Shown: piece by piece, positions 1-64,000 of the stretch | Numbering within the stretch: the first letter of the stretch is position 1 | Layout of the letters: each line of letters starts with the position of its first letter | Source: Bacteroidaceae bacterium HV4-6-C5C | GTDB lineage: Bacteria > Bacteroidota > Bacteroidia > Bacteroidales > Bacteroidaceae | DNA length: 64,000 bases | Reading direction: 5' to 3' | NCBI GenBank assembly: GCA_007896885.1 | Contig: VOIU01000003.1 | Span: forward strand, 1-64,000 | Translations under genes and position numbers: made by a program | The notes under the pieces: model-generated | Told to the model about the DNA's origin: nothing | What the model saw: only the letters and a program-made list of their open reading frames with translations | The model's database searches: none

Positions 1-2
1 TT

Positions 3-917
3 GCAGAAGGAATGCAAGACTCTTCACAGCCTTACAAGTATAACGGTAAGGAGTTGGATACGGACAGGGGACTCAATATGTATGATTACTCGGCAAGGTA
101 TATGGATCCCGCATTGGGAAGATTCAATACCATGGATCCGATGGCGGAAAAGTATTACTCGATAAGTCCCTATGCTTATTGTGCTGGGAATCCGGTAAGG
201 TTCTTTGATCCTAACGGAAAAGAAATTTGGATTTATTATGACGATGAAGATGGAAAGCGACAACAAATGCTTTATAATGCAAATATGAAATACGAAGGTG
301 ATAATACTTTTGTCTCAGCATCTGTTAATTATTTAAATTCAATGTATAGCAATGGTGGAGCAGATATTATGGATGTTCTAATCGGTTCAAATAACAGTTT
401 TAACATGATAAATAAGACTCCTACGGATAATAATGGAAATACGCTTGATGCTTTACAGTTTAATGAAACTGCTGGGGGCGGTGGTGATATCTATGCAGGT
501 ATGCTTATGAACTCAAGCTATAGTGATTATGTCAAAGTAGAAGGTGTTTCTCATGAATTATTTCATGGCTTCCAATATGAAAAAGGGCAAGGAGGTGCTT
601 CCGTTTTCAATGAAGTAGAAGCGATGGTTTACAGTTCGGTTATTGCTAATAATTGGCTAAGTAACAATCCTGATTATATTGGAGCTCTTTCTTCTAATGG
701 ACTAGGAAATGGTTCAGCATCTGGAAATTTATATGAACAATCGTTTAAAAGTCTCGTTAAAGATGGCTATTCCAAAGAACTTTTTGTTAATACCATTAAA
801 ACATTTAAAACTGGATCAAATAGTAATGCTTCAGGAGGTTATACAAAAATCCCTCTTATGAGAAATAATACCCAAGTACCTCTATTAAAAAAATATAATC
901 CAAAATTAAGGAAATGA
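3..917 (+). CDS. RHS repeat protein, C-terminal part with zincin-like toxin tip (5' end outside window)
   Basis: The frame is open to the left edge, so this is the 3' end of a longer gene, although an ATG occurs at 12. Counting from that ATG, residues 8-70 carry the conserved RHS core end: YKYNGKELD, YDYSARYMDPALGRF and a closing FFDPNG. The variable tip after FFDPNG holds H181-E182-L-F-H185, a zinc-binding HExxH motif, followed at 200-204 by NEVEA, which could give the third ligand as in gluzincins. In polymorphic RHS proteins the core end marks autocleavage and the tip is the toxin, usually delivered to a neighbouring cell. A metallopeptidase toxin is therefore inferred; it could also be a non-toxic peptidase tip. 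The stop codon overlaps the next gene's start by four bases (ATGA), which fits a toxin-immunity pair. Confidence 0.85.
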   Translation, partial: AEGMQDSSQPYKYNGKELDTDRGLNMYDYSARYMDPALGRFNTMDPMAEKYYSISPYAYCAGNPVRFFDPNGKEIWIYYDDEDGKRQQMLYNANMKYEGDNTFVSASVNYLNSMYSNGGADIMDVLIGSNNSFNMINKTPTDNNGNTLDALQFNETAGGGGDIYAGMLMNSSYSDYVKVEGVSHELFHGFQYEKGQGGASVFNEVEAMVYSSVIANNWLSNNPDYIGALSSNGLGNGSASGNLYEQSFKSLVKDGYSKELFVNTIKTFKTGSNSNASGGYTKIPLMRNNTQVPLLKKYNPKLRK

Positions 918-1759
918 AAAGAATCATTATCATTCTACTTTTAGCCACTGCGCACAGTAGCTTTGCTCAAAACAGAGGAATAGGGCCCGATACAATATAT
1001 ATAAATGAAGTAGGGCCTGATTCCATATATGAGGAATATTTGAAATTAGTAAGAAAGCAAGGATTATTATCTGATTGCGAGTTCGGAATGAAAAATGCAA
1101 ATGATGATTTTAATAAGCAAAATTATATTTATTATTCGAAAGAACTCGTTGGGGCATGCGTATATTGTAATGTATTGCAACGTGATTATGGTGTGAAGTG
1201 GCGATTTTTTTCTGATTTATTTTCAGATGAATACTATAATTGCTATAATAAAGAAATATCACATCTATTAATTCGAAAATATGGTTTTGATATTTTTAAA
1301 AAAACAGCTGAAAAGGTGGATAGTTTATTTGAAATAAGGTCAACTTTTGCTCCTTATTATGTTGATTCTTGTATTCCTAATTTTATTAAAAAAAATGAAT
1401 CCGTTTATATACATGATCCTTACATTCAAGACACATTAAAAGTCCGATTTCGTGTAGAAATAGATCTCAAATATCCGCTGTCAGATAAAAGATCCACAAC
1501 TCTCGCAAAATCTGTACGTCTAATTGATCTGGATATTCACTCTATAAATTCAAAAAATAGAAAATTACTATCAAGAGTAATTCCGATCGATTCACCTTAT
1601 GACAAATATATATGGGATTTATGTTCCGCAAAAATAGTGTATTGGTATATGTATCAACCCTATGATCAACTACCCGAAAAAGAGAAAATAAAGTATAAAG
1701 ATATGTTGTATATGACAGCTATCTTATATCTTATTCCGGAGAAATATAACCCTCAATAA
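914..1759 (+). CDS. Secreted protein of unknown family, probable immunity partner of the RHS tip
   Basis: A 281-residue protein whose first ~19 residues (MKRIIIILLLATAHSSFAQ) form a signal peptide ending in A-Q, so the mature protein should be periplasmic. I recognise no domain. The body is rich in aromatic and charged residues and has a few cysteines (for example in GACVYCN). Its ATG overlaps the RHS stop codon, so the two are translationally coupled. Proteins placed like this after an RHS or other polymorphic toxin tip are usually specific immunity proteins. A signal peptide would put protection in the periplasm, consistent with a tip that acts on envelope proteins. The role is inferred from position only. 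Confidence 0.7.
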   Translation: MKRIIIILLLATAHSSFAQNRGIGPDTIYINEVGPDSIYEEYLKLVRKQGLLSDCEFGMKNANDDFNKQNYIYYSKELVGACVYCNVLQRDYGVKWRFFSDLFSDEYYNCYNKEISHLLIRKYGFDIFKKTAEKVDSLFEIRSTFAPYYVDSCIPNFIKKNESVYIHDPYIQDTLKVRFRVEIDLKYPLSDKRSTTLAKSVRLIDLDIHSINSKNRKLLSRVIPIDSPYDKYIWDLCSAKIVYWYMYQPYDQLPEKEKIKYKDMLYMTAILYLIPEKYNPQ

Positions 1760-1962
1760 TTTAAAAAATAGGTTTATTCTTGCCCTGATATAGATTCTTT
1801 TATAATTTCTATATTAGGGCTTGTACTTTCTAGTAAATATGACTTGGATAATAAAAGAGAATATCTCTAGTAGCAAGCAGCAGAGATTTTACTAGAATAA
1901 TTCGCGCAGTGTCAGAACTGTTTGCCTAGCCAATGTCTCGGGTAGCGCTACCCTGAACTTCG

Positions 1963-2046
1963 TGGATTAAGCGGGAGTGCGGCTACGATACTAATGGAAA
2001 TTTAATTAAGGGAATAAACGATATTACATATAATTTACTAAATTTC
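1963..2046 (+). pseudogene. RHS/YD-repeat remnant
   Basis: Read from 1963 in frame the DNA gives a phrase containing YDTNGNLIKGIND followed by ITYNLLNF. This matches the usual Bacteroidetes RHS repeat pattern YDxNGNLxK...I.YN.LNL. No open frame continues upstream or downstream, so it is a fragment of a larger RHS gene. It lies about 200 bases after the putative immunity gene, as expected if older RHS tips were displaced by recombination. Confidence 0.7.
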
Positions 2047-2127
2047 TTCTACATGAAAGTAAGTTTATTTGTTGAATCCGCTTATAAATCACATCTTTTT
2101 ATGTAGATTCGCCATAAACACTAACAA

Positions 2128-2229
2128 TCAGTAATCGGTTGTTTTACCGTCGATCACCGTTTTCAATGTTTTTCCGTCAACTGTATAAGAGTTTGTTACC
2201 AAATCCGAAACAGGACAAAGCGTGGAATC
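2128..2229 (-). pseudogene. Decayed C-terminal gene fragment
   Basis: The minus strand reads about 34 residues ending ...SYTVDGKTLKTVIDGKTTDY and a TGA stop at 2128-2130. The regular VDGKT / IDGKT pattern and normal codon use look like real protein, but a stop at 2230-2232 closes the frame upstream and no start is present. The family is not recognised. Confidence 0.4.
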
Positions 2230-2448
2230 TTATGCTACTTCATTACAAAATGAAATGAATACAAGAACGCCTTCAATTCAATATAGTGATAGCAACTGGT
2301 AGAAGTCGGATATGATTTCGGATTTAATGACATAAATTGTCTGAATCATTTCTTCAGAAAGCAAAAAAATAAGTTCGGTAGCATATTAGAGAAGAAATAG
2401 TACTAGAGAATTGTAATGATCTCTTTAAGATGTAATTTATACTTTTTA

Positions 2449-2559
2449 CTAAGAACTTTCAGCAATATCTTCTAAATATAATTGACGGAAAGCTTTGAAA
2501 TCGCTTCCAAATCTATTATCTTTGTTCTTATAATCCTGATTTCTGTTTGGGATAAAAGC
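2449..2559 (-). pseudogene. Decayed gene fragment, unknown family
   Basis: The minus strand encodes about 36 coding-like residues, including NRNQDYKNKDNRFGSDFKAF and ending EDIAESS, before a TAG stop at 2449-2451. There is no plausible start and a stop lies a short way upstream in frame. It is probably the tail of a lost gene. Confidence 0.35.
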
Positions 2560-2563
2560 ATTT

Positions 2564-2600
2564 AAAGGGAAGAACTATTCATTTCTTCCCTTTTTTTATA
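2564..2600 (+). terminator. Rho-independent terminator
   Basis: AAAGGGAAGAA (2564-2574) is complementary to TTCTTCCCTTT (2583-2593) with an 8-base loop, followed by a T run on the plus strand. It could end plus-strand transcription coming from the RHS and immunity genes. Confidence 0.65.
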
Positions 2601-2840
2601 TCAACTATTGTAAATGAAATAATATTTAATGGTATTGGGTAAAACATACCATCTTTTGAAGCAAAACGAACCTTGTTTACGTAGATAACTAACCGTCTAT
2701 TTGGGCTAAACTGACCATCTTTTACCATAATTCAAGGTACTTGGAAGAGAGTTTCTAGCAAGAAGATTGAAAACGTTCTTTCATCTGTTAATCTTTTGTA
2801 AAACTGCTCTTGACAAAATCTAACTACTGAAACGTCTTTA

Positions 2841-3959
2841 TTATACCGTTACACTTTCGAGGGAGCGAAGATATTCGTCGTCCATCTTGGCACCAAGACC
2901 AGGTGCTTCGGGTACGGTAATTTCACCATGGGGACCGTATGTTATGCCTCCAACGACGGGATCTTCGACAAACATTAACGGAGTATCGAAATCATAGTAT
3001 TGTATCATCTCACTGGCTAACGCCAAATGGGCGGATGCAGTAAAGGCTAGGCGTGATTCGAGAAAACCACCGATTTGGGTAACGATGTTGTTTTCCTCTG
3101 CGATATTGATTATTTTGAGCGCATCGTAGATGCCTCCTGATTTGCCAAGTTTTATATTAAACATGTCACATGCTTCCAATTGCAATAATCTGGTGGCATC
3201 ATGGTGATTGCAGCATGATTCGTCTGCCATAATAGGAATTGGACTTCCCTTGCGTATATGAGCTAATTCCATGAATGCCCATTTGGCTATAGGTTCTTCA
3301 CAGAGCTGTATATTGTAGGGTTGCACTGCGTGTAAGATCTCTATAGCACTGTCTGCACTCCAACCTTGATTCGCATCAATGCGAAGAGGAATATCCATGC
3401 CGATGGCTTCACGGATGAGACGGATACGCTCAACGTCAGCTTCTCTTGATTCTCCCAATTTCACTTTAATAATTTGGAAGCCCTTTTGCACGATGGACAG
3501 TGCATCTCTTGCCATCTTCTGTGGATCACCAATACTTACGGTATAGTCTATTTGTAACTTTTTGCCTTTCCTTCCTCCTAAATAACGGTAAAGAGGGACT
3601 CCGGCATGTTGTGCTACAATGTCATATAATGCCATGTCAAAAGCACTTTTTATACTGGTATTTCCGAATATAGTCTTTTCCATTGCTTCGGTGCATCCTT
3701 CAATATCAAGTGCATTTTTCCCTTTCAATGCTTTTGCCAAATATTGACCTACAATAAAACAAGTGTCCATACTTTCGCCATTGATGGACATGAATGGGCT
3801 ACACTCACCGGAGCCTGTGATGCCTTCATTGGTGTGAATTACAATAACTACGTTTTGGGCGTGGGTGAATGGACCTAATGAAATGACAAATGGTTCTTTG
3901 AGCTTAATGGGTGACTTGTAAATTTCAATTTCATTGATGATGATTCCTGTTTTCTTCAT
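2841..3959 (-). CDS. Dipeptide epimerase (mandelate racemase/muconate-lactonizing enzyme family)
   Basis: A 372-residue enolase-superfamily enzyme, likely acting on L-Ala-D/L-Glu or related cell-wall dipeptides in the cytoplasm. Visible signatures are the KVK pair (IIKVKLG) that supplies one catalytic lysine, the metal ligands in RIDANQGW, CEEPI and MADESC, and the second catalytic lysine in FNIKLGKSGG. That order and spacing is the dipeptide-epimerase/muconate-cycloisomerase pattern. The frame stays open 28 codons upstream to 4043, but that extension is low-complexity and unlike the family, whereas MKKTGIIINEIEIYKSPI starting at 3959 matches the usual N-terminus. It is separated from the upstream PUL by a strong hairpin, so it is probably transcribed alone. 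Substrate specificity within the family is not readable from sequence. Confidence 0.88.
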   Translation of the reverse strand: MKKTGIIINEIEIYKSPIKLKEPFVISLGPFTHAQNVVIVIHTNEGITGSGECSPFMSINGESMDTCFIVGQYLAKALKGKNALDIEGCTEAMEKTIFGNTSIKSAFDMALYDIVAQHAGVPLYRYLGGRKGKKLQIDYTVSIGDPQKMARDALSIVQKGFQIIKVKLGESREADVERIRLIREAIGMDIPLRIDANQGWSADSAIEILHAVQPYNIQLCEEPIAKWAFMELAHIRKGSPIPIMADESCCNHHDATRLLQLEACDMFNIKLGKSGGIYDALKIINIAEENNIVTQIGGFLESRLAFTASAHLALASEMIQYYDFDTPLMFVEDPVVGGITYGPHGEITVPEAPGLGAKMDDEYLRSLESVTV

Positions 3960-4271
3960 TTTTCTATGCTTATTTGTATGAATTGTATTCTGCAAAATAT
4001 GCAACTCTAATTCGCATACATCTCTATCCGTTTCGGTATACAACAGTTCTTATGGTTAGGATAGGAACTGCTATGCTATCTATTTGATTTGTATTTTCGC
4101 AAATATATATCATTTGTTTTATTTGAGCGACTGCAAGCTGTCTTTTTATCGCATTGTTCAAAACTCTTTTGATATAATAAAGAACCTTCGCTTGAAATGC
4201 TAGTGATGAAAACATTTCAAGCGAAGGAGTATAGAGGTAAATATCAATAACGAAATTGACTTCTGGGACTA
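3960..4271. other. Spacer between epimerase and PUL end
   Basis: This 312-base gap holds the PUL terminator hairpin at 4185-4227 and otherwise AT-rich sequence that must contain the epimerase promoter. I could not assign a clear TAnnTTTG box. A 63-codon open frame at 4024-4215 on the minus strand overlaps the hairpin and is not believed to be a gene. Confidence 0.5.
4180..4227 (-). terminator. Strong terminator at the 3' end of the GH20 PUL operon
   Basis: CCTTCGCTTGAAATG (4185-4199) and CATTTCAAGCGAAGG (4213-4227) form a perfect 15-bp stem with a 13-base loop. Read on the minus strand it is followed by TTCTTTATT. It lies 45 bases after the stop of the fusion hydrolase gene and insulates the epimerase. 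Confidence 0.75.
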
Positions 4272-5972
4272 TTATTTTTTAGATCGTTCTATTAACAGAA
4301 TGCTTATTGCTTCTTTTATAATAGGCTCCATCAATGTATAACCATCCGGGGTAGGGTGGACTCCGTCTTTAGAATATTTCTCAGGTAATCCGTTTTCTTT
4401 GTTTTTCATTACGGAGTGAAAATCAACATAGGTAATGTGATGCTTATCAGCATATTTCTTTAATAGCTTATTCAGTCGGATAATTTGTTTGGCAGGATCT
4501 TTGATTGCCGGCCGCCATGAATAGTGGGATGCAGGTAAGGTTGAACAAATGATTACCTTGATTCCGTTAGCTTGGGCTAGTTCAGACATCGAAAAGATGT
4601 TTCCGGCTATATTCTCTACAGACATATATTGGCAATTTTGAGCGATGTCATTCGTCCCGGCAAGTATGCTTACTACTTTGGGCTTTAAATCCAGAACATC
4701 TCTACGAAAACGTGCCAACATCTGTGCGGTAACTTGTCCCGATATGCCTCTGCCTATGTAATTGTTGGATTTGAAGAAATCGGGATGATTGCGGAACCAG
4801 CCTTCCGTAATGGAATTCCCCATGAATACGGCAATAGGTTGTTTTACAGTCTTGTTTTCCAACTCATACTTATTGTAATTAGCCCATGTATTATTGTCGG
4901 ATAAATCATATCCACTCATTGAAATGGGCATTAGAGTGGGGAATACCCATGCGAAATGATGAGTTGGGAAAATATGAGGACGGTCTTTTTCGGTAAAGTG
5001 TATGAATGGGGTGTCATTGTATACCCCGTTCATAGCTTCTATAAGATTACCCGGCCAAGCTTGATGGGACTCTGTTGCATCCTTATCTTCACTTGCATAC
5101 GATTGGAAAGAATAGAGAAGATAATCGAGGCTTTCCTTTATGGATGCTCCATCGTGTTCCCATACAAATAAGTTTTCACCGGTCAAGTGATAAATCATCC
5201 AGCACGAAGCAGTAAGAGGAGCCAACGAGAAATAGCTATCCCATATATCGCCGATTCCTTTAAGGGTTTCATCAGGTTGATTGTCCGTGCGGATTATCTT
5301 AGTGAATAGATCGGATTTTATGAGATTGACATTTTGTCTGATTTGCTCTTTCTCATTAAAAAATGATGCTGCAAGGAGTGAACCGAATCGTCCCCAATCT
5401 CCCCAGTAATCTTTACGAGTTCTTATTCCATTGGCGGCTTTCTGATAAATATCCGATGTCCATCTGGAAAATGTGTCTTTTTGTTTCATATCCCATATCG
5501 GAGCATCTGACAATAGTTCTGCAGCCAATAGCAGACCCGATCCAGAATAAGTCATTACCAATGCACCGTCATGACCGGAATATCCTTTGTTCGTTGTAGC
5601 CCACGCGTTTAAGAAGTAACAAGCTTTTTCACCGTACTCACTCTTTCCTGATAATTGATAGGCTAGCGCACAACAATAGGCACCGAAGGCATCTTGTTGC
5701 AAAGTTTGTGAATTCTTTTGATGTACCTCAGGCTGGTCGGAAAGTTCGGGTATGGAGAAATCTGCTACGGCATGATGGCTTAGGTTTACTATGGAATCAG
5801 CATAATGCAATAGCTGCTTGTAGGCAGTGTAATAAGGTTCTTGCTGTTCGGATACTTTCTTTTTTACGTAAGCAATTTGAGGGAGAGGGTGCATACTGTG
5901 GGCTGCATTCAACCCCATGATCGGTAAGATGAGTAATACCGGTAAAATAAACTTTAAAAGAGTTCGTTTCAT
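4272..5972 (-). CDS. Secreted lyase-like / SGNH hydrolase fusion
   Basis: A 566-residue protein with a signal peptide (residues 1-24, ends NAA). Residues ~30-340 resemble the helical alginate-lyase-type barrel: an N-S-Q-T-L-Q-Q-D segment, repeated helical pairs, YWGDWGRFGSL and a central histidine-rich segment. Residues ~378-560 form an SGNH esterase domain: block I GNSITEG with Ser387, the GTND block III motif, and DGVHP with Asp536 and His539. SGNH domains of this kind remove acetyl or other ester groups from glycans. The fusion suggests a periplasmic enzyme that deesterifies and cleaves, or only binds, a uronate-containing glycan. It is the last gene of the GH20 PUL, 71 bases after the acyltransferase. 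Whether the N-terminal domain is catalytically active is not shown. Confidence 0.8.
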   Translation of the reverse strand: MKRTLLKFILPVLLILPIMGLNAAHSMHPLPQIAYVKKKVSEQQEPYYTAYKQLLHYADSIVNLSHHAVADFSIPELSDQPEVHQKNSQTLQQDAFGAYCCALAYQLSGKSEYGEKACYFLNAWATTNKGYSGHDGALVMTYSGSGLLLAAELLSDAPIWDMKQKDTFSRWTSDIYQKAANGIRTRKDYWGDWGRFGSLLAASFFNEKEQIRQNVNLIKSDLFTKIIRTDNQPDETLKGIGDIWDSYFSLAPLTASCWMIYHLTGENLFVWEHDGASIKESLDYLLYSFQSYASEDKDATESHQAWPGNLIEAMNGVYNDTPFIHFTEKDRPHIFPTHHFAWVFPTLMPISMSGYDLSDNNTWANYNKYELENKTVKQPIAVFMGNSITEGWFRNHPDFFKSNNYIGRGISGQVTAQMLARFRRDVLDLKPKVVSILAGTNDIAQNCQYMSVENIAGNIFSMSELAQANGIKVIICSTLPASHYSWRPAIKDPAKQIIRLNKLLKKYADKHHITYVDFHSVMKNKENGLPEKYSKDGVHPTPDGYTLMEPIIKEAISILLIERSKK

Positions 5973-6043
5973 TGTATTTCTGAATTAATATAAGGCTTTT
6001 TTTGTGTTGAATAGTGCTACTAGAAAAAAGTTTTAAAGATATA

Positions 6044-7192
6044 CTATATTTTGATGAAAATGTGCTTTTTATATAAAATATATGCTATTCCTCCATTCAT
6101 AGAAATGTAAAGCAGAGCGTAGATAAGTGATGCTATCTTGGGTATTCCAATTAAATGATATAATGCAGTATAAATGCTTGCAGTGATGGCTACACCCAAA
6201 ATCGGCGTTTCAAATATACAGGCAAGGAGACTCGCTATTATATAGATGAAAAGTGGATTTGTCCCAAATGCTTGGAACGGAAGACTCCACTTGCTTACTT
6301 TATTGATATCTACTATCCAAATTAATAATACGAGAAATAGATAAGCTAGTCCGCATGTGACTAATACATAGCTGGGACTCCATATTTTTTTAATAATAGG
6401 GCATCCGTAGCTTAGAAGGTAGCCCGAGAATAGTAGTAGAATGCCTGTGACTGTCAACGAAATCAATCGTTTACCCAGTGCTTTTTTTTGTCGAATAATT
6501 TCTCCGCAAAAGAAACCTATAATAACATGTGTAATGCCTGGTAATGTACTTAATAGTCCCTCTGGATCAAAATAAATATGTCCGCCATTAGGCAGCCACT
6601 CCTTATACATGTGGTTGTCTCCCCATAGTTTTTTGTCGATTATTGCAATGATGTTATGTTCTGATAATTCAAAGCCGTTTCCTACTTTTAAAATTATGTA
6701 ATAGAGGGCTAGAATACCGATTGATATTGCAATAAGACAATTGCGTTTTGGTATTAAGACTATCAATAGCGAACCGGCGAAATAAGTCAAAGCCAATCGT
6801 TGAAGTACTCCTAATATTCTGATATTTTCTAGTGGGAAGAAAAGATTTGCTAGTGTGATATCTGGATTATTATTTACTAAATTGTTTATTACTAAAGAGA
6901 ACCAAGATAAAAATATTCCAAGCAAAAAAAGGATAAGAGTACGTCTCACTAATTTCTTTCCGAATGCTTTCGTAAAAGTAGAATTATATTTAGATAAAGA
7001 AAAGCTCATTGACACACCCATTACAAACATAAAAAAGGGGAACACTAAATCTGTTGGAGTTAGTCCATCCCATTCGGCATGTCTGAGTGGTGTGTATATT
7101 TCTCCCCAATTTCCAGGGTTGTTAACTAGGATCATACCAGCTACAGTAATTCCTCGTAAAATATCCAATGATAGCAGTCGTTCTGATTTCAT
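6044..7192 (-). CDS. HGSNAT/NagX-like inner-membrane acyltransferase (DUF5009 type)
   Basis: A 382-residue polytopic membrane protein with about ten hydrophobic segments. The N-terminus RLLSLDILRGITVAGMILVN and the following DLVFPFFMFVMGVSMSFS are hallmarks of the COG4299 family, which includes human lysosomal heparan-alpha-glucosaminide N-acetyltransferase and bacterial NagX. The family is thought to move acetyl from cytoplasmic acetyl-CoA to a glucosamine on the other side of the membrane. The frame is open to 7324, but that extension overlaps the preceding GH20 gene, so the ATG at 7192, 10 bases after the GH20 stop, is the start. In PULs such proteins sit next to hexosaminidases, as here, and may acetylate or import amino sugars. 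The exact reaction is inferred. Confidence 0.82.
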   Translation of the reverse strand: MKSERLLSLDILRGITVAGMILVNNPGNWGEIYTPLRHAEWDGLTPTDLVFPFFMFVMGVSMSFSLSKYNSTFTKAFGKKLVRRTLILFLLGIFLSWFSLVINNLVNNNPDITLANLFFPLENIRILGVLQRLALTYFAGSLLIVLIPKRNCLIAISIGILALYYIILKVGNGFELSEHNIIAIIDKKLWGDNHMYKEWLPNGGHIYFDPEGLLSTLPGITHVIIGFFCGEIIRQKKALGKRLISLTVTGILLLFSGYLLSYGCPIIKKIWSPSYVLVTCGLAYLFLVLLIWIVDINKVSKWSLPFQAFGTNPLFIYIIASLLACIFETPILGVAITASIYTALYHLIGIPKIASLIYALLYISMNGGIAYILYKKHIFIKI

Positions 7193-7202
7193 AATAAATG
7201 TG

Positions 7203-8843
7203 TTATTTAATAAACCCGGGAGTCCGTGAATGAATTCCGTTTTGTGTGAGCCATTGTAAGTGCCATGGCAGGCGTTCGGTAAAATTACTCCAATTGCGAT
7301 CGCTACCCCATGCCAATTCCGCAAATGCTTGCAGAGAAGGGAATGTATGTTGCCCGAATTTCCGTTCGTTTGGTATCATTTCTGTCCAGACACAGGCCTG
7401 ATACCCAAGAAACTTGTTTTTTAAAATACCTTGGAATTTTGGTTCCAGATTAAATTGATAGAGGGATTTTAGTAGGTCATCAGAGGGTGTGGCACTTAGA
7501 TAGAAATGCCCCCATTCCATAAATATTAACGGATAACCTTTCTGAGTAATTTCTCCAGGTTCATCGGGTAGCCAGTCTCGCCAGTAAGTATAAAGCAAGT
7601 CTTGAGGATTGTTTCCTATATAAGCGTCATCCCATGCCATAACTGTTTTTCCTTTACTTTTGGCATAGGTTGCTATTTGTTCTACAAAATAGTTTTTTAG
7701 TCCATTTACATCTTTTAGGTTCTTTTCTTGGATAAGTCCTTGGCAACGTTCACATTTCTTCCAGTTATCCATTTCCACTTCATCTGCTCCTATATGGATG
7801 TATTCACTTGGAAAAAGTGCGCTAATCTCATCTAAAATATTCTTTATAAAAGCATAGCTTTCCATTCTTCCTGCACAAATGGGATAGGAGAATTCTTTTC
7901 CCCATCCGGCTTGTCCGGTACAGGATAGTTCGGGAAATACCTTGATGGCAGCGGAGAAATGTCCCGGCATATCAATTTCGGGGATAACATCTATTCCCCG
8001 TTTTGTAGCGTAAGTTATAAAATCTTTCATTTCTTCCTGAGTGTAATAACCTCCGTATTCACTATTGTTTCTTATAAAACGGGAATCAATGGTGAAGTCG
8101 ATATCTGAATTTGAAAGCTCAATGCATCGTTTGTCATATTCATCAAATTCCCGCCAACCTCCTTGCATTGTTAGCATTGGGTATTTCTTTACTTCTATTC
8201 TCCAGCCTTGATCGTCGGTAAGATGCAATTGCAGCTTATTGATCTTATAAAAGGAAAGGACGTCTGCTATTTTCTTGAGATAGCTGAGATTGAACATGTG
8301 ACGCGCAAGGTCAATATGAAATCCCCTCCACGTTTTTTTGGGAGTATCGGAGATTATTAGTTTGGGTATGTTTATCAGTGAATTTTGCGTTGTACTATGT
8401 TGCAATAGAATTTGCCTTAACGTCTGTATTCCCCACAATAATCCTTCGGTCGTCTTATAACTGAGATTGATGCTTTCGTCAATGTTGATACGGTAACCCT
8501 CATCTCCTAGCGTATTATCTTTGGAAATACGGATGAATGCTTCTTCATTTGCTGCATTACTTATGCTACTTGATCCCAGTACTTGCATAAGCGTAATTTT
8601 TAATAGTTCATGAGGAATGCCTTCGATATCCCGGCTGATTGTTGTTTCTTTAGTCAGTGAAAGGTTGCTGCTTCCATATTGGAGGGATTGTGGCAGAGGT
8701 ATAAGTGAAACTTTGCTCAAAGGGGTACTTTGATTTTCTATGCTTCCGTTTTTGCTGCATGAATAACCGGTGCATATTTGCATTCCTATAAACAGGATAG
8801 CTAGTCTTTTCCTTATGAAATTATTATTCAACGTCCCATTCAT
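7203..8843 (-). CDS. GH20 beta-N-acetylhexosaminidase, lipoprotein
   Basis: A 546-residue enzyme that should remove terminal beta-linked GlcNAc or GalNAc. The N-terminus is basic, then hydrophobic, and ends in a lipobox-like GYSCS, so it is probably outer-membrane anchored. Residues ~45-165 are the GH20b-type N-terminal domain. The catalytic barrel follows, beginning RGFHIDLARHMF, with HLTDDQGWRIE, a PEIDMPGH loop and the acid pair Asp354-Glu355 in HIGADEVE that identifies GH20. In this mechanism Glu is the acid/base and Asp orients the substrate acetamido group. It lies in the PUL operon, 13 bases after the other GH20 gene, and the acyltransferase follows 10 bases later. Confidence 0.93.
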   Translation of the reverse strand: MNGTLNNNFIRKRLAILFIGMQICTGYSCSKNGSIENQSTPLSKVSLIPLPQSLQYGSSNLSLTKETTISRDIEGIPHELLKITLMQVLGSSSISNAANEEAFIRISKDNTLGDEGYRINIDESINLSYKTTEGLLWGIQTLRQILLQHSTTQNSLINIPKLIISDTPKKTWRGFHIDLARHMFNLSYLKKIADVLSFYKINKLQLHLTDDQGWRIEVKKYPMLTMQGGWREFDEYDKRCIELSNSDIDFTIDSRFIRNNSEYGGYYTQEEMKDFITYATKRGIDVIPEIDMPGHFSAAIKVFPELSCTGQAGWGKEFSYPICAGRMESYAFIKNILDEISALFPSEYIHIGADEVEMDNWKKCERCQGLIQEKNLKDVNGLKNYFVEQIATYAKSKGKTVMAWDDAYIGNNPQDLLYTYWRDWLPDEPGEITQKGYPLIFMEWGHFYLSATPSDDLLKSLYQFNLEPKFQGILKNKFLGYQACVWTEMIPNERKFGQHTFPSLQAFAELAWGSDRNWSNFTERLPWHLQWLTQNGIHSRTPGFIK

Positions 8844-8856
8844 GATTTTTATGTGT

Positions 8857-11346
8857 TTAATCGGCTAATAATACACTTGTTACGCTCTCTTTCCCTAAAT
8901 AAAAAGCTCGAGCTTTAATTGTTTTTTCTTTGCATGGGACAGGAGTATCCCAAATAGGAGAATGGGAATTGGGTTCTGAACCATCCAAAGTGTATCGTAT
9001 ACAAGCTTTTTTTATGGAAGAATTAACATATAAAAAACCGTTTACGACTAAAATACCCGGGGAAGGCAATCTAAAGTTAATTTCCGATTGCGACAGATAT
9101 GGAAGTTCTTTACTGTAAATGATAGCGTAAAAGCGAGATAAATCTTCATTGAACATTTCAGACTCCTTTTTCCCTTTCATCATTTCCCACGAAGGATGGG
9201 CATTCCAACCTCTCTCAACCAATCCCAGTACTTTAGGAAATAGATAATAACAAACCCAATCAAAACTACGGAGTGTTTCGGTAAATAGTTGTGCTTGTAT
9301 TCCTATAATATTTTTTTTATTTTCCGAAATTAATTGCTCTTTTCTATTTCCGGCCTCATCTAAATTTATCGGATTGTCAGAAAGGTCTGTTCGAGTAGAT
9401 TTATAGTTCGAGAAAGGCAATATCGAGAAGGATTTAGCTTCGTCTACATATCCTGCCCATGAATGTCCTCTTTCATAATAATTGGGACAATACGCCAGAT
9501 CCATATAGAGATTGTTGACATTACACAATATAACAGGATATCCTTTATTGGCAAGGTGATAGGGTATTTCATCATCGCCCCATTCAGGAACTGTATTCCA
9601 GCAGTAAATAGCCTCTGCAGAACGGAGTAGCTTTTCGTCTGTTTTTATAGTATTATGAAGGGCTACTTCCTGCCATCCTCCAAATTTTAAGCATTTATGC
9701 TCCATCGATTCGGACAATTTGATAAAGAAATTCTGAGATATATCATGAGTTGTTTTAAATCCTTCCTCTTTCATAAGCTCTTTAGAACAGGTAGAACCCA
9801 TCCATGCTCCTGTAGGAACTTCATCTCCACCAATGTGGATGGCAGTTAAGTCTATTCCGGCGTCTTTATACATAGATTTAACTTCCGTTATGACTTTTTC
9901 TATAAACCGGTAGGTAGAAGGTAATGCCACATTCATTACATTGTCTGTATATGATTGGGCTGACTTATATTGGGATGTATCTTGCAGATCATTTAAAAGA
10001 TATTCCGTTGCTTTTGACGCATTGTTTTCTTTATACTTATTGAAACGGGCTCTCATAGATACAATGGCTGCACGTGCGTGTCCAGGACAATCTATTTCAG
10101 GTATGATACGTATATGTCTTCGGGATGCATATTTTAAAAGATCTACAAATTCATTACGATTATAAAAACCGTTTCCCGGTGTATCGGCTTTTCGATCATA
10201 TCCTCCATCATAACAAGGATATAGATGTGTTGATTCGTCATAGGTGTGCCCCCTATATGCTCCTACTTCTGTTAATTCTTCAAGCCCTGGTATCTCAAGC
10301 CTCCATCCTTCATCATCTGTAAGATGAAGATGCAGTACATTAAGTTTATAAGAAGCCATAGCATCGATTAGCTTTTTAACGTTTTGAATCTTTGTGAAAT
10401 TACGTGCTACATCTAGCAATAATCCACGATAAGAGAGATCTGGATAGTCTATGATGATTTGATTGGCTAATACCTTTCGCGAACTTTCACCTTTTAATGC
10501 GGCTAATAATGTTTGTATACCGTTGAAAATGCCGTGAGAAGTAGCAGCCTCAATAAGTATTTGTCCCGGAGATATATCCAGCTTGTATTTTTCTTTATTT
10601 TTGGCTGTTATTTCTTCTTTTATTAACTTTAGTCTGACTTTTAAAGTAGCGATCTCGACTGCTTTTATCTTATACCGCTCTTCTAACAGTTCCCGTAGCA
10701 CGTTGGCTTCATTGCTAAGTTCACTACTGTATTCCAATGATACTTGATGAGGTATGGTAATTTTCCCATTTCCAAATATTCTATTCTTAACGGTCGGTAA
10801 TATGTCTGTTTCAGATTGAGCAATATCTGTCTTTAGTTGAGTATTTTTGTTGTAAATACGTTGGGGGGTCGATAATGCTGCTAATATGGAATCTGGGGGG
10901 GAGGAGTTACGATAACTCAAAGGGATCGGTTGTGATTCTTTTGTCAAGTGTGTTGATACCCAATAGAAGCCTTCCGGCGTTTGTGATATATTTGGAGTTT
11001 TCGCTGATACCGAAAATCGAACCAAAAGAGAATCGCCAAATTCGAGACTTTTGTAATGTTTTGTCGGACGTATCCGATAGAAGTTCCCGTTAAGAACTTC
11101 TATCTGTACGTCTTTCGAATGCACTTGCTTGATCTCTCTCGGTAGTTGTGAATAGTAAATCATCCACCTATTATCTATTCTCTTCTGAGAAACATTTTTT
11201 AAAACGAACTCATTATCATAGAATTTTGTTTCTGTATTGTAGCCTTTATCTGTCCACGTCAATGAGATGGGGGATTCTCTTTTTGGAGTAGAACAAGCTG
11301 ATAAAAACCAGATAAGCAAGTAGCCGAAATATATTAATTTTCTCAT
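8857..11346 (-). CDS. GH20 beta-N-acetylhexosaminidase with chitobiase-like accessory domains, lipoprotein
   Basis: An 829-residue lipoprotein (signal sequence ending LSACS, Cys18). Residues ~20-160 form a chitobiase N-terminal beta-domain (CHB_HEX type), ~190-300 a GH20b domain, ~305-700 the GH20 barrel with YRGLLLDVARNF, HLTDDEGWRLEIPG, PEIDCPGHARA and the catalytic pair Asp508-Glu509 in HIGGDEVPTGAW. The last ~75 residues (PSPGILVVNG ... YTLDGSEP) are a C-terminal CHB_HEX_C beta-sandwich. This architecture is that of bacterial chitobiases and N-glycan or mucin hexosaminidases. Having two different GH20 enzymes in one operon suggests distinct linkages or positions in a branched glycan. It is the first enzyme gene after the SusC/D/lipoprotein genes. 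Confidence 0.93.
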   Translation of the reverse strand: MRKLIYFGYLLIWFLSACSTPKRESPISLTWTDKGYNTETKFYDNEFVLKNVSQKRIDNRWMIYYSQLPREIKQVHSKDVQIEVLNGNFYRIRPTKHYKSLEFGDSLLVRFSVSAKTPNISQTPEGFYWVSTHLTKESQPIPLSYRNSSPPDSILAALSTPQRIYNKNTQLKTDIAQSETDILPTVKNRIFGNGKITIPHQVSLEYSSELSNEANVLRELLEERYKIKAVEIATLKVRLKLIKEEITAKNKEKYKLDISPGQILIEAATSHGIFNGIQTLLAALKGESSRKVLANQIIIDYPDLSYRGLLLDVARNFTKIQNVKKLIDAMASYKLNVLHLHLTDDEGWRLEIPGLEELTEVGAYRGHTYDESTHLYPCYDGGYDRKADTPGNGFYNRNEFVDLLKYASRRHIRIIPEIDCPGHARAAIVSMRARFNKYKENNASKATEYLLNDLQDTSQYKSAQSYTDNVMNVALPSTYRFIEKVITEVKSMYKDAGIDLTAIHIGGDEVPTGAWMGSTCSKELMKEEGFKTTHDISQNFFIKLSESMEHKCLKFGGWQEVALHNTIKTDEKLLRSAEAIYCWNTVPEWGDDEIPYHLANKGYPVILCNVNNLYMDLAYCPNYYERGHSWAGYVDEAKSFSILPFSNYKSTRTDLSDNPINLDEAGNRKEQLISENKKNIIGIQAQLFTETLRSFDWVCYYLFPKVLGLVERGWNAHPSWEMMKGKKESEMFNEDLSRFYAIIYSKELPYLSQSEINFRLPSPGILVVNGFLYVNSSIKKACIRYTLDGSEPNSHSPIWDTPVPCKEKTIKARAFYLGKESVTSVLLAD

Positions 11347-11396
11347 GCAACAGTTTTAATATGATTTGGTGATTAAATTGTGACCAAGTCTAATAT

Positions 11397-12773
11397 TCAG
11401 TTACTTATTCTTTTTATGGTTACAGTCTCTTTTCCTACTCCAGCCGAAGTATCAAAGGTTAGACAGTAATAACCAGGAATGAAACTCTCTGTGTTGGTCA
11501 ATCCGTTAGAGCCTGAGATTGCAAAGCCTTCCGAGTCACCACTGATTGAGCCTTCCTGAAGTAGCATACCGCTATTTTTATTCCATCCAAGATCACTGTA
11601 AATCTCGAATTCAAACGATCCCCACTCATGAGTGTTACTTATGTACATACTGGCTTGATATTTATGATCACCGACTTTTACGGCATATGCCATTCTCGAG
11701 ATATTGTCGATACTCCAACCATCATGGTCATAGTCTGTGTTCCAAACTGGGGCACAAGTAAATCCATGACCGATAATCCAGAAAGCATTAGGAGCAACAT
11801 CATTTAGATGTTCGACCCACATATAGTTATATGTTGCGGAATAATATACTTCCCAGTTTCCAGTTTCACGTAAAAAGGTTAGTGTCTTTTTTTTCGGATC
11901 ATAATCAAAGAAATCTCTGTTGTATGTATTTATCAAATCATCCAATCCAGTTACTTCAACGCTTTGTCCTTTTTTGAAGTTAATGGAGGCTCGAAAGTAG
12001 CCTCCACTTGCCTCAAGTTTAGTTCCATTTATCGTTATATTCTTTTGATAGCCAATTGCGCCAAGCTTAAATGTGAATATATTAAATGTAATCTGTTTGA
12101 TTTGCCAATCTTGAAAGTCGAATGAAAAGCCCGGGTCTGTTTTTGATATGAGTGTTGCCTCATTAGTACTATCAGAATTTCCCCAAATTAAATCGGAATT
12201 ATCCAAAGCTTCGTTTGTTGAAATTCTTCCAGTTAGTTGCATTGGATAATTTCCTTCGTCAGTCACATATAGATAGGGGTTATCTTCTTGTTGTTTCATA
12301 GGAATAATAAGATCATTATAGTGAAGATAGATTGTACTGGAAATACGGGGTCTTTGGATAGTCAAAGTTTTAGTTATTATCTGTTTACTTCCTTCTACAT
12401 TTATGGCAGTGAGGGTAAGAGTTGCTTCTTTGTCATTCTCTAGTCCGGAGGTAAAAGGAATATATATGCCATGTTGCTTGATATTGCTTTCATATCCTTT
12501 TGTTCGGATCGATTCTGAATATATTACTTTGCCGGCAGTTGCAAAAGAAACGTCCAATGTGGATAATGGAGTCTCTTCATCACTAATATTGACTGAGAAA
12601 AAAAGAGAGTCTGTAGCCTTTACCTGATTTTCTACTGAAAGTCGAAGATTGGACATTTTGGGCTGTGAGTATGGATAAATGGCTCTGCCTCGTTCTTTTT
12701 CGCAAGATGATAGCAACATTAATGCGATACTTGCCATGAGAAGTAGCTTGACTATTTTGTTATTTATTTTCAT
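11397..12773 (-). CDS. SusE/F-position surface lipoprotein, probable glycan-binding protein
   Basis: A 458-residue lipoprotein with signal sequence ending LLSSCEK (Cys24). It directly follows susD, where SusE/SusF-type surface glycan-binding proteins are encoded. The sequence looks like tandem beta-sandwich domains: an Ig-like domain at ~35-145, a middle domain at ~150-290 and an aromatic-rich C-terminal domain with FWIIGHGFTCAP and DYDHDGWSI, which contains exposed Trp and acidic residues that could bind sugar and calcium. I do not recognise true SusE or SusF sequence; it resembles the DUF5016/5121/5125-type proteins seen at this place in other PULs. Function as an outer-membrane glycan-binding protein is inferred from position and lipidation. 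Confidence 0.72.
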   Translation of the reverse strand: MKINNKIVKLLLMASIALMLLSSCEKERGRAIYPYSQPKMSNLRLSVENQVKATDSLFFSVNISDEETPLSTLDVSFATAGKVIYSESIRTKGYESNIKQHGIYIPFTSGLENDKEATLTLTAINVEGSKQIITKTLTIQRPRISSTIYLHYNDLIIPMKQQEDNPYLYVTDEGNYPMQLTGRISTNEALDNSDLIWGNSDSTNEATLISKTDPGFSFDFQDWQIKQITFNIFTFKLGAIGYQKNITINGTKLEASGGYFRASINFKKGQSVEVTGLDDLINTYNRDFFDYDPKKKTLTFLRETGNWEVYYSATYNYMWVEHLNDVAPNAFWIIGHGFTCAPVWNTDYDHDGWSIDNISRMAYAVKVGDHKYQASMYISNTHEWGSFEFEIYSDLGWNKNSGMLLQEGSISGDSEGFAISGSNGLTNTESFIPGYYCLTFDTSAGVGKETVTIKRISN

Positions 12774-12801
12774 AGGTTCAATAGTTTAAATGAGATTTTA
12801 A

Positions 12802-14286
12802 TTAATATCCTTCATTTTGTACGAGATTAGTGTTCTTATCCATTTCACCCTGTGGAATAGGCCATTTTATTCTAAATCCCTGAATCTTTTTGAAAATCAA
12901 ATTTCCTTTTTGATCTTTATGCTTTCTCATTACATCTATAGTGCGATCGTTCCGGGTAAGATCAAACCATCGCTGTCCTTCCATATAGAGTTCCAGTTGC
13001 CGTTCGTTTTCAACAGCAATTCGGGCTTCACTTTGCGCCATATTTTTGTTTAAAGATGAGTTACCCAAACCTGCGCGTTGACGGATTGTATTGACAATAT
13101 CGATGGCTTTTCCGGTTTCTCCTGTCTCTACTAAAGCCTCCGCTTTTAGTAACATAATATCAGCCAATCGCATTAAAATAATGTCAGAATTCTTCTCGCG
13201 TATCTTATAAGACAACGGGTATTTATCTGCGGGCCAATAAGCACTGTATGGTACACTTCTCCAAAGTATGCTAGATGCATATCTCGTATCTTTTTCTTTA
13301 TCGAATTTAGCTACTAAGTCGTGAGTAGGCGTGCAATATCGTCTCCAAGTTACTGAACCGTCTCCTTCTTTTAAGAATACCCAATATGCCCAGTTGGGGG
13401 AATCAGCCGAATAGTAAACCTCAAAAATGCTCTCAGTAGTGAATTTATGGTCTGGATTCCAGAGGTCATCAAAGTTGTCTACCAGTTTGTATCCTTCGTT
13501 AATTACTTTATTGCAATAATCAATCACTTTTGTGTAATTTCGACTATTTTTATCACCTCTTGTCGCTAAAACCTTCGCTAACAGACCGTACGCAGCTCCT
13601 TTGGTTGCTTGGAAGGCTCCTGTATTTTTACTGGGAAGATAGCTTATAGTATTTGTTTCGTCCAAATCTACTAAGATTTGCTCATATACTTTTTCTTCGG
13701 AGGTGCGCTTAGGATACATTACTGGGTACCAAGTATCTAAATTTTCAGATGTAATAGTAGGAATGAGTTGCAATACCAAAGGGATACCTCCAAAAATACG
13801 AACCAGATCAAAACAAGCCCATGCTCGGATAAATTTTGCTTCAGCTATTACAGCATTTTTTTCTATATCAGTAGCGGCTGATGCTTTCATGAGTTTGGTG
13901 TTTTCTATAACGTTGGTGGCTGTTCCAATCATAGTTAACCATTCCGACCAGACAAGACTTGCATGAGAGTTGGTCGATGTCATAGTTAGCAAGTCTACTG
14001 CTTCTTCATTGGTTCCATCTCCTCCGACGTAACAGTTATCTGACTGGACATCATTAAGCATGAAAATCTCCATTTGGAAATTATTCAGTTTATAAGTATT
14101 GTATGCTCCCTGCAGTTCTGTTTGAGCATCCGAAATGCTGAGGTACTTTGAAGTGAGATCTTCGCTTCCTGTTCCTTCTTGAGTGAAGTCTGATTTAGGC
14201 TTTTCATCGAGAAAATCATTGCATCCACTTAGAATGATAGCTGATAAAATATAAAAGCTTACTTTATATACGTATTTTTTTATCAT
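12802..14286 (-). CDS. SusD/RagB-family glycan-binding lipoprotein (GH20 PUL)
   Basis: A 494-residue SusD homologue. The signal sequence ends ILSGCNDFLDEKPKSDF, the typical lipobox plus N-terminal SusD motif. Internal helical TPR-like motifs (AEAKFIRAWACFDLVRIFGG) and the C-terminal IRQRAGL, ENERQLELYMEGQRWFDLTR and IPQGEMDKNTNLVQNEGY are all standard for the family. SusD acts as the lid over the SusC barrel on the cell surface and binds oligosaccharide before import. The susC gene ends 10 bases upstream, so the pair is co-transcribed. Confidence 0.96.
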   Translation of the reverse strand: MIKKYVYKVSFYILSAIILSGCNDFLDEKPKSDFTQEGTGSEDLTSKYLSISDAQTELQGAYNTYKLNNFQMEIFMLNDVQSDNCYVGGDGTNEEAVDLLTMTSTNSHASLVWSEWLTMIGTATNVIENTKLMKASAATDIEKNAVIAEAKFIRAWACFDLVRIFGGIPLVLQLIPTITSENLDTWYPVMYPKRTSEEKVYEQILVDLDETNTISYLPSKNTGAFQATKGAAYGLLAKVLATRGDKNSRNYTKVIDYCNKVINEGYKLVDNFDDLWNPDHKFTTESIFEVYYSADSPNWAYWVFLKEGDGSVTWRRYCTPTHDLVAKFDKEKDTRYASSILWRSVPYSAYWPADKYPLSYKIREKNSDIILMRLADIMLLKAEALVETGETGKAIDIVNTIRQRAGLGNSSLNKNMAQSEARIAVENERQLELYMEGQRWFDLTRNDRTIDVMRKHKDQKGNLIFKKIQGFRIKWPIPQGEMDKNTNLVQNEGY

Positions 14287-14296
14287 AGTGTTATTC

Positions 14297-17200
14297 TTAA
14301 AATTCTACATTTAGACCGAATATGATAGATTTTGACTGAGGATATGTACCGTAATCTACTCCTTGTGCTACAGCACTTGTTCCGTAAGCGTTGACTTCGG
14401 GATCATAGCCTGAATATTTGGTCATAGTCAACAAATTTTGTCCAGTTATATAAGCTTGTAGTTTTGAGAGATGAGCTTTTTTTAACCATTTCTTATTGAC
14501 ATCATAAGACAAAGTCACCGATTTTATGCGGATATACGATCCGTCTTCTATGAAACGGGTGGAGTTATGAATGTTTTCACTATTTCCTACTCGTGGGATA
14601 TCTGTGATCATTCCCGGGCGCTTCCAACGTGCAAGTACGGTCTTTGCCTGATTGCGGAAGTCAATCATTCCTTCGGTATCAATGCGGGTTGCATTAAAAA
14701 TATCATTGCCCTGACTACCTTCAACAAATAAGTTCAGACTCCATCCTTTGTATGAGAATGTATTTGTTAGGCCAAAGATAAAATTAGGTTGTGCACAACC
14801 GATAGTAGTACGATCCCCTGGATCGAGGATTCCGTTATGATTTAAATCTGAGTAAGTGATATTCCCTGTCTCTGGATCTACTCCTTTAGAAATATATCCG
14901 AAAAATGTGCCAAGCGGCAATCCTTCTTTCAAGATCACAGCATTTTCTTTAGTTTCATACATTCCGGCATAGTAATAAATTTTATTTAGACCAAGTTTGG
15001 TTAGTTTGTTTCTATTGAATGAAATGTTAAAGTCTGTATTCCACTTGAATTTATTTTTAAAGTTTTGTGAAGAAACTGAAACTTCCAACCCTTTATTACT
15101 CATCTCACCGTCATTTCGAGTAATTCCTCCCGGTAAGTTCACGTTATCCGGTAAGTTAACCGTTAGGAGCAAGTCAGTTGTTTTTTTATAATACAGATCA
15201 AAAGCAAAGATTAATCTTGAATCGAAAAGAGTAAGATCCAATCCGGCATTCCATTGGGTTGTTTTTTCCCAAGTAAGTTCTTTATTGGCTGCTGAATAGG
15301 GGCTGATAGCTAATCCTGGATATAAATTAGTAGTAGTAGGCGATACTTTGCTGGATTTCATTGATGCTAAATACGAATAGTTTCCGATGCCATTTTGGTT
15401 ACCGTTCATACCCCAGCCGACGCGAAGTTTCATGTCGGTAACAATTTTTTCTAGGGACTTCATGAACTTTTCGCTTGAAACCCGCCATCCGGCTGATACC
15501 GAAGGAAAATATCCCCAACGGTGCCCCGGAGCAAATCGGGAAGAACCGTCCGCACGGAAATTAGCTGTTAGAAGATATTTGCTATCGTAGTTGTATGCTA
15601 CTCTTCCGAGAAAAGAGGCCAAGCTCCATGCTGAAGCTGAAGAACCGGTTCCATCTTTATCTATCTGATTAGCAGCTGAAATAGAATGGATGTCTGGATA
15701 AGAGTCTGATAAATCGAACCCTGCGATCCATGAACTATTGCTTTGGGCGTGCTGCTGTGTAGCTCCTCCCATTAACGATAAACTGTGCTTGTTAAAGGAA
15801 TGATCATAAGTGAGTATGTTTTCAAATAACCATTCAAGGTTTCTGGAGAAACTTTCTTCCACTCTTCCTTTTGACGAGCGCCCGTCCGAAGTAGAGATAG
15901 GGTCTAAATAATAATTCCAGTGTGAATTGTTCAAATTGAGACCGAATGTACTTTTCAGTTTTAATCCTTTATACAAATCAAAAGTAAGTCCTAGTGATCC
16001 CTTCAGGTAATCGTTAGAAGTTACATTATCAGCTGCATTAGCTGCTAAAGGGTTTGCGATACGTGAACCATATGCATCTTCGTCATATTCTTTCTGGTTA
16101 TTCTGATTCCACTTTTGCATAAATGGAGGGGTATTAAGTACTGAAAGGATAGAGCCTGATCGCATGGAACTTCCGTTCTCATTAATCCACGTTCCTTTTG
16201 TATTTGCATATGATAAATTTAATCCTATCTTTAACCATTTTGTTTGCTGGCTGTCTATATTACTGCGAAAATTGTAACGCTTGAAGTTCGCTTTTTTTAC
16301 AATTCCCTGCTCATTGGTGTATCCTGTAGATATGTAATATTGAATTTTATCTGTTCCGCTGCTTACAGATAATTGATAGTTTTGATTACTTCCTGTTCCA
16401 AAAAATAAATTAGTCCAATCCACATATCTGTGTTCATCATCCGGTATAGTTGGTGCTACATTAGAAACTTGTTTTAAGTCTTTCATTAAATCTTTGTACT
16501 CTTCCGTATTTAAAGCTTCTAATTTTCTTCCTAATTGAGAAAATCCTGCATATGCGCTTAATTTTACTTGTGGAATTCCTTCTCGTCCTTTTTTAGTCGA
16601 GATGAGTACTACTCCGTTGGCTGCACGTGCACCGTAGATAGCTGCTGAAGATGCATCTTTGAGTACTTGCATATTCTCGATATCGTTCGGGCTTAAGTTT
16701 GAAATATCATCAACTGGAATCCCATCTACTACGTAGAGAGGATCATTGGAAGCTTGTACGGAAGTTGCACCCCGGACACGCACTGACATCCCTGTTCCTG
16801 GAGCTCCGGAAGGTTGTATGACCTGAATGCCGGCAGCTTTGCCTTGTAGTGCTTGTGCGGCTGAAATTATGGGACGTTCGTCGATATCTTGAGTTGATAC
16901 ACTAGATACAGCTGTTGTTATGTCCTTACGTTTCATAGAACCATAACCGATAATTACTACTTCATCCAATAGTTGAGCGTCTTCTTTTAGAGAAATATTG
17001 TAAATATTTCGGGAGTCTATTTTTACAAATTCTGTTTGGTAGCCTATATAGCTTATTTTTAAGGTGTTTCCTGCGTTTGTACTTAAAATATATTTTCCGT
17101 CTATATCAGTTATAGTACCATTTCCCCCTTCTTTATCAATAATGATTGAAACACCAATTAATGCCTCTCCTTTTTGATCAGTAATTCTCCCTTCTATATT

Positions 17201-17548
17201 TTTTGTCTTTATGAGAGTCGTTTTGATGGGGATGCTTTTTGCACTTAATATAATTTGTTTGCCAGACTCGATTTTAAAATTAATATTTGTATCTTTAAAA
17301 AGTTTGTTCAAGACAAATTCCACTTTTTCATTTTGGATATTGAGGTTTACAATATGGTCTAGTCCTGGCAATTTATCTGTGTAGAAGAAGCTATAGTCTT
17401 CTTGTTTTTCAATTAATTGAATTACTTGCAATACTGTTTTATTCGATGCTTTTAAAGAAATCTGCGCATTGATTTCTTGCACGAAAAATATAAAAAACAC
17501 GCATGAGAGATATAGTCTCCATAGACTTTGATTCTGTGTGGTAATCAT
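14297..17548 (-). CDS. SusC-family TonB-dependent outer-membrane transporter with STN domain
   Basis: A 1083-residue outer-membrane transporter. After the signal peptide (residues 1-29, ends EINAQ) comes an STN domain at ~30-105, then a carboxypeptidase-regulatory-like domain at ~118-200 (EGRITDQKGEALIGVSI), a TonB-box/plug start at ~203 (DEVVIIGYGSMKRKDITTAV) and the plug motif LYVVDGIPVDDIS. The rest is a 22-strand beta-barrel ending in aromatic-F. The STN domain is diagnostic of transporters that signal through a FecR-type anti-sigma factor; such genes (17677 and 18752) lie immediately upstream. It should import the glycan recognised by the following SusD and at the same time report its presence. 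Confidence 0.96.
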   Translation of the reverse strand: MITTQNQSLWRLYLSCVFFIFFVQEINAQISLKASNKTVLQVIQLIEKQEDYSFFYTDKLPGLDHIVNLNIQNEKVEFVLNKLFKDTNINFKIESGKQIILSAKSIPIKTTLIKTKNIEGRITDQKGEALIGVSIIIDKEGGNGTITDIDGKYILSTNAGNTLKISYIGYQTEFVKIDSRNIYNISLKEDAQLLDEVVIIGYGSMKRKDITTAVSSVSTQDIDERPIISAAQALQGKAAGIQVIQPSGAPGTGMSVRVRGATSVQASNDPLYVVDGIPVDDISNLSPNDIENMQVLKDASSAAIYGARAANGVVLISTKKGREGIPQVKLSAYAGFSQLGRKLEALNTEEYKDLMKDLKQVSNVAPTIPDDEHRYVDWTNLFFGTGSNQNYQLSVSSGTDKIQYYISTGYTNEQGIVKKANFKRYNFRSNIDSQQTKWLKIGLNLSYANTKGTWINENGSSMRSGSILSVLNTPPFMQKWNQNNQKEYDEDAYGSRIANPLAANAADNVTSNDYLKGSLGLTFDLYKGLKLKSTFGLNLNNSHWNYYLDPISTSDGRSSKGRVEESFSRNLEWLFENILTYDHSFNKHSLSLMGGATQQHAQSNSSWIAGFDLSDSYPDIHSISAANQIDKDGTGSSASAWSLASFLGRVAYNYDSKYLLTANFRADGSSRFAPGHRWGYFPSVSAGWRVSSEKFMKSLEKIVTDMKLRVGWGMNGNQNGIGNYSYLASMKSSKVSPTTTNLYPGLAISPYSAANKELTWEKTTQWNAGLDLTLFDSRLIFAFDLYYKKTTDLLLTVNLPDNVNLPGGITRNDGEMSNKGLEVSVSSQNFKNKFKWNTDFNISFNRNKLTKLGLNKIYYYAGMYETKENAVILKEGLPLGTFFGYISKGVDPETGNITYSDLNHNGILDPGDRTTIGCAQPNFIFGLTNTFSYKGWSLNLFVEGSQGNDIFNATRIDTEGMIDFRNQAKTVLARWKRPGMITDIPRVGNSENIHNSTRFIEDGSYIRIKSVTLSYDVNKKWLKKAHLSKLQAYITGQNLLTMTKYSGYDPEVNAYGTSAVAQGVDYGTYPQSKSIIFGLNVEF

Positions 17549-17676
17549 ATAAATTTAAATGTAAGATTAATTATACTGTCGTTCTCATAATCAAAATATA
17601 GAACATCTTTAGTGTATATACTTATGAACGCTTCCTTTTTAGGATGAATTATTTTCTATTTTACTCATAGCTTTTA

Positions 17677-18669
17677 TTATTCTTTACTGATAATGACAGT
17701 GTCTTTATTTGTTTTGTAAGATAGGGGATAAGTCAAGCTGATAATATGGAATACATTTGCTAGACTGTTATTACGTATGCTTCCAGAGAAAGTTATATTT
17801 TTTAGCTCTTTAGATTCAAATTTTATCGTGATACCGTATGTTCGTTCAAGTGTCTTGGATATACTTTCTAAAGTTGCAGAACGAAAGTAAAGCATATTCC
17901 TTCTCCAGAAATCAATTTCACGCATGTCGGCTATTTTCTGCTTAGTGAAGTTCCCAGACAATTTATTATACTCTAATGCTTCATTGGGTATGAGTATTGT
18001 TTCTTGATTATTCCTATAAACTTTAATACGACCTTCTAATAAAGCAGCTGTAACATAATGGTCTTCTTGATATCCCTTAACATTGAAAATCGTACCTAAT
18101 GCCTCTACTTTTAATCCGTTGCAGGATACTATAAATTTCCTATTTGGATTTTTTGCGACTTCGAAATAGGCTTCTCCATTTAGACAAATGGCCCTTTCCT
18201 TTTTATTGTATGCGTTATCATAGCTTAATTTACTTCCAGAGTTTAACCAAACTTTTGTTCCATCAGGAAGAGTCAAGTTCGCTTTTTGCCCATAATCTAC
18301 GACTGCTTCAAACGGAACGTTTGTCGAATCTTCATACATATTAATTATGATATAAGATGACAAGCCAATGCATATTGGAATTAAAATACTTATTGCTATT
18401 TTGTATAAGCTAATTGGCAAACGATAATGGAGCTTTTGTTTTTCCTCTTTTTTAATTGTATCTTTTAAATTACTCCATATTTCTTTTTCTATAATTTGAT
18501 TGGGCTCCTTTATACAATTTTCCCACGCCTTTTCACAATAAGAATCAAATTCCTTATGATTATCATAGGAGGCTATCCAATGGCTTAACGCTCTTATTTC
18601 ATCAATAGTTGCTCTTTTAGTAAATAGCTTTTCTATTAGTATGTTATATTTATCTGAATTATCTTTCAT
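17677..18669 (-). CDS. FecR-family anti-sigma factor
   Basis: A 330-residue inner-membrane protein. Residues 1-80 are the cytoplasmic sigma-binding part (AIDEIRALSHWI-like FecR N-terminus), ~85-108 a single membrane helix (ISILIPICIGLSSYIIINMY), and the rest periplasmic, with the FecR domain motif TLPDGTKVWLNSGSKLSY and GEAYFEVAKNPNRKFIV. The C-terminal ~80 residues look like the STN-interacting domain common in Bacteroides (ITFSGSIRNNSLANVFHIIS). It should hold the sigma factor at 18752 inactive until the STN domain of the neighbouring SusC signals substrate. It lies 82 bases downstream of the sigma gene and 128 bases upstream of susC. Confidence 0.93.
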   Translation of the reverse strand: MKDNSDKYNILIEKLFTKRATIDEIRALSHWIASYDNHKEFDSYCEKAWENCIKEPNQIIEKEIWSNLKDTIKKEEKQKLHYRLPISLYKIAISILIPICIGLSSYIIINMYEDSTNVPFEAVVDYGQKANLTLPDGTKVWLNSGSKLSYDNAYNKKERAICLNGEAYFEVAKNPNRKFIVSCNGLKVEALGTIFNVKGYQEDHYVTAALLEGRIKVYRNNQETILIPNEALEYNKLSGNFTKQKIADMREIDFWRRNMLYFRSATLESISKTLERTYGITIKFESKELKNITFSGSIRNNSLANVFHIISLTYPLSYKTNKDTVIISKE

Positions 18670-18751
18670 TTCTTAGCCTTTTTATATTATAGTAATAGAA
18701 TTCAAAAATGGATTACAGATGTCAGTCTTTAGATTGCATATTTGTGCTTTA

Positions 18752-19330
18752 TTAACAACAACTGTACAATAAAGCCCAACATCCTATAAAAGCAATTTTT
18801 CCCATTCTTGCCCTCAAAAAGTGAATAGAGCGTTGGACTTGGGTTGATACCGTTTTTTCAGATATAGATAGTCTTGTTGCAATCTCTCTATAACTCATGT
18901 CCGCTTTCCAGTACAGAATAAATATTCTTCTTCTAGCTTCTGGTAGCTCATTGATTAATTTCATGATATAATCTTCAAAGAATTTAGTATCTAGGTCATT
19001 CTCAATATAAGAAATATTACCATCTTCTATTTCTTCTCTCTTCCCAAGATAATTTTGTAAAAGCAATTCTCTTTTTATATAATGATAGACCATATTCTTT
19101 GAAATTTTGAAAAGATAACCTTCAAAATTTTCATCACAGTTTATATTTTCTCGCTTATCCCAAATTAATAGAAAGACGTCTTGCGTGAGATCTTTTGCAA
19201 TATTTGAATTTTTTATTATAGCACATATAAAATGATATACCCACCCGTTATAAAGTCGATATATCTTCTCAAATTCTTTTATTTGCCCTTTTTTGAGAGC
19301 TTTTAGCGTGCTTTTTTCAACGCTGGTCAT
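18752..19330 (-). CDS. ECF-type RNA polymerase sigma-70 factor
   Basis: A 192-residue sigma factor with region 2 (KEFEKIYRLYNGWVYHF ... AKDLTQDVFLLIWDKREN) and region 4 (LPEARRRIFILYWKADMSYREIATRLSISEKTVS, a helix-turn-helix). The size and arrangement fit the PUL-associated ECF sigma factors of Bacteroides. Its regulator FecR follows directly. It is expected to direct transcription of the susC gene at 17548 and the downstream operon. The C-terminus carries a short cysteine-containing tail (FIGCWALLYSCC) that is unusual but not unique. Confidence 0.95.
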   Translation of the reverse strand: MTSVEKSTLKALKKGQIKEFEKIYRLYNGWVYHFICAIIKNSNIAKDLTQDVFLLIWDKRENINCDENFEGYLFKISKNMVYHYIKRELLLQNYLGKREEIEDGNISYIENDLDTKFFEDYIMKLINELPEARRRIFILYWKADMSYREIATRLSISEKTVSTQVQRSIHFLRARMGKIAFIGCWALLYSCC

Positions 19331-19404
19331 AGTTTACTTTATTATAAAGTTAGAGATTTAAGCTTATATTTATAGTTATAGGATCTAAAGAGTAAAAAGG
19401 ACTA

Positions 19405-19412
19405 CAAAAATA
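19405..19412 (-). promoter_or_regulatory. Possible -7 box for the sigma/anti-sigma genes
   Basis: On the minus strand this reads TATTTTTG, fitting the Bacteroides TAnnTTTG -7 element, about 75 bases before the sigma factor ATG. No good TTTG is present at the -33 spacing, and the region is very AT-rich, so chance is possible. Confidence 0.3.
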
Positions 19413-19535
19413 TTATAAATAACATATTTTAATAATATGTTTTTCGATTACTTGTTATGAATTTCTAATCTAATAAAATGGTGCTGAAATAAAAAGCTCT
19501 TTTCCTGAAAACACTCATTCATCGCAGTTTTTTCG

Positions 19536-19543
19536 TATGTTTG
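19536..19543 (+). promoter_or_regulatory. -7 promoter element of the Kelch/SARP regulator gene
   Basis: TATGTTTG matches TAnnTTTG exactly, 22 bases before the first ATG (19566) and 49 before the second (19593). No clear -33 TTTG is seen at the usual distance. Confidence 0.45.
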
Positions 19544-19565
19544 TGTCAATAGAAAGTTATCCTAG

Positions 19566-22178
19566 ATGTTTATTCAATTGACTCTTGTAAGTATGATCCA
19601 CATCAATAAAAAGTATCTTTTTTCTCTGCTTTTATTACTGTACGTTTTTGTTTGTAAAAGCCACGCTATTGATGACAAAAAGTATGGTTATGGTTTGACT
19701 TTTTGGGCTCACTCTACTAATCAGGATCAAAGAACGTCTTTAGAACTCGCTCCTGATGCTCCACTTCATCTTCCTTGCGATGGCTTTTCGTTAGAATTCG
19801 ATATAAAGTTAAGGAAAGAAGTCTATACTTATGGGTATGTGACACGGATTATTTCCAATGATTCTTCGTGCTTGGACTTGATTTCTTATTTGGTTTCTGC
19901 TAAAGTAAATGTGGTGTTTACAGATGATGGAGGAGTGGTTGAAAATAAGGAGTTTATAAATCCTTCTTGCGTCATGGCAAACAAGTGGATGCATGTGAAC
20001 ATCCGGTTTACTCCCAACTCCGTTTATGTTCAAATGGGCAAATTAAAGACGGTACTTCCCCATACCTTTAAAAGTTTTAAGAATATCAAGATATATTTTG
20101 GGGGTAGTAAGCATTCTCATTTTTTCTCTACCGATGTGGCACCTATGACCATTCGCAACATTGTTATTTCCGATAATAAAGGCAAAGAGTTAAGAAAATG
20201 GCGACTGGCTCAACATGACAGAAATTCCACATTAGATAGTATTGAAGGAGCAAAAGCATTAGTGAAGAATGGTATATGGGAAATAGACAAGCATACCAAG
20301 TGGGCTTTAATTGAAAGTATTGAAATCGATAATATTAATCCGCAAAGTGCTTATGACGATGTAGGGGGGCGTATTTTTATTGCTTCAAGTCATCGTCTGT
20401 ATATCTATAGTGTATATTCCAATAGATTGGATTCTGTGTCTTTTGCCGGGCATCCCTATATGGGAGTTTCCAGTCAGCTGGTGTATGATCGCGAATCTGA
20501 CAGGCTGATATCATATAGCCCTACTGTGGCGAAGTTGAATTTCTATGATTTTAAGCGAAGGGCTTGGAGTTCTACTGCCAACATTGTTGTCACCATGCGT
20601 CAACACCATAACCGTTTTATTGATTTTACTCGAAAGGAATTGGTTTTATTTGGTGGCTATGGTCAGCACCATTATAATGCTTTGCTTAGTCGGGTCCCTT
20701 TGGATGGTTCAAAGCAATGGCATACTGTTTCATTAGCTCCAATGATTTGTCCTCGCTATCTGAGTGCATTATGTGTGGAAGATAAGAATAATGTGCTTAT
20801 AATGGGCGGACATGGAAGTAAATCGGGCAAGCAGGAGGAGTCGCCGACTAATTTTTATGATTTGTATCGGCTTAATTTTCATACAGGTGTGTGTCGTAAA
20901 CTCTGGGATTTTCAGAATGATAAAGATCATTTTGCTTTCGGCAATTCTATGGTTCTTGATTCGGCTACTAATAGTGTATATGCTTTGACTTATAATAATG
21001 ATAGATATAATACATTTCTTTATCTAAGCCGTTTTAAGATAAACACTAAATCGCCTGCACAGCAGATTATGGGAGATTCAATCATCTATAATTTTCTGGA
21101 TATTCATTCATATTGCGATTTATTCTTGTGTAAATCTACTTCTTCCCTCTATGCTATCGTAATTCAAGGATACGGCGATAATAATTCGAAGATATCTTTT
21201 TATCGCTTGGCTTTCCCTCCTATTTTAGAAAAGGATGTTTTGCCTCATTACTCAGGGGGATATTCATTCTATCTTGTTGTTTCATCATTAATCATAACTT
21301 TTATGATTGTGTTCTTGATTATTGTGCTTCGGACAATGAAAGAGAAAAAAAAGACTGGCATGGCATCTCTAACCGACGCTGAGGAGAAGCTGTATGGAAG
21401 CTTGGATGATACCCAACCAGTAACTATATATGAAGAAAAAGGCTATTCGAAGATACTCTTGGTAGGAGGCTTTTTAGTCACCGACAAGAGAGGCCAAAAC
21501 ATAACGGGGGAATTCACTCCAACGCTAAAGCATCTATTCTTATTCTTACTTTTAAATTCAATGAAAGATGAGAGAGGTACCACTTCACAATGCCTTGATG
21601 AGACTTTTTGGTTTGACATGAGTAAGTCTAATGCTTCCAATAACCGAAATGTTAATATCAGGAAGTTAAGATTAATAGTCGACCGAATTGGTGGTGTGAG
21701 CATATCGAGTCGAAATGGATATTGGAATTTGTCTCTTGATGGTGAGGTGGTGTGTGATTATAGGGATATTATGCAGATATTGGGTGAGTTTAGAAAGAGA
21801 GAATCTTCACTGACCCGGGAAAAGTTGGAGTTACTTGTCTCTAGGGCTAGCGGAGGGGATTTACTACCAAATATTTCTTCGGAGTGGCTTGATGAATATA
21901 AATCGGAATATGGGGTTGCTGTTACGGAAACATTATTATCGATTATAGATCATCCTGCTTTTAGAAGCGATATGCGTTTGTTGCTCAAAATAGCTGATGT
22001 AGTATTGGCTATTGATAGCATTGATGAAGATGCAATTCGCTTAAAATGCCGCATACTCAATCAAATGGGGCAGAAAGGCCTTTCTAAACAAAGCTTTGAT
22101 AAGTTTTGCAATGAATATGAACGCTTGTTGAATACCCATCCCGATTTTTCTTATAAAGACATCGCCGGATTTTCTTGA
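19566..22178 (+). CDS. Membrane-spanning regulator: lectin/Kelch-like sensor, one TM helix, SARP-like cytoplasmic domain
   Basis: An 870-residue protein. A signal sequence (KKYLFSLLLLLYVFVCKSHA) fits a start at 19593 slightly better than 19566. Residues ~45-240 look like a concanavalin-A/LamG fold (FSLEFDIKL, WMHVNIRFTP, IKIYFGG). Residues ~250-555 contain Kelch-like blades (LVLFGGYGQHHYNALLSR; NVLIMGGHG...YDLYRLNF). A single TM helix lies at ~566-588, followed by a basic stop-transfer segment. The cytoplasmic part has a winged-helix region at ~620-720 (TLKHLFLFLLL, SNNRNVNIRKLRLIVDRIGG, YWNLSLDGEVVCDYRDI) and a helical tail to 870, the order seen in SARP/BTAD activators. It lies between two PULs and probably controls one of them; this is inferred. 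Confidence 0.72.
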   Translation: MFIQLTLVSMIHINKKYLFSLLLLLYVFVCKSHAIDDKKYGYGLTFWAHSTNQDQRTSLELAPDAPLHLPCDGFSLEFDIKLRKEVYTYGYVTRIISNDSSCLDLISYLVSAKVNVVFTDDGGVVENKEFINPSCVMANKWMHVNIRFTPNSVYVQMGKLKTVLPHTFKSFKNIKIYFGGSKHSHFFSTDVAPMTIRNIVISDNKGKELRKWRLAQHDRNSTLDSIEGAKALVKNGIWEIDKHTKWALIESIEIDNINPQSAYDDVGGRIFIASSHRLYIYSVYSNRLDSVSFAGHPYMGVSSQLVYDRESDRLISYSPTVAKLNFYDFKRRAWSSTANIVVTMRQHHNRFIDFTRKELVLFGGYGQHHYNALLSRVPLDGSKQWHTVSLAPMICPRYLSALCVEDKNNVLIMGGHGSKSGKQEESPTNFYDLYRLNFHTGVCRKLWDFQNDKDHFAFGNSMVLDSATNSVYALTYNNDRYNTFLYLSRFKINTKSPAQQIMGDSIIYNFLDIHSYCDLFLCKSTSSLYAIVIQGYGDNNSKISFYRLAFPPILEKDVLPHYSGGYSFYLVVSSLIITFMIVFLIIVLRTMKEKKKTGMASLTDAEEKLYGSLDDTQPVTIYEEKGYSKILLVGGFLVTDKRGQNITGEFTPTLKHLFLFLLLNSMKDERGTTSQCLDETFWFDMSKSNASNNRNVNIRKLRLIVDRIGGVSISSRNGYWNLSLDGEVVCDYRDIMQILGEFRKRESSLTREKLELLVSRASGGDLLPNISSEWLDEYKSEYGVAVTETLLSIIDHPAFRSDMRLLLKIADVVLAIDSIDEDAIRLKCRILNQMGQKGLSKQSFDKFCNEYERLLNTHPDFSYKDIAGFS

Positions 22179-22189
22179 AGGAATATACA

Positions 22190-22232
22190 AAAGCAGTAGA
22201 TCACTCTGAAGAGATATATCTACTGCTTTCTG
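22190..22232. terminator. Convergent bidirectional terminator
   Basis: AAAGCAGTAGAT (22190-22201) and ATCTACTGCTTT (22218-22229) form a perfect 12-bp stem. It lies between the stop of the regulator (plus) and the stop of the GH92 gene (minus), with T-rich sequence on both outgoing sides. Confidence 0.75.
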
Positions 22233-22261
22233 CTTTATTTATTGTAACCTATTGATAACTT

Positions 22262-24538
22262 CTATTTTGCACTGTAAGGGCGATCTTCAATTTTACTGCC
22301 AAATAATTTATTAGGCGTATTACCCATAATAAATTTTAATGTACCGCCATTCATTATATCTTGATACGTTATATAAGACTTTTCATAGGCATTACCATTT
22401 AGCATAACCGATTGTATGTAAACGTTTTCTTCATTATTGTTTTCGGCAATGACACTGAACGTTTTTGAATGTGGTAATCGGATTGTCGCTTTATCGAAGA
22501 GAGGGCTGCCAAATACAAAGATTCCATTAGATGGGTTTACCTGGTAGAATCCTAATGCAGACATGATATACCATGCTGACATTTGTCCGCAATCTTCATT
22601 ACCGATAATACCGTCCGGCTGATTAGTGTAGAAATCTTTTTCTATAAACCTGACTTTTTCAGCGGTCTTCCATTGCTCACCTGCATAGGGATAGTAATAG
22701 CAGAAGGGATGACTTGGCTCGTTTCCATGCGCATATTGACCGATTAGTCCACTGATATCTGGGGGAGCAGCCTCACCCATATCCCCTTTTACGGTGAATA
22801 ATGAATCCAGTTTAGAGGTGAAAGGTGCATCGCCTCCCATAATATCTATTATTTTTTCGGGACATTGAGGGTTGAAGAAAGTATATTGCCATCCTGTTCC
22901 TTCAGTATAATCTCTCGATTTGAAAGGACTGTACGGAGCTCGCCAACTGCCATCATCCATCTTTGGGCGTATAAATTTAATATTGTTATCAAAATACTTT
23001 TTATATGATTTACCTCTTTCGAGATAGGTCTCATATTCTTTGGATTTATTCATTTTCTTTGCCATTAGAGCTATTCCCCAATCATCGGCAGCATACTCAA
23101 GGGCGATTGAAGTTGCTTCATTTACTTTGTCGCAAGGTATATATCCTTTCTCCATTAAATAGGTCACACCTTTTTGCTTTGGATATGTTGCGGAAGCAGT
23201 CATATATTTAAAAGCCCTTTCGGCATCGAAGCCGTGAAATCCCTTCAAATAGGCATCTGCAATAATCGGCACGGCACTGTAACCTGGCATGCACTCGGTT
23301 TCTCCACCATTTAGTGGCCAAATAGGAAGCTTACCCTGCTGATCATAGATGCTTAAGAAAGAGTTGACGATATCATCTACCATATAAGGTTTGGTGATAC
23401 TGAATAAAGGATTTAAAGTGCGATAAGTATCCCATAACGAGAAGCAGGAATAGTTAGTCCATGTTCCTTTATACACCTTGTCGTCATGTCCTCTGAACTC
23501 TCCGTTCACGTCACAATATAATTGTGGAGCCATACAAATATGATACATTGCTGTATAAAATACTTCTTTCTTGCTACTGTCTGATGTACTGATTTGTATT
23601 TCAGATAGCTGTTTGTTCCATTTCTCTACAGCCTGCTGGTGGACTTCTTCAAAGTTCCAGCCTTTTATTTCTGTATTCATATTTATTTCAGCATTCTTGC
23701 ATGATACAGATGAAAGTGCGATTTTGAGCATTGCTTCGTTGTCTACACCTTTGAGCGTTATCACACATTTTGCTCCGGCAGTTTTGGAGGCCTTTTTCTG
23801 CACATCTCCTGTTTTGATTTCATCTTTGCCGACATAAGTATCATTATTATATACAAGCATTGATTCAATGGGATGGTTGAATTTTAGGATGAAGAAGACT
23901 TTACGTGTAGGACTCCATCCATGTGTGAATCTATAACCCTCAATAGTGTAATCATCTATTTTTTTAGCATAAGTAGCAAATGCTTTAGAGTCGATTCCTT
24001 CAACCAGATTGAGTAGTATATGTTTTTCACTGTTTTTCGGAAATCTGTAGCGATGTATGGCTGTTCGCTCCGAAGCTGTCATCTCGGCTTTGACGCCATT
24101 GCTCATATTGATGGAGTAATATCCCGGAGACACTTTTTCTTGGTTGTGATTGTAATATATGGAACAGGAATTACTAATATCATTCTGTTCACCTCTGTGT
24201 GTCCTTACTTTTCCAATATAAGGCATAATCAGCACATCACCCAAATCGGCACATCCGGTTCCACTTAAATGCGTATGGCTGAAACCAATCAATATACTGT
24301 CGGAATAATGATAACCTGAGCACCAATCCCAGCCTTTAAATATATTTTGAGGACCGACTTGTACCATACCAAAAGGAACGTTTGCTCCTACAAATACATG
24401 TCCGTGACCACTGGAACCTATATATGGTCTTACGTAAGCTGTGTAATTGCTTTTTTCAATAGTACGGCTACTTTGGCACAGGAGTTTCGAGGGTATTATT
24501 GACAGTGCACATAATAAAATGAATTGATAGAATTTCAT
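22262..24538 (-). CDS. GH92 family alpha-mannosidase
   Basis: A 758-residue secreted enzyme (signal peptide 1-21, ends LLCQ). GH92 members are calcium-dependent exo-alpha-mannosidases that trim mannose from N-glycans. Seen here are the N-terminal beta-sandwich start YVRPYIGSSGHGHVFVGANV and PFGMVQVGPQN, GFSHTHLSGTGCADLGDV, the (alpha/alpha)6 catalytic segment with WDTYRTLNPLFS, and the near-C-terminal GNEDCGQMSAWY around Glu648, the strongest GH92 signature. The length is normal for the family. The linkage (alpha-1,2, 1,3 or 1,6) cannot be read directly. It is the last gene of a susC-susD-GH92 operon, 60 bases after susD. Confidence 0.95.
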   Translation of the reverse strand: MKFYQFILLCALSIIPSKLLCQSSRTIEKSNYTAYVRPYIGSSGHGHVFVGANVPFGMVQVGPQNIFKGWDWCSGYHYSDSILIGFSHTHLSGTGCADLGDVLIMPYIGKVRTHRGEQNDISNSCSIYYNHNQEKVSPGYYSINMSNGVKAEMTASERTAIHRYRFPKNSEKHILLNLVEGIDSKAFATYAKKIDDYTIEGYRFTHGWSPTRKVFFILKFNHPIESMLVYNNDTYVGKDEIKTGDVQKKASKTAGAKCVITLKGVDNEAMLKIALSSVSCKNAEINMNTEIKGWNFEEVHQQAVEKWNKQLSEIQISTSDSSKKEVFYTAMYHICMAPQLYCDVNGEFRGHDDKVYKGTWTNYSCFSLWDTYRTLNPLFSITKPYMVDDIVNSFLSIYDQQGKLPIWPLNGGETECMPGYSAVPIIADAYLKGFHGFDAERAFKYMTASATYPKQKGVTYLMEKGYIPCDKVNEATSIALEYAADDWGIALMAKKMNKSKEYETYLERGKSYKKYFDNNIKFIRPKMDDGSWRAPYSPFKSRDYTEGTGWQYTFFNPQCPEKIIDIMGGDAPFTSKLDSLFTVKGDMGEAAPPDISGLIGQYAHGNEPSHPFCYYYPYAGEQWKTAEKVRFIEKDFYTNQPDGIIGNEDCGQMSAWYIMSALGFYQVNPSNGIFVFGSPLFDKATIRLPHSKTFSVIAENNNEENVYIQSVMLNGNAYEKSYITYQDIMNGGTLKFIMGNTPNKLFGSKIEDRPYSAK

Positions 24539-24598
24539 AATTTTGCTTTTTTCAAAGAGAGGGTATTACGGGTAATACCCTCTCCGGTTTATTTCTAA

Positions 24599-26164
24599 TT
24601 ATTTGCTCGCGTATCCTTCATTCTGAACTAAGTTGGTATTTCTTTGCAGCTCGCTTAGAGATATCGGGAACACAAGATCTGTATTCTTGAATGTTGCTCC
24701 TGCTGCATTTTGCGTTCCAATTAAATCAACATAGCTTACTTTTCCCTTTTCGGATGCAGAAATTACGGGGAATTTCATTGTACGGACGCAATCATCCCAT
24801 ATCTTAAATTCCAGTGGGAATTCCCGTATTCTTTCAGTCCAACAAGCTTCTATAAAATCTTGTTTGGATAAAGTCAATAAGCTGGCTTTTATCTCGCTTA
24901 GCGTTTTTCCTTCGGTATTAGCTCTTGCTTGTATCTGAGCCAAATATCCTGCAGCTTCATCTGTCACTCCATCTGTTTGGGCTATTGATTCTGCATAATC
25001 TAAGTAGGCTTCTGCCAATCGATATAAATTCCAGTCTTTTGTTCCTTTTCCTGTGCTAAGTACTGCAGATTCGTCATAATAATACCAGCATCCGGCCTGT
25101 CCCGTTGGTGCCGTCCATGTTTTATTATTATTTGGATTGGTATAATTCCAATGGAAGAATTGATTGGGCTGAATACGTAGGTCCTTGGAATTGTAAACAT
25201 TCAGGAATCGATCGATTGGGCCGTATACTCTCTCAAATATTGAGAATGTACCAAATACAGCTGTTGCTGAAGATGAGAAAGCATAAGTCGGCCACCAACT
25301 GCTATTGTTTATTGAGGCATCAAACTCTTGGCAATAAATAACTTCATCCAAATCATCAGTGGAACGTAATTTATTGTAAGCGCTATTGGCTGAAAGATCT
25401 GTATTTGTCGTCAGAGTGTGAGGCGATTCTACAACGATTTTTGCATAAGTTTTGGCATTTGCATAATCTCCTTGATGGAAATAGACATCGGTCAATACCA
25501 TTGCAGCAACATACTTTGTGATGCGGTGACCGTTCGCAGCAAATGTTTTAGCTGGTAAAACATTGATAGCATCTTTTAAGTCTGTTTCTATTTGCGCATA
25601 TACTTTAGCTGCAGTTTCTCTTTTCGGGAAAAGGTTATTTAATGTTGTCGGTTCCAAAAGTAAAGGTACATCACCGAATGTCTTTACTAAATAGAAGTAA
25701 TTGAAAGCACGAAAGAATTTAGCTTCAGCCATTAGTTGATTGGCCGTGTTGCTGTCCATGCTTATACCTGGAATACTTGCTATGGCATTGTTTGTTACAT
25801 TTATTGCGGCGTAGCAATTATCCCAAATGTCATCGGAAGTATCAGAAATTTCATTGGTATGGTCTTGACGGTTTAGAAGTCTTGAATATTTACAAACAAC
25901 TTCTTGTCCTTCATAACTATTGCTGAAGTAGCCGGTCAGCATTCCCGTTATGGATGCTTTAGGACCCACATATGCGCTGGATGCATTGGATATACGTCCG
26001 GGGGCTCCGTTGCGATATAAATAGTTGATGTTTGCAGTAGCTTGAGCCTCCGTCTTATAGTAATCGACACCTGTCAAGTCCGACTTTGGATTCTCATCTA
26101 GGAAATTGTTACATGAAGTCATTCCTAATAGACATGCGGATAGTATTAATAATATTTTTTTCAT
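24599..26164 (-). CDS. SusD/RagB-family glycan-binding lipoprotein (GH92 PUL)
   Basis: A 521-residue SusD homologue with signal sequence ending GMTSCNNFLDENPKSDLTG. Helical SusD motifs include AEAKFFRAFNYFYLVKTFGDVPLL, and the C-terminus has the usual WTERIREFPLEFKIWDD and LQRNTNLVQNEGY. It is only distantly similar to the SusD at 12802, so the two PULs are not recent duplicates. The susC gene ends 22 bases upstream. It should bind mannose-containing oligosaccharide at the surface if the GH92 enzyme reflects the substrate. Confidence 0.96.
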   Translation of the reverse strand: MKKILLILSACLLGMTSCNNFLDENPKSDLTGVDYYKTEAQATANINYLYRNGAPGRISNASSAYVGPKASITGMLTGYFSNSYEGQEVVCKYSRLLNRQDHTNEISDTSDDIWDNCYAAINVTNNAIASIPGISMDSNTANQLMAEAKFFRAFNYFYLVKTFGDVPLLLEPTTLNNLFPKRETAAKVYAQIETDLKDAINVLPAKTFAANGHRITKYVAAMVLTDVYFHQGDYANAKTYAKIVVESPHTLTTNTDLSANSAYNKLRSTDDLDEVIYCQEFDASINNSSWWPTYAFSSSATAVFGTFSIFERVYGPIDRFLNVYNSKDLRIQPNQFFHWNYTNPNNNKTWTAPTGQAGCWYYYDESAVLSTGKGTKDWNLYRLAEAYLDYAESIAQTDGVTDEAAGYLAQIQARANTEGKTLSEIKASLLTLSKQDFIEACWTERIREFPLEFKIWDDCVRTMKFPVISASEKGKVSYVDLIGTQNAAGATFKNTDLVFPISLSELQRNTNLVQNEGYASK

Positions 26165-26186
26165 AACAATCTTGTTTTAGTATTCA

Positions 26187-29100
26187 TTAAAATGTTACAT
26201 TCACTCCTAAAGTCCATGTCCTTGCTCTTGGGTATGCAAAGAATGTCATGTTTTGTCCGAACTTATTGGAATCGCCTTGTGAAGTGGATTCCGGGTCGTA
26301 ACCGTTGAATTTATTTGAACAGAGAAGGAATGCATTGTTTACACTGGCATATACGCGTAGATTAGATAAACCGATAGACTTGCACATATCATTGGTGAAG
26401 GTATATCCTAATTGGATTAGGTTTCCACGTAGATATGAACCATCGGATATCCAGGATGAGTCGACAGTAGTGTTTTGCCCTGCATGTCCTGAGTTGCACA
26501 AATATATAGCTTGCTGCATCGTGTTAGGATTACTTCCATCATAAGCTCCGTATAAGATGCTCTTCAGTCCATTGGTAATACCAAAACGGTCATGAGTTGA
26601 ATGGTAGAATTGTTGCATCGTTTCTACACCCCATACAAACTGTAGGTCGACTGTCAAATCGAAGTTTTTATATGAAAAGTTATTGATGAAGCTTCCGGTC
26701 CAGTCAGGCATTCCCTTTCCTAAAATTTCTTTTTCATTAGTGCGTTTAGCGCGACCAATTTGGTTCTTATCACATTTTCCTGCTGTATAATCTTCTTCTG
26801 TATACACTCCTAATCGTCTATATCCATAGAAACTACTCAAATTTTCTCCTACACGAAGAATACTTTCTGATCCACCTACCCAACCGTTTAGTTCAATATC
26901 TTCATCGTTCTCTCCTAGATGGAGGATCTTATTTTTATTATAGTTCAAGTTTAATGTGGCATTCCAATTGAATCCTGTCTTTGTGGATATTGGAATAGCA
27001 TTTACCATTAAATCCATTCCTTGATTTTGTACGGAACCAATATTCTTATAAATTGAGCTATAACCAGAGGAGGTTGGCAGAGGACAGTCAAGTAATAAAT
27101 TAGTAGTCTTTTTATGATAGTAAGAAACATCAAAATTCAATCTATCTTCGAAAACTCCAAAGCTCATTCCCAGATCCCATTGTGCGGTTTTCTCCCATTT
27201 TAGGTCTGGGTTTGCAATAGAACTGATATAAGAATATGGAGAACGCGATCCATTCAGAAGTAATGTGCCTGAACTCACAGAAGCCAATGATTTATATGGA
27301 TCTATTTCGGAATTACCGGTCAATCCATAGCTTGTGTGAAGCTTCAGATTGCTTATTGTTTCACTATCTTTTAAGAAATCTTCTTGAGATACATTCCATG
27401 CTAATCCGGCAGAAGGGAAAAAGGCATATTTGTTGTTCTTTCCGAATTTGGAAGAACCATCATAACGACCGGTGATTGTAGCTGAATACTTATTATTATA
27501 AGTATATGCAAGACGCAGGAAATAAGAATTCATGGCCCAGCGGCTATAACTTGATGAAGGTGAAGATGGTATAGTACCTGCACCCATATTATTCCATTCA
27601 AAAAAGTCGTCGCTGAATCCTTCAGTATACGAATCATCGTAGTTGTATGTACGTTCTTGCCATGATAACCCGGCCATGGCATTTATGCGGTGTACACCAA
27701 ATTCTTTATTGTATGTCAAGTAGGTTTCTTCTTGCCAGTATAGTTTATTCCTATGGGATATCTCAGCCCAACCATTTGGCATTGAAATATTGTTTAGTGA
27801 TACGGATGAATATCCCTTGTAAGTAATATTATGGTTATCAACACCAATTTGGGTCTTCAAATCCATTCCCGGCAATAAGTGAAATGTCAAAGCTGCATTA
27901 CCAAATACTTGCGTATTATAATTCATCCTTTTCTGCAAATTTAAGATCATTACAGGGTCTGACATACCTTCAAATCCAAAGGTATCGGACATTGTAGAGC
28001 TTGCAGAAGTTGTGTACTTTCCGTTGCTATCTTTGACCGGTAGCCATGGTAACATTTCAATCATGGTACGACGGGCATCTTGGCCACCACCGGTTTCAGG
28101 CGTATAGCGTCCCCACGTATGATTAACCATTAAGTTGATGGAGGTAGATAACCATTTTGTAGGATTTGCATCATGTGCTATTTTTGCATTTAGTCGTTTA
28201 CTAAATGTATTGATTACCACACCTTGTTGGTCTGTATAGTTCAAAAAAGCTCCCATTGATGAGTTCTTTCCAGCTTGCTGTATGTTAAGCTGGTGATTGT
28301 GAGAGAAGGCATCTCTGGTAGATTCTTTTTGCCAGTTTGTATCATATAAAGGATTCCCGTTTGCATCAAAATAGTTCCGGTCTGTAAACCAGTCGCTTCT
28401 CTTCAGTGACCAATTATATCCCATATTCTTATTTTCGTTTTCGAGTCCTTGCATGAAAGCATCACACCATTCCTGGGCATTTAATACGTCCATGTAGCGG
28501 GCAACTGTACTTACGCTCATAGATCCTGAGTAGCTTACTTTTACACCTTCTCCATCTTTATTACCTCGTTTGGTAGTAACCAGTATAACACCATTTGCAC
28601 CCCGAGCACCGTATATTGCTGCGGCGGAAGCATCTTTTAAGACTTCTATACTTTCAATATCATTTGGATTTACCAAATCGAAGTTCTCCATCACAACCCC
28701 ATCTACAACATATAATGGGTCAGATGATGCATTAATTGTTGATAATCCGCGGATTACCACACGGCTCTTATATGCGCCCGGTTGACTTGAATTGGAATAT
28801 ATATTCACGCCGGATGCTTTGCCTCTCAAATTATCCAATGGGCTAAAGTTCTGACTCTTTATCATGTCTGTGCCTTTGGCTTGTGATATGGATCCAGTGA
28901 CATCCCTTTTACGCATAGTACCGTAGCCGACTACCACAACTTCTTCTAGTAACTGTGAATTGTCTTCCATGGTTATAATCATTTCTTTCTGGAAGTCCGG
29001 ACTAACTTCTTTGGTATTATAACCGACAAAAGAAATTTGTATAATCGCATTAGCAGGGACTTTAAGAGCAAAACGACCTTCCATGTCGGTAATGGTTCCG

Positions 29101-29333
29101 TTTGTGGTTCCTTTTACTACGACATTGGCTCCTATGACGGGTTCTCCTTTGGTATCTATTACTTTACCGGTAATCCCCTTTTGCTGTAAAGTATTACCTA
29201 CTTCATTAGCTCCGTTCCTGTATTCTCTGCCGGCTTTTGCATAAGGTGCAAAGAGGAACAAACAGATCACTAATCCTGCTATATTTCTAATAATAGTTGA
29301 AAAGTGTAAATTAACAAAGTCTTTATTTTTCAT
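26187..29333 (-). CDS. SusC-family TonB-dependent outer-membrane transporter (GH92 PUL)
   Basis: A 1048-residue transporter. After a signal region (residues ~12-34) comes a carboxypeptidase-regulatory-like domain at ~52-130 (GKVIDTKGEPVIGANVVVKG), then the TonB box and plug (LEEVVVVGYGTMRKRDVTGS; DPLYVVDGVVMENFD; IEVLKDASAAAIYGARGANG) and a barrel ending in VNVTF. It has no STN domain, unlike the SusC at 14297, so it is not wired to the sigma/FecR pair by that route and needs another regulator; the membrane regulator at 19566 is a candidate. Confidence 0.96.
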   Translation of the reverse strand: MKNKDFVNLHFSTIIRNIAGLVICLFLFAPYAKAGREYRNGANEVGNTLQQKGITGKVIDTKGEPVIGANVVVKGTTNGTITDMEGRFALKVPANAIIQISFVGYNTKEVSPDFQKEMIITMEDNSQLLEEVVVVGYGTMRKRDVTGSISQAKGTDMIKSQNFSPLDNLRGKASGVNIYSNSSQPGAYKSRVVIRGLSTINASSDPLYVVDGVVMENFDLVNPNDIESIEVLKDASAAAIYGARGANGVILVTTKRGNKDGEGVKVSYSGSMSVSTVARYMDVLNAQEWCDAFMQGLENENKNMGYNWSLKRSDWFTDRNYFDANGNPLYDTNWQKESTRDAFSHNHQLNIQQAGKNSSMGAFLNYTDQQGVVINTFSKRLNAKIAHDANPTKWLSTSINLMVNHTWGRYTPETGGGQDARRTMIEMLPWLPVKDSNGKYTTSASSTMSDTFGFEGMSDPVMILNLQKRMNYNTQVFGNAALTFHLLPGMDLKTQIGVDNHNITYKGYSSVSLNNISMPNGWAEISHRNKLYWQEETYLTYNKEFGVHRINAMAGLSWQERTYNYDDSYTEGFSDDFFEWNNMGAGTIPSSPSSSYSRWAMNSYFLRLAYTYNNKYSATITGRYDGSSKFGKNNKYAFFPSAGLAWNVSQEDFLKDSETISNLKLHTSYGLTGNSEIDPYKSLASVSSGTLLLNGSRSPYSYISSIANPDLKWEKTAQWDLGMSFGVFEDRLNFDVSYYHKKTTNLLLDCPLPTSSGYSSIYKNIGSVQNQGMDLMVNAIPISTKTGFNWNATLNLNYNKNKILHLGENDEDIELNGWVGGSESILRVGENLSSFYGYRRLGVYTEEDYTAGKCDKNQIGRAKRTNEKEILGKGMPDWTGSFINNFSYKNFDLTVDLQFVWGVETMQQFYHSTHDRFGITNGLKSILYGAYDGSNPNTMQQAIYLCNSGHAGQNTTVDSSWISDGSYLRGNLIQLGYTFTNDMCKSIGLSNLRVYASVNNAFLLCSNKFNGYDPESTSQGDSNKFGQNMTFFAYPRARTWTLGVNVTF

Positions 29334-29923
29334 AATTTTATTTTAATGTTTAACATAATGCGAATAATGAATAATTTGATAGGTCATTTATGTGTTATTT
29401 CATAGGCGTTTGCTTTTAATCGTTATTTTAGTATATGAATAATTTTAACCAGCTTTTATGGATGCTGGTGTCAAATCAAGAGATATGCCGGATGGCAAAT
29501 GTAAATTCCCTAAGGGAGGACTTTAATGGATTGTTTTAGCCTGTCACCGACAAGGGCTCAACAAGAAATTAAGAAGAGTCTTTATTTCTCATAAGTAACA
29601 TTAGTTTAAGGTAATAGTAAATTCTGTTAGCCATCAATGACTTTTTGAATTTCGATATCAAAAATAAGAGTGGGGTCTTAATGCTACATTAATTCTGCAT
29701 TAATAACAGGCTTTTACTCCAGCTTTTTTGCTTTTTTGTTTTTGTAAGTGATGAATGCTTCCGCTATTTATATTGTGATGGATAACCACTTTCTTTTCAA
29801 TAAGTTGAAGTATTGTTGCAATATTTCTATGGTTGAGTTGCGATGTACATGCCGCATAGAAAATGTAACTTAGTTTATATACTTTTTGATTTAAAAATCA
29901 GTTTCTTATGAGTGGTAAAGAGA

Positions 29924-29953
29924 TAAATATAAAAGCGTGCGCCTTTATATTTA
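29924..29953. promoter_or_regulatory. 30-bp near-perfect palindrome upstream of the putA promoter
   Basis: TAAATATAAAAGCG and CGCCTTTATATTTA face each other around a 2-base centre with one A-C mismatch. The lack of a real loop argues against an RNA terminator and for a dimeric protein-binding site. Its centre lies about 53 bases upstream of the -33 element, a place suited to an activator. Confidence 0.55.
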
Positions 29954-29990
29954 TTTTGTCTCTATTGTCTGAAAAAAATAAATATAAAAT

Positions 29991-30021
29991 TTTGTTTATT
30001 AGATAGATAAATGTATATTTG
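29991..30021 (+). promoter_or_regulatory. Bacteroides housekeeping promoter for putA
   Basis: TTTG (29991-29994) and TATATTTG (30014-30021) are separated by 19 bases, the consensus spacing of the Bacteroides sigma-ABfr promoter. Transcription would start near 30028, giving a leader of about 180 bases before the putA ATG. Confidence 0.7.
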
Positions 30022-30065
30022 TCGCATACACTTGTTATAATTAAGGTCTTTAGATATCAGAAACA

Positions 30066-30155
30066 ATGAAAAGACAGCTTTTTGATAAGTATTCAATGCA
30101 AGCGTTGTCGGAGTTACATCGCTATAGAGCTGTCATGTTCAGTCCCACCCTATGA
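30066..30155 (+). CDS. Possible 29-residue leader peptide in the putA 5' region
   Basis: ATG at 30066 opens a 29-codon frame starting MKRQLFDKYSMQALSEL and ending FSPTL-TGA. It begins about 38 bases after the predicted transcription start and ends 55 bases before putA. The composition (basic start, mixed helix-forming residues) is protein-like, but the frame is short enough to be chance. It contains only one proline, so classic proline-codon attenuation is not supported. Confidence 0.25.
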   Translation: MKRQLFDKYSMQALSELHRYRAVMFSPTL

Positions 30156-30210
30156 TGTATTTGTCAGAGCGAATTTAAATTTAGTACAAATACTTTAATC
30201 TTTTTCTTTT

Positions 30211-33200
30211 ATGGATAAACCAACTGTTGCTGAAGTGCTGGATTGGGTACTGAAGCTGTATAACACATGTGAAGAAACAATAACAAGTGAAGAACGTCGT
30301 GAACAACGCAAATATGCGTTGATGGTGCAACGACCTCAAGATAAAAAATTCCTAGTAAAAATGCTCGATGAATCTTCTCAGATTCATGATCGAAAGAAGT
30401 TGGCAAAACGCATCAAAACTCTGATTGATCGATATGGTATTCCTGAATTTCTCAATAAACGTGATGCCTTGCTCTTCAAAATATATCGCTCGTTTGGACA
30501 CTATTTTGATTTTATTGCTATTCCTATTATAAAGAAACGTTTACGTACTGATACTTCTAAAGTAATTATTGATGAGGCACGCCCTGAGTTGACTGATCAT
30601 TTGGCTACACGTTACAAAGAGAAAATAGGTCAGAATGTGAATTTGCTGGGAGAAGTCGTATTGGGTAATGGAGAAGCGGATAAGCGTTATTATCATTATT
30701 TGGATGCTTTGGAATATCCCGATATCAATTATATTTCTGTAAAGATATCGGGCATATATGCTCAGACCCATGCGCTGAATTATGAAGAAAGTTTCCCGGA
30801 ATTGGTAAGGCGCATGAGTACTCTTTACCAAAAAGCGATGGATAACCCATATATTGATGAATATGGAGTGAAGCGTTCTAAGTTTGTCAATTTGGATATG
30901 GAGGAATACAAAGATGCACACTTTACCATGCGATTGTTCAAGGAAGTTCTGTCAATGCCGCAATTTAAGGATTATTCGGGCGGTATAGTTGTGCAAGCTT
31001 ACCTACCTGATGCTTATGGATTCCAAACTGAATTATTGGAGTTTGCAAAGGCTCGTGTAGCAGCTGGTGGTGCACCTATAAAAATGCGTATTGTGAAAGG
31101 TTGTAATTTAGAGATGGAGACGGTAGTATCATCTTTACGCGGATGGGCTAATCCTGTCCGATCTTCGAAGACAGAAGTGGATGCAAACTATTTGCATTTG
31201 TTGGAACGGGGACTCTTACCCGAGAATGCAGAAGTCCTTCATCTGGGCGTTGCTTCACATAACTTATTTACAATAGCTTATGCTTATCTTTTAGCAAAGA
31301 AGTACAATACTACCGAATACATGTCTTTTGAAATGTTGGAAGGCATGGCTAATCATGTTTGGCGTGCTCAATCCATTCTTGGCAATCATGTTATTTTATA
31401 TACCCCTGTGGTAAAAGACGAGCACTTCTTAAATGCCGTTTCTTATTTGGTAAGACGTATGGATGAAAACACTGCTCCCGATAATTTTCTTACACACTCT
31501 TTCAATCTAAAGCCGGATACCGAAGCTTGGGGCTTTTTGCAGAGGCAATTTGAAGATGCTTATGCGTTGAAAGATAAAATAACTCATATTCCAACACGTA
31601 TTCAAGATCGAAATAAACCTTATCTGTCTATTTCTGCGGGTGATGAGATGATCAATGAACCGGATACTGACTTTGATTTAGAGCAAAATCAGAAGTGGGT
31701 AAGAAATATTTTTGCAAAATGGAAAAAGACAATAAATGATAGTCCTGAAATCATACCTTTACAAATAGGCGCTGACATGGTAGTTACTGATAAACGCCAT
31801 AAATATATGGACCGTTGCCAAAATGATGAAGCCTGTGTCTGTGAGATGTCTATTGCCGGTAAGGAAGATGTGGAGAGAATATTAGAGATTGCTCAAAATG
31901 ATCCGGCTGAATGGCGAAAGACGACTTTAGAGCAAAGGCATATTATCATGTATAAAGCTGCTGATAACCTAGCTGACTTACGTGGAGATTTGATAGGCTG
32001 TATGTGTGCTGTCACCGGAAAAACGGTGGTGGAAGGTGATGTGGAAGTGTCCGAAGGTATAGATTATGCCCGTTTTTATACGACTACGATGAAGAAATTT
32101 GCAGCACTTGATAATGTGGAAATTACCCCCAAAGGCACGGTTTTAGTGATTTCTCCATGGAACTTTCCTTGTGCTATTCCCATAGGAGGAATTGTTGCTG
32201 CTTTGTCCGGTGGTAATACTGTAATACTGAAACCGGCAACGGTCGCAGCTCCTGTAGCGTGGTTATTTGCCAAAGCTTTTTGGAATGCAGGTGTCCCCAA
32301 AGAAGCGTTGCAGGTTGTGATAACCGAACGCGAATCACTTCGTTTATTAACAACTTCTCCGGTAGTGAAGCACATTATTCTGACTGGTGGTACCGAGACT
32401 GCTCAAAATATTACTAAAGTGAATCCCGTGACTCCTCTTTCTGCTGAAACAGGAGGGAAAAACGCTATTATTTTAACGGCATCGGGTGATCGGGATCATG
32501 CTATAATGAATGTGGTTACATCTGCTTTTGGTAATGCCGGACAAAAATGTTCCGCTTGTTCATTGTTATTGGTTGAACGCTCTGTTTATGAAGATCGGGA
32601 ATTTCGAGAAAAACTAATGGATGCAGCTATTAGTATGAAGACGGGAAGTGTTTGGAACTCCGGTAATGTTGTAGGTCCGATGATTACAAACAATAATGAA
32701 AAACTTCTTCGTGCATTGAACTTAGAACCCGGAGAATCTTGGTTGGTGCCGCCACGTTTCCTAGATGAGAAAGAGTATGTACTTGCACCGACTGTAAAAT
32801 GGGGAGTAAAGCCGGGTAGTTATTCCTTCCGTACGGAATTGTTTGGCCCGATGTTAAGTGTGGTTTGCATTGAAAATTTGCAGGAAGGCATTGGTTTGGT
32901 AAATGGGTTGGATTATGGTTTGACATCTGGTCTTCAAAGTTTGGATGAATCAGAGCAGAAATTATGGAAAGATTCTATAGTCGCAGGTAATTTGTATATC
33001 AATCGTGGTATAACGGGTGCGATTGTCAACAGACAGCCTTTTGGAGGCATGAAACTTTCCGCTTTTGGTGGAGGTGTTAAGGCTGGTGGTCCTAATTATT
33101 GTTCTTGTTTCGTTTCAATCGCCGATAAACTTAGCAGTACGACCGACTATAAAATAAGCTATGCCAAAGCTTTCGAAAATGAATTTTCTCATCCGAGGGA

Positions 33201-33642
33201 TATAAATAATTTATATGGCGAACAAAATATTTTCCGTTATTTGGCCTTGAAGAGTATGGTACTTCGCCTTTTCCCGAATGATGCCAATGAACATGCGCAG
33301 ATGATAGCATTGGCTGCTAAATTATGTGGTACTCCTTTGACAATCAGTTTTGACCTCGACGATGATCGTACTTCTGCACTAAGTTCCATCGGCTGTATTC
33401 TGAAGAAGGAGAGCTTGGAAGAATTCCTTTCTTCAATAAAAAAATATGAACGTATTCGTACTTGTTCGCCTAATATTCCCTTGAAAGTATATGAAGTTGC
33501 TGCTCAAAATAACAAGTATGTTGCAACTGCCACACCGGTAAAAGAAGGGCGCATTGAATTGATTCATTACATAAAGGAACAAAGTATAGCTTTTGAATAT
33601 CATCGTTATGGAAGCATTTCGGATATTCCGGCTTGTGAATAA
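30211..33642 (+). CDS. putA: Bifunctional proline dehydrogenase / L-glutamate-gamma-semialdehyde dehydrogenase
   Basis: A 1143-residue enzyme that oxidises proline to glutamate in two steps, with FAD then NAD. Residues ~130-470 form the PRODH barrel (NLLGEVVLGNGEADKRY, YISVKISGIYAQ, GGIVVQAYLPDA, KMRIVKGCNLEME). Residues ~540-1000 are the aldehyde dehydrogenase, with SPWNFPCAIPIGG, the general base Glu746 in SAETGGKN and the catalytic Cys780 in GQKCSACS, then RQPFGGMKLSAFG. The final ~140 residues are a further domain of unknown role. There is no N-terminal ribbon-helix-helix DNA-binding domain, so it is not autoregulatory like E. coli PutA. The product is cytoplasmic or membrane-associated. 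A single-gene unit is likely: own promoter and a terminator after the stop. Confidence 0.95.
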   Translation: MDKPTVAEVLDWVLKLYNTCEETITSEERREQRKYALMVQRPQDKKFLVKMLDESSQIHDRKKLAKRIKTLIDRYGIPEFLNKRDALLFKIYRSFGHYFDFIAIPIIKKRLRTDTSKVIIDEARPELTDHLATRYKEKIGQNVNLLGEVVLGNGEADKRYYHYLDALEYPDINYISVKISGIYAQTHALNYEESFPELVRRMSTLYQKAMDNPYIDEYGVKRSKFVNLDMEEYKDAHFTMRLFKEVLSMPQFKDYSGGIVVQAYLPDAYGFQTELLEFAKARVAAGGAPIKMRIVKGCNLEMETVVSSLRGWANPVRSSKTEVDANYLHLLERGLLPENAEVLHLGVASHNLFTIAYAYLLAKKYNTTEYMSFEMLEGMANHVWRAQSILGNHVILYTPVVKDEHFLNAVSYLVRRMDENTAPDNFLTHSFNLKPDTEAWGFLQRQFEDAYALKDKITHIPTRIQDRNKPYLSISAGDEMINEPDTDFDLEQNQKWVRNIFAKWKKTINDSPEIIPLQIGADMVVTDKRHKYMDRCQNDEACVCEMSIAGKEDVERILEIAQNDPAEWRKTTLEQRHIIMYKAADNLADLRGDLIGCMCAVTGKTVVEGDVEVSEGIDYARFYTTTMKKFAALDNVEITPKGTVLVISPWNFPCAIPIGGIVAALSGGNTVILKPATVAAPVAWLFAKAFWNAGVPKEALQVVITERESLRLLTTSPVVKHIILTGGTETAQNITKVNPVTPLSAETGGKNAIILTASGDRDHAIMNVVTSAFGNAGQKCSACSLLLVERSVYEDREFREKLMDAAISMKTGSVWNSGNVVGPMITNNNEKLLRALNLEPGESWLVPPRFLDEKEYVLAPTVKWGVKPGSYSFRTELFGPMLSVVCIENLQEGIGLVNGLDYGLTSGLQSLDESEQKLWKDSIVAGNLYINRGITGAIVNRQPFGGMKLSAFGGGVKAGGPNYCSCFVSIADKLSSTTDYKISYAKAFENEFSHPRDINNLYGEQNIFRYLALKSMVLRLFPNDANEHAQMIALAAKLCGTPLTISFDLDDDRTSALSSIGCILKKESLEEFLSSIKKYERIRTCSPNIPLKVYEVAAQNNKYVATATPVKEGRIELIHYIKEQSIAFEYHRYGSISDIPACE

Positions 33643-33697
33643 TAGAATTCTTTTATAAATTATTGCGTGATGTAGGCAGATATTTCTCTGTTTTTGC

Positions 33698-33730
33698 GGC
33701 GGAAACATTTTAGAGGTTTCCGCCTTTTTA
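33698..33730 (+). terminator. Terminator after putA
   Basis: GGCGGAAAC (33698-33706) pairs with GTTTCCGCC (33716-33724), followed by TTTTT. It separates putA from the macroglobulin operon and shows that the open frame extending back to 33694 is not translated in the downstream gene. Confidence 0.8.
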
Positions 33731-33825
33731 TTTACTATCCGCATATTTTAAGTCAAAAATGGTATTCATTTAAACATTATTTATTTTCTTTGTCTTCACT
33801 AGTACGAAAACTAACAAAAGATTTT

Positions 33826-36800
33826 ATGAAGAAGTATCACAGAATATACCATTGTTTCGTTATAGCACTTATTGCTGTGCTTTCGAGTAATTTGAACGTA
33901 TTGTATGCCCAGACGTTTGATCAGTTGTGGAAACAAGTTGGACAAGCTCAAAAAAAAGATTTGCCTCAGACTACGATAAAGTTGACTGATCAAATTTATC
34001 GTAAAGGAGAACGTGAAAAGAATGTCCCTCAAATGTTGAAAGCATATATTACCCGCTCTTATTTTCAAAATAGTCAAACTCCAGATAGCTTCTATGTGAA
34101 TTTAAAATCTTTGGAAGATTGGGCATTACGTGAGCAGAATGTGGTGAATCGGGCTGTTTTGAACTCTTTAATAGCGGGTATTTATGCAGATTATGCTTCA
34201 GATAACAGTTGGGAGTTACGGCAAAGAACGCCTTTGCAACTTAATGAGAAAGAACTGCCGAATGATATTCGAGAATGGAGTGCCAACTTGTTTGCAAAGC
34301 AAGTAATGAAATACACGAGTGAATCGTTAAAGGATTTCTCTGAACTACAAAAAACTTCTACACGTATTTATTCCCCATTTGTAATTCAAGGTAACGCTAG
34401 TAGATATTATCATCATGATATGTATCATCTATTGGCTTCACGTGCTGTCAGTGCATTGAAACAAGTATCTTCCCTTAGTGTAGAAACAGATGCTGTATGC
34501 AAAAAAGAAATAGAGCAAGTATTTGGAAAGACTATTGATTTGTATAAGAAGACGGCAGACGGCAGTGAGGCTATTATTCTGACTACGTTAGATTGGCTGG
34601 ATTGGCAGAAAGATCAGAATAAACCTGTCTTTCGACATTTTGCTGAAAATCGTGATATAGAGAAGGAGGCTTATCTACATGATATTAATGTATTGATTGA
34701 TACATATAGTGGACGAGACGTTTGTGCCGAAGCATATATGGCAAAAGCCACTTATTATCGTGAACTAAATAAGAATGTGGAAGCTTTGGCCGTTTGTGAT
34801 GAGGCTATAATGCATTATCCAAAGTATGCTCGTATTGGACTCTTGAAGGGAATCCGTAAAGAAATATTGCAACCTATGCTGTCAATGAGTGCCTCAAAAG
34901 TTACATATCCGGGTGATTCCTTGAGAATAGATATAAACCACCGGAACCTTGAGGGTTTTGCCGTGAGTTTTTATAAAATGACCGGGCTTACTCGTGCTCA
35001 ACTTGAAGAAGGAGCTGATATGTCATTGTCAAGCTTGATAAAGAAAAAAGGAAAGGAAGTGTCGAAGCAACACTTTCAACTACTTCGCTCTAATGATTAT
35101 CAGTCGGCTGATACTGTTTTCCGTGTACCGACTCCCAATATACCTGGTGTATATGCTTTGCAACTCATACCGGATGAAAAGACGGGAGGTACCTCGGAAA
35201 ATTTAATAACCCTTACCCGTTTCAAGGTTCTTACCTTAGGACTTCCTAATAATAATTCAGAGATTGTTGCTCTTGATGCTGCTACCGGATATCCCATTGA
35301 TAATGCCCAAATTTCTATTTATTCCACAAAAGGTGCCGTTGTAAAGCAACTAACTACAGGAAAAGATGGTAAAGTGTCGGTAGAATGGAATAGTGATTAT
35401 CGCACTTTGGCTGCTACTAAGGGTGAAGACAATGCTATGCCTCCACAATACGGTCAAAACTATAGAAATTGGGAAATTGGACGCAATAAGGTGGAACAAG
35501 TGAAATTAATCACTGATCGCGCATTGTATCGTCCTGCTCAAACAGTATATGTAAAGGGCGTTGCTTATGTACAAGAGAATGATAGCGCCAATATTGCACC
35601 AGGCAGAAAATATACACTGGTATTGCGTGATGTGAATAATCGGGAATTGTCTAAAAAGGAAGTGACAACCAATGAGTTTGGTTCATTCACTACAGACTTT
35701 TCTCTTCCATCTGCTTGTCTGAATGGAACGTATATGCTTGAGGTGATGAATATTCAGGGAGCTACGAGGAATATTCAAGTGGAAGAGTATAAGCGCCCGA
35801 CTTTTGAAATAACATTTGATGCTCCCAAAGAATCTTATCAAATCGGCGATTCTGTTTTAGTGAAGGGACTTGTAAAGACATTTAGCGGAGTACCGGTTCA
35901 AAATGTGGAAATCAATTATACAGTTACTAGAAATTATAATCCATGGCTAATGGGGAGTTACATTGAAAGAGTTGGAAATGCAACCCCATTGAAATCAGGC
36001 AAAAAGAGTATTGATTCGGATGGACATTTTTCGATTCCGGTCTATTTGGAAGGAGTTGAAGGCCTTTCGGAAAGTATATTTAATTATGTAATTGAAGCTA
36101 ATGTGACCTCCGTGGCTGGTGAAACTCAACGCGCATCCACATCGTTGGCAGCGGGTAATCGTTCTTTGTTCTTGTCTACTGATTTTGCGGATCGGGTATG
36201 TAAAGATGATACCGTTCGTGCAACGTTCTTTGCCCGGAACTTGAGTGAAAAGCCTATAGATATAAGAGGCGAATATCGTCTGGTACGTCTTGAGAATGGA
36301 AAGAAGCAAACGATATTACACAACTCTTTTACTTCAAATAAAGAAACCTTGTTGACGGAATGGCAAAAACTACCATCCGGCTCTTATGAACTTCAACTTT
36401 CTGCCCGTGATAAGGATGGGCGTACTGTGGATTATAAACAGTCCATCATACTTTTCTCGTATTGGGATAATCGTCCGGTTTCCAAGTCGGATATTTGGTT
36501 GTATACTCGTAATACAGACTTTGATGATGCACATCCTGCACAATTCTGCTTTGGAACTTCTTTTAAGGACGCGTACGTCATGGTGGATATGTTCAGTGGA
36601 AATAAACGTTTGAAAAGTTCAATATTACAGATATCAGATTCAATTGTCCGTTATGAGGTTCCTTTTTTACCCGAATATGGAAGACAGGCTGAATTTCTGT
36701 TTACCTTTATTAAAGACAATGTGATTTATTCAAAGAATGTATCATTAAATAAACGCTTACCTTCAAAAGAGTTGACGATGAAGTGGGAGGTGTTCCGTGA

Positions 36801-39654
36801 TAAACTTCTTCCCGGGCAGCAGGAAGAATGGAAATTGACTATAAAGACTCCAAAAGGGAATGCTGCTAACGCGGAAATGCTGGCTACAATGTATGATGCA
36901 TCTTTGGATAAGATTTATCCAAACCGGCAATTATTCAAAATTGATTATCCATTTCCTTATTACTATTATAATTGGTCGAGGAGTTATTCTGGTGGTGTTT
37001 ATTATAACTGTGTCTTTCCGATGTCATATCCTTTCTATCAAGAACTGGTTTATGACAGATTTTTCCTACCATCAAATGATCTACAAGAGTCCGGAACCTT
37101 ACGCTTTACCGCACCAGTTGTAAAACTGGATTATGCTGTAGCAGAAGGAAATATAGTAAAGTCTCAGGAAAAACTTTCCCGAACCAAAGTTGCAGTTTCT
37201 ATTGCTGATGTGAAAGGAAATGATGAAGCCTATGGGCAAGACCTTGTAGATCTCAAAGAAGTTATTGTTGGATCGGGAACCCAGAAAAAAGTTTCAAATG
37301 CCATTCATGATAACGACCAGATTGACAATTCAGCTCTTCGGTCCAATTTTTCGGAAACAGCCTTTTTCTATCCTCAGTTGCGTACCAATGAAAAGGGGGA
37401 GATTGCGTTCTCGTTTACTATGCCCGAGAGCCTTACCCGTTGGAACTTCCGTGGATATGCGCATACAAAAGATATGCTGACCGGTACCCTTGAAGGTAGC
37501 ACAGTGACTGCAAAAGAATTTATGCTTTCACCAAATCTTCCCCGTTTTGTACGCGTGGGTGATCATACATCCATTGCTGCTTCAATTAGCAACCTTACCG
37601 GTAAGGAGATAAGGGGAATTACGCGGTTTGAATTGTTTGATCCAATGTCCGATAAGATCATTTCTACACAAAAGCAATCCTTCATTGTCGATGCCGGAAA
37701 AACCGTTCCGGTGAAGTTTGATTTCGACATTACAGATCGCTATACTTTATTGGGAGTTCGTCTTATTGCAGATGGCGGATCGTTCAGCGACGGTGAGCAA
37801 CATATATTGCCGGTGCTTAGTGATAAGGAATACATAACGGAGAGCATAACTTTGCCTATAAGAGGAGAGGAAACACGTACTTTTGCTTTAGACAGTCTCT
37901 TTAACCGGAATAGCAAAACGGCTACTAATCGGAGGCTGACTATAGAGTTTACTTCGAATCCCGCTTGGTATGCCGTTCAAGCCTTACCTGCAATGAATTT
38001 GCCTAAAAATGATAATGCCATATCTTGGGCGACGGCTTATTATGCAAATTCAGTCGCTTCTTTTATCGTTAATAGTCAACCTCGAATAAAAACGCTATTC
38101 GATAGTTGGAGAGCTACAGGAGGTAATAAAGATACATTCATGAGCAGGTTACAGAAAAATCAAGATGTAAAGAATATCTTGATCGAAGAGACTCCATGGT
38201 TAAGTCAAGCAACCTCCGAGGCAGAACAGATGGCTCGTATTGCCACTTTATTTGATTTAAATAATCTGTCGAATAATAATATTGCCGCACTTACGAAGCT
38301 TAAAGACCTCCAAAATGCGAATGGATCTTGGAGCTGGTGTAAAGGGATGAATGGAGGCTTTTCAATGACTGCCTATATTGCGGAATTGTTGATTCGTCTT
38401 CCTTTACTTACCGGCAGTGCTAATTCCAATGAGGCACAGCAGATGTTACAATCGGCATGGACATATCTTCACAGTGAAGCTAATCGGGAATATAAAGCGA
38501 TATTAAGAGCTAAAGATAAAGGTGAAAAGAATGACTTAATTTCTTCTTCTGCTCTGACCTACATGTATCTTCTTGCCGTATCAGGAGAAAAGGTACCGAG
38601 TACGAATGAAGAAGCTTGTCGGTATTACTTGTCGCTTGTCGCTAAGAATTTAATGGGCTCTTCTATCTGTTTCAAATCTTATGCTGCTGTAATCTTACAT
38701 AAGAATGGTCGTACAGCCGAAGCAAAAGATTTTGTAAATTCGATCAAAGAACATTTGATAAAGACATCTGAGAGAGGTGCTTATTTTGCATTTTCAGAGA
38801 GGCCATATTTATGGGGCATGTTACCTGTTTCTATTCATGTGGGAGCAATGGACGCTTTACGTTATGTTGAAGGAAATACTTCTTTGCTCGAAGAGATGAA
38901 GCTTTGGTTGCTTAAGCAAAAACAAACGACTAATTGGAATTCGCCGGTGACTGATGCCGATGCCGTATATGCTTTGCTCTGTCAAGGTACTAATCTGTTG
39001 GCTGAATCAGGAAACGTTTCTATTAAGCTAGGTAATAAAGTAATAGATACCACTTCACCGAGCGTTCAATCTACCGCAGGATTTGGCTATGTAAAAGAAG
39101 TTTTTGATGGAGATAGTCCTGTCGTTCGAGCAAAGTCTGTAACAGTTACTAAACGTGATGAAGGGGCAGCTTGGGGAGCTGTCTACGCCCAATATCTCGA
39201 AGATATCTCTGCTGTGAAGCAATTGGGAAGTGAGCTGAATGTAGAAAAGAAGCTCTATGTGCAACATTCTTTAGCAAATGGAAAAAGTGAACTCCAGCCG
39301 ATCTCTCCTTCCACAATACTCAATGTAGGAGATAAAGTTGTGTCCCGTCTAACGATTCGACTTGATCGTGCAATGGACTTTGTTCAACTGAAAGATCAGC
39401 GTGCAGCATGTTTTGAACCGGAGTTTACGTTGTCCGGTTATCAATGGAATGGGGGTGTTGGTTATTACACAGAAGTCAAAGATGCTTCTACCAATTTCTT
39501 CTTCGATCATTTGGATAAAGGGGTTTGGGTACTGGAATATAGTTACCGGGCTGCCCGTGGTGGTCAATATGAAAGCGGACTGGCAACTTTGCAATGTGCA
39601 TACGCACCCGAATATGCTACACATTCAACTTCGAGTAAAGTATCGGTAAAATAA
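33826..39654 (+). CDS. Bacterial alpha-2-macroglobulin family protein, thioester-less
   Basis: A 1942-residue secreted protein. ATG 33826 gives MKKYHRIYHCFVIALIAVLS and a signal peptide ending LYAQ; the longer frame overlaps the putA terminator. Residues ~25-350 are a Bacteroidetes-specific helical N-terminal part; macroglobulin beta domains follow (TDRALYRPAQTVYVKGVAY is the typical MG2 entry), then the A2M domain (TMPESLTRWNFRGYAHTKD) near 1190 and the helical domain (LQNANGSWSWCKGMNGG) near 1500. At the place where a C-x-E-Q thioester would lie the sequence reads NDNAISWATAYY, so covalent trapping is absent. A stretch at ~1143-1155 (LKEVIVGSGTQKK) resembles the TonB-box/plug start of SusC proteins. 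Role: presumably periplasmic protease inhibition or envelope protection. Confidence 0.9.
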   Translation: MKKYHRIYHCFVIALIAVLSSNLNVLYAQTFDQLWKQVGQAQKKDLPQTTIKLTDQIYRKGEREKNVPQMLKAYITRSYFQNSQTPDSFYVNLKSLEDWALREQNVVNRAVLNSLIAGIYADYASDNSWELRQRTPLQLNEKELPNDIREWSANLFAKQVMKYTSESLKDFSELQKTSTRIYSPFVIQGNASRYYHHDMYHLLASRAVSALKQVSSLSVETDAVCKKEIEQVFGKTIDLYKKTADGSEAIILTTLDWLDWQKDQNKPVFRHFAENRDIEKEAYLHDINVLIDTYSGRDVCAEAYMAKATYYRELNKNVEALAVCDEAIMHYPKYARIGLLKGIRKEILQPMLSMSASKVTYPGDSLRIDINHRNLEGFAVSFYKMTGLTRAQLEEGADMSLSSLIKKKGKEVSKQHFQLLRSNDYQSADTVFRVPTPNIPGVYALQLIPDEKTGGTSENLITLTRFKVLTLGLPNNNSEIVALDAATGYPIDNAQISIYSTKGAVVKQLTTGKDGKVSVEWNSDYRTLAATKGEDNAMPPQYGQNYRNWEIGRNKVEQVKLITDRALYRPAQTVYVKGVAYVQENDSANIAPGRKYTLVLRDVNNRELSKKEVTTNEFGSFTTDFSLPSACLNGTYMLEVMNIQGATRNIQVEEYKRPTFEITFDAPKESYQIGDSVLVKGLVKTFSGVPVQNVEINYTVTRNYNPWLMGSYIERVGNATPLKSGKKSIDSDGHFSIPVYLEGVEGLSESIFNYVIEANVTSVAGETQRASTSLAAGNRSLFLSTDFADRVCKDDTVRATFFARNLSEKPIDIRGEYRLVRLENGKKQTILHNSFTSNKETLLTEWQKLPSGSYELQLSARDKDGRTVDYKQSIILFSYWDNRPVSKSDIWLYTRNTDFDDAHPAQFCFGTSFKDAYVMVDMFSGNKRLKSSILQISDSIVRYEVPFLPEYGRQAEFLFTFIKDNVIYSKNVSLNKRLPSKELTMKWEVFRDKLLPGQQEEWKLTIKTPKGNAANAEMLATMYDASLDKIYPNRQLFKIDYPFPYYYYNWSRSYSGGVYYNCVFPMSYPFYQELVYDRFFLPSNDLQESGTLRFTAPVVKLDYAVAEGNIVKSQEKLSRTKVAVSIADVKGNDEAYGQDLVDLKEVIVGSGTQKKVSNAIHDNDQIDNSALRSNFSETAFFYPQLRTNEKGEIAFSFTMPESLTRWNFRGYAHTKDMLTGTLEGSTVTAKEFMLSPNLPRFVRVGDHTSIAASISNLTGKEIRGITRFELFDPMSDKIISTQKQSFIVDAGKTVPVKFDFDITDRYTLLGVRLIADGGSFSDGEQHILPVLSDKEYITESITLPIRGEETRTFALDSLFNRNSKTATNRRLTIEFTSNPAWYAVQALPAMNLPKNDNAISWATAYYANSVASFIVNSQPRIKTLFDSWRATGGNKDTFMSRLQKNQDVKNILIEETPWLSQATSEAEQMARIATLFDLNNLSNNNIAALTKLKDLQNANGSWSWCKGMNGGFSMTAYIAELLIRLPLLTGSANSNEAQQMLQSAWTYLHSEANREYKAILRAKDKGEKNDLISSSALTYMYLLAVSGEKVPSTNEEACRYYLSLVAKNLMGSSICFKSYAAVILHKNGRTAEAKDFVNSIKEHLIKTSERGAYFAFSERPYLWGMLPVSIHVGAMDALRYVEGNTSLLEEMKLWLLKQKQTTNWNSPVTDADAVYALLCQGTNLLAESGNVSIKLGNKVIDTTSPSVQSTAGFGYVKEVFDGDSPVVRAKSVTVTKRDEGAAWGAVYAQYLEDISAVKQLGSELNVEKKLYVQHSLANGKSELQPISPSTILNVGDKVVSRLTIRLDRAMDFVQLKDQRAACFEPEFTLSGYQWNGGVGYYTEVKDASTNFFFDHLDKGVWVLEYSYRAARGGQYESGLATLQCAYAPEYATHSTSSKVSVK

Positions 39655-39735
39655 GCAATATTAGGAATTGGCAGTTAGGAACTTTCGATGAAAAGCCCTA
39701 CTTTTGCCTATTCTTAATAGATAAACCAAGTGAGA

Positions 39736-40803
39736 ATGAAACGATTCTTTATAACCTACATATTCGTTGCGTTAGGTGTTGCAATAATGGCTCAGCCCCG
39801 ATTCTCGTCGAATAAAGAGACTTTCAGTTTTGGACAGATCGAGTGGAAACATCCTGTCACAGTGCAATATATCGTAACTAATACGGGGAATAAACCATTG
39901 GTACTTACCGAAGTGGAGCCATCATGTGCTTGCGCTCTTGTACAGTGGACGAAAGAACCGATAGCATCCGGCGAGAAAGGAATGATTTCGGTGGAGTTTG
40001 ATGCTAAAGCTTTAGGGCATTTTGATAAGTCCATTGCAGTGTATTCCAATGCATCTCCTCACTTGACTTATCTTCATTTTACCGGAGAGGTTGTGACAGA
40101 AATAAAAGACTACACTCAAGGTTACCCTTACCTCATTGGACAGATACGTGTGGATAAAAATACGCTCGACTTTCCTAATGTATATCGTGGTGAACATGAT
40201 GTAGTGAAAATAGGTGTGGTAAATCTCTCTGATAAACCTTACGAACCGGTATTGATGCATTTACCTCCTTACTTGGAAATGGCGGTTCAACCGGAAACTT
40301 TGCAGAAAGGTGAGAAGGGGGTGATTTCACTTACACTTAAAGCTGAAAAGCTACCGGACTTCGGATTGACTCAAGCTTCTGTATACCTTGCCCGCTTTAG
40401 TGGAGATAAAGTGAGTGAAGAGAACGAAATTCCATTTTCTGCTGTATTATTACCTGATTTCTCAGGGCTAACAGACACTGAAAAAGCAAATGCACCTGTT
40501 GTTCATTTATCAAAGACAGAGGTTGATTTGTCTTCTATGCTGTTTAAGAAAAATAAAGCGAAAGAAGATATTTTAATAACCAATACCGGTAAGTCACCTT
40601 TACATGTAAATAAACTGCAGGTGTTTAATCCGGCTGTAGGAGTAAACTTGAAGAAAAGTATTCTTCAACCGGGAGAGACAGCCGCCTTGCGGGTGATGGT
40701 TGACAAAAAGAACATAGCTCGTAAACGTGGTTATCTGCGTATCTTAATGATTACTAATGATCCTGCTCAACCAAAAATTGAGATTAATATAAAAGCCAAA
40801 TAA
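39736..40803 (+). CDS. DUF1573-domain secreted protein
   Basis: A 355-residue protein with signal peptide MKRFFITYIFVALGVAIMAQ; the ATG at 39736 is preferred to the GTG two codons earlier. It contains two or three Ig-like DUF1573 repeats: FSFGQIEWKHPVTVQYIVTNTGNKPL with the characteristic PSCACA at ~65, a second around 135-210 (LDFPNVYRGEHDVVKIGVVN) and a third at ~262-350 (KEDILITNTGKSPLHVNKL). Such domains resemble ASPM/SPD-2/Hydin beta-sandwiches; their biochemical role is unknown. It follows the macroglobulin gene by about 80 bases and meaB starts 4 bases after its stop, so the three are probably one operon. Confidence 0.88.
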   Translation: MKRFFITYIFVALGVAIMAQPRFSSNKETFSFGQIEWKHPVTVQYIVTNTGNKPLVLTEVEPSCACALVQWTKEPIASGEKGMISVEFDAKALGHFDKSIAVYSNASPHLTYLHFTGEVVTEIKDYTQGYPYLIGQIRVDKNTLDFPNVYRGEHDVVKIGVVNLSDKPYEPVLMHLPPYLEMAVQPETLQKGEKGVISLTLKAEKLPDFGLTQASVYLARFSGDKVSEENEIPFSAVLLPDFSGLTDTEKANAPVVHLSKTEVDLSSMLFKKNKAKEDILITNTGKSPLHVNKLQVFNPAVGVNLKKSILQPGETAALRVMVDKKNIARKRGYLRILMITNDPAQPKIEINIKAK

Positions 40804-40807
40804 GATC

Positions 40808-41923
40808 ATGGAACATCCTGAAAACTGTGAAGACTATAAAGGACTTACTGTAAATGCAGGCATTGAACAGCCTTCTTCTGTTAATCCATATCTGAAAGAA
40901 AGACGTAAAATACGCAAAAGAGAACTTACGGTCTGTGAATTCGTAGATGGAATTGTAAAAGGTGATATTACTATACTCAGTCAGGCTGTAACTTTGATTG
41001 AGAGTGTAAAGCCGGAGCATCACGCTATTGCCCAACAAGTAATAGAGAAGTGTCTTCCTTATTCCGGTAATTCCATTCGTGTAGGAATTAGTGGTGTACC
41101 TGGTGCGGGTAAAAGTACTTCTATTGATGTTTTTGGATTGCATGTACTGGAAAAGTATGAAGGTAAACTAGCTGTTCTCGCTATAGACCCTAGCAGTGAA
41201 CGTAGCAAGGGAAGCATACTCGGCGATAAAACGCGTATGGAAAAACTTTCAGTGCACCCAAAGTCTTTTATACGTCCTAGCCCATCTGCCGGTTCTTTAG
41301 GTGGGGTGGCTCGAAAAACTCGTGAAACTATAATCCTATGTGAGGCAGCAGGCTTTGATAAAATTTTTGTGGAGACCGTCGGAGTAGGGCAGAGTGAAAC
41401 TGCCGTACATTCTATGGTGGACTTCTTCTTGTTGATACAGTTAGCGGGGACAGGGGATGAACTCCAGGGAATAAAACGTGGAATAATGGAGATGGCTGAT
41501 GGTATCGTTATAAATAAAGCCGATGGAGATAATCTGGATCGTGCAAAGCTTGCAGCTTCGCAATTCCGTAATGCACTACACCTTTTCCCAACTCCCGATT
41601 CTGGTTGGGAACCTCAAGTCTTGACTTATTCAGGTTTCTATAATTTGGGTGTAAAAGAAATCTGGGATATGATTTATAAATACATCGATTTTGTGAAAGA
41701 TAACGGCTACTTTGAATATCGCCGTAATGAGCAGAGCAAATACTGGATGTACGAAAGTATAAACGAATGGCTTCGTAACAGCTTTTATCAGAACCCTAAA
41801 ATAGAGTCTTTAATGGCAGAGAAAGAACAAATGGTCTTGCAAGGAAAGCTGACCTCTTTTGCTGCTGCCAAAGATTTGTTGGATATATACTTCAAGGGAT
41901 TGTCCGATAATTCTTATACGTGA
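40808..41923 (+). CDS. meaB: Methylmalonyl-CoA mutase-associated GTPase MeaB
   Basis: A 371-residue G3E-type GTPase that loads and protects the adenosylcobalamin of methylmalonyl-CoA mutase, an enzyme of the succinate-propionate pathway used by Bacteroides. Seen are the P-loop GVPGAGKST at 96-104, the MeaB signature VLAIDPSSERSKGSILGDKTRM, the switch region FVETVGVGQSE and the guanine-specificity motif NKADGDN. The C-terminal helices provide dimerisation. The mutase genes are not in this window, so meaB is unlinked from them here and instead follows the DUF1573 gene by 4 bases. Confidence 0.95.
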   Translation: MEHPENCEDYKGLTVNAGIEQPSSVNPYLKERRKIRKRELTVCEFVDGIVKGDITILSQAVTLIESVKPEHHAIAQQVIEKCLPYSGNSIRVGISGVPGAGKSTSIDVFGLHVLEKYEGKLAVLAIDPSSERSKGSILGDKTRMEKLSVHPKSFIRPSPSAGSLGGVARKTRETIILCEAAGFDKIFVETVGVGQSETAVHSMVDFFLLIQLAGTGDELQGIKRGIMEMADGIVINKADGDNLDRAKLAASQFRNALHLFPTPDSGWEPQVLTYSGFYNLGVKEIWDMIYKYIDFVKDNGYFEYRRNEQSKYWMYESINEWLRNSFYQNPKIESLMAEKEQMVLQGKLTSFAAAKDLLDIYFKGLSDNSYT

Positions 41924-41949
41924 TATAGGGAGAACTATTGCTGTGACTC

Positions 41950-44859
41950 TTATTTCGTTAACTCTTCCTTTATTTCCTCGTTTAATTCTGTTACGGATAG
42001 GATAATGGATGACAGCATTTTCTCCTTTACCCTCGCATTGGACTCAAGTTCGAAATTTACTACCATATTATAGATTTCTTTGATTTGCATATTACCAATC
42101 ACTCCTTTTAGTGAATGGATTTTTATTTTGGCATCATCTGAATTAATATTAATGTTTTTCCAATCATCCTTAATGCTGCCATACAGATCAATGAAAGAAG
42201 ATAATAGTTCTTTGGTAAATTCTCTGTTGTTGAATGTATCATTGAGGTATGCTAAATCAAGATATTTATAACCTTCTAATTCCGATATATTCTTTTTGTT
42301 TTGGGTTTCTTGTTTGAGCTTGAAATAGTTGCTAATTATGCCATATAACTCTTTGAGAATAATAGGCTTTCCCAGATGATGGTTAAAACCTGCTTCATTT
42401 GAGTTTTGGATATCTTCATCCGATGCACTGGCGCTCATTCCGACAATGGGAGTATAGGTATTGAATTCTCTTATTTTTTTTGCGGCTTCATGCCCATCCA
42501 TTACGGGCATTTGGATATCCATGAATATAATATCATAGTTGTTTTTCATCACTTTGTTGACTGCTTCAAAGCCATTAATTGCCACATCAACTTGAAAACC
42601 TATTTTCTCGAGCAAGTGAATAGCAATGAGTAAATTTGTCTCATTGTCCTCTACCAACAATGCTAATTTGGGCTCTCCCAATATAAATTTATTGGTTTGT
42701 GGAGGTTCTTTTTTAGATGATGCTTGGGCTTTATCGCCAGTCAAGATAGAATATAGCTGATTTGGTATAAGTGGTTTGGGTAGATATTGAATGTTTGATA
42801 GAGAGGAGAACATGCTAATAAATTGTGTTCTCTCATATTCGGATATTAAAATACTGATATCATTATCCTGACTATAGCCTTGAATTATTTGGTAAATGAA
42901 TTGACAATTATCAGCATAACTCTCCCAATCAATTAATACTAAGTTTTCTTTTTTTATATCTGGAAGTTGCTCCACATGTGAATAGCAGATAGCTTCTTTA
43001 TAGCCGATTTTCTGCAATATATCCAAAATGGAGTCCGACTCGTTTTTGAATCGATTAAAGATAATGACATTTGTGTATTTTAAGGATTCATTATCCTTTC
43101 TCTCTTTCACACCTTGCTTGAAATCAATAAGTACATCAAAATAGAACTCAGTACCAAATCCTTCTTGGCTTTTGAAAGATATGTGTCCACCCATCATCTC
43201 TATTAATTTTTTGGAGATAGTGAGTCCTAATCCTGTGCCTCCAAATCTTTTGCTCGTGCTGGTATCTCCTTGCTCAAATTCGGTGAAGAGTTTAGCTTGC
43301 TTAGATTCGCTAATACCAATTCCTGTATCTGCTATTTTGAATTCCAATTTAACCTTATTATCAATGATTTCAGATTGGGTATATATACTGACACTTCCCT
43401 TCTCTGTGAACTTGAAAGCGTTACCTACTAAGTTGATTAATATCTGAGATAAGCGGAGTTCATCTCCAATAAGTATTTCGGGAATATCGGGATTAATGAA
43501 GAAAGTGTATCGTAGCTTTTTTACATGAGCCATATATCCAAATACGTCGGATAATTTTTCAAAGATATGAGTCATTTCAAATTCCTCATCTGCCAGAGTC
43601 AGTTTTTTGGCTTCTATTTTTGAGAAATCTAGAATGTCATTGACTATCTGTAGTAATAATTCTGAAGAAGATATGATTTTGTGGATATACTCATCTTGAA
43701 TATTATCTAATTCTGTTTCAGATAGCATGTTGGATAATCCGATGATACCATGCAAGGGAGTCCGGATTTCATGTGACATATTGGCTAGAAATTCAGATTT
43801 AGCTTCACTGGCAATTAAAGCACGCTCTTTTGCATCTTGTATTTCTTTTTCTATTCTTTTATATTCTGTTATATCTATATTTACTCCGATAACAATAATA
43901 TCATTACTTTTTCCGTCTTCTACTTTTATGCCTCGTGCGTTTATATATTTTTTAGTTCCTTTATTCCCGGTAATTTCGAATTGAACATTAAAAGTCTCAT
44001 TTGTTTGGATACTTGTCATAAAATTATTGTGAACTATTTCTCTTTCTTCTGATTTAAGAAATTTATTCCATTTTTCTATATCGATAGGCTCTTGTATGTT
44101 ATCAAGCTCATATATTTGATACATTGATGGATCCCATTCTACAATTGACTGGTTAATGTTAAATTTCCAAATGCCTAAATTTGCAGATTCTGTTGCTAGC
44201 TTTAGCTTATATTCATTGTCCTTTATCTTTGCAAAACTCATATTATATTTATTAACTAATGGTAAGATTATGAAAATCGTTTCCAGTGCAAATATAAATA
44301 GTGTAGCTACTACGAAAATTAGGAGCAAAAGAAGAATTCTACTATTATAATCTTTAGACTCTTTTACTAATTTATTGACAATAGAATCAAGACTAGGCAA
44401 TAAATCGTATGCACTATTTCTTATGATAGATGCGTTTTCGCGACTCGGGATTGTGAGATAATTTTCTACAAAGTGAAGATATCTAATAGTTTTGTCATGT
44501 GCATTAATATATTGAATCCTAATAGATGCTGAAGATTTGCTACTCTGAATTATTCTCGATACAAGCTTTGTGTTTTTTTGCATTTCAACAAAGTCTGATT
44601 CGAGATTTTCCCAACTAACCTTATCTTTATTGGTAGTATGCATTATTACATCAAGTGCTATTCTTTGGGAATGCATTCTTTGTCGTCCTGCATAATTTAT
44701 AATTTCCTCATTATACATCTTTGTGTTCATGAAGAATAATATCATGCAGAGGTATATTATAGCAAAGGCAAAAAGAGTTGCATATATAATAATCATTGAT
44801 TTTGTCACATTTTTTTCAGAGCTCTTGATGTCGTATATTGCCTGTTGTATTTTTTTCAT
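41950..44859 (-). CDS. Hybrid sensor histidine kinase with receiver and HPt domains
   Basis: A 969-residue membrane kinase. Two TM helices (~22-45 and ~176-200) enclose a periplasmic helical sensor with [16 protein letters not shown], the PilJ/NarX-like type IV sensor motif. A PAS domain (~215-335) follows, then HisKA with phospho-acceptor His363 in [13 protein letters not shown], the ATPase domain ([29 protein letters not shown]), a degenerate receiver (~590-690), a canonical receiver with phospho-acceptor Asp781 in [11 protein letters not shown], and a C-terminal HPt domain with His915 in KIHSLKGV. This is the complete BarA/TorS-type phosphorelay in one chain; no output regulator is adjacent. 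The signal is unknown, although the PilJ-type sensor could detect small ions. Confidence 0.92.
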
Positions 44860-45322
44860 ATAGCTGTATATTTATCTTTTAGACAAGTTTTTTGTTAGAA
44901 GATTTTTCTTTTTATATATATATTCAAAGTTTAGAATATAACAATTCTATGTTCTATTTGTTTTGTTTATTTTGTTATAAATCAGTTGATTGATCATGCT
45001 AAAGAGTATTTGGGGGCATAATGATTATTATTCACAAGTCTAATACTTTATAATAGCAGTTCTTTTTCTATGTAATTTCGTTGCTGATATTCTCTTGTTG
45101 AAAATAACGTTTGTTGTATAGAGAAATCTGCTAGTATATTCATCTCTTATGTTCAATCTTATATTCTCCATTTTATCAATTGGAGGATGCGAGTTCTTTC
45201 ATTGGTCATAGGCAATACCTTTCTATTCTCACTACATATTTTCAACCTTTGTAGCGAACATTAGATACTGTAACTATGTTTGCAGATTAAAAAATGATAG
45301 TTTAATATTAAAGAATGAAGTT
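44860..45322. other. Divergent spacer between kinase and nitroreductase
   Basis: 463 AT-rich bases without a gene. The only element I can support is the TATGTTTG box at 45275-45282 for the nitroreductase. I found no convincing promoter for the kinase. Confidence 0.5.
45248..45282 (+). promoter_or_regulatory. Promoter of the nitroreductase gene
   Basis: TATGTTTG at 45275-45282 matches the -7 consensus and lies 41 bases before the ATG. A TTTG at 45248-45251 is 23 bases upstream, slightly more than the usual 19-21. Confidence 0.5.
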
Positions 45323-45922
45323 ATGAGTTTTTTGGATTTGGCAAAAAGTAGGTATACTACTAAGAAGTTTGATTCGGAGAAGAAGATTTCCGAGGATAAG
45401 ATAGCGCAACTAAAAGAAATATTAAGATTAAGTCCTTCGTCTATTGACAGCCAACCTTGGAAATTTGTGTTTGTGTCTGATGTCAAAATGAAGAAAGAAC
45501 TGGCTGGTGCTTCCTTTTTTAATGAGCATAAAGTAAATGATGCAAGCCATCTAGTTATATTTTATACATTGGATGACCTGCAAGCGTTTGAAGACCGGAT
45601 TGTACAAAATTACCCTGAGGGAGCTGTTGCTTATTATAATAATAATATAAAGTCCCGTCCTGAATCGGATGTTAAAAATTGGATGGCTCATCAGGTGTAT
45701 CTTTCTTTAGGTTTCTTCCTGAGTGCTTGTGCAAGTATAGGGATTGATTCCACTCCAATGGAAGGCATTAATATTTTGGAATATGGTAGAATATTGCCTC
45801 TAAAAGGCTACAAACCTTTATTTGCAGTAGCAATAGGATATCGTTCCGGCGAAGATGTCAATCAGCCTTCAATAACTCCTAAGAGTCGCCTGGAGCCTGA
45901 AGATGTTATTCTGTCTATCTAA
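45323..45922 (+). CDS. NAD(P)H-dependent nitroreductase family protein
   Basis: A 199-residue flavoprotein of the NfsB-like family that uses FMN to reduce nitro groups or quinones. Visible are the FMN phosphate contact region (SRYTTKKFDSEKKI, residues 9-22), the LSPSSIDSQPWKFVFV segment that lies over the flavin, KNWMAHQVYLSLGFFL and the C-terminal GYRSGED. The length is slightly below NfsB (217). In Bacteroides such enzymes influence metronidazole activation, but which nitroreductase this is cannot be told from sequence. It is monocistronic and ends at a shared terminator. Confidence 0.92.
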   Translation: MSFLDLAKSRYTTKKFDSEKKISEDKIAQLKEILRLSPSSIDSQPWKFVFVSDVKMKKELAGASFFNEHKVNDASHLVIFYTLDDLQAFEDRIVQNYPEGAVAYYNNNIKSRPESDVKNWMAHQVYLSLGFFLSACASIGIDSTPMEGINILEYGRILPLKGYKPLFAVAIGYRSGEDVNQPSITPKSRLEPEDVILSI

Positions 45923-45927
45923 AAATT

Positions 45928-45968
45928 AAAGCCGGTTGAGCTGTTAAACTTCTCTTCCGGCTTTTTCA
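45928..45968. terminator. Convergent terminator, nitroreductase / DMT transporter
   Basis: AAAGCCGG (45928-45935) pairs with CCGGCTTT (45957-45964) followed by TT. It overlaps the last codons of the minus-strand transporter gene and could serve both directions. Confidence 0.6.
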
Positions 45969-46858
45969 AAATCAGCTTTCGATTTACTTTTTGTGACGAT
46001 GTATACTCCGGCAAAGACTAAAAGAATTGCGATTCCTTTCTGCCATCCGAATACACCGATTCCTAATATGATAGATACGATAGAAGCTACAATAGGCTGC
46101 ATATAGTTATACATGCTCACTACAGTAGGACGCAGGAGCTTTTGGGCTGTCATGATGCAGATATATGCAAAGAAAGTTCCTCCCAAAACAATATAAGCTA
46201 CATCGAGCAATGCCGTTCCCGGTATAATATCCCAATGTATTGCCGTGATATCACTATACGAGAAGGGAATATAGCAGATAGACGCATATACAAACATCCA
46301 TTTATTGAGTGTGACGGGGGAGTACTGCTGTGTTAATCCTTTAAAAGCAGTCAGATAGATGGAGAAGCTCAATTGCGCAACCATGCAAAGAAGGTCTCCC
46401 CAGATATTTCCGGCTCCCGATGCACCTGACTGACTACTCATAATGAGAATTAGCGCACCCATGGCACCGACAAAGATGCCGAGTACTTTTAGATTAGTGA
46501 CTGGTTCTTTGAGATATATTGCAGCCACAATCATGGTAATAATAGGAAGTGTTGTAGTGACAATAGATGCATCAATAGGGGATGTCAGGGAAAGGCCGAA
46601 AATAAAAACGCCTTGATTGAAGACCAAGGCGAACAAGGCTGCAAAGAAAAGTTTAAGCATATCTTTATGGTTAACATGCTCTCTCTTCACAAATATAGAA
46701 AGTAACCAGAACGCAGCAGCAGCTCCCACCATACGGAAGGTAGTCACAGACAGTGCGGAAAATTCTTGTAAGGCGGATTTACCGATGGGGGACATCAGTC
46801 CCCACATGATATTCGCACTAAGGGCGAGAATATGCCCTTTCATATTTTTATCGCTCAT
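45944..46858 (-). CDS. DMT-superfamily (EamA) transporter
   Basis: A 304-residue membrane protein with ten predicted helices in two EamA repeats. Repeat one includes LALSANIMWGLMSPIGK, SALSVTTFRMVGAA and FIFGLSLTSPIDASIVTTTLPI; repeat two includes GDLLCMVAQLSFSIYLTAFKG and VSMYNYMQPIVASIVSIILG. Proteins of this kind export amino acids, nucleosides or other metabolites; the substrate is not predictable. It is transcribed alone, divergent from the ATPase gene 83 bases away. Confidence 0.92.
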   Translation of the reverse strand: MSDKNMKGHILALSANIMWGLMSPIGKSALQEFSALSVTTFRMVGAAAAFWLLSIFVKREHVNHKDMLKLFFAALFALVFNQGVFIFGLSLTSPIDASIVTTTLPIITMIVAAIYLKEPVTNLKVLGIFVGAMGALILIMSSQSGASGAGNIWGDLLCMVAQLSFSIYLTAFKGLTQQYSPVTLNKWMFVYASICYIPFSYSDITAIHWDIIPGTALLDVAYIVLGGTFFAYICIMTAQKLLRPTVVSMYNYMQPIVASIVSIILGIGVFGWQKGIAILLVFAGVYIVTKSKSKADFEKAGREV

Positions 46859-46910
46859 CTTCTTTTCTTAAAATCGCTGCAAAAGTAATGAATTTATAAT
46901 TCGGAATGTT

Positions 46911-46918
46911 TATATTTG
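46911..46918 (+). promoter_or_regulatory. -7 box for the ATPase-DUF4435 pair
   Basis: TATATTTG fits TAnnTTTG and lies 24 bases before the ATPase ATG. The -33 position reads AATG rather than TTTG, so strength is uncertain. Confidence 0.45.
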
Positions 46919-46941
46919 CTTTTGATATAAAGCAATAAATT

Positions 46942-47769
46942 ATGGAACAGCAGGCTAATTACATTAAGCGGATTGAAATTCACAAGCTGTGGGACAGATA
47001 CAACATTGTTTGGGATTTACGCCCCGATGTTAATATTCTTTCTGGTATAAACGGAGTGGGAAAGACGACTATCCTCAACCGTTCCGTTACTTATCTCGAA
47101 AAACTCTCCGGTGAAATTAAAAAAGGTGAAATGGATGGAGTGCTTGTAGAGTTTGACCCTCCCGAAGCTACTTATATCCCTTATGACGTCATACGCAGTT
47201 ATGACCGACCTTTGATTATGGGAGATTTTACTGCTCACATGGCTGATCCGCATGTGAAATCGGAAATGGATTGGCAACTATATCTCCTGCAGCGCCGTTA
47301 CCTTGATTATCAGGTAAATATCGGGAATAAGATGATCGATCTCCTATCCGGTGATGAGGCTCAGCGTGAACAAGCTGCTTTATTGTCAAAGCCGAAAAGG
47401 ACTTTCCAAAATCTGATTGATCGTTTATTTGGCTACACCCGTAAAACGATAGACCGAAAGAGCAATGAGATTGTTTTTTATCAGGATGGTGAACGACTAC
47501 TGCCTTATAAGCTTTCGTCCGGTGAGAAACAGATGCTAATTATATTACTCACCGCATTGGTTCAAGATAATCGGCATCATGTTCTTTTTATGGATGAGCC
47601 GGAGGCTTCGCTTCATATCGAATGGCAACAAAAGCTTATCAGTATGATAAAAGAACTTAATCCTAATGTACAGTTGATCTTGACTACGCATTCTCCTGCT
47701 GTGATAATGGAAGGCTGGTTGGATGCGGTGACTGAAGTCAGTGATATTGCTGTTTCCGTGAAAGAATAA
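46942..47769 (+). CDS. Small AAA/ABC-type ATPase, partner of the DUF4435 protein (AriA-like)
   Basis: A 275-residue SMC/ABC-type ATPase of the AAA15/RecF-like class. Walker A is GINGVGKTT (35-43), the ABC signature LSSGEKQ (191-197), Walker B HVLFMDEPEAS with Asp218-Glu219, and the switch histidine in LILTTHSPA near 250. Between Walker A and the signature there is only a short helical insert instead of a long coiled coil, so it is a compact version. The next gene, 82 bases later, encodes a DUF4435/TOPRIM protein. ATPase plus DUF4435 is the pairing of the PARIS defence system (AriA, AriB); described AriA proteins are larger, so this is an architectural match only. It could alternatively be a conserved housekeeping pair. 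Confidence 0.85.
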   Translation: MEQQANYIKRIEIHKLWDRYNIVWDLRPDVNILSGINGVGKTTILNRSVTYLEKLSGEIKKGEMDGVLVEFDPPEATYIPYDVIRSYDRPLIMGDFTAHMADPHVKSEMDWQLYLLQRRYLDYQVNIGNKMIDLLSGDEAQREQAALLSKPKRTFQNLIDRLFGYTRKTIDRKSNEIVFYQDGERLLPYKLSSGEKQMLIILLTALVQDNRHHVLFMDEPEASLHIEWQQKLISMIKELNPNVQLILTTHSPAVIMEGWLDAVTEVSDIAVSVKE

Positions 47770-47851
47770 CTCCTGCCTCTTTCGCCCGATTTGTGGTAAT
47801 ATGTTGAATTAAAAATAAATGGATCAGCTCTTTGGTCTGTAAACGGTAAAT

Positions 47852-48865
47852 ATGGCAATATCCTTACAACATAATCTTACTTCTTCATATTTTGACGCTG
47901 CGAACAAGCTGTACTCAAAGAAAGTCCGGAGGCGCATTGTTGCTTATGTGGAGAGTTTTGATGATATAGCTTTCTGGCGTGCGTTATTAGCAGAATTTGA
48001 AAATGATGAATTTTATTTTCAGGTAATGCTTCCTTCTTCTACTTCACTGAGCAAAGGTAAGAAGATGGTATTGATGAATACGCTTGATACCGATGCGTTG
48101 GGCAGAAGCATGATTGCTTGCGTGGATAGCGATTATGACCTGTTGTTACAAGGCGCTACAAATGTTTCGCGTAAAATCAACAGTAATCCATATATTTTTC
48201 AGACCTACGGTTATGCTATAGAAAGCTTCTTATGTTATGCCGAAAGTTTGCATGAGGTTTGTGTACAGGCTACCTTAAACGATCGTAAGTTAATGGATTT
48301 TCCTGCTTTCATGAAAGAATACTCTCAAATAGCTTATCCGCTTTTTCTTTGGAACATCTGGTTTTACCGCCAAAGAGATACAAATACATTTCCAATGTAT
48401 GATTTCAACACTTGTGTGCGGATACAAGATATCAGTACTCGATATCCGGAGCGTGCTTTAAGTGAGATGCAACAATGTGTATCTAAGAAAGTTGCCGAAT
48501 TGGAAAGAAGCTTTCCTAAAAATGTTACTGAAGTCAAAGGTTTGGCAGAAGAATTAAGTAAATTGGGTTTGACTCCCGATACGACTTACCTTTATATCCA
48601 GGGACATCATATCATGGACAATGTGGTGATGAAATTGCTCATTCCTGTGTGTACGGTTTTACGCCGTGAGCGGGAAGCCGAAATCAAGAAACTGGCGGAA
48701 CATAATGAGCAGTTCCGTAATGAGTTAACTAGTTATGAGCACAGTCAGACTAATGTGGAGTTGATGCTAAAGAAAAATACGGGCTATAAGAGCCTCTATC
48801 TTTACAAATGGCTCAAAGAAGATATTGCAGAATTTATGAAGAAGACGAAAGGAAAGATATCTTGA
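47852..48865 (+). CDS. DUF4435 protein with TOPRIM-like nuclease motifs (AriB-like)
   Basis: A 337-residue protein of the DUF4435 type. Near the N-terminus Glu34 in VAYVESFDDIAFWR and the pair Asp92/Asp94 in ACVDSDYD reproduce the E...DxD metal-binding pattern of TOPRIM nucleases. A segment around 110-125 (NPYIFQTYGYAIESFLCY) continues the DUF4435 pattern. The C-terminal ~100 residues are helical and charged, with a possible coiled coil (REREAEIKKLAEHNEQF). In PARIS, the DUF4435 subunit AriB is held by the ATPase AriA and released as a toxic tRNA nuclease when a phage trigger is sensed. All catalytic residues appear intact. The neighbours (DMT transporter, MscS channel) are not defence genes. 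Confidence 0.82.
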   Translation: MAISLQHNLTSSYFDAANKLYSKKVRRRIVAYVESFDDIAFWRALLAEFENDEFYFQVMLPSSTSLSKGKKMVLMNTLDTDALGRSMIACVDSDYDLLLQGATNVSRKINSNPYIFQTYGYAIESFLCYAESLHEVCVQATLNDRKLMDFPAFMKEYSQIAYPLFLWNIWFYRQRDTNTFPMYDFNTCVRIQDISTRYPERALSEMQQCVSKKVAELERSFPKNVTEVKGLAEELSKLGLTPDTTYLYIQGHHIMDNVVMKLLIPVCTVLRREREAEIKKLAEHNEQFRNELTSYEHSQTNVELMLKKNTGYKSLYLYKWLKEDIAEFMKKTKGKIS

Positions 48866-48982
48866 TAAAGCTGAAAAACCGTATTACGAAAAGATTAATA
48901 AGATTGGCTTAATTTTTTGAAAACGGTGATGAATAGAGTTGTAAAGGGAGTTAAGAATAATATATAATATAGGAATGAGAGG

Positions 48983-50236
48983 ATGAATATTGTTGAGCAA
49001 ATTAAAGAGGGATTGGTTTCACTAGGTTTCGGACAGTCATTAGCCGATCAGTTGGATCAGTTTGTGGCTTTTGCGGGAGTGCTTGTCATTGCATTCTTTG
49101 CAGATGCCATTTGCCGTAAGATCTTACTTCGGATTGTATCCCATCTTGTTAAACGGACTAAAGCGACATGGGATGATATAATTTTCGATCGTAAGGTTAT
49201 GGTACATTTAAGTCGGATGGTGGCTCCTGTTATTATTTATATTCTTATACCAGTTGCTTTTTCGCAAACCGATACACCAACATTGGATTTTATTCTGAGG
49301 ATGTGTTTGGTTTACATTATTATATCTTTTATCAGCTTTGTCAGCTCTTTCATGTCTGCAGTCTATACGGTGTATAGCGAGAAAGACCAGTTTCGTGATC
49401 GACCGTTGAAGGGATTATTGCAGACGGCTCAAGTTGTTCTGTTCTTTATTGGTGGCATCATAGCTATAAGTGTGCTTGTTGATAAATCGCCCATGTTTTT
49501 GCTGACGGGATTGGGAGCATCTGCAGCTATCCTGATGCTAGTATTCAAAGACAGCATTATGGGGTTTGTCTCCGGGATACAACTTTCAGCAAACAAAATG
49601 TTGAAGGTTGGCGACTGGATTGCCATGCCCAAATATAATGCCGACGGTACAGTGATTGAAGTCACACTTAATACGGTTAAAGTACGGAATTGGGATAATA
49701 CAATCATCACAATTCCGCCTTATGCATTGGTTAGCGACTCTTTTCAGAACTGGCGTGGAATGCAAGAGAGTGGGGGAAGACGGGTGAAACGGTCGGTTAA
49801 TATAGACATGAACAGTGTGAAGTTCTGCACTCCGGAGATGTTGGAAAAATATCGTAAGATACACTTGCTGAGAGATTATATCAATATCACCGAAGACGTT
49901 GTCAAAAAATATAATGAAGATAACTCCATTGATAATTCAGTTTTGGTAAATGGCCGCCGCCAAACCAATCTCGGCGTATTTAGAGCATATCTGACTCAAT
50001 ATCTCAAGAACCTTCCTGAAGTAAACCAGGAACTGACTTGTATGGTTCGCCAATTGCAACCCACCGATCATGGTATACCTGTTGAATTATACTTTTTCTC
50101 TGCTATTAAAGAATGGGTAATCTATGAAGGTGTGCAGGCCGATGTATTTGATCATGTTCTGGCAATTATCCCCGAATTTGACTTGAGTGTCTTTCAATCT
50201 CCGTCAGGGGCTGACTTTGCAAGAGTACTGCATTAA
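48983..50236 (+). CDS. MscS-family mechanosensitive channel (YbdG-like)
   Basis: A 417-residue inner-membrane protein with five hydrophobic segments in the first ~200 residues. The pore-lining helix region is LTGLGASAAILMLVFKDSIMGFVSGIQL, containing the Gly/Ala packing pattern and the F-K-D turn of MscS proteins, followed by the beta domain motif VGDWIAMPKYNADGTVIEVTLNTVKVRNWDNTIITIPPY. The length and the large C-terminal domain resemble E. coli YbdG/miniconductance channels rather than MscS itself. It should protect against hypo-osmotic shock. It starts 117 bases after the DUF4435 gene without an obvious terminator between, so read-through is possible. Confidence 0.93.
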   Translation: MNIVEQIKEGLVSLGFGQSLADQLDQFVAFAGVLVIAFFADAICRKILLRIVSHLVKRTKATWDDIIFDRKVMVHLSRMVAPVIIYILIPVAFSQTDTPTLDFILRMCLVYIIISFISFVSSFMSAVYTVYSEKDQFRDRPLKGLLQTAQVVLFFIGGIIAISVLVDKSPMFLLTGLGASAAILMLVFKDSIMGFVSGIQLSANKMLKVGDWIAMPKYNADGTVIEVTLNTVKVRNWDNTIITIPPYALVSDSFQNWRGMQESGGRRVKRSVNIDMNSVKFCTPEMLEKYRKIHLLRDYINITEDVVKKYNEDNSIDNSVLVNGRRQTNLGVFRAYLTQYLKNLPEVNQELTCMVRQLQPTDHGIPVELYFFSAIKEWVIYEGVQADVFDHVLAIIPEFDLSVFQSPSGADFARVLH

Positions 50237-50330
50237 GCTAAGTTTCTCCTTTTTATACTTGTCGAATAAGAATTATGGCATATTGAACTAGAGAGATACT
50301 CAATCCATTTAGTGACTACTATATTTTTAG

Positions 50331-50364
50331 GGAGGCTTTCTTCAGTAAGATTGCCTCCTTTTTT
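50331..50364 (+). terminator. Terminator of the MscS gene
   Basis: GGAGGC (50331-50336) pairs with GCCTCC (50353-50358), followed by TTTTTT, about 95 bases after the stop codon. Confidence 0.75.
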
Positions 50365-50775
50365 ATTCTACAGAGATCAATATCAGTATATTTATGGTTC
50401 TAATGATCTTTTATAATAGTAAAAACAAAAGCGAACCCGTATGAGTATTCGGTAGGTATACCTATCATTTTAGTCTTTTATAATGACGAAATATTTTTTG
50501 GAGAGAGCCCTGGCTCAGCTCTCTTTAAGGAAAGATAAATATCAAATCGTGATGTGAGTATGGATCACTTCTATAGTGATGGTAGATCAGTCGTATTCTC
50601 ATCCTACTTCAGTCATATACTGATTAGTCCCTCTTTCAGAGACTGCACTTAATAGCTTCTAGGCTTTATAATTCTCTTTTCGAATAAAATGGAATATACG
50701 AAAGGAAGTAGCTGTACAAAGCGTAGACGTTATAAGATTTTCAGCTTGCATCTCATCTTATTTGATTAGAATCAT

Positions 50776-50813
50776 GAAAAAGCCCCACTCTCGGATATAA
50801 CCGGGAATGAGGC
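50776..50813 (-). terminator. Terminator of the TonB receptor / beta-helix operon
   Basis: On the minus strand GCCTCATTCCCGG and CCGAGAGTGGGGC form a 13-bp stem with G-U pairs and a 6-base loop, followed by TTTTTC. It lies 37 bases after the lipoprotein stop codon. Confidence 0.75.
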
Positions 50814-50850
50814 ATATAAATCCAAATAAAAGTATGCGGAAACGGCTTAA

Positions 50851-52443
50851 TTAATAAGCTGTATTTTGTGGATCAAAGTTTGTCCAACCATCCATCCAAG
50901 TATCGCTTGCACCGCTGAATGCACCGGCATAAGTTACTGTGGTGAAACCTGTCAGACTTGTGAAGCTTGCACCGTTAAGAAGCGGGCTACCTGCAGCAGG
51001 ACAGTAGTTTTGACCTACGCTCTTAGGATCTGTCAGGTTCAAGTTAGCTTCAGTAAGAGTTGCATTATTAGTGAATCCACTGGTTTTGAAGAATGTAGTG
51101 GAGAATGATGGTTGGTTAGCATCGTATGAAGGTGTATTTTTACCATCTACTACATTCCATGTAGCAAGCTGATCTTCATATTTCTTATTGTAATCACTGC
51201 CTGTAACACCCATACCAGCAAAGAACAAGTTCTGTAATTTGATGAGCCCATTGGTTGCGTAAGTACGGCAGCTACCTAATTCATTGTCTATAATCAAGCC
51301 GATAGGCCAACCCACTGCAACAGAGTTATAGCAGTTCAACTTGCTGTCGCGACGGATATGCATTGCTGATTGGAACTTACCAAGTGCAGCAGTATTATCA
51401 GGTTTCATGCTTCCTGCTGTAATATAGGTTGCATCATTCTTGAAGCCGGCAGTAAGATTTTTGCTGGTCATCGGACCTATAAGAGTGACATTACTGAATG
51501 CAGCAGTAGTATGTGGATCAGTATTTGCTCCGGTAGCGTTGTTATCTGACTCAAAGCTATTGGATTGAGAAGTATCGGCAATGCGTGGATCGCGTACAGA
51601 AAGGCAGAATTGTACTTTTCCGGCGAATCCGTTGTCGGTGTCGAAGTCATCATCCCATCCTTTGTAAGCCACTAGATACTTACAGTTTACAGAGCCTCCG
51701 AACCATTCGAAAGAGTCGTCATTGGAGTAGGAAACTTGAATATGGTCTACAGTAGTACCGCTGCCAACCGAACCGAAAGTAACTCCATTGATTTCTTTGT
51801 CGGTTTGGAATGGGTAACCTGCGAATTCTACACGGATATATCGGAAAACGCCTGAATTATCATCCGCTATTTGACCCTTACCATGTACTGTCTTAGGGCC
51901 ACCTTCAATCTGTTGTCCAGCTGAACCATTGTTGTTTAATCCGTTACCACAGATAATTAAGCCTCCCCAGTCACCTGGACGGCGACTACCGGCAGCTTGT
52001 GCGGAAGTAAATACGATTGGAGAAGTGGCAGTACCCTCGGCATAGACTTTAGCTCCCGGTTCTATAATAAGGGCAGCTCTTGTTAGTTTATCACCTTTAA
52101 TAATGGTACCTGCTTCTATGGTTAATTCTGCTCCTGAGCGTACGTAAACCCAACCTTTCAGACTGTAAGTTCCTTTTTTAATAGTTTGTTTTCCGGTAAA
52201 GCAGAATTCTTGTCCACCATTACCTATCTGAGTTCCATTATTAAACAGAATACCATCACTGGTTGCTATTCCTGCATATCCTTTTCCGTCTACTGTTGGA
52301 TAAGTGATCACAGGCTCTGTACCAGTAGTCGGTGGTTCGTTGTTGTCGTCATTGCTGTCGCTACATGCGCTCATTGCAGTGAAGGCTACAGCCATAAAGA
52401 AAAGACTGCTCCATTTCATAACGTTCATTTTTAATTGTTTCAT
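50851..52443 (-). CDS. Surface lipoprotein with right-handed beta-helix
   Basis: A 530-residue lipoprotein: the signal sequence ends FTAMSACSDSNDD (Cys27), and the acidic run after the cysteine fits the Bacteroides surface-export signal. Start codons at 52443, 52428 and 52419 are all possible. The body is a beta-helix: WVYVRSGAELTIEAGTIIKG, AALIIEPGAKVYAEGT, GDWGGLIICGNG, IRVEFAG, YSNDDSFEWFGGSVNCKYLVA. Similar proteins are common in Bacteroidetes next to TonB-dependent receptors and are described only as hypothetical or cell-surface proteins. It lies 47 bases after the receptor gene and likely works with it, perhaps as surface ligand-binding partner in place of SusD. The ligand is unknown. 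Confidence 0.78.
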   Translation of the reverse strand: MKQLKMNVMKWSSLFFMAVAFTAMSACSDSNDDNNEPPTTGTEPVITYPTVDGKGYAGIATSDGILFNNGTQIGNGGQEFCFTGKQTIKKGTYSLKGWVYVRSGAELTIEAGTIIKGDKLTRAALIIEPGAKVYAEGTATSPIVFTSAQAAGSRRPGDWGGLIICGNGLNNNGSAGQQIEGGPKTVHGKGQIADDNSGVFRYIRVEFAGYPFQTDKEINGVTFGSVGSGTTVDHIQVSYSNDDSFEWFGGSVNCKYLVAYKGWDDDFDTDNGFAGKVQFCLSVRDPRIADTSQSNSFESDNNATGANTDPHTTAAFSNVTLIGPMTSKNLTAGFKNDATYITAGSMKPDNTAALGKFQSAMHIRRDSKLNCYNSVAVGWPIGLIIDNELGSCRTYATNGLIKLQNLFFAGMGVTGSDYNKKYEDQLATWNVVDGKNTPSYDANQPSFSTTFFKTSGFTNNATLTEANLNLTDPKSVGQNYCPAAGSPLLNGASFTSLTGFTTVTYAGAFSGASDTWMDGWTNFDPQNTAY

Positions 52444-52490
52444 AATTATTTTTGTTTTTTACGGGGAACTTCCCCAGTTAATATTCTATT

Positions 52491-55289
52491 TTAAAATGAG
52501 TATGTCACGGACATATTGAAATTACGTCCAGGCTTATAACTCTTTGTTACTTCTTCGTATTTGATATTATCTCCTGCACTGTTTGTTGCATTTCCGAATT
52601 GTTTGAAGTTAACGCGTTGTGCTAGTAGATCACGTACGCCTGCTTTTATCTCAAATCCTCCTATTTTTTTGCTGACAGAGAGGTCTATGGCATCATGAGG
52701 CATCTCATAAGAGTTGGGAATAGTACTTGTTTGATCACCACTGGTTCCTACTGTACGTCCTACACCAATAATTCGTTTTCCAATGCGGTTATATAGTGCC
52801 GCTATGTTTAGGTTCCATTTTGGATGTTGATAGAATACACCCGTATTGATGAGATAAGGAGATTGCCCTTGCATGGGGCGGTCTTCTTCTTTGCTGCCTT
52901 TTTCAAATTTCACTTTACTCTTAATCAATGAGCCATTGAATGACCAACTGAAGTTTGGCAGACCTATAAAATCCAGGTTCTTGCGTAGATCCACTTCAAC
53001 TCCGTAGTTATTGGCTGCTTTTGCGTTTTTATTGGAGTAAACGAGATCTGTTCCACCGGCTACTGTATATGTCCATTCAATAGGGGAATCAAAATGTTTA
53101 TAGAATAAAGCGACTGAAACAGATTCTCCGTTTGATGGATACCATTCATAGCGAAAATCTATATTGTGAATATAAGACGGTTTTAATGATGGATCACCTT
53201 CTACGTTTGAACCCAAATCGAAATCATAATAAACGGAAGTGGATAATTCGCGGAACTCGGGGCGATTTACCGATTTGCCATAGGCAAGGCGGAATTGTTG
53301 TTTGTCGGTTAGCTTATAAGTTGCATTTACCGATGGAAACAGGTCATTATATTTATAGAACATGCTTCGGTGGCTTTCTACGTCATCCCTTGTATTCCCG
53401 ATCATTTCCAATTTGGTATATTCGTAGCGAATTCCTGCATAAAGATCAATTCGTGAGCTTATTGGAAGATTGGCACTGATATATCCGGCTCCTAACAAGT
53501 TGTTCCCGGAATAGTCATTTCTTTTCTGTACCTGTTCATACATGAATAGTTTGTCTTCTCCGTAATTATTGTCAATCATAAGTTGGGTGGGCAGATCAAA
53601 ATTCTTAAAGCCGTTCGGCATACTATTTCCCCAACTGTAAAGGAATAGACGGGTGTTGTAAGTACGTGTACGGTATTCTCCGTAAGCGCCGGCTTTCAGA
53701 GTAGGTGTAAAATCTCCAAACTGCAAGTCACGTTGATAATTGACATTTGCCGAACCAACATGTTCATCAAGACGGGTAAATTCGCGACTGATGTCATTAC
53801 CGGCGGTTAAGGCAATGGTTCCCGGTTCATCATTATCATTCAGTATATAACGACGGCGATCGGGAAGAAGTCGGTTGGCGTAAGAATATCCGGCACTCCA
53901 GTCAAGTTTGCTATCCTCGAAAGTATGTTTACCCGTGAATTGTCCGTTATAAGTGCTACGGCTGGAGTAATAATATTCGTATGTCTTTTCGTTATTACTT
54001 TGAGCATCTTTTCCATAACGGCTGGTGTAGCGGTTCTTTCCAATCTGATTGAAGATATTCTTGAATTCGTAGTGATTATGGCTATTCTTGGGCTGGTACA
54101 TGAAGTTGAGTAAAGCTCCTACACGTACATCATTATTATATTGGTTGTCTGTGCTTCTGCGCAGATATACAGAGTGATCATTTACGGCATCATAAGATCC
54201 GAACAGTGAATTCTCCATATTCAAATAAGTCTTATAAGTATTGCTGTAATTGAGAGATGCAAGTACTCCGAATTGACGACCACTTTCTGTTTCCCAACGG
54301 TGGGCATAGTTCACATTAAGTTTCAAGTCTCCAACAGGCTTCTTTGTTTTAACTGTCCAGTCATTGTTCAGTCCGTTATTAAGCAAATCAATACGGTTGG
54401 AGTTATTCGGGAATGTATTCATGGTACTTTTTATACCTCCGTCAAGTGACCTTAGTCCATTATCGAAACCGAGGAAATCAGTAGAACTACCTTGGTTATA
54501 AATGAAATCTTTGAAATGGGTTTGATCGTTAATGCTTGTTCCCAAAGAGATGTTAAATGAATTTTCACTGGGCATATCCTTTGTATTCACCATGATGAAT
54601 CCTCCGGTAAAGTCTGCCGGATATTCAGGTGCAGGACTTTTTACGATGACCATATTGTCCAATTGTGAACTGGGGATGATATCAAATGAGAATGCACGTG
54701 AATCCGGTTCGGAACTGGGAACGGCACTGCCATTGATCCATACATTGTTATAGCGCTGTGATAAACCGCGAACCATGACAAATTTCTCATCTATAATGCT
54801 GACTCCAGGAACACGTTTAATAACTTCCGAAGCATCTTTATCCTGAGTTTTAGTGATTTGCTGGGCTGATACACCACTCTGAACAACAAGGCTTTGGCGT
54901 TGTTCGCTAATCAAAGCATTCTCTGTATTTCTCTTTTTCTGTCCAACGACGGATACTTCGCCAAGTACTTGTGTGTCGTTTTCCATTTCAAAATCCAACG
55001 TAAGTTCCGTCCCATCTACTTTCACATTAGCTTGGCGGATATTCTTATAACCAACATATCTGATTTCAAGGGTATAGATCCCTTGTTTTACAGGGAGGTT
55101 ATAGTTGCCGTCAACGTCTGCGATGGCTCCTAATGTTGTTCCAGCGATTTGAATTGTAGTTCCAGTCAAAGGCTCCTTTGTTAGTTTATCAATGACTTTT
55201 CCTTTAATTGTAGCTGCCATTCCTGCCGTGGTGAGAAGGAGTGCAAAAATGAAAATAAGGCTTTTCTTAATGTTTTTAGTGATACTCAT
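52491..55289 (-). CDS. TonB-dependent outer-membrane receptor (non-SusC type)
   Basis: A 932-residue receptor. After a signal peptide (residues 1-25, ends GMAA) comes a carboxypeptidase-regulatory-like domain (~27-110, GKVIDKLTKEPLTGTTIQIAG), then a plug domain beginning near 112 (LGEVSVVGQKKRNTENALI; DASEVIKRVPGVSIIDEKFVMVRGL) and a barrel ending NMSVTYSF. The sequence RVPGVSI / RGLSQRYNNVWINGS is the pattern of the TonB receptors often listed as iron-type, not of SusC. No SusD follows; instead a beta-helix lipoprotein is encoded. The substrate is unknown. Confidence 0.93.
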   Translation of the reverse strand: MSITKNIKKSLIFIFALLLTTAGMAATIKGKVIDKLTKEPLTGTTIQIAGTTLGAIADVDGNYNLPVKQGIYTLEIRYVGYKNIRQANVKVDGTELTLDFEMENDTQVLGEVSVVGQKKRNTENALISEQRQSLVVQSGVSAQQITKTQDKDASEVIKRVPGVSIIDEKFVMVRGLSQRYNNVWINGSAVPSSEPDSRAFSFDIIPSSQLDNMVIVKSPAPEYPADFTGGFIMVNTKDMPSENSFNISLGTSINDQTHFKDFIYNQGSSTDFLGFDNGLRSLDGGIKSTMNTFPNNSNRIDLLNNGLNNDWTVKTKKPVGDLKLNVNYAHRWETESGRQFGVLASLNYSNTYKTYLNMENSLFGSYDAVNDHSVYLRRSTDNQYNNDVRVGALLNFMYQPKNSHNHYEFKNIFNQIGKNRYTSRYGKDAQSNNEKTYEYYYSSRSTYNGQFTGKHTFEDSKLDWSAGYSYANRLLPDRRRYILNDNDEPGTIALTAGNDISREFTRLDEHVGSANVNYQRDLQFGDFTPTLKAGAYGEYRTRTYNTRLFLYSWGNSMPNGFKNFDLPTQLMIDNNYGEDKLFMYEQVQKRNDYSGNNLLGAGYISANLPISSRIDLYAGIRYEYTKLEMIGNTRDDVESHRSMFYKYNDLFPSVNATYKLTDKQQFRLAYGKSVNRPEFRELSTSVYYDFDLGSNVEGDPSLKPSYIHNIDFRYEWYPSNGESVSVALFYKHFDSPIEWTYTVAGGTDLVYSNKNAKAANNYGVEVDLRKNLDFIGLPNFSWSFNGSLIKSKVKFEKGSKEEDRPMQGQSPYLINTGVFYQHPKWNLNIAALYNRIGKRIIGVGRTVGTSGDQTSTIPNSYEMPHDAIDLSVSKKIGGFEIKAGVRDLLAQRVNFKQFGNATNSAGDNIKYEEVTKSYKPGRNFNMSVTYSF

Positions 55290-55314
55290 CTTTTATACTT
55301 TTATTTATCCGGTG

Positions 55315-55346
55315 CAAAGATGGAGTGTTGGGATTACAGCTGTAAT
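55315..55346 (-). promoter_or_regulatory. Receptor promoter with overlapping 14-bp palindrome
   Basis: On the minus strand CATCTTTG (55322-55315) is one base from the TAnnTTTG consensus, about 26 bases before the receptor ATG. A perfect palindrome ATTACAGCTGTAAT at 55333-55346 covers the place of the -33 element, so a dimeric regulator could act there. Confidence 0.45.
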
Positions 55347-55467
55347 ACACATGTCATACATTTCTTTTTCTATTAGATTTCAAATATGTGACAAGTGGTT
55401 TTTTACTAGAAAATATGCTTATTCTAAAATCAAAAAAAATGGATTTATGAAATCTCATTTTTTTCAT

Positions 55468-55475
55468 TATCTTTG
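55468..55475 (+). promoter_or_regulatory. -7 promoter element of the PAS kinase gene
   Basis: TATCTTTG matches TAnnTTTG exactly, with TTTA near the -33 position. Transcription would begin near 55482, so the TTG codon at 55473 lies inside the promoter and the ATG at 55503 must be the start. Confidence 0.6.
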
Positions 55476-55502
55476 CACAATGATATTAATAAAGAATATC
55501 TT

Positions 55503-57737
55503 ATGGACGGTCATTTTACTGACTCTGAATATTTACGCCGGCTCTCTACTCTTGAAAAAACAGGGTGGTGGGAATTGGATCTGACTAAGAATGAAATATT
55601 ATTCTCTGAATATATTTGTGAATATTTAGGTCTTTTGAATCCTCTGAAGTTAGATCAGTTCATCGAATTAATTGATGAAGAATACCGAAAAGAAATAGAA
55701 TGCTTCTTATCTTCTACAAACTTCTCTTCTATCTTTGAAAAAATATTTCTAATAAAAACACCTACCCTTTCTTCATGGGTAAGGTTTTATTATGATTTTA
55801 ATATCGGTCAGCCTGATAATGGGCAAAAAATATTTGGTTCATTAAAAATTCTGAGTGAGACTATTCAGAGCCGTGAACGCTCGTTCCAGCGGAATTTATA
55901 TAAATATATGCCGTTAGGTTATGTCCGTCTTACTGCTATGTACAATGCAGATGGAAAAGCTAATGACTTCTGCATAATGGAGATAAATAAATTTGCTGCG
56001 GATTTGTGTGGAAAGCAAGAAACTGATCTCGTTGGCTGTTCTATGGCTGAACTCCTTGGTAATGAATATAATCCCATTACATCCAACGTATTGCAGAATG
56101 CTTTGAATAAAGTATCTCATAGAGAATTTGATCGTTATTTCTCTCCTTCTGGAAAAAGTTGTCGTTGTTTAGTTTATTCTCCTGAACCAGATGAGGTTGT
56201 AATGCTTTGTATGGATGTTACAGAAGTGAAGCAAACCTCATTGGAACTAGAAAAAAGCAGTTACCTGTTGCAGAATATATTTGCTATCATGCCTGTGGGC
56301 ATTGAAGTATATGATAAAGATGCAAAACTGGTTGATCTTAACATTCGGGATATGGAACTTTTTGGGATTAAAGATAAAAGTGAAGTTCTTGGAAATGACT
56401 TTTTTAAAAGTAGAGAAGTCCCGAAAGACTTTTATGAATGGATAAAATTGAATGGTAATTTTGTTTTTTCCTATGATTATAAGCTTAAAAGACCCGAAGA
56501 GGCATCACTCCCTGTCCGTGAACGAATTTTTGATATTAGTGCAAAAGTCTTTAAGATATATGATGCTGATGGTGAGTATCAGGGCTTTCTGCTTATGAAC
56601 AATGATAATACAGGTAAATTATTATCAGCCAATCGCATAACCGAGTTTGAACAATTATTTTCATTGATTTCAGGATATGCAAAAGTAGGTTATTCAAAAC
56701 TTAACGCAATGACGAGTGATGGGTATGCTATAAAGCAATGGTATAAAAATAATGGTGAAAATGAAAATACTCCTATAAGTACTATTGTCGGAAAATACCC
56801 CAAGATGCATCCTGATGACAGAGAATATGTTCTAGAGTTCTATGAAAAAGCAAAGCGCCGTGAGGCTACTTATTTTCAAAGGGAGGTGCGTGTGCGCAGA
56901 CCTGGAACCGAAAATGAGTGGAACTGGATTAGGATGCATATCATATTAAATGCGTATGAGCCTGAAAATAATTTAGTGGAATTGATCGGAATTAATTATG
57001 ATGTGACTGAAGTCAAAGAAACTGAATTTAAGTTGATTGAGGCAAAAGAAAGGGCTGAAGCTGCGAATCAACTAAAAACAGCATTTCTTGCGAATATCAG
57101 CCATGAAATACGTACTCCTTTGAATGCGATTGTCGGTTTTTCGACTTTATTGGTTGAATCAAATAATCCGGTTGAGAAAAAGGAATTCCAGCAAATAATT
57201 GAGGATAATAATGGGCACTTGCTGAAAATAGTGTCTAATTTATTAGATCTGTCTAAGATTGAAGCGAATAAATTAGACATATTTTATACTCAATTTGATT
57301 TTAATGTATTGTGTCATAATGTGATACAATCTATCTCTTCTCTGATGAACTCTTCCGTTTCATTATTTTTTGAGCCAGAGTTCTCTCAATGCGATGTTAT
57401 TTCTGATTATAGCTGCTTACATCAAGTCTTGACTAATCTTTTGGATAATGCTATTAAATTTACTCCTAAGGGTACAATACATTTGGGCTATAAAGTAGAA
57501 GGTGAGTTGTTACGTGTTTATGTGCGTGATTCAGGCATTGGAGTTGCTTCCGAAAAAACAAAGAATGTATTTGATCGCTTTATTAAGTTGAACACTTATA
57601 CCCAAGGAGTTGGGCTTGGCCTTTCTATTTGTAAAAGTATAATAGAGCAATTGGGAGGAGAGATTGGAGTTGAAAGTGAAGTAGGAAAAGGGTCGTGCTT
57701 TTGGTTTACTATACCTTTATCTGAATCTATTAAGTGA
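55503..57737 (+). CDS. PAS-domain sensor histidine kinase, soluble
   Basis: A 744-residue kinase with no TM helix or signal peptide, so probably cytoplasmic. At least three PAS-like modules precede the kinase: ~1-120 (KTGWWELDLTKNEILFSEY), ~125-255 and ~258-375 (NIFAIMPVGIEVYDKDAKLVDLNI), plus another at ~390-515 ending WNWIRMHIILNAYEP and GINYDVTEVKET. HisKA has His534 in [20 protein letters not shown]; the ATPase domain has LTNLLDNAIKFTPKG, DSGIGV and GVGLGLSI. There is no receiver domain and no adjacent response regulator, so its partner is elsewhere. It is divergent from the TonB receptor gene, sharing a 213-base promoter region. Confidence 0.93.
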   Translation: MDGHFTDSEYLRRLSTLEKTGWWELDLTKNEILFSEYICEYLGLLNPLKLDQFIELIDEEYRKEIECFLSSTNFSSIFEKIFLIKTPTLSSWVRFYYDFNIGQPDNGQKIFGSLKILSETIQSRERSFQRNLYKYMPLGYVRLTAMYNADGKANDFCIMEINKFAADLCGKQETDLVGCSMAELLGNEYNPITSNVLQNALNKVSHREFDRYFSPSGKSCRCLVYSPEPDEVVMLCMDVTEVKQTSLELEKSSYLLQNIFAIMPVGIEVYDKDAKLVDLNIRDMELFGIKDKSEVLGNDFFKSREVPKDFYEWIKLNGNFVFSYDYKLKRPEEASLPVRERIFDISAKVFKIYDADGEYQGFLLMNNDNTGKLLSANRITEFEQLFSLISGYAKVGYSKLNAMTSDGYAIKQWYKNNGENENTPISTIVGKYPKMHPDDREYVLEFYEKAKRREATYFQREVRVRRPGTENEWNWIRMHIILNAYEPENNLVELIGINYDVTEVKETEFKLIEAKERAEAANQLKTAFLANISHEIRTPLNAIVGFSTLLVESNNPVEKKEFQQIIEDNNGHLLKIVSNLLDLSKIEANKLDIFYTQFDFNVLCHNVIQSISSLMNSSVSLFFEPEFSQCDVISDYSCLHQVLTNLLDNAIKFTPKGTIHLGYKVEGELLRVYVRDSGIGVASEKTKNVFDRFIKLNTYTQGVGLGLSICKSIIEQLGGEIGVESEVGKGSCFWFTIPLSESIK

Positions 57738-57858
57738 TTTTGCAGTTGCCTTTTTATTAAAAAACTCTTATTCAAAGGGAAAAGGGTATTTACTAAATGT
57801 TATAGCAGTGTTCCTTTCTGATTATTTTTTGTGAGTAAGATTTTATAGTATAATACGA

Positions 57859-57900
57859 AAAAGGAGAGAGTTTTTATAGTAAAGACTCTCTCCTTTTCCT
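57859..57900. terminator. Strong convergent terminator, kinase / nuo operon
   Basis: AAAAGGAGAGAGT (57859-57871) and ACTCTCTCCTTTT (57885-57897) form a perfect 13-bp stem with a 13-base loop. A and T runs at the two ends make it functional in both directions. It ends the nuo operon 18 bases after the nuoN stop. Confidence 0.85.
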
Positions 57901-57915
57901 TTTCATTCATTTTAT

Positions 57916-59355
57916 TTATAGTCCGAAAGAGAATTTATCGATGTATTGGTAAATTACGCTGGCAATACTTAAAATGATAATGCCGGCTGTACAAATCAGT
58001 AAACTTGTACGGGTATAATTATCACTGCGGAAACCAACGATTGGCTCTTCATTCTTATTAATATACATTGATTTCACTACTTTTAAATAATAGTAAAGTG
58101 AAATCACCGTATTTACTAATGCAATAAAGACAAGCATGTGGAAACCACTGCGGAATGCTGCTGCAAAAATGAAGAACTTAGAGAAGAATCCTGCAAAAGG
58201 AGGAATACCTGCCAACGAGAACAAGCTTAAGGTCATTAGGAACGATAGCTTGGGGTTTGTGGTATATAGACCATCATATTCTTCAAGTGTGTAGCGTTGC
58301 GTGCGTAAACCGATTATATTGATTATGGTGAATGCACCTAAGTTGGCGAACAAGTAAATCAATACGTAATATACCAGTGAAGTCATTCCCTGGGGAGTTC
58401 CACTTATTACTCCAAGCATGATGTATCCTGCTTGTGAAATACTGGAGAATGCCATCAATCGCATGATGTTTTGCTGGCGTAAGGCGAACAAGTTGGCTAG
58501 TGTAATAGAAGCTATGATAATCCAATATAATACTTCCTGCCATTGCGCAACCATTGGAGCAAATACCTTTACCAATATTGCCATGAGAACAAATGCAGCT
58601 GAACCTTTAGAGATGACACTCAGATAGGCTGTCACTGTGCTTGGAGAACCTTCGTATACGTCAGCTGTCCAAAGATGGAAAGGCACAAGAGATAATTTAA
58701 AGCCCATTCCTGAAAAGAAAAAGACAAAAGCAACAATCTGCAATGCACTTCCGTTAATGTGTGCAGGTATATCAGTGAAATACATTGTTCCTACAGTTCC
58801 ATATATCAATGATATTCCAAATAGAAGTAAGCCGCTGGAAAAAAGAGCGGTCAATATATATTTGGCACCTGCTTCTGCCGAATGGTGGCGATACTTGTCG
58901 AATGCAACAAGCGCAGCCATCGGAATACTTGCTGTCTCAAGTCCGATAAAGAACATGAGGAAATGTCCTGCAGAGATCATAAAGTACATTCCCAGCAGTG
59001 TTGATAATGTCAACACGTAAAATTCTCCTTGTTTTATCAAATTGTCCGGTTGACGGAGCCATTCATGAGCCATCAGAAAGACAACAATGGTACCTATGCT
59101 CAATACCGATTTGATAATACAGTGTATGGGAGTGCTGTAGTACATTCCGCCGAAAGCTTCTGTAGCCGGAGTTGGAATGATATTAATTAAGGTATGTATC
59201 GTAAGTAATACAACCGGTAATAATGTATTAAGGCGTGGCTTGCCATCTTTCTTATGCCCGTCCGGACAGAAAAAGAGGTCGGCAATGAAGAGTATCATGA
59301 TAACAGCTATCAGTGATAACTCTCCTTTCATAGCGAGAAATTGGGAATAATCCAT
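57916..59355 (-). CDS. nuoN: NADH-quinone oxidoreductase subunit N
   Basis: A 479-residue antiporter-like membrane subunit of complex I with about 14 helices. The ND2/NuoN pattern is visible in [48 protein letters not shown] and [19 protein letters not shown], which include the conserved Lys and Glu residues of the proton channel. It is the last gene of the nuo operon here, followed by the convergent terminator. The spacer to nuoM is 77 bases and contains short repeats. Confidence 0.95.
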
Positions 59356-59361
59356 ATTTTT

Positions 59362-59383
59362 ACGATTTGACGATTTACGATTT
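59362..59383. repeat. Three short direct repeats in the nuoM-nuoN spacer
   Basis: ACGATTT occurs at 59362-59368, 59370-59376 and 59377-59383. Slippage-type repeats of this motif occur in intergenic Bacteroides DNA; no function is evident. Confidence 0.5.
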
Positions 59384-59432
59384 AATGAGTGAAGTTCATA
59401 TCACTTTCATCTCCGAATCATTGACAATGGTT

Positions 59433-60914
59433 TTATCTAAAAACTTGTACTAACGGCAATACGCTGTCACTGATCATATTACTCATCCACAATGGCGCAA
59501 GTCCCAGACCTGCTACACATACTATAAGTATGATAACTGCCGTGCGTTCATCCCAAGTAGCATCCGTCAATTCGAGATGATGCTTGTTGGTACAATTTCC
59601 ATATAGGATTTTGCCGACAAGACGCAGGATATACACAGCAGTAATCACGATACTGGTACATGCTATAATTGTCCAAGTGCGGTGGAATACATCAGGATGT
59701 TGGAATGCTCCGTTGAATATTGTCATTTCAGCAATAAATCCGCTAAGTCCCGGTAAACCAAGATTGGCCAAACCCGCAATAACGTAACATACTGAAAGGA
59801 AAGGCATGATTTTCATTAATCCGTTTAGCTCACGAACATCACGAGTATGGGTGCGGCCATAGATCATACCGATAAGAGCGAAGAACAATGCCGTCATCAA
59901 TCCGTGAGAAAGCATTTGCAATACAGCTCCGGTACATGCTGTCTGATTCATCATTAGAATTGCGAACAATACAAGTCCACAGTGACTTACTGATGAATAA
60001 GCGTTGATGTATTTCAAGTCTGTTTGTACACAGGCCGAGAAAGCTCCGTAAACGACTGATATACCTGTAAGTATGAGGAATATCCATCCCAATTCTTGAG
60101 CAGCTTCAGGCATTAGGTACATTGCAATACGAAAACATCCATAACCTCCCAACTTCATTAAAACTCCTGCATGAAGCATTGACACCGCTGTCGGTGCAGA
60201 TGCGTGACCGTCAGGACTCCATGTATGGAATGGGAATAGGGCCCCCAAAACACCGAAACCAAGGAATGTTAAAGGGAACCATATGCGTTGTTGCTCAATG
60301 GGGATATTATGTAACTTGGCTATTTCAAGTAAGTTCATTGTTGTACCACCCGAGCCATAATAGATGCCTAAAATACCAATCAGCAAGAATGCCGAACCTC
60401 CCATCAACATTAATGTAAGTTTCATGGCAGAGTATTCTTTGCGTCCGCTACCCCATACACCAATCAGTAAGTACATCGGAATAAGAGCTACTTCATAGAA
60501 CATGAACATCGTGAACAAATCCGTAGAGATGAAGAAGCCGAATACGCCCATCGAAAGCAATGTAAACCAAAGGAAGTATTCTTTCGTCAATGGTTGTAAC
60601 TTCCATGAAGCGAAAGTTCCTGTGAATACAATGACGGCCGATAATAATAACATGGCAACAGAGATACCGTCTACTCCTACGGAATATTGAATATTAAGTG
60701 CAGGATACCAAGGTATGTCTGCACGGAAAAGCATTTCCTCTGTTGCTCCGGCATGGCGGGCGTTAAGATATGCCACTGTTAGTGCAACGGCAGCTACGAC
60801 CAGTGCCGATGCGCCTACAACCATCACCGCACGTATCTGCCGTATGTTGCGGCTTAACCAAAGCCCCAATAACATCAACATCGGGATGAGGACAAAGATT
60901 GATAACAAGTTCAT
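59433..60914 (-). CDS. nuoM: NADH-quinone oxidoreductase subunit M
   Basis: A 493-residue antiporter-like subunit with about 14 helices. The ND4/NuoM signature is seen in FMFYEVALIPMYLLIGVWGSGRKEYSA, which holds the essential Glu, FPFHTWSPDGHASAPTAVSMLHAGVLMKLGGYG and YSSVSHCGLVLFAI. The product pumps protons in the membrane arm of complex I. It lies 102 bases after nuoL and 77 before nuoN. Confidence 0.96.
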   Translation of the reverse strand: MNLLSIFVLIPMLMLLGLWLSRNIRQIRAVMVVGASALVVAAVALTVAYLNARHAGATEEMLFRADIPWYPALNIQYSVGVDGISVAMLLLSAVIVFTGTFASWKLQPLTKEYFLWFTLLSMGVFGFFISTDLFTMFMFYEVALIPMYLLIGVWGSGRKEYSAMKLTLMLMGGSAFLLIGILGIYYGSGGTTMNLLEIAKLHNIPIEQQRIWFPLTFLGFGVLGALFPFHTWSPDGHASAPTAVSMLHAGVLMKLGGYGCFRIAMYLMPEAAQELGWIFLILTGISVVYGAFSACVQTDLKYINAYSSVSHCGLVLFAILMMNQTACTGAVLQMLSHGLMTALFFALIGMIYGRTHTRDVRELNGLMKIMPFLSVCYVIAGLANLGLPGLSGFIAEMTIFNGAFQHPDVFHRTWTIIACTSIVITAVYILRLVGKILYGNCTNKHHLELTDATWDERTAVIILIVCVAGLGLAPLWMSNMISDSVLPLVQVFR

Positions 60915-61016
60915 CTTTATAGTTATATTATTTTATGTTTTACATTATACTCTTTTCGTATTGTAGTAGCATCTGTTTTCCTCAGTATCAGAATGCAGGG
61001 CTACTTCTTATACTAA

Positions 61017-62906
61017 TTAAAGCAGCAGAATTAATATCAAACCTAAAGCACCAAGTAGGAATACGTAAGCGTACTGTTGAATTTGTCCGCTTTGCAAACC
61101 TCGTATCTCATCACTGGTCGTATTCGTACCCCATGCAAGGAAGTTGAAGAAACCATCCACCACATTATGGTCAAACCAAGCTATAGGGCGACTGATACAG
61201 CCGAATATGATGCGGTGAGTGATGAATTGGTATATTTCGTCGATATAGAAACGGTGATATGCTGCTGTCCATAATTTGCTGAAACGTTTTCCCAATGAAT
61301 CGGCAATCGGCTGCTTGCTACCTTTATACATATAAGTAGCAATACCTATGGATATAACTGCTATAACAACGCTGGTTATCGCAACGATCAAGTCAATGTG
61401 TATTTCGTATGCGTGTCCATTTGAAGAGACAAACTTTCCGAATGGAATAAAACCACTAACACATGTGATTACTGCAAGAAACATAAGAGGGAAAGTCATA
61501 GCCAAAGGACTTTCGTGCGGAGTGTGTTTCGCATGAAGTTCTTTGTTTTCCTTACCCCAGAAAATGCCATAATATAAGCGGAACATATAGAATGCTGTCA
61601 TACCTGCAATAACTGCCATTATCCATCCCATAACAGGATTAAATTCGAAGCAAGCTGCCAAAATTTCATCTTTTGAGAAGAAACCGGAGAATGGGGGAAT
61701 ACCTGCAATAGCCAAACATGCTATTAAGAATGTGATATGGGTAATAGGCATATATTTTCTTAAACCACCCATCGCTGACATTTCGTTGCTGTGTACGGCA
61801 TGAATGATACTACCTGCTCCAAGGAACAATAAAGCTTTGAACATGGCGTGAGTGAACAAGTGGAACATTCCGGCCATGTATCCAAGACCACCTTCGTGAG
61901 GATCTGCGGAGGTACATACTCCCAAAGCTACCATCATAAAACCTATTTGAGAGATAGTGGAGAATGCTAAAACACGTTTGATATCGCTTTGTACACAAGC
62001 TATGGATGCTGCAAAGAATGCAGTGAACGCACCCACGTATGCTACAATGTGGAGTGTATCCGGTGCATAATCTATAAATAAAGGGAACATTCTGGCAACA
62101 AGGTATACTCCGGCCACAACCATCGTTGCTGCATGGATTAATGCAGATACCGGAGTAGGACCTTCCATTGCATCAGGCAACCAGATATGCAGAGGGAACA
62201 TTGCGCTTTTACCGGCACCTCCGATAAACATTAGTCCTAATGCCAATGGTACCATAGCTGCTCCACCTGTAAGTAACGAGACTTCATCCGGATGGAATGT
62301 ATATGTACCGGTATAATATCCGTAAATCAAAATACCGATGAGGAAGCCTAAGTCAGCAAAACGAGTGACAATGAATGCTTTCTTTGACGCTGCAACGGCA
62401 GAAGGTTTAGTGTAATAGAAGCCGATCAAGAGATACGAGCTAACACCTACCAACTCCCAGAAGAGGTACATTTGGAATATGTTCGTTGCAACAACCAAAC
62501 CCAGCATTGACATGGTGAATAAGCTGAGGAATGCGTAGTAACGTTGGAAACCTTGTTCCCCTTTCATATAACTGAAAGAGTAAATGTGTACCATCAATGA
62601 GACAGTGGAGATCACGATTAGCATCATCACTGAAATGGGATCTAATAGAATGCCTAAATCAATGCTTAGCGTTGATGTGAAGGACAACCATTTCATATTG
62701 TAGGGCATAAGCGTAGCAAATGTCCCGTCTGCCAAACGTGGTGCAGTGAAGTATTGGAGGGCTGTAAAGTAGCTTAATACCGCCACTGTGCCTAATACTA
62801 CAGTGCCTATCAATCCAGCCGTACGATGTGTCATCCATTTACCGCCTATTCCCAAGGTAAGAAATGATAAAAGGGGTAAAAGGAGAATCAAAATAGTCAG
62901 TTCCAT
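61017..62906 (-). CDS. nuoL: NADH-quinone oxidoreductase subunit L
   Basis: A 629-residue subunit, the largest of the antiporter-like set. Seen are FWELVGVSSYLLIGFYYTKP, FPLHIWLPDAMEGPTPVSALIHAATMVVAGVYLVAR and FSTISQIGFMMVALG. The C-terminal part (~500-629) forms the lateral amphipathic helix and anchor helix found in NuoL, including AYHRFYIDEIYQF. It lies 56 bases after nuoK. Confidence 0.96.
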   Translation of the reverse strand: MELTILILLLPLLSFLTLGIGGKWMTHRTAGLIGTVVLGTVAVLSYFTALQYFTAPRLADGTFATLMPYNMKWLSFTSTLSIDLGILLDPISVMMLIVISTVSLMVHIYSFSYMKGEQGFQRYYAFLSLFTMSMLGLVVATNIFQMYLFWELVGVSSYLLIGFYYTKPSAVAASKKAFIVTRFADLGFLIGILIYGYYTGTYTFHPDEVSLLTGGAAMVPLALGLMFIGGAGKSAMFPLHIWLPDAMEGPTPVSALIHAATMVVAGVYLVARMFPLFIDYAPDTLHIVAYVGAFTAFFAASIACVQSDIKRVLAFSTISQIGFMMVALGVCTSADPHEGGLGYMAGMFHLFTHAMFKALLFLGAGSIIHAVHSNEMSAMGGLRKYMPITHITFLIACLAIAGIPPFSGFFSKDEILAACFEFNPVMGWIMAVIAGMTAFYMFRLYYGIFWGKENKELHAKHTPHESPLAMTFPLMFLAVITCVSGFIPFGKFVSSNGHAYEIHIDLIVAITSVVIAVISIGIATYMYKGSKQPIADSLGKRFSKLWTAAYHRFYIDEIYQFITHRIIFGCISRPIAWFDHNVVDGFFNFLAWGTNTTSDEIRGLQSGQIQQYAYVFLLGALGLILILLL

Positions 62907-62962
62907 ATTGTCAATTATCTTTTTTTATTCTTATGTTTATCGATACTGCCACACTTTTTAGA

Positions 62963-63271
62963 CTACCATTTCATCTCATCAAGATGTTTCACTTGGATGC
63001 TACGGATGTTGCGGTAGATATTGATCATAATGGCAATAGCTATTGCTGTTTCCGCTGCCGAAATAGCAATGGAGAATAGGGCAAAGAAGTGTCCTTCCAA
63101 TCCGTTAGGGAATAGGAAGCGATTAAATACTGCAAAGTTGATATCTGTAGCATTCAGTATCAATTCTATTGAAATAAGCATTGTCAGTGTATTCCGGCGA
63201 GTGAAGAATCCGAAAATCCCGGCAAAAAGCATGATAGTTGAAACTATCAGGTAATATTCCATGTGAATCAT
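62963..63271 (-). CDS. nuoK: NADH-quinone oxidoreductase subunit K
   Basis: A 102-residue three-helix membrane subunit. The ND4L/NuoK pattern is ISIELILNATDINFAVFNRF, with the conserved channel glutamate, and AISAAETAIAIAIMINIYR with a second glutamate. The start may be the ATG at 63271 or the one three codons later. It begins 27 bases after nuoJ. Confidence 0.95.
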   Translation of the reverse strand: MIHMEYYLIVSTIMLFAGIFGFFTRRNTLTMLISIELILNATDINFAVFNRFLFPNGLEGHFFALFSIAISAAETAIAIAIMINIYRNIRSIQVKHLDEMKW

Positions 63272-63298
63272 GAGAATAAAATTTATAGATTAATGAAT

Positions 63299-63814
63299 TT
63301 AACGTTTTCTGGCGATCAGCAGCCCACCTACGATACATGCCAATAATAAGATACTGACAGCTTCGAAAGGTAAGAGGTAACCGTATTTATCACTACTCAT
63401 CATCAAATGTCCGATGGTCTTGATATCTGTTTCTACAGGAGTTGTCTCAGATATCGCCGGCATAAATTTATGTTTGAGTATCACGAACAAGAGTATAGCA
63501 GCCCCTGCGACTACTGCTCCTAGAGCAGCAATGAGCTTACTCCGTTTGAATTTCTCTGCGCGATCGTTCTCGCCACTGGTCAGCAGAATGGAGAAGACAT
63601 AAAGTACAACGATACCTCCTGCGTAAACCATGATTTGGACAGAACCTAAAAATGTATATCCCAAGTAGAAATAAATACCTGCCGTACCAAATAAGGTAAA
63701 CAGTAAATAAGTCGCCGAGCGGACAATACTGCGGGTGGTCACGGTGAAAATGGAGAATACAACGGTGAATGCCGCAAGAAAGAAGAATACTATAGTTTCA
63801 AAGGTTATTTCCAT
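63299..63814 (-). CDS. nuoJ: NADH-quinone oxidoreductase subunit J
   Basis: A 171-residue membrane subunit with five helices. The ND6/NuoJ signature is SATYLLFTLFGTAGIYFYLGYTFLGSVQIMVYAGGIVVLYVFSILL, which includes the flexible pi-bulge helix. The length is normal for the family. It follows nuoI by 8 bases. Confidence 0.95.
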   Translation of the reverse strand: MEITFETIVFFFLAAFTVVFSIFTVTTRSIVRSATYLLFTLFGTAGIYFYLGYTFLGSVQIMVYAGGIVVLYVFSILLTSGENDRAEKFKRSKLIAALGAVVAGAAILLFVILKHKFMPAISETTPVETDIKTIGHLMMSSDKYGYLLPFEAVSILLLACIVGGLLIARKR

Positions 63815-63822
63815 GATTTTGC

Positions 63823-64000
63823 TTATTTTTCTTTAACCATTAATTTACTGCCGGGATGATTCAGCGTCAATATCAATTTGGAGCGATCGAACACCGCGTG
63901 TTCAAACTCTTGATCGAACGTTATCGCATCATGAGGGCAGGCATTCACACAAAGTTGACAGAAAATACATGAGCCCAAATTATATTCATATTTGCTCAAT
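63823..64000 (-). CDS. nuoI: NADH-quinone oxidoreductase subunit I, C-terminal part (cut by window edge)
   Basis: The minus strand encodes the last 58 residues of NuoI, ending in MVKEK-TAA. The ferredoxin motif CIFCQLCVNACP binds one [4Fe-4S] cluster and is followed by HDAITFDQEFEHAVFDRSKL, typical for the C-terminal part of NuoI. The subunit carries electrons to the quinone site. The 5' part and the upstream nuo genes lie outside the window. Confidence 0.93.
   Translation of the reverse strand, partial: LSKYEYNLGSCIFCQLCVNACPHDAITFDQEFEHAVFDRSKLILTLNHPGSKLMVKEK

Follow-up and report, generated by a model that had tools for sequence, protein, structure and literature searches.

Gene content of the locus

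The window, a stretch of 64,000 nucleotides from Bacteroidaceae bacterium HV4-6-C5C (contig VOIU01000003.1), contains two tandem open reading frames encoding a compact ATPase of 275 amino acids and a DUF4435 protein of 337 amino acids (Table 1). Both had been described in an earlier note on this DNA and were recovered as described. The ATPase scored 69.4 bits against AAA_15 (cut-off 32.1) and 67.1 bits against AAA_21 (cut-off 27), and the second protein scored 170.6 bits against DUF4435 (PF14491, cut-off 27). With PADLOC, the ATPase matched the AriA model PDLC04164 at 8e-59 and the DUF4435 protein matched the AriB model PDLC02983 at 3e-64. The Walker A, signature, and Walker B motifs that the earlier note had described as intact were read in the ATPase and are conserved in its orthologs. 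The acidic residues E34, D92, and D94, which it had described as kept in the DUF4435 protein, are present in the window and invariant in every ortholog checked. The neighbors had been called neither mobile nor defense genes, and the profile matches agree: a nitroreductase, an EamA permease, and a mechanosensitive channel were identified, none of them with a mobile or defense signature. PADLOC returned nothing on the metabolic, regulatory, and transport genes around the pair beyond a weak histidine kinase match.

Table 1. Genes and motifs of the ATPase-DUF4435 locus, with positions in the window.
Feature	Position	Strand	Basis
Compact ABC/OLD-type ATPase, AriA-like, 275 aa	46942..47769	+	AAA_15; PADLOC AriA; best PDB and Foldseek match AriA
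Walker A (G35xNGxGKT), residues 35-42	47044..47067	+	G35, N37, G38, G40, and K41 invariant in 66 core orthologs
ABC signature LSSGEKQ, residues 191-197	47512..47532	+	(Nearly) invariant in core and accessory sequences
Walker B region ending MDEPE (217-221), residues 213-221	47578..47604	+	D218, E219, and P220 invariant in all groups
DUF4435 TOPRIM-type protein, AriB-like putative nuclease, 337 aa	47852..48865	+	PF14491; PADLOC AriB; AlphaFold model
N-terminal helix, residues 5-20 (LxxxxxSxYxxA), candidate ATPase-docking element	47864..47911	+	Conservation; tracks ATPase presence
E34, putative catalytic Glu, equivalent of AriB E26 by position	47951..47953	+	Invariant
KGKK basic motif, residues 68-71, +34 to +37 from E34	48053..48064	+	Conservation; AriB equivalence positional only
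D92-S-D94, TOPRIM DxD	48125..48133	+	Both Asp invariant in all groups
Divergent EamA/DMT permease, conserved neighbor, not thought functionally linked	45944..46858	-	EamA match; immediate neighbor in 7 of 21 genera examined
MscS-type mechanosensitive channel, downstream	48983..50236	+	PF00924 at 3e-18; neighbor in genera g1 and g7 only

Relation to PARIS and active site of the DUF4435 protein

PARIS acts by abortive infection, in which Ocr triggers the release of AriB and tRNA is cleaved. The published detection rule for PARIS calls for AAA_15 at 32 bits or more, or AAA_21 at 27 bits or more, next to DUF4435 at 27 bits or more (Rousset et al. 2022; PMC9122126), and all three scores of the window pair lie above these values. 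The best PDB match of the ATPase by sequence was AriA (8ux9), and its best fold matches were also AriA (8v45, 8v46, and 8ux9; Foldseek, E about 1e-12). The PARIS-like relationship put forward in the earlier note is thus well founded, as no solved structure matches the ATPase better than AriA and both proteins score above the PARIS thresholds. Like PARIS of the E. coli B185 type, the locus is a two-gene cassette of an ABC ATPase and a DUF4435/TOPRIM protein with a catalytic Glu and a DxD motif. Unlike AriA, which has about 464 amino acids (464 in the B185 type) and a long internal part, the ATPase has only 275 amino acids (down to 221 in relatives), and it aligns to AriA only at both ends, at residues 8-46 and 181-269. 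The related ABC ATPase fold of PtuA, found in Septu and retrons, differs in its partner, as the HNH nuclease PtuB is absent at the window locus.

The link to AriB is less certain. The Pfam and PADLOC AriB models match the DUF4435 protein, but profile and fold searches fell short of solved AriB: searches of the PDB with the single protein, with two profiles, with a fused DUF4435, and with an Acinetobacter DUF4435 did not reach it, and Foldseek with the DUF4435 model gave no significant match to solved structures, AriB included. The protein is labeled TOPRIM-type on the basis of its motifs and published DUF4435 work. In the AlphaFold model, which is confident (pLDDT 90), E34 and D92/D94 directly follow strands, as in TOPRIM domains.

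The putative active site is intact throughout. E34, D92, and D94 were invariant in 67 core and 17 Rikenellaceae sequences, and again in a set of 29 core, 7 paired, and 73 solo sequences, in which D38, E124, G69, K70, and H252 were invariant as well. In the basic KGKK motif, position 68 is K or R and K71 is nearly invariant. AriB residues K60 and K64, located 34 and 38 residues after E26, are required for defense (PMC12409363), and the KGKK motif may parallel them by its position relative to E34, a correspondence made by spacing and not by alignment. Residue 125 of the window protein (48224-48226) is Ser, where Asn was found in 64 of 67 core, 17 of 17 Rikenellaceae, and 28 of 29 other sequences.

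Distribution and inheritance in Bacteroidaceae

Of 121 Bacteroidaceae genomes of at least 90% completeness, 117 had both DUF4435 and the ATPase, and four (G222, G148, G026, and G190) had neither gene. In G153 (genus g5), which is among the 117, the pair is divergent (32-34% identity) and groups with accessory pairs. The orthologous pair, hereafter the core pair, was adjacent in the loci examined and occurred side by side as a single copy in about 116 of the 121 genomes and 21 of 22 genera at 45-77% identity; conservation at this level across 21 genera rules out a chance association. In the window's genus, 83 of 89 good genomes had a match. The family includes Bacteroides, and a B. finegoldii record shows the order MeaB, DMT permease, ATPase, DUF4435, and MscS.

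Pairwise distances in 29 genomes correlated with those of RpoB (Spearman 0.69 for DUF4435 and 0.64 for the ATPase; Mantel p 0.001). Quick trees had 13 of 26 splits in common with RpoB for DUF4435 and 10 of 26 for the ATPase, main clades included, and the weaker agreement of the latter makes some exchange of the ATPase within the family possible. Both genes are under strong purifying selection, with dN/dS of 0.00-0.04 in close pairs; values of 0.02-0.12 were obtained in computable Rikenellaceae pairs. The pair does not have the patchy distribution or mobile setting of a typical defense system, as it occurs in 117 of 121 genomes, keeps the divergent permease upstream in seven genera, and has no defense matches beside it in the window. 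The earlier note had offered a minimal defense variant as one option, which is not what this distribution shows, the locus being core and vertically inherited in Bacteroidaceae. The vertical presence that it had set against patchiness was found in this family but not across Bacteroidales as a whole.

Where the core pair is missing, the losses are clean and joint, both genes going together. In seven genomes of genus g1, a TCA operon fills the roughly 5-kb interval between the EamA and MscS genes (L287, L288, and L289), and in three of these seven intervals that were read there was no trace of an ATPase or DUF4435 gene. The identity of citrate synthase in the replaced interval was confirmed, and a putative aconitase and isocitrate dehydrogenase were named from sequence and gene order. 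The common arrangement suggests that the replacement in the seven genomes was one event. In G190, the EamA and MscS genes are directly adjacent and the pair is absent.

Several variants of the locus were noted. Smaller ATPases of 221-244 amino acids, with Walker A intact and an intact DUF4435 gene downstream, occur in genera g8 and g22 (L290-L293). Short ATPase matches in G170, G175, G201, and G234 were rejected as broken genes, as they are intact, in the same size range, and retain Walker A. Apparent ATPase-DUF4435 fusions in long open frames of G069, G189, and G197 were likewise rejected, as the frames hold separate ORFs. In two genomes of the window's genus (G053 and G056; L134 and L135), the ATPase gene is intact but the adjoining DUF4435 gene is divided between two frames, which is either a real loss or an assembly error. 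A B. finegoldii record named "plasmid 41" (L192, NZ_OY725943.1) contains a core locus of chromosomal type and may be a mislabeled chromosome fragment, and Phocaeicola massiliensis "plasmid 93" (L275, OY726067.1) also matches DUF4435.

Accessory pairs and occurrence outside the family

Patchy compact pairs of about 22-32% identity occur in the same families and form separate clades in the trees of both proteins. These accessory PARIS-like pairs of Bacteroidota (PDLC04164/PDLC04165) have an identical compact two-gene architecture, but unlike the core pair they are patchy, and some are located in a conjugative-type element or by defense genes. One of them (L150) matched PDLC04164 (AriA) at 1e-107 and PDLC04165 (AriB) at 3e-103, far better than the core pair. 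Another (L145) sits among genes that look like conjugative-transfer genes, and others were found near AbiE, HEC-01B, HEC-09, and PDC-S26 genes. Most accessory DUF4435 proteins carry ENH, whereas the core has ENY or ENF. Defense genes made up about nine of 49 neighbors of accessory pairs and about 5 of 52 neighbors of core pairs, 3 of the latter being matches to MkoA-type helicase models, one of which (L105:5087-6946) is an IGHMBP2-family helicase; this difference is too weak to lean on as an enrichment. A protein of 556 amino acids in the window's own genome is a fusion of a second DUF4435 and a short AAA_21-type domain (L002, 601-2271; G000:C52:184587-185192); it is likely the product of an accessory single-protein PARIS-like gene.

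Across the order Bacteroidales, 22 of 295 genomes matched, 5 of these from Bacteroidaceae. As the pair is missing from most Bacteroidales families, it is not a universal housekeeping enzyme. In Rikenellaceae (f103; Alistipes, Rikenella, and Tidjanibacter), DUF4435 was present in 59 of 60 genomes and 16 of 16 genera at 35-42% identity. In the trees of both proteins, core Bacteroidaceae and Rikenellaceae grouped as sisters (97% support), and the accessory pairs fell outside; the trees were quickly built, include some very long branches, and have an unreliable root. Given its presence in two families that are perhaps not nearest relatives, an old transfer could be the source. A third Bacteroidales family (f96) had a match in 19 of 45 genomes. 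The matches cluster by genus: DUF4435 was found in nearly all members of some genera (g117, g213, g215, and g225) and in none of others, possibly another fixation. The core DUF4435 had no match among phages and viral contigs, and two viral contigs carry distant relatives.

Loss of the ATPase and the N-terminal helix

A clear ATPase was found in only 11 of the 60 Rikenellaceae genomes, adjoining DUF4435 in some and located elsewhere in others (e.g., G554, G568, and G558). The search found none in the remaining genomes, with a weak match only in G565 (3e-9). A large clade of Alistipes and relatives has lost the ATPase and kept the nuclease gene with its invariant active site. Among 80 named loci, most of which were examined in their neighborhood only, the ATPase was adjacent in 6, so that "ATPase-less" means not adjacent for these loci; the term is supported by the whole-genome searches of the numbered genomes.

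In the first 19 Rikenellaceae genomes, the DUF4435 match started at residue 5-7 where an ATPase was present and at residue 19-27 where it was not. A prediction set beforehand for the 41 further genomes named G552, G567, G574, and G580 as the only ones with an ATPase, and the search found exactly those. One of the 41 (G597) had no DUF4435 match, and the prediction was correct in all that carry the gene. By inspection, ATPase-bearing loci have the LxxxxxSxYxxA motif and the others have unrelated, often basic tails; the ATPase-bearing L184 did not match the strict pattern. In the core, L5, S11, Y13, and A16 of the helix are at least 95% conserved. The helix is kept exactly where the genome has the ATPase, which makes it a candidate docking element. 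When the N-terminus was left out of the tree, one change in ATPase state, a single loss, was sufficient, and the association of helix and ATPase therefore amounts to one evolutionary event and not to 59 independent ones.

Interpretation of the pair

On balance, we lean towards a compact PARIS-like module that was fixed in the ancestor of Bacteroidaceae, with a sister lineage in Rikenellaceae, and that now probably has a regular cellular role. The near-universal, constrained, and joint inheritance of the pair, together with the long survival of the solo nuclease, argues against a disposable abortive-infection cassette or a plain toxin-antitoxin system. The earlier note had also considered a housekeeping ancestor of PARIS. 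The housekeeping part of that option fits better than a defense variant, while the ancestor part found no support: only two families have the core lineage and compact PARIS-like pairs are scattered far wider, so that a fixed, domesticated descendant is likelier, a polarity that we infer with a tree without a reliable root. A precedent for an OLD-family ATPase outside defense is Cran1, a class 5 OLD ATPase of Sulfolobales, which is likewise an OLD-family ATPase-nuclease conserved in one lineage with no defense link; unlike the window pair, to which it is not orthologous, it is a single archaeal protein, essential, and a DNA nickase with a cell-cycle role (PMC12796447).

More tentatively, the abortive-infection module may have been domesticated once into a core RNA-control device, from which the solo nuclease of Alistipes shed both the ATPase and the docking helix. 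In the mechanism that we infer, the DUF4435 protein would be a nuclease acting on RNA in a function outside defense. The small ABC-type ATPase would oligomerize and bind it through its N-terminal helix, and the ATP state and a signal, probably host-derived, would set the amount of free or active nuclease. Once freed, the TOPRIM protein would cut RNA, with tRNA as the best guess by analogy with AriB, and the cutting would adjust or arrest translation.

Core anti-phage defense, in which a compact PARIS acts by abortive infection and is fixed and vertically inherited under constant gut phage pressure, seems unlikely but is the most serious of the other explanations. Among solved proteins, AriA is nearest to the ATPase, the PARIS thresholds are exceeded, and patchy compact relatives lie near AbiE, HEC-01, HEC-09, PD-T4-4-like, and other defense genes. 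The two named families with fixed lineages are moreover typical of the gut, and core, vertical inheritance is compatible with defense. The uniform conservation with dN/dS near 0.02 and the lack of a mobile context speak against it, as does the Alistipes clade, where the nuclease is kept alone and the ATPase as sensor or antitoxin is gone.

OLD enzymes cut DNA, and other OLD/RecF-type enzymes act in repair or chromosome maintenance. A DNA-acting ATPase-nuclease with such a role would agree with the SMC/RecF-type similarity of the ATPase and with the cell-cycle-tied nickase Cran1 (PMC12796447), but it appears improbable, given that AriA, the nearest relative by structure, has a tRNase as its partner, that the KGKK patch is found where AriB lysines grip the anticodon loop (an argument from position only), and that Alistipes can dispense with the ATPase. 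A toxin-antitoxin pair that is selfish or a relic, of no benefit to the cell, would explain the joint loss of both genes, as of a toxin held by its antitoxin, but is very improbable in view of vertical inheritance over the whole family, strong purifying selection, and a putative toxin that has long been kept in the absence of the ATPase; a toxin is not expected without its partner, and the ATPase-less Rikenellaceae keep DUF4435 with its active site intact.

The reported frequency of Rst_PARIS is 20% in genomes from the human gut, for the most part Bacteroidales, and close to zero in those from soil or sea (PMC10924106). As the locus satisfies the PARIS rule and is core in gut Bacteroidales, it probably accounts for much of this gut excess, and a vertically inherited core pair would explain this pattern without PARIS immunity having any special importance there. 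The core pair thus probably inflates PARIS counts for gut Bacteroidales in defense surveys; it should be kept apart from ordinary mobile defense systems, though the PARIS rule and the PADLOC models call it PARIS. Besides a candidate docking helix between ATPase and nuclease, the locus offers a natural series of paired, unlinked, and solitary nuclease genes for studying how an abortive-infection module may turn into a cellular enzyme. In Tidjanibacter, an ATPase-less DUF4435 gene is oriented divergently from clpB (L137, 4216-6810).
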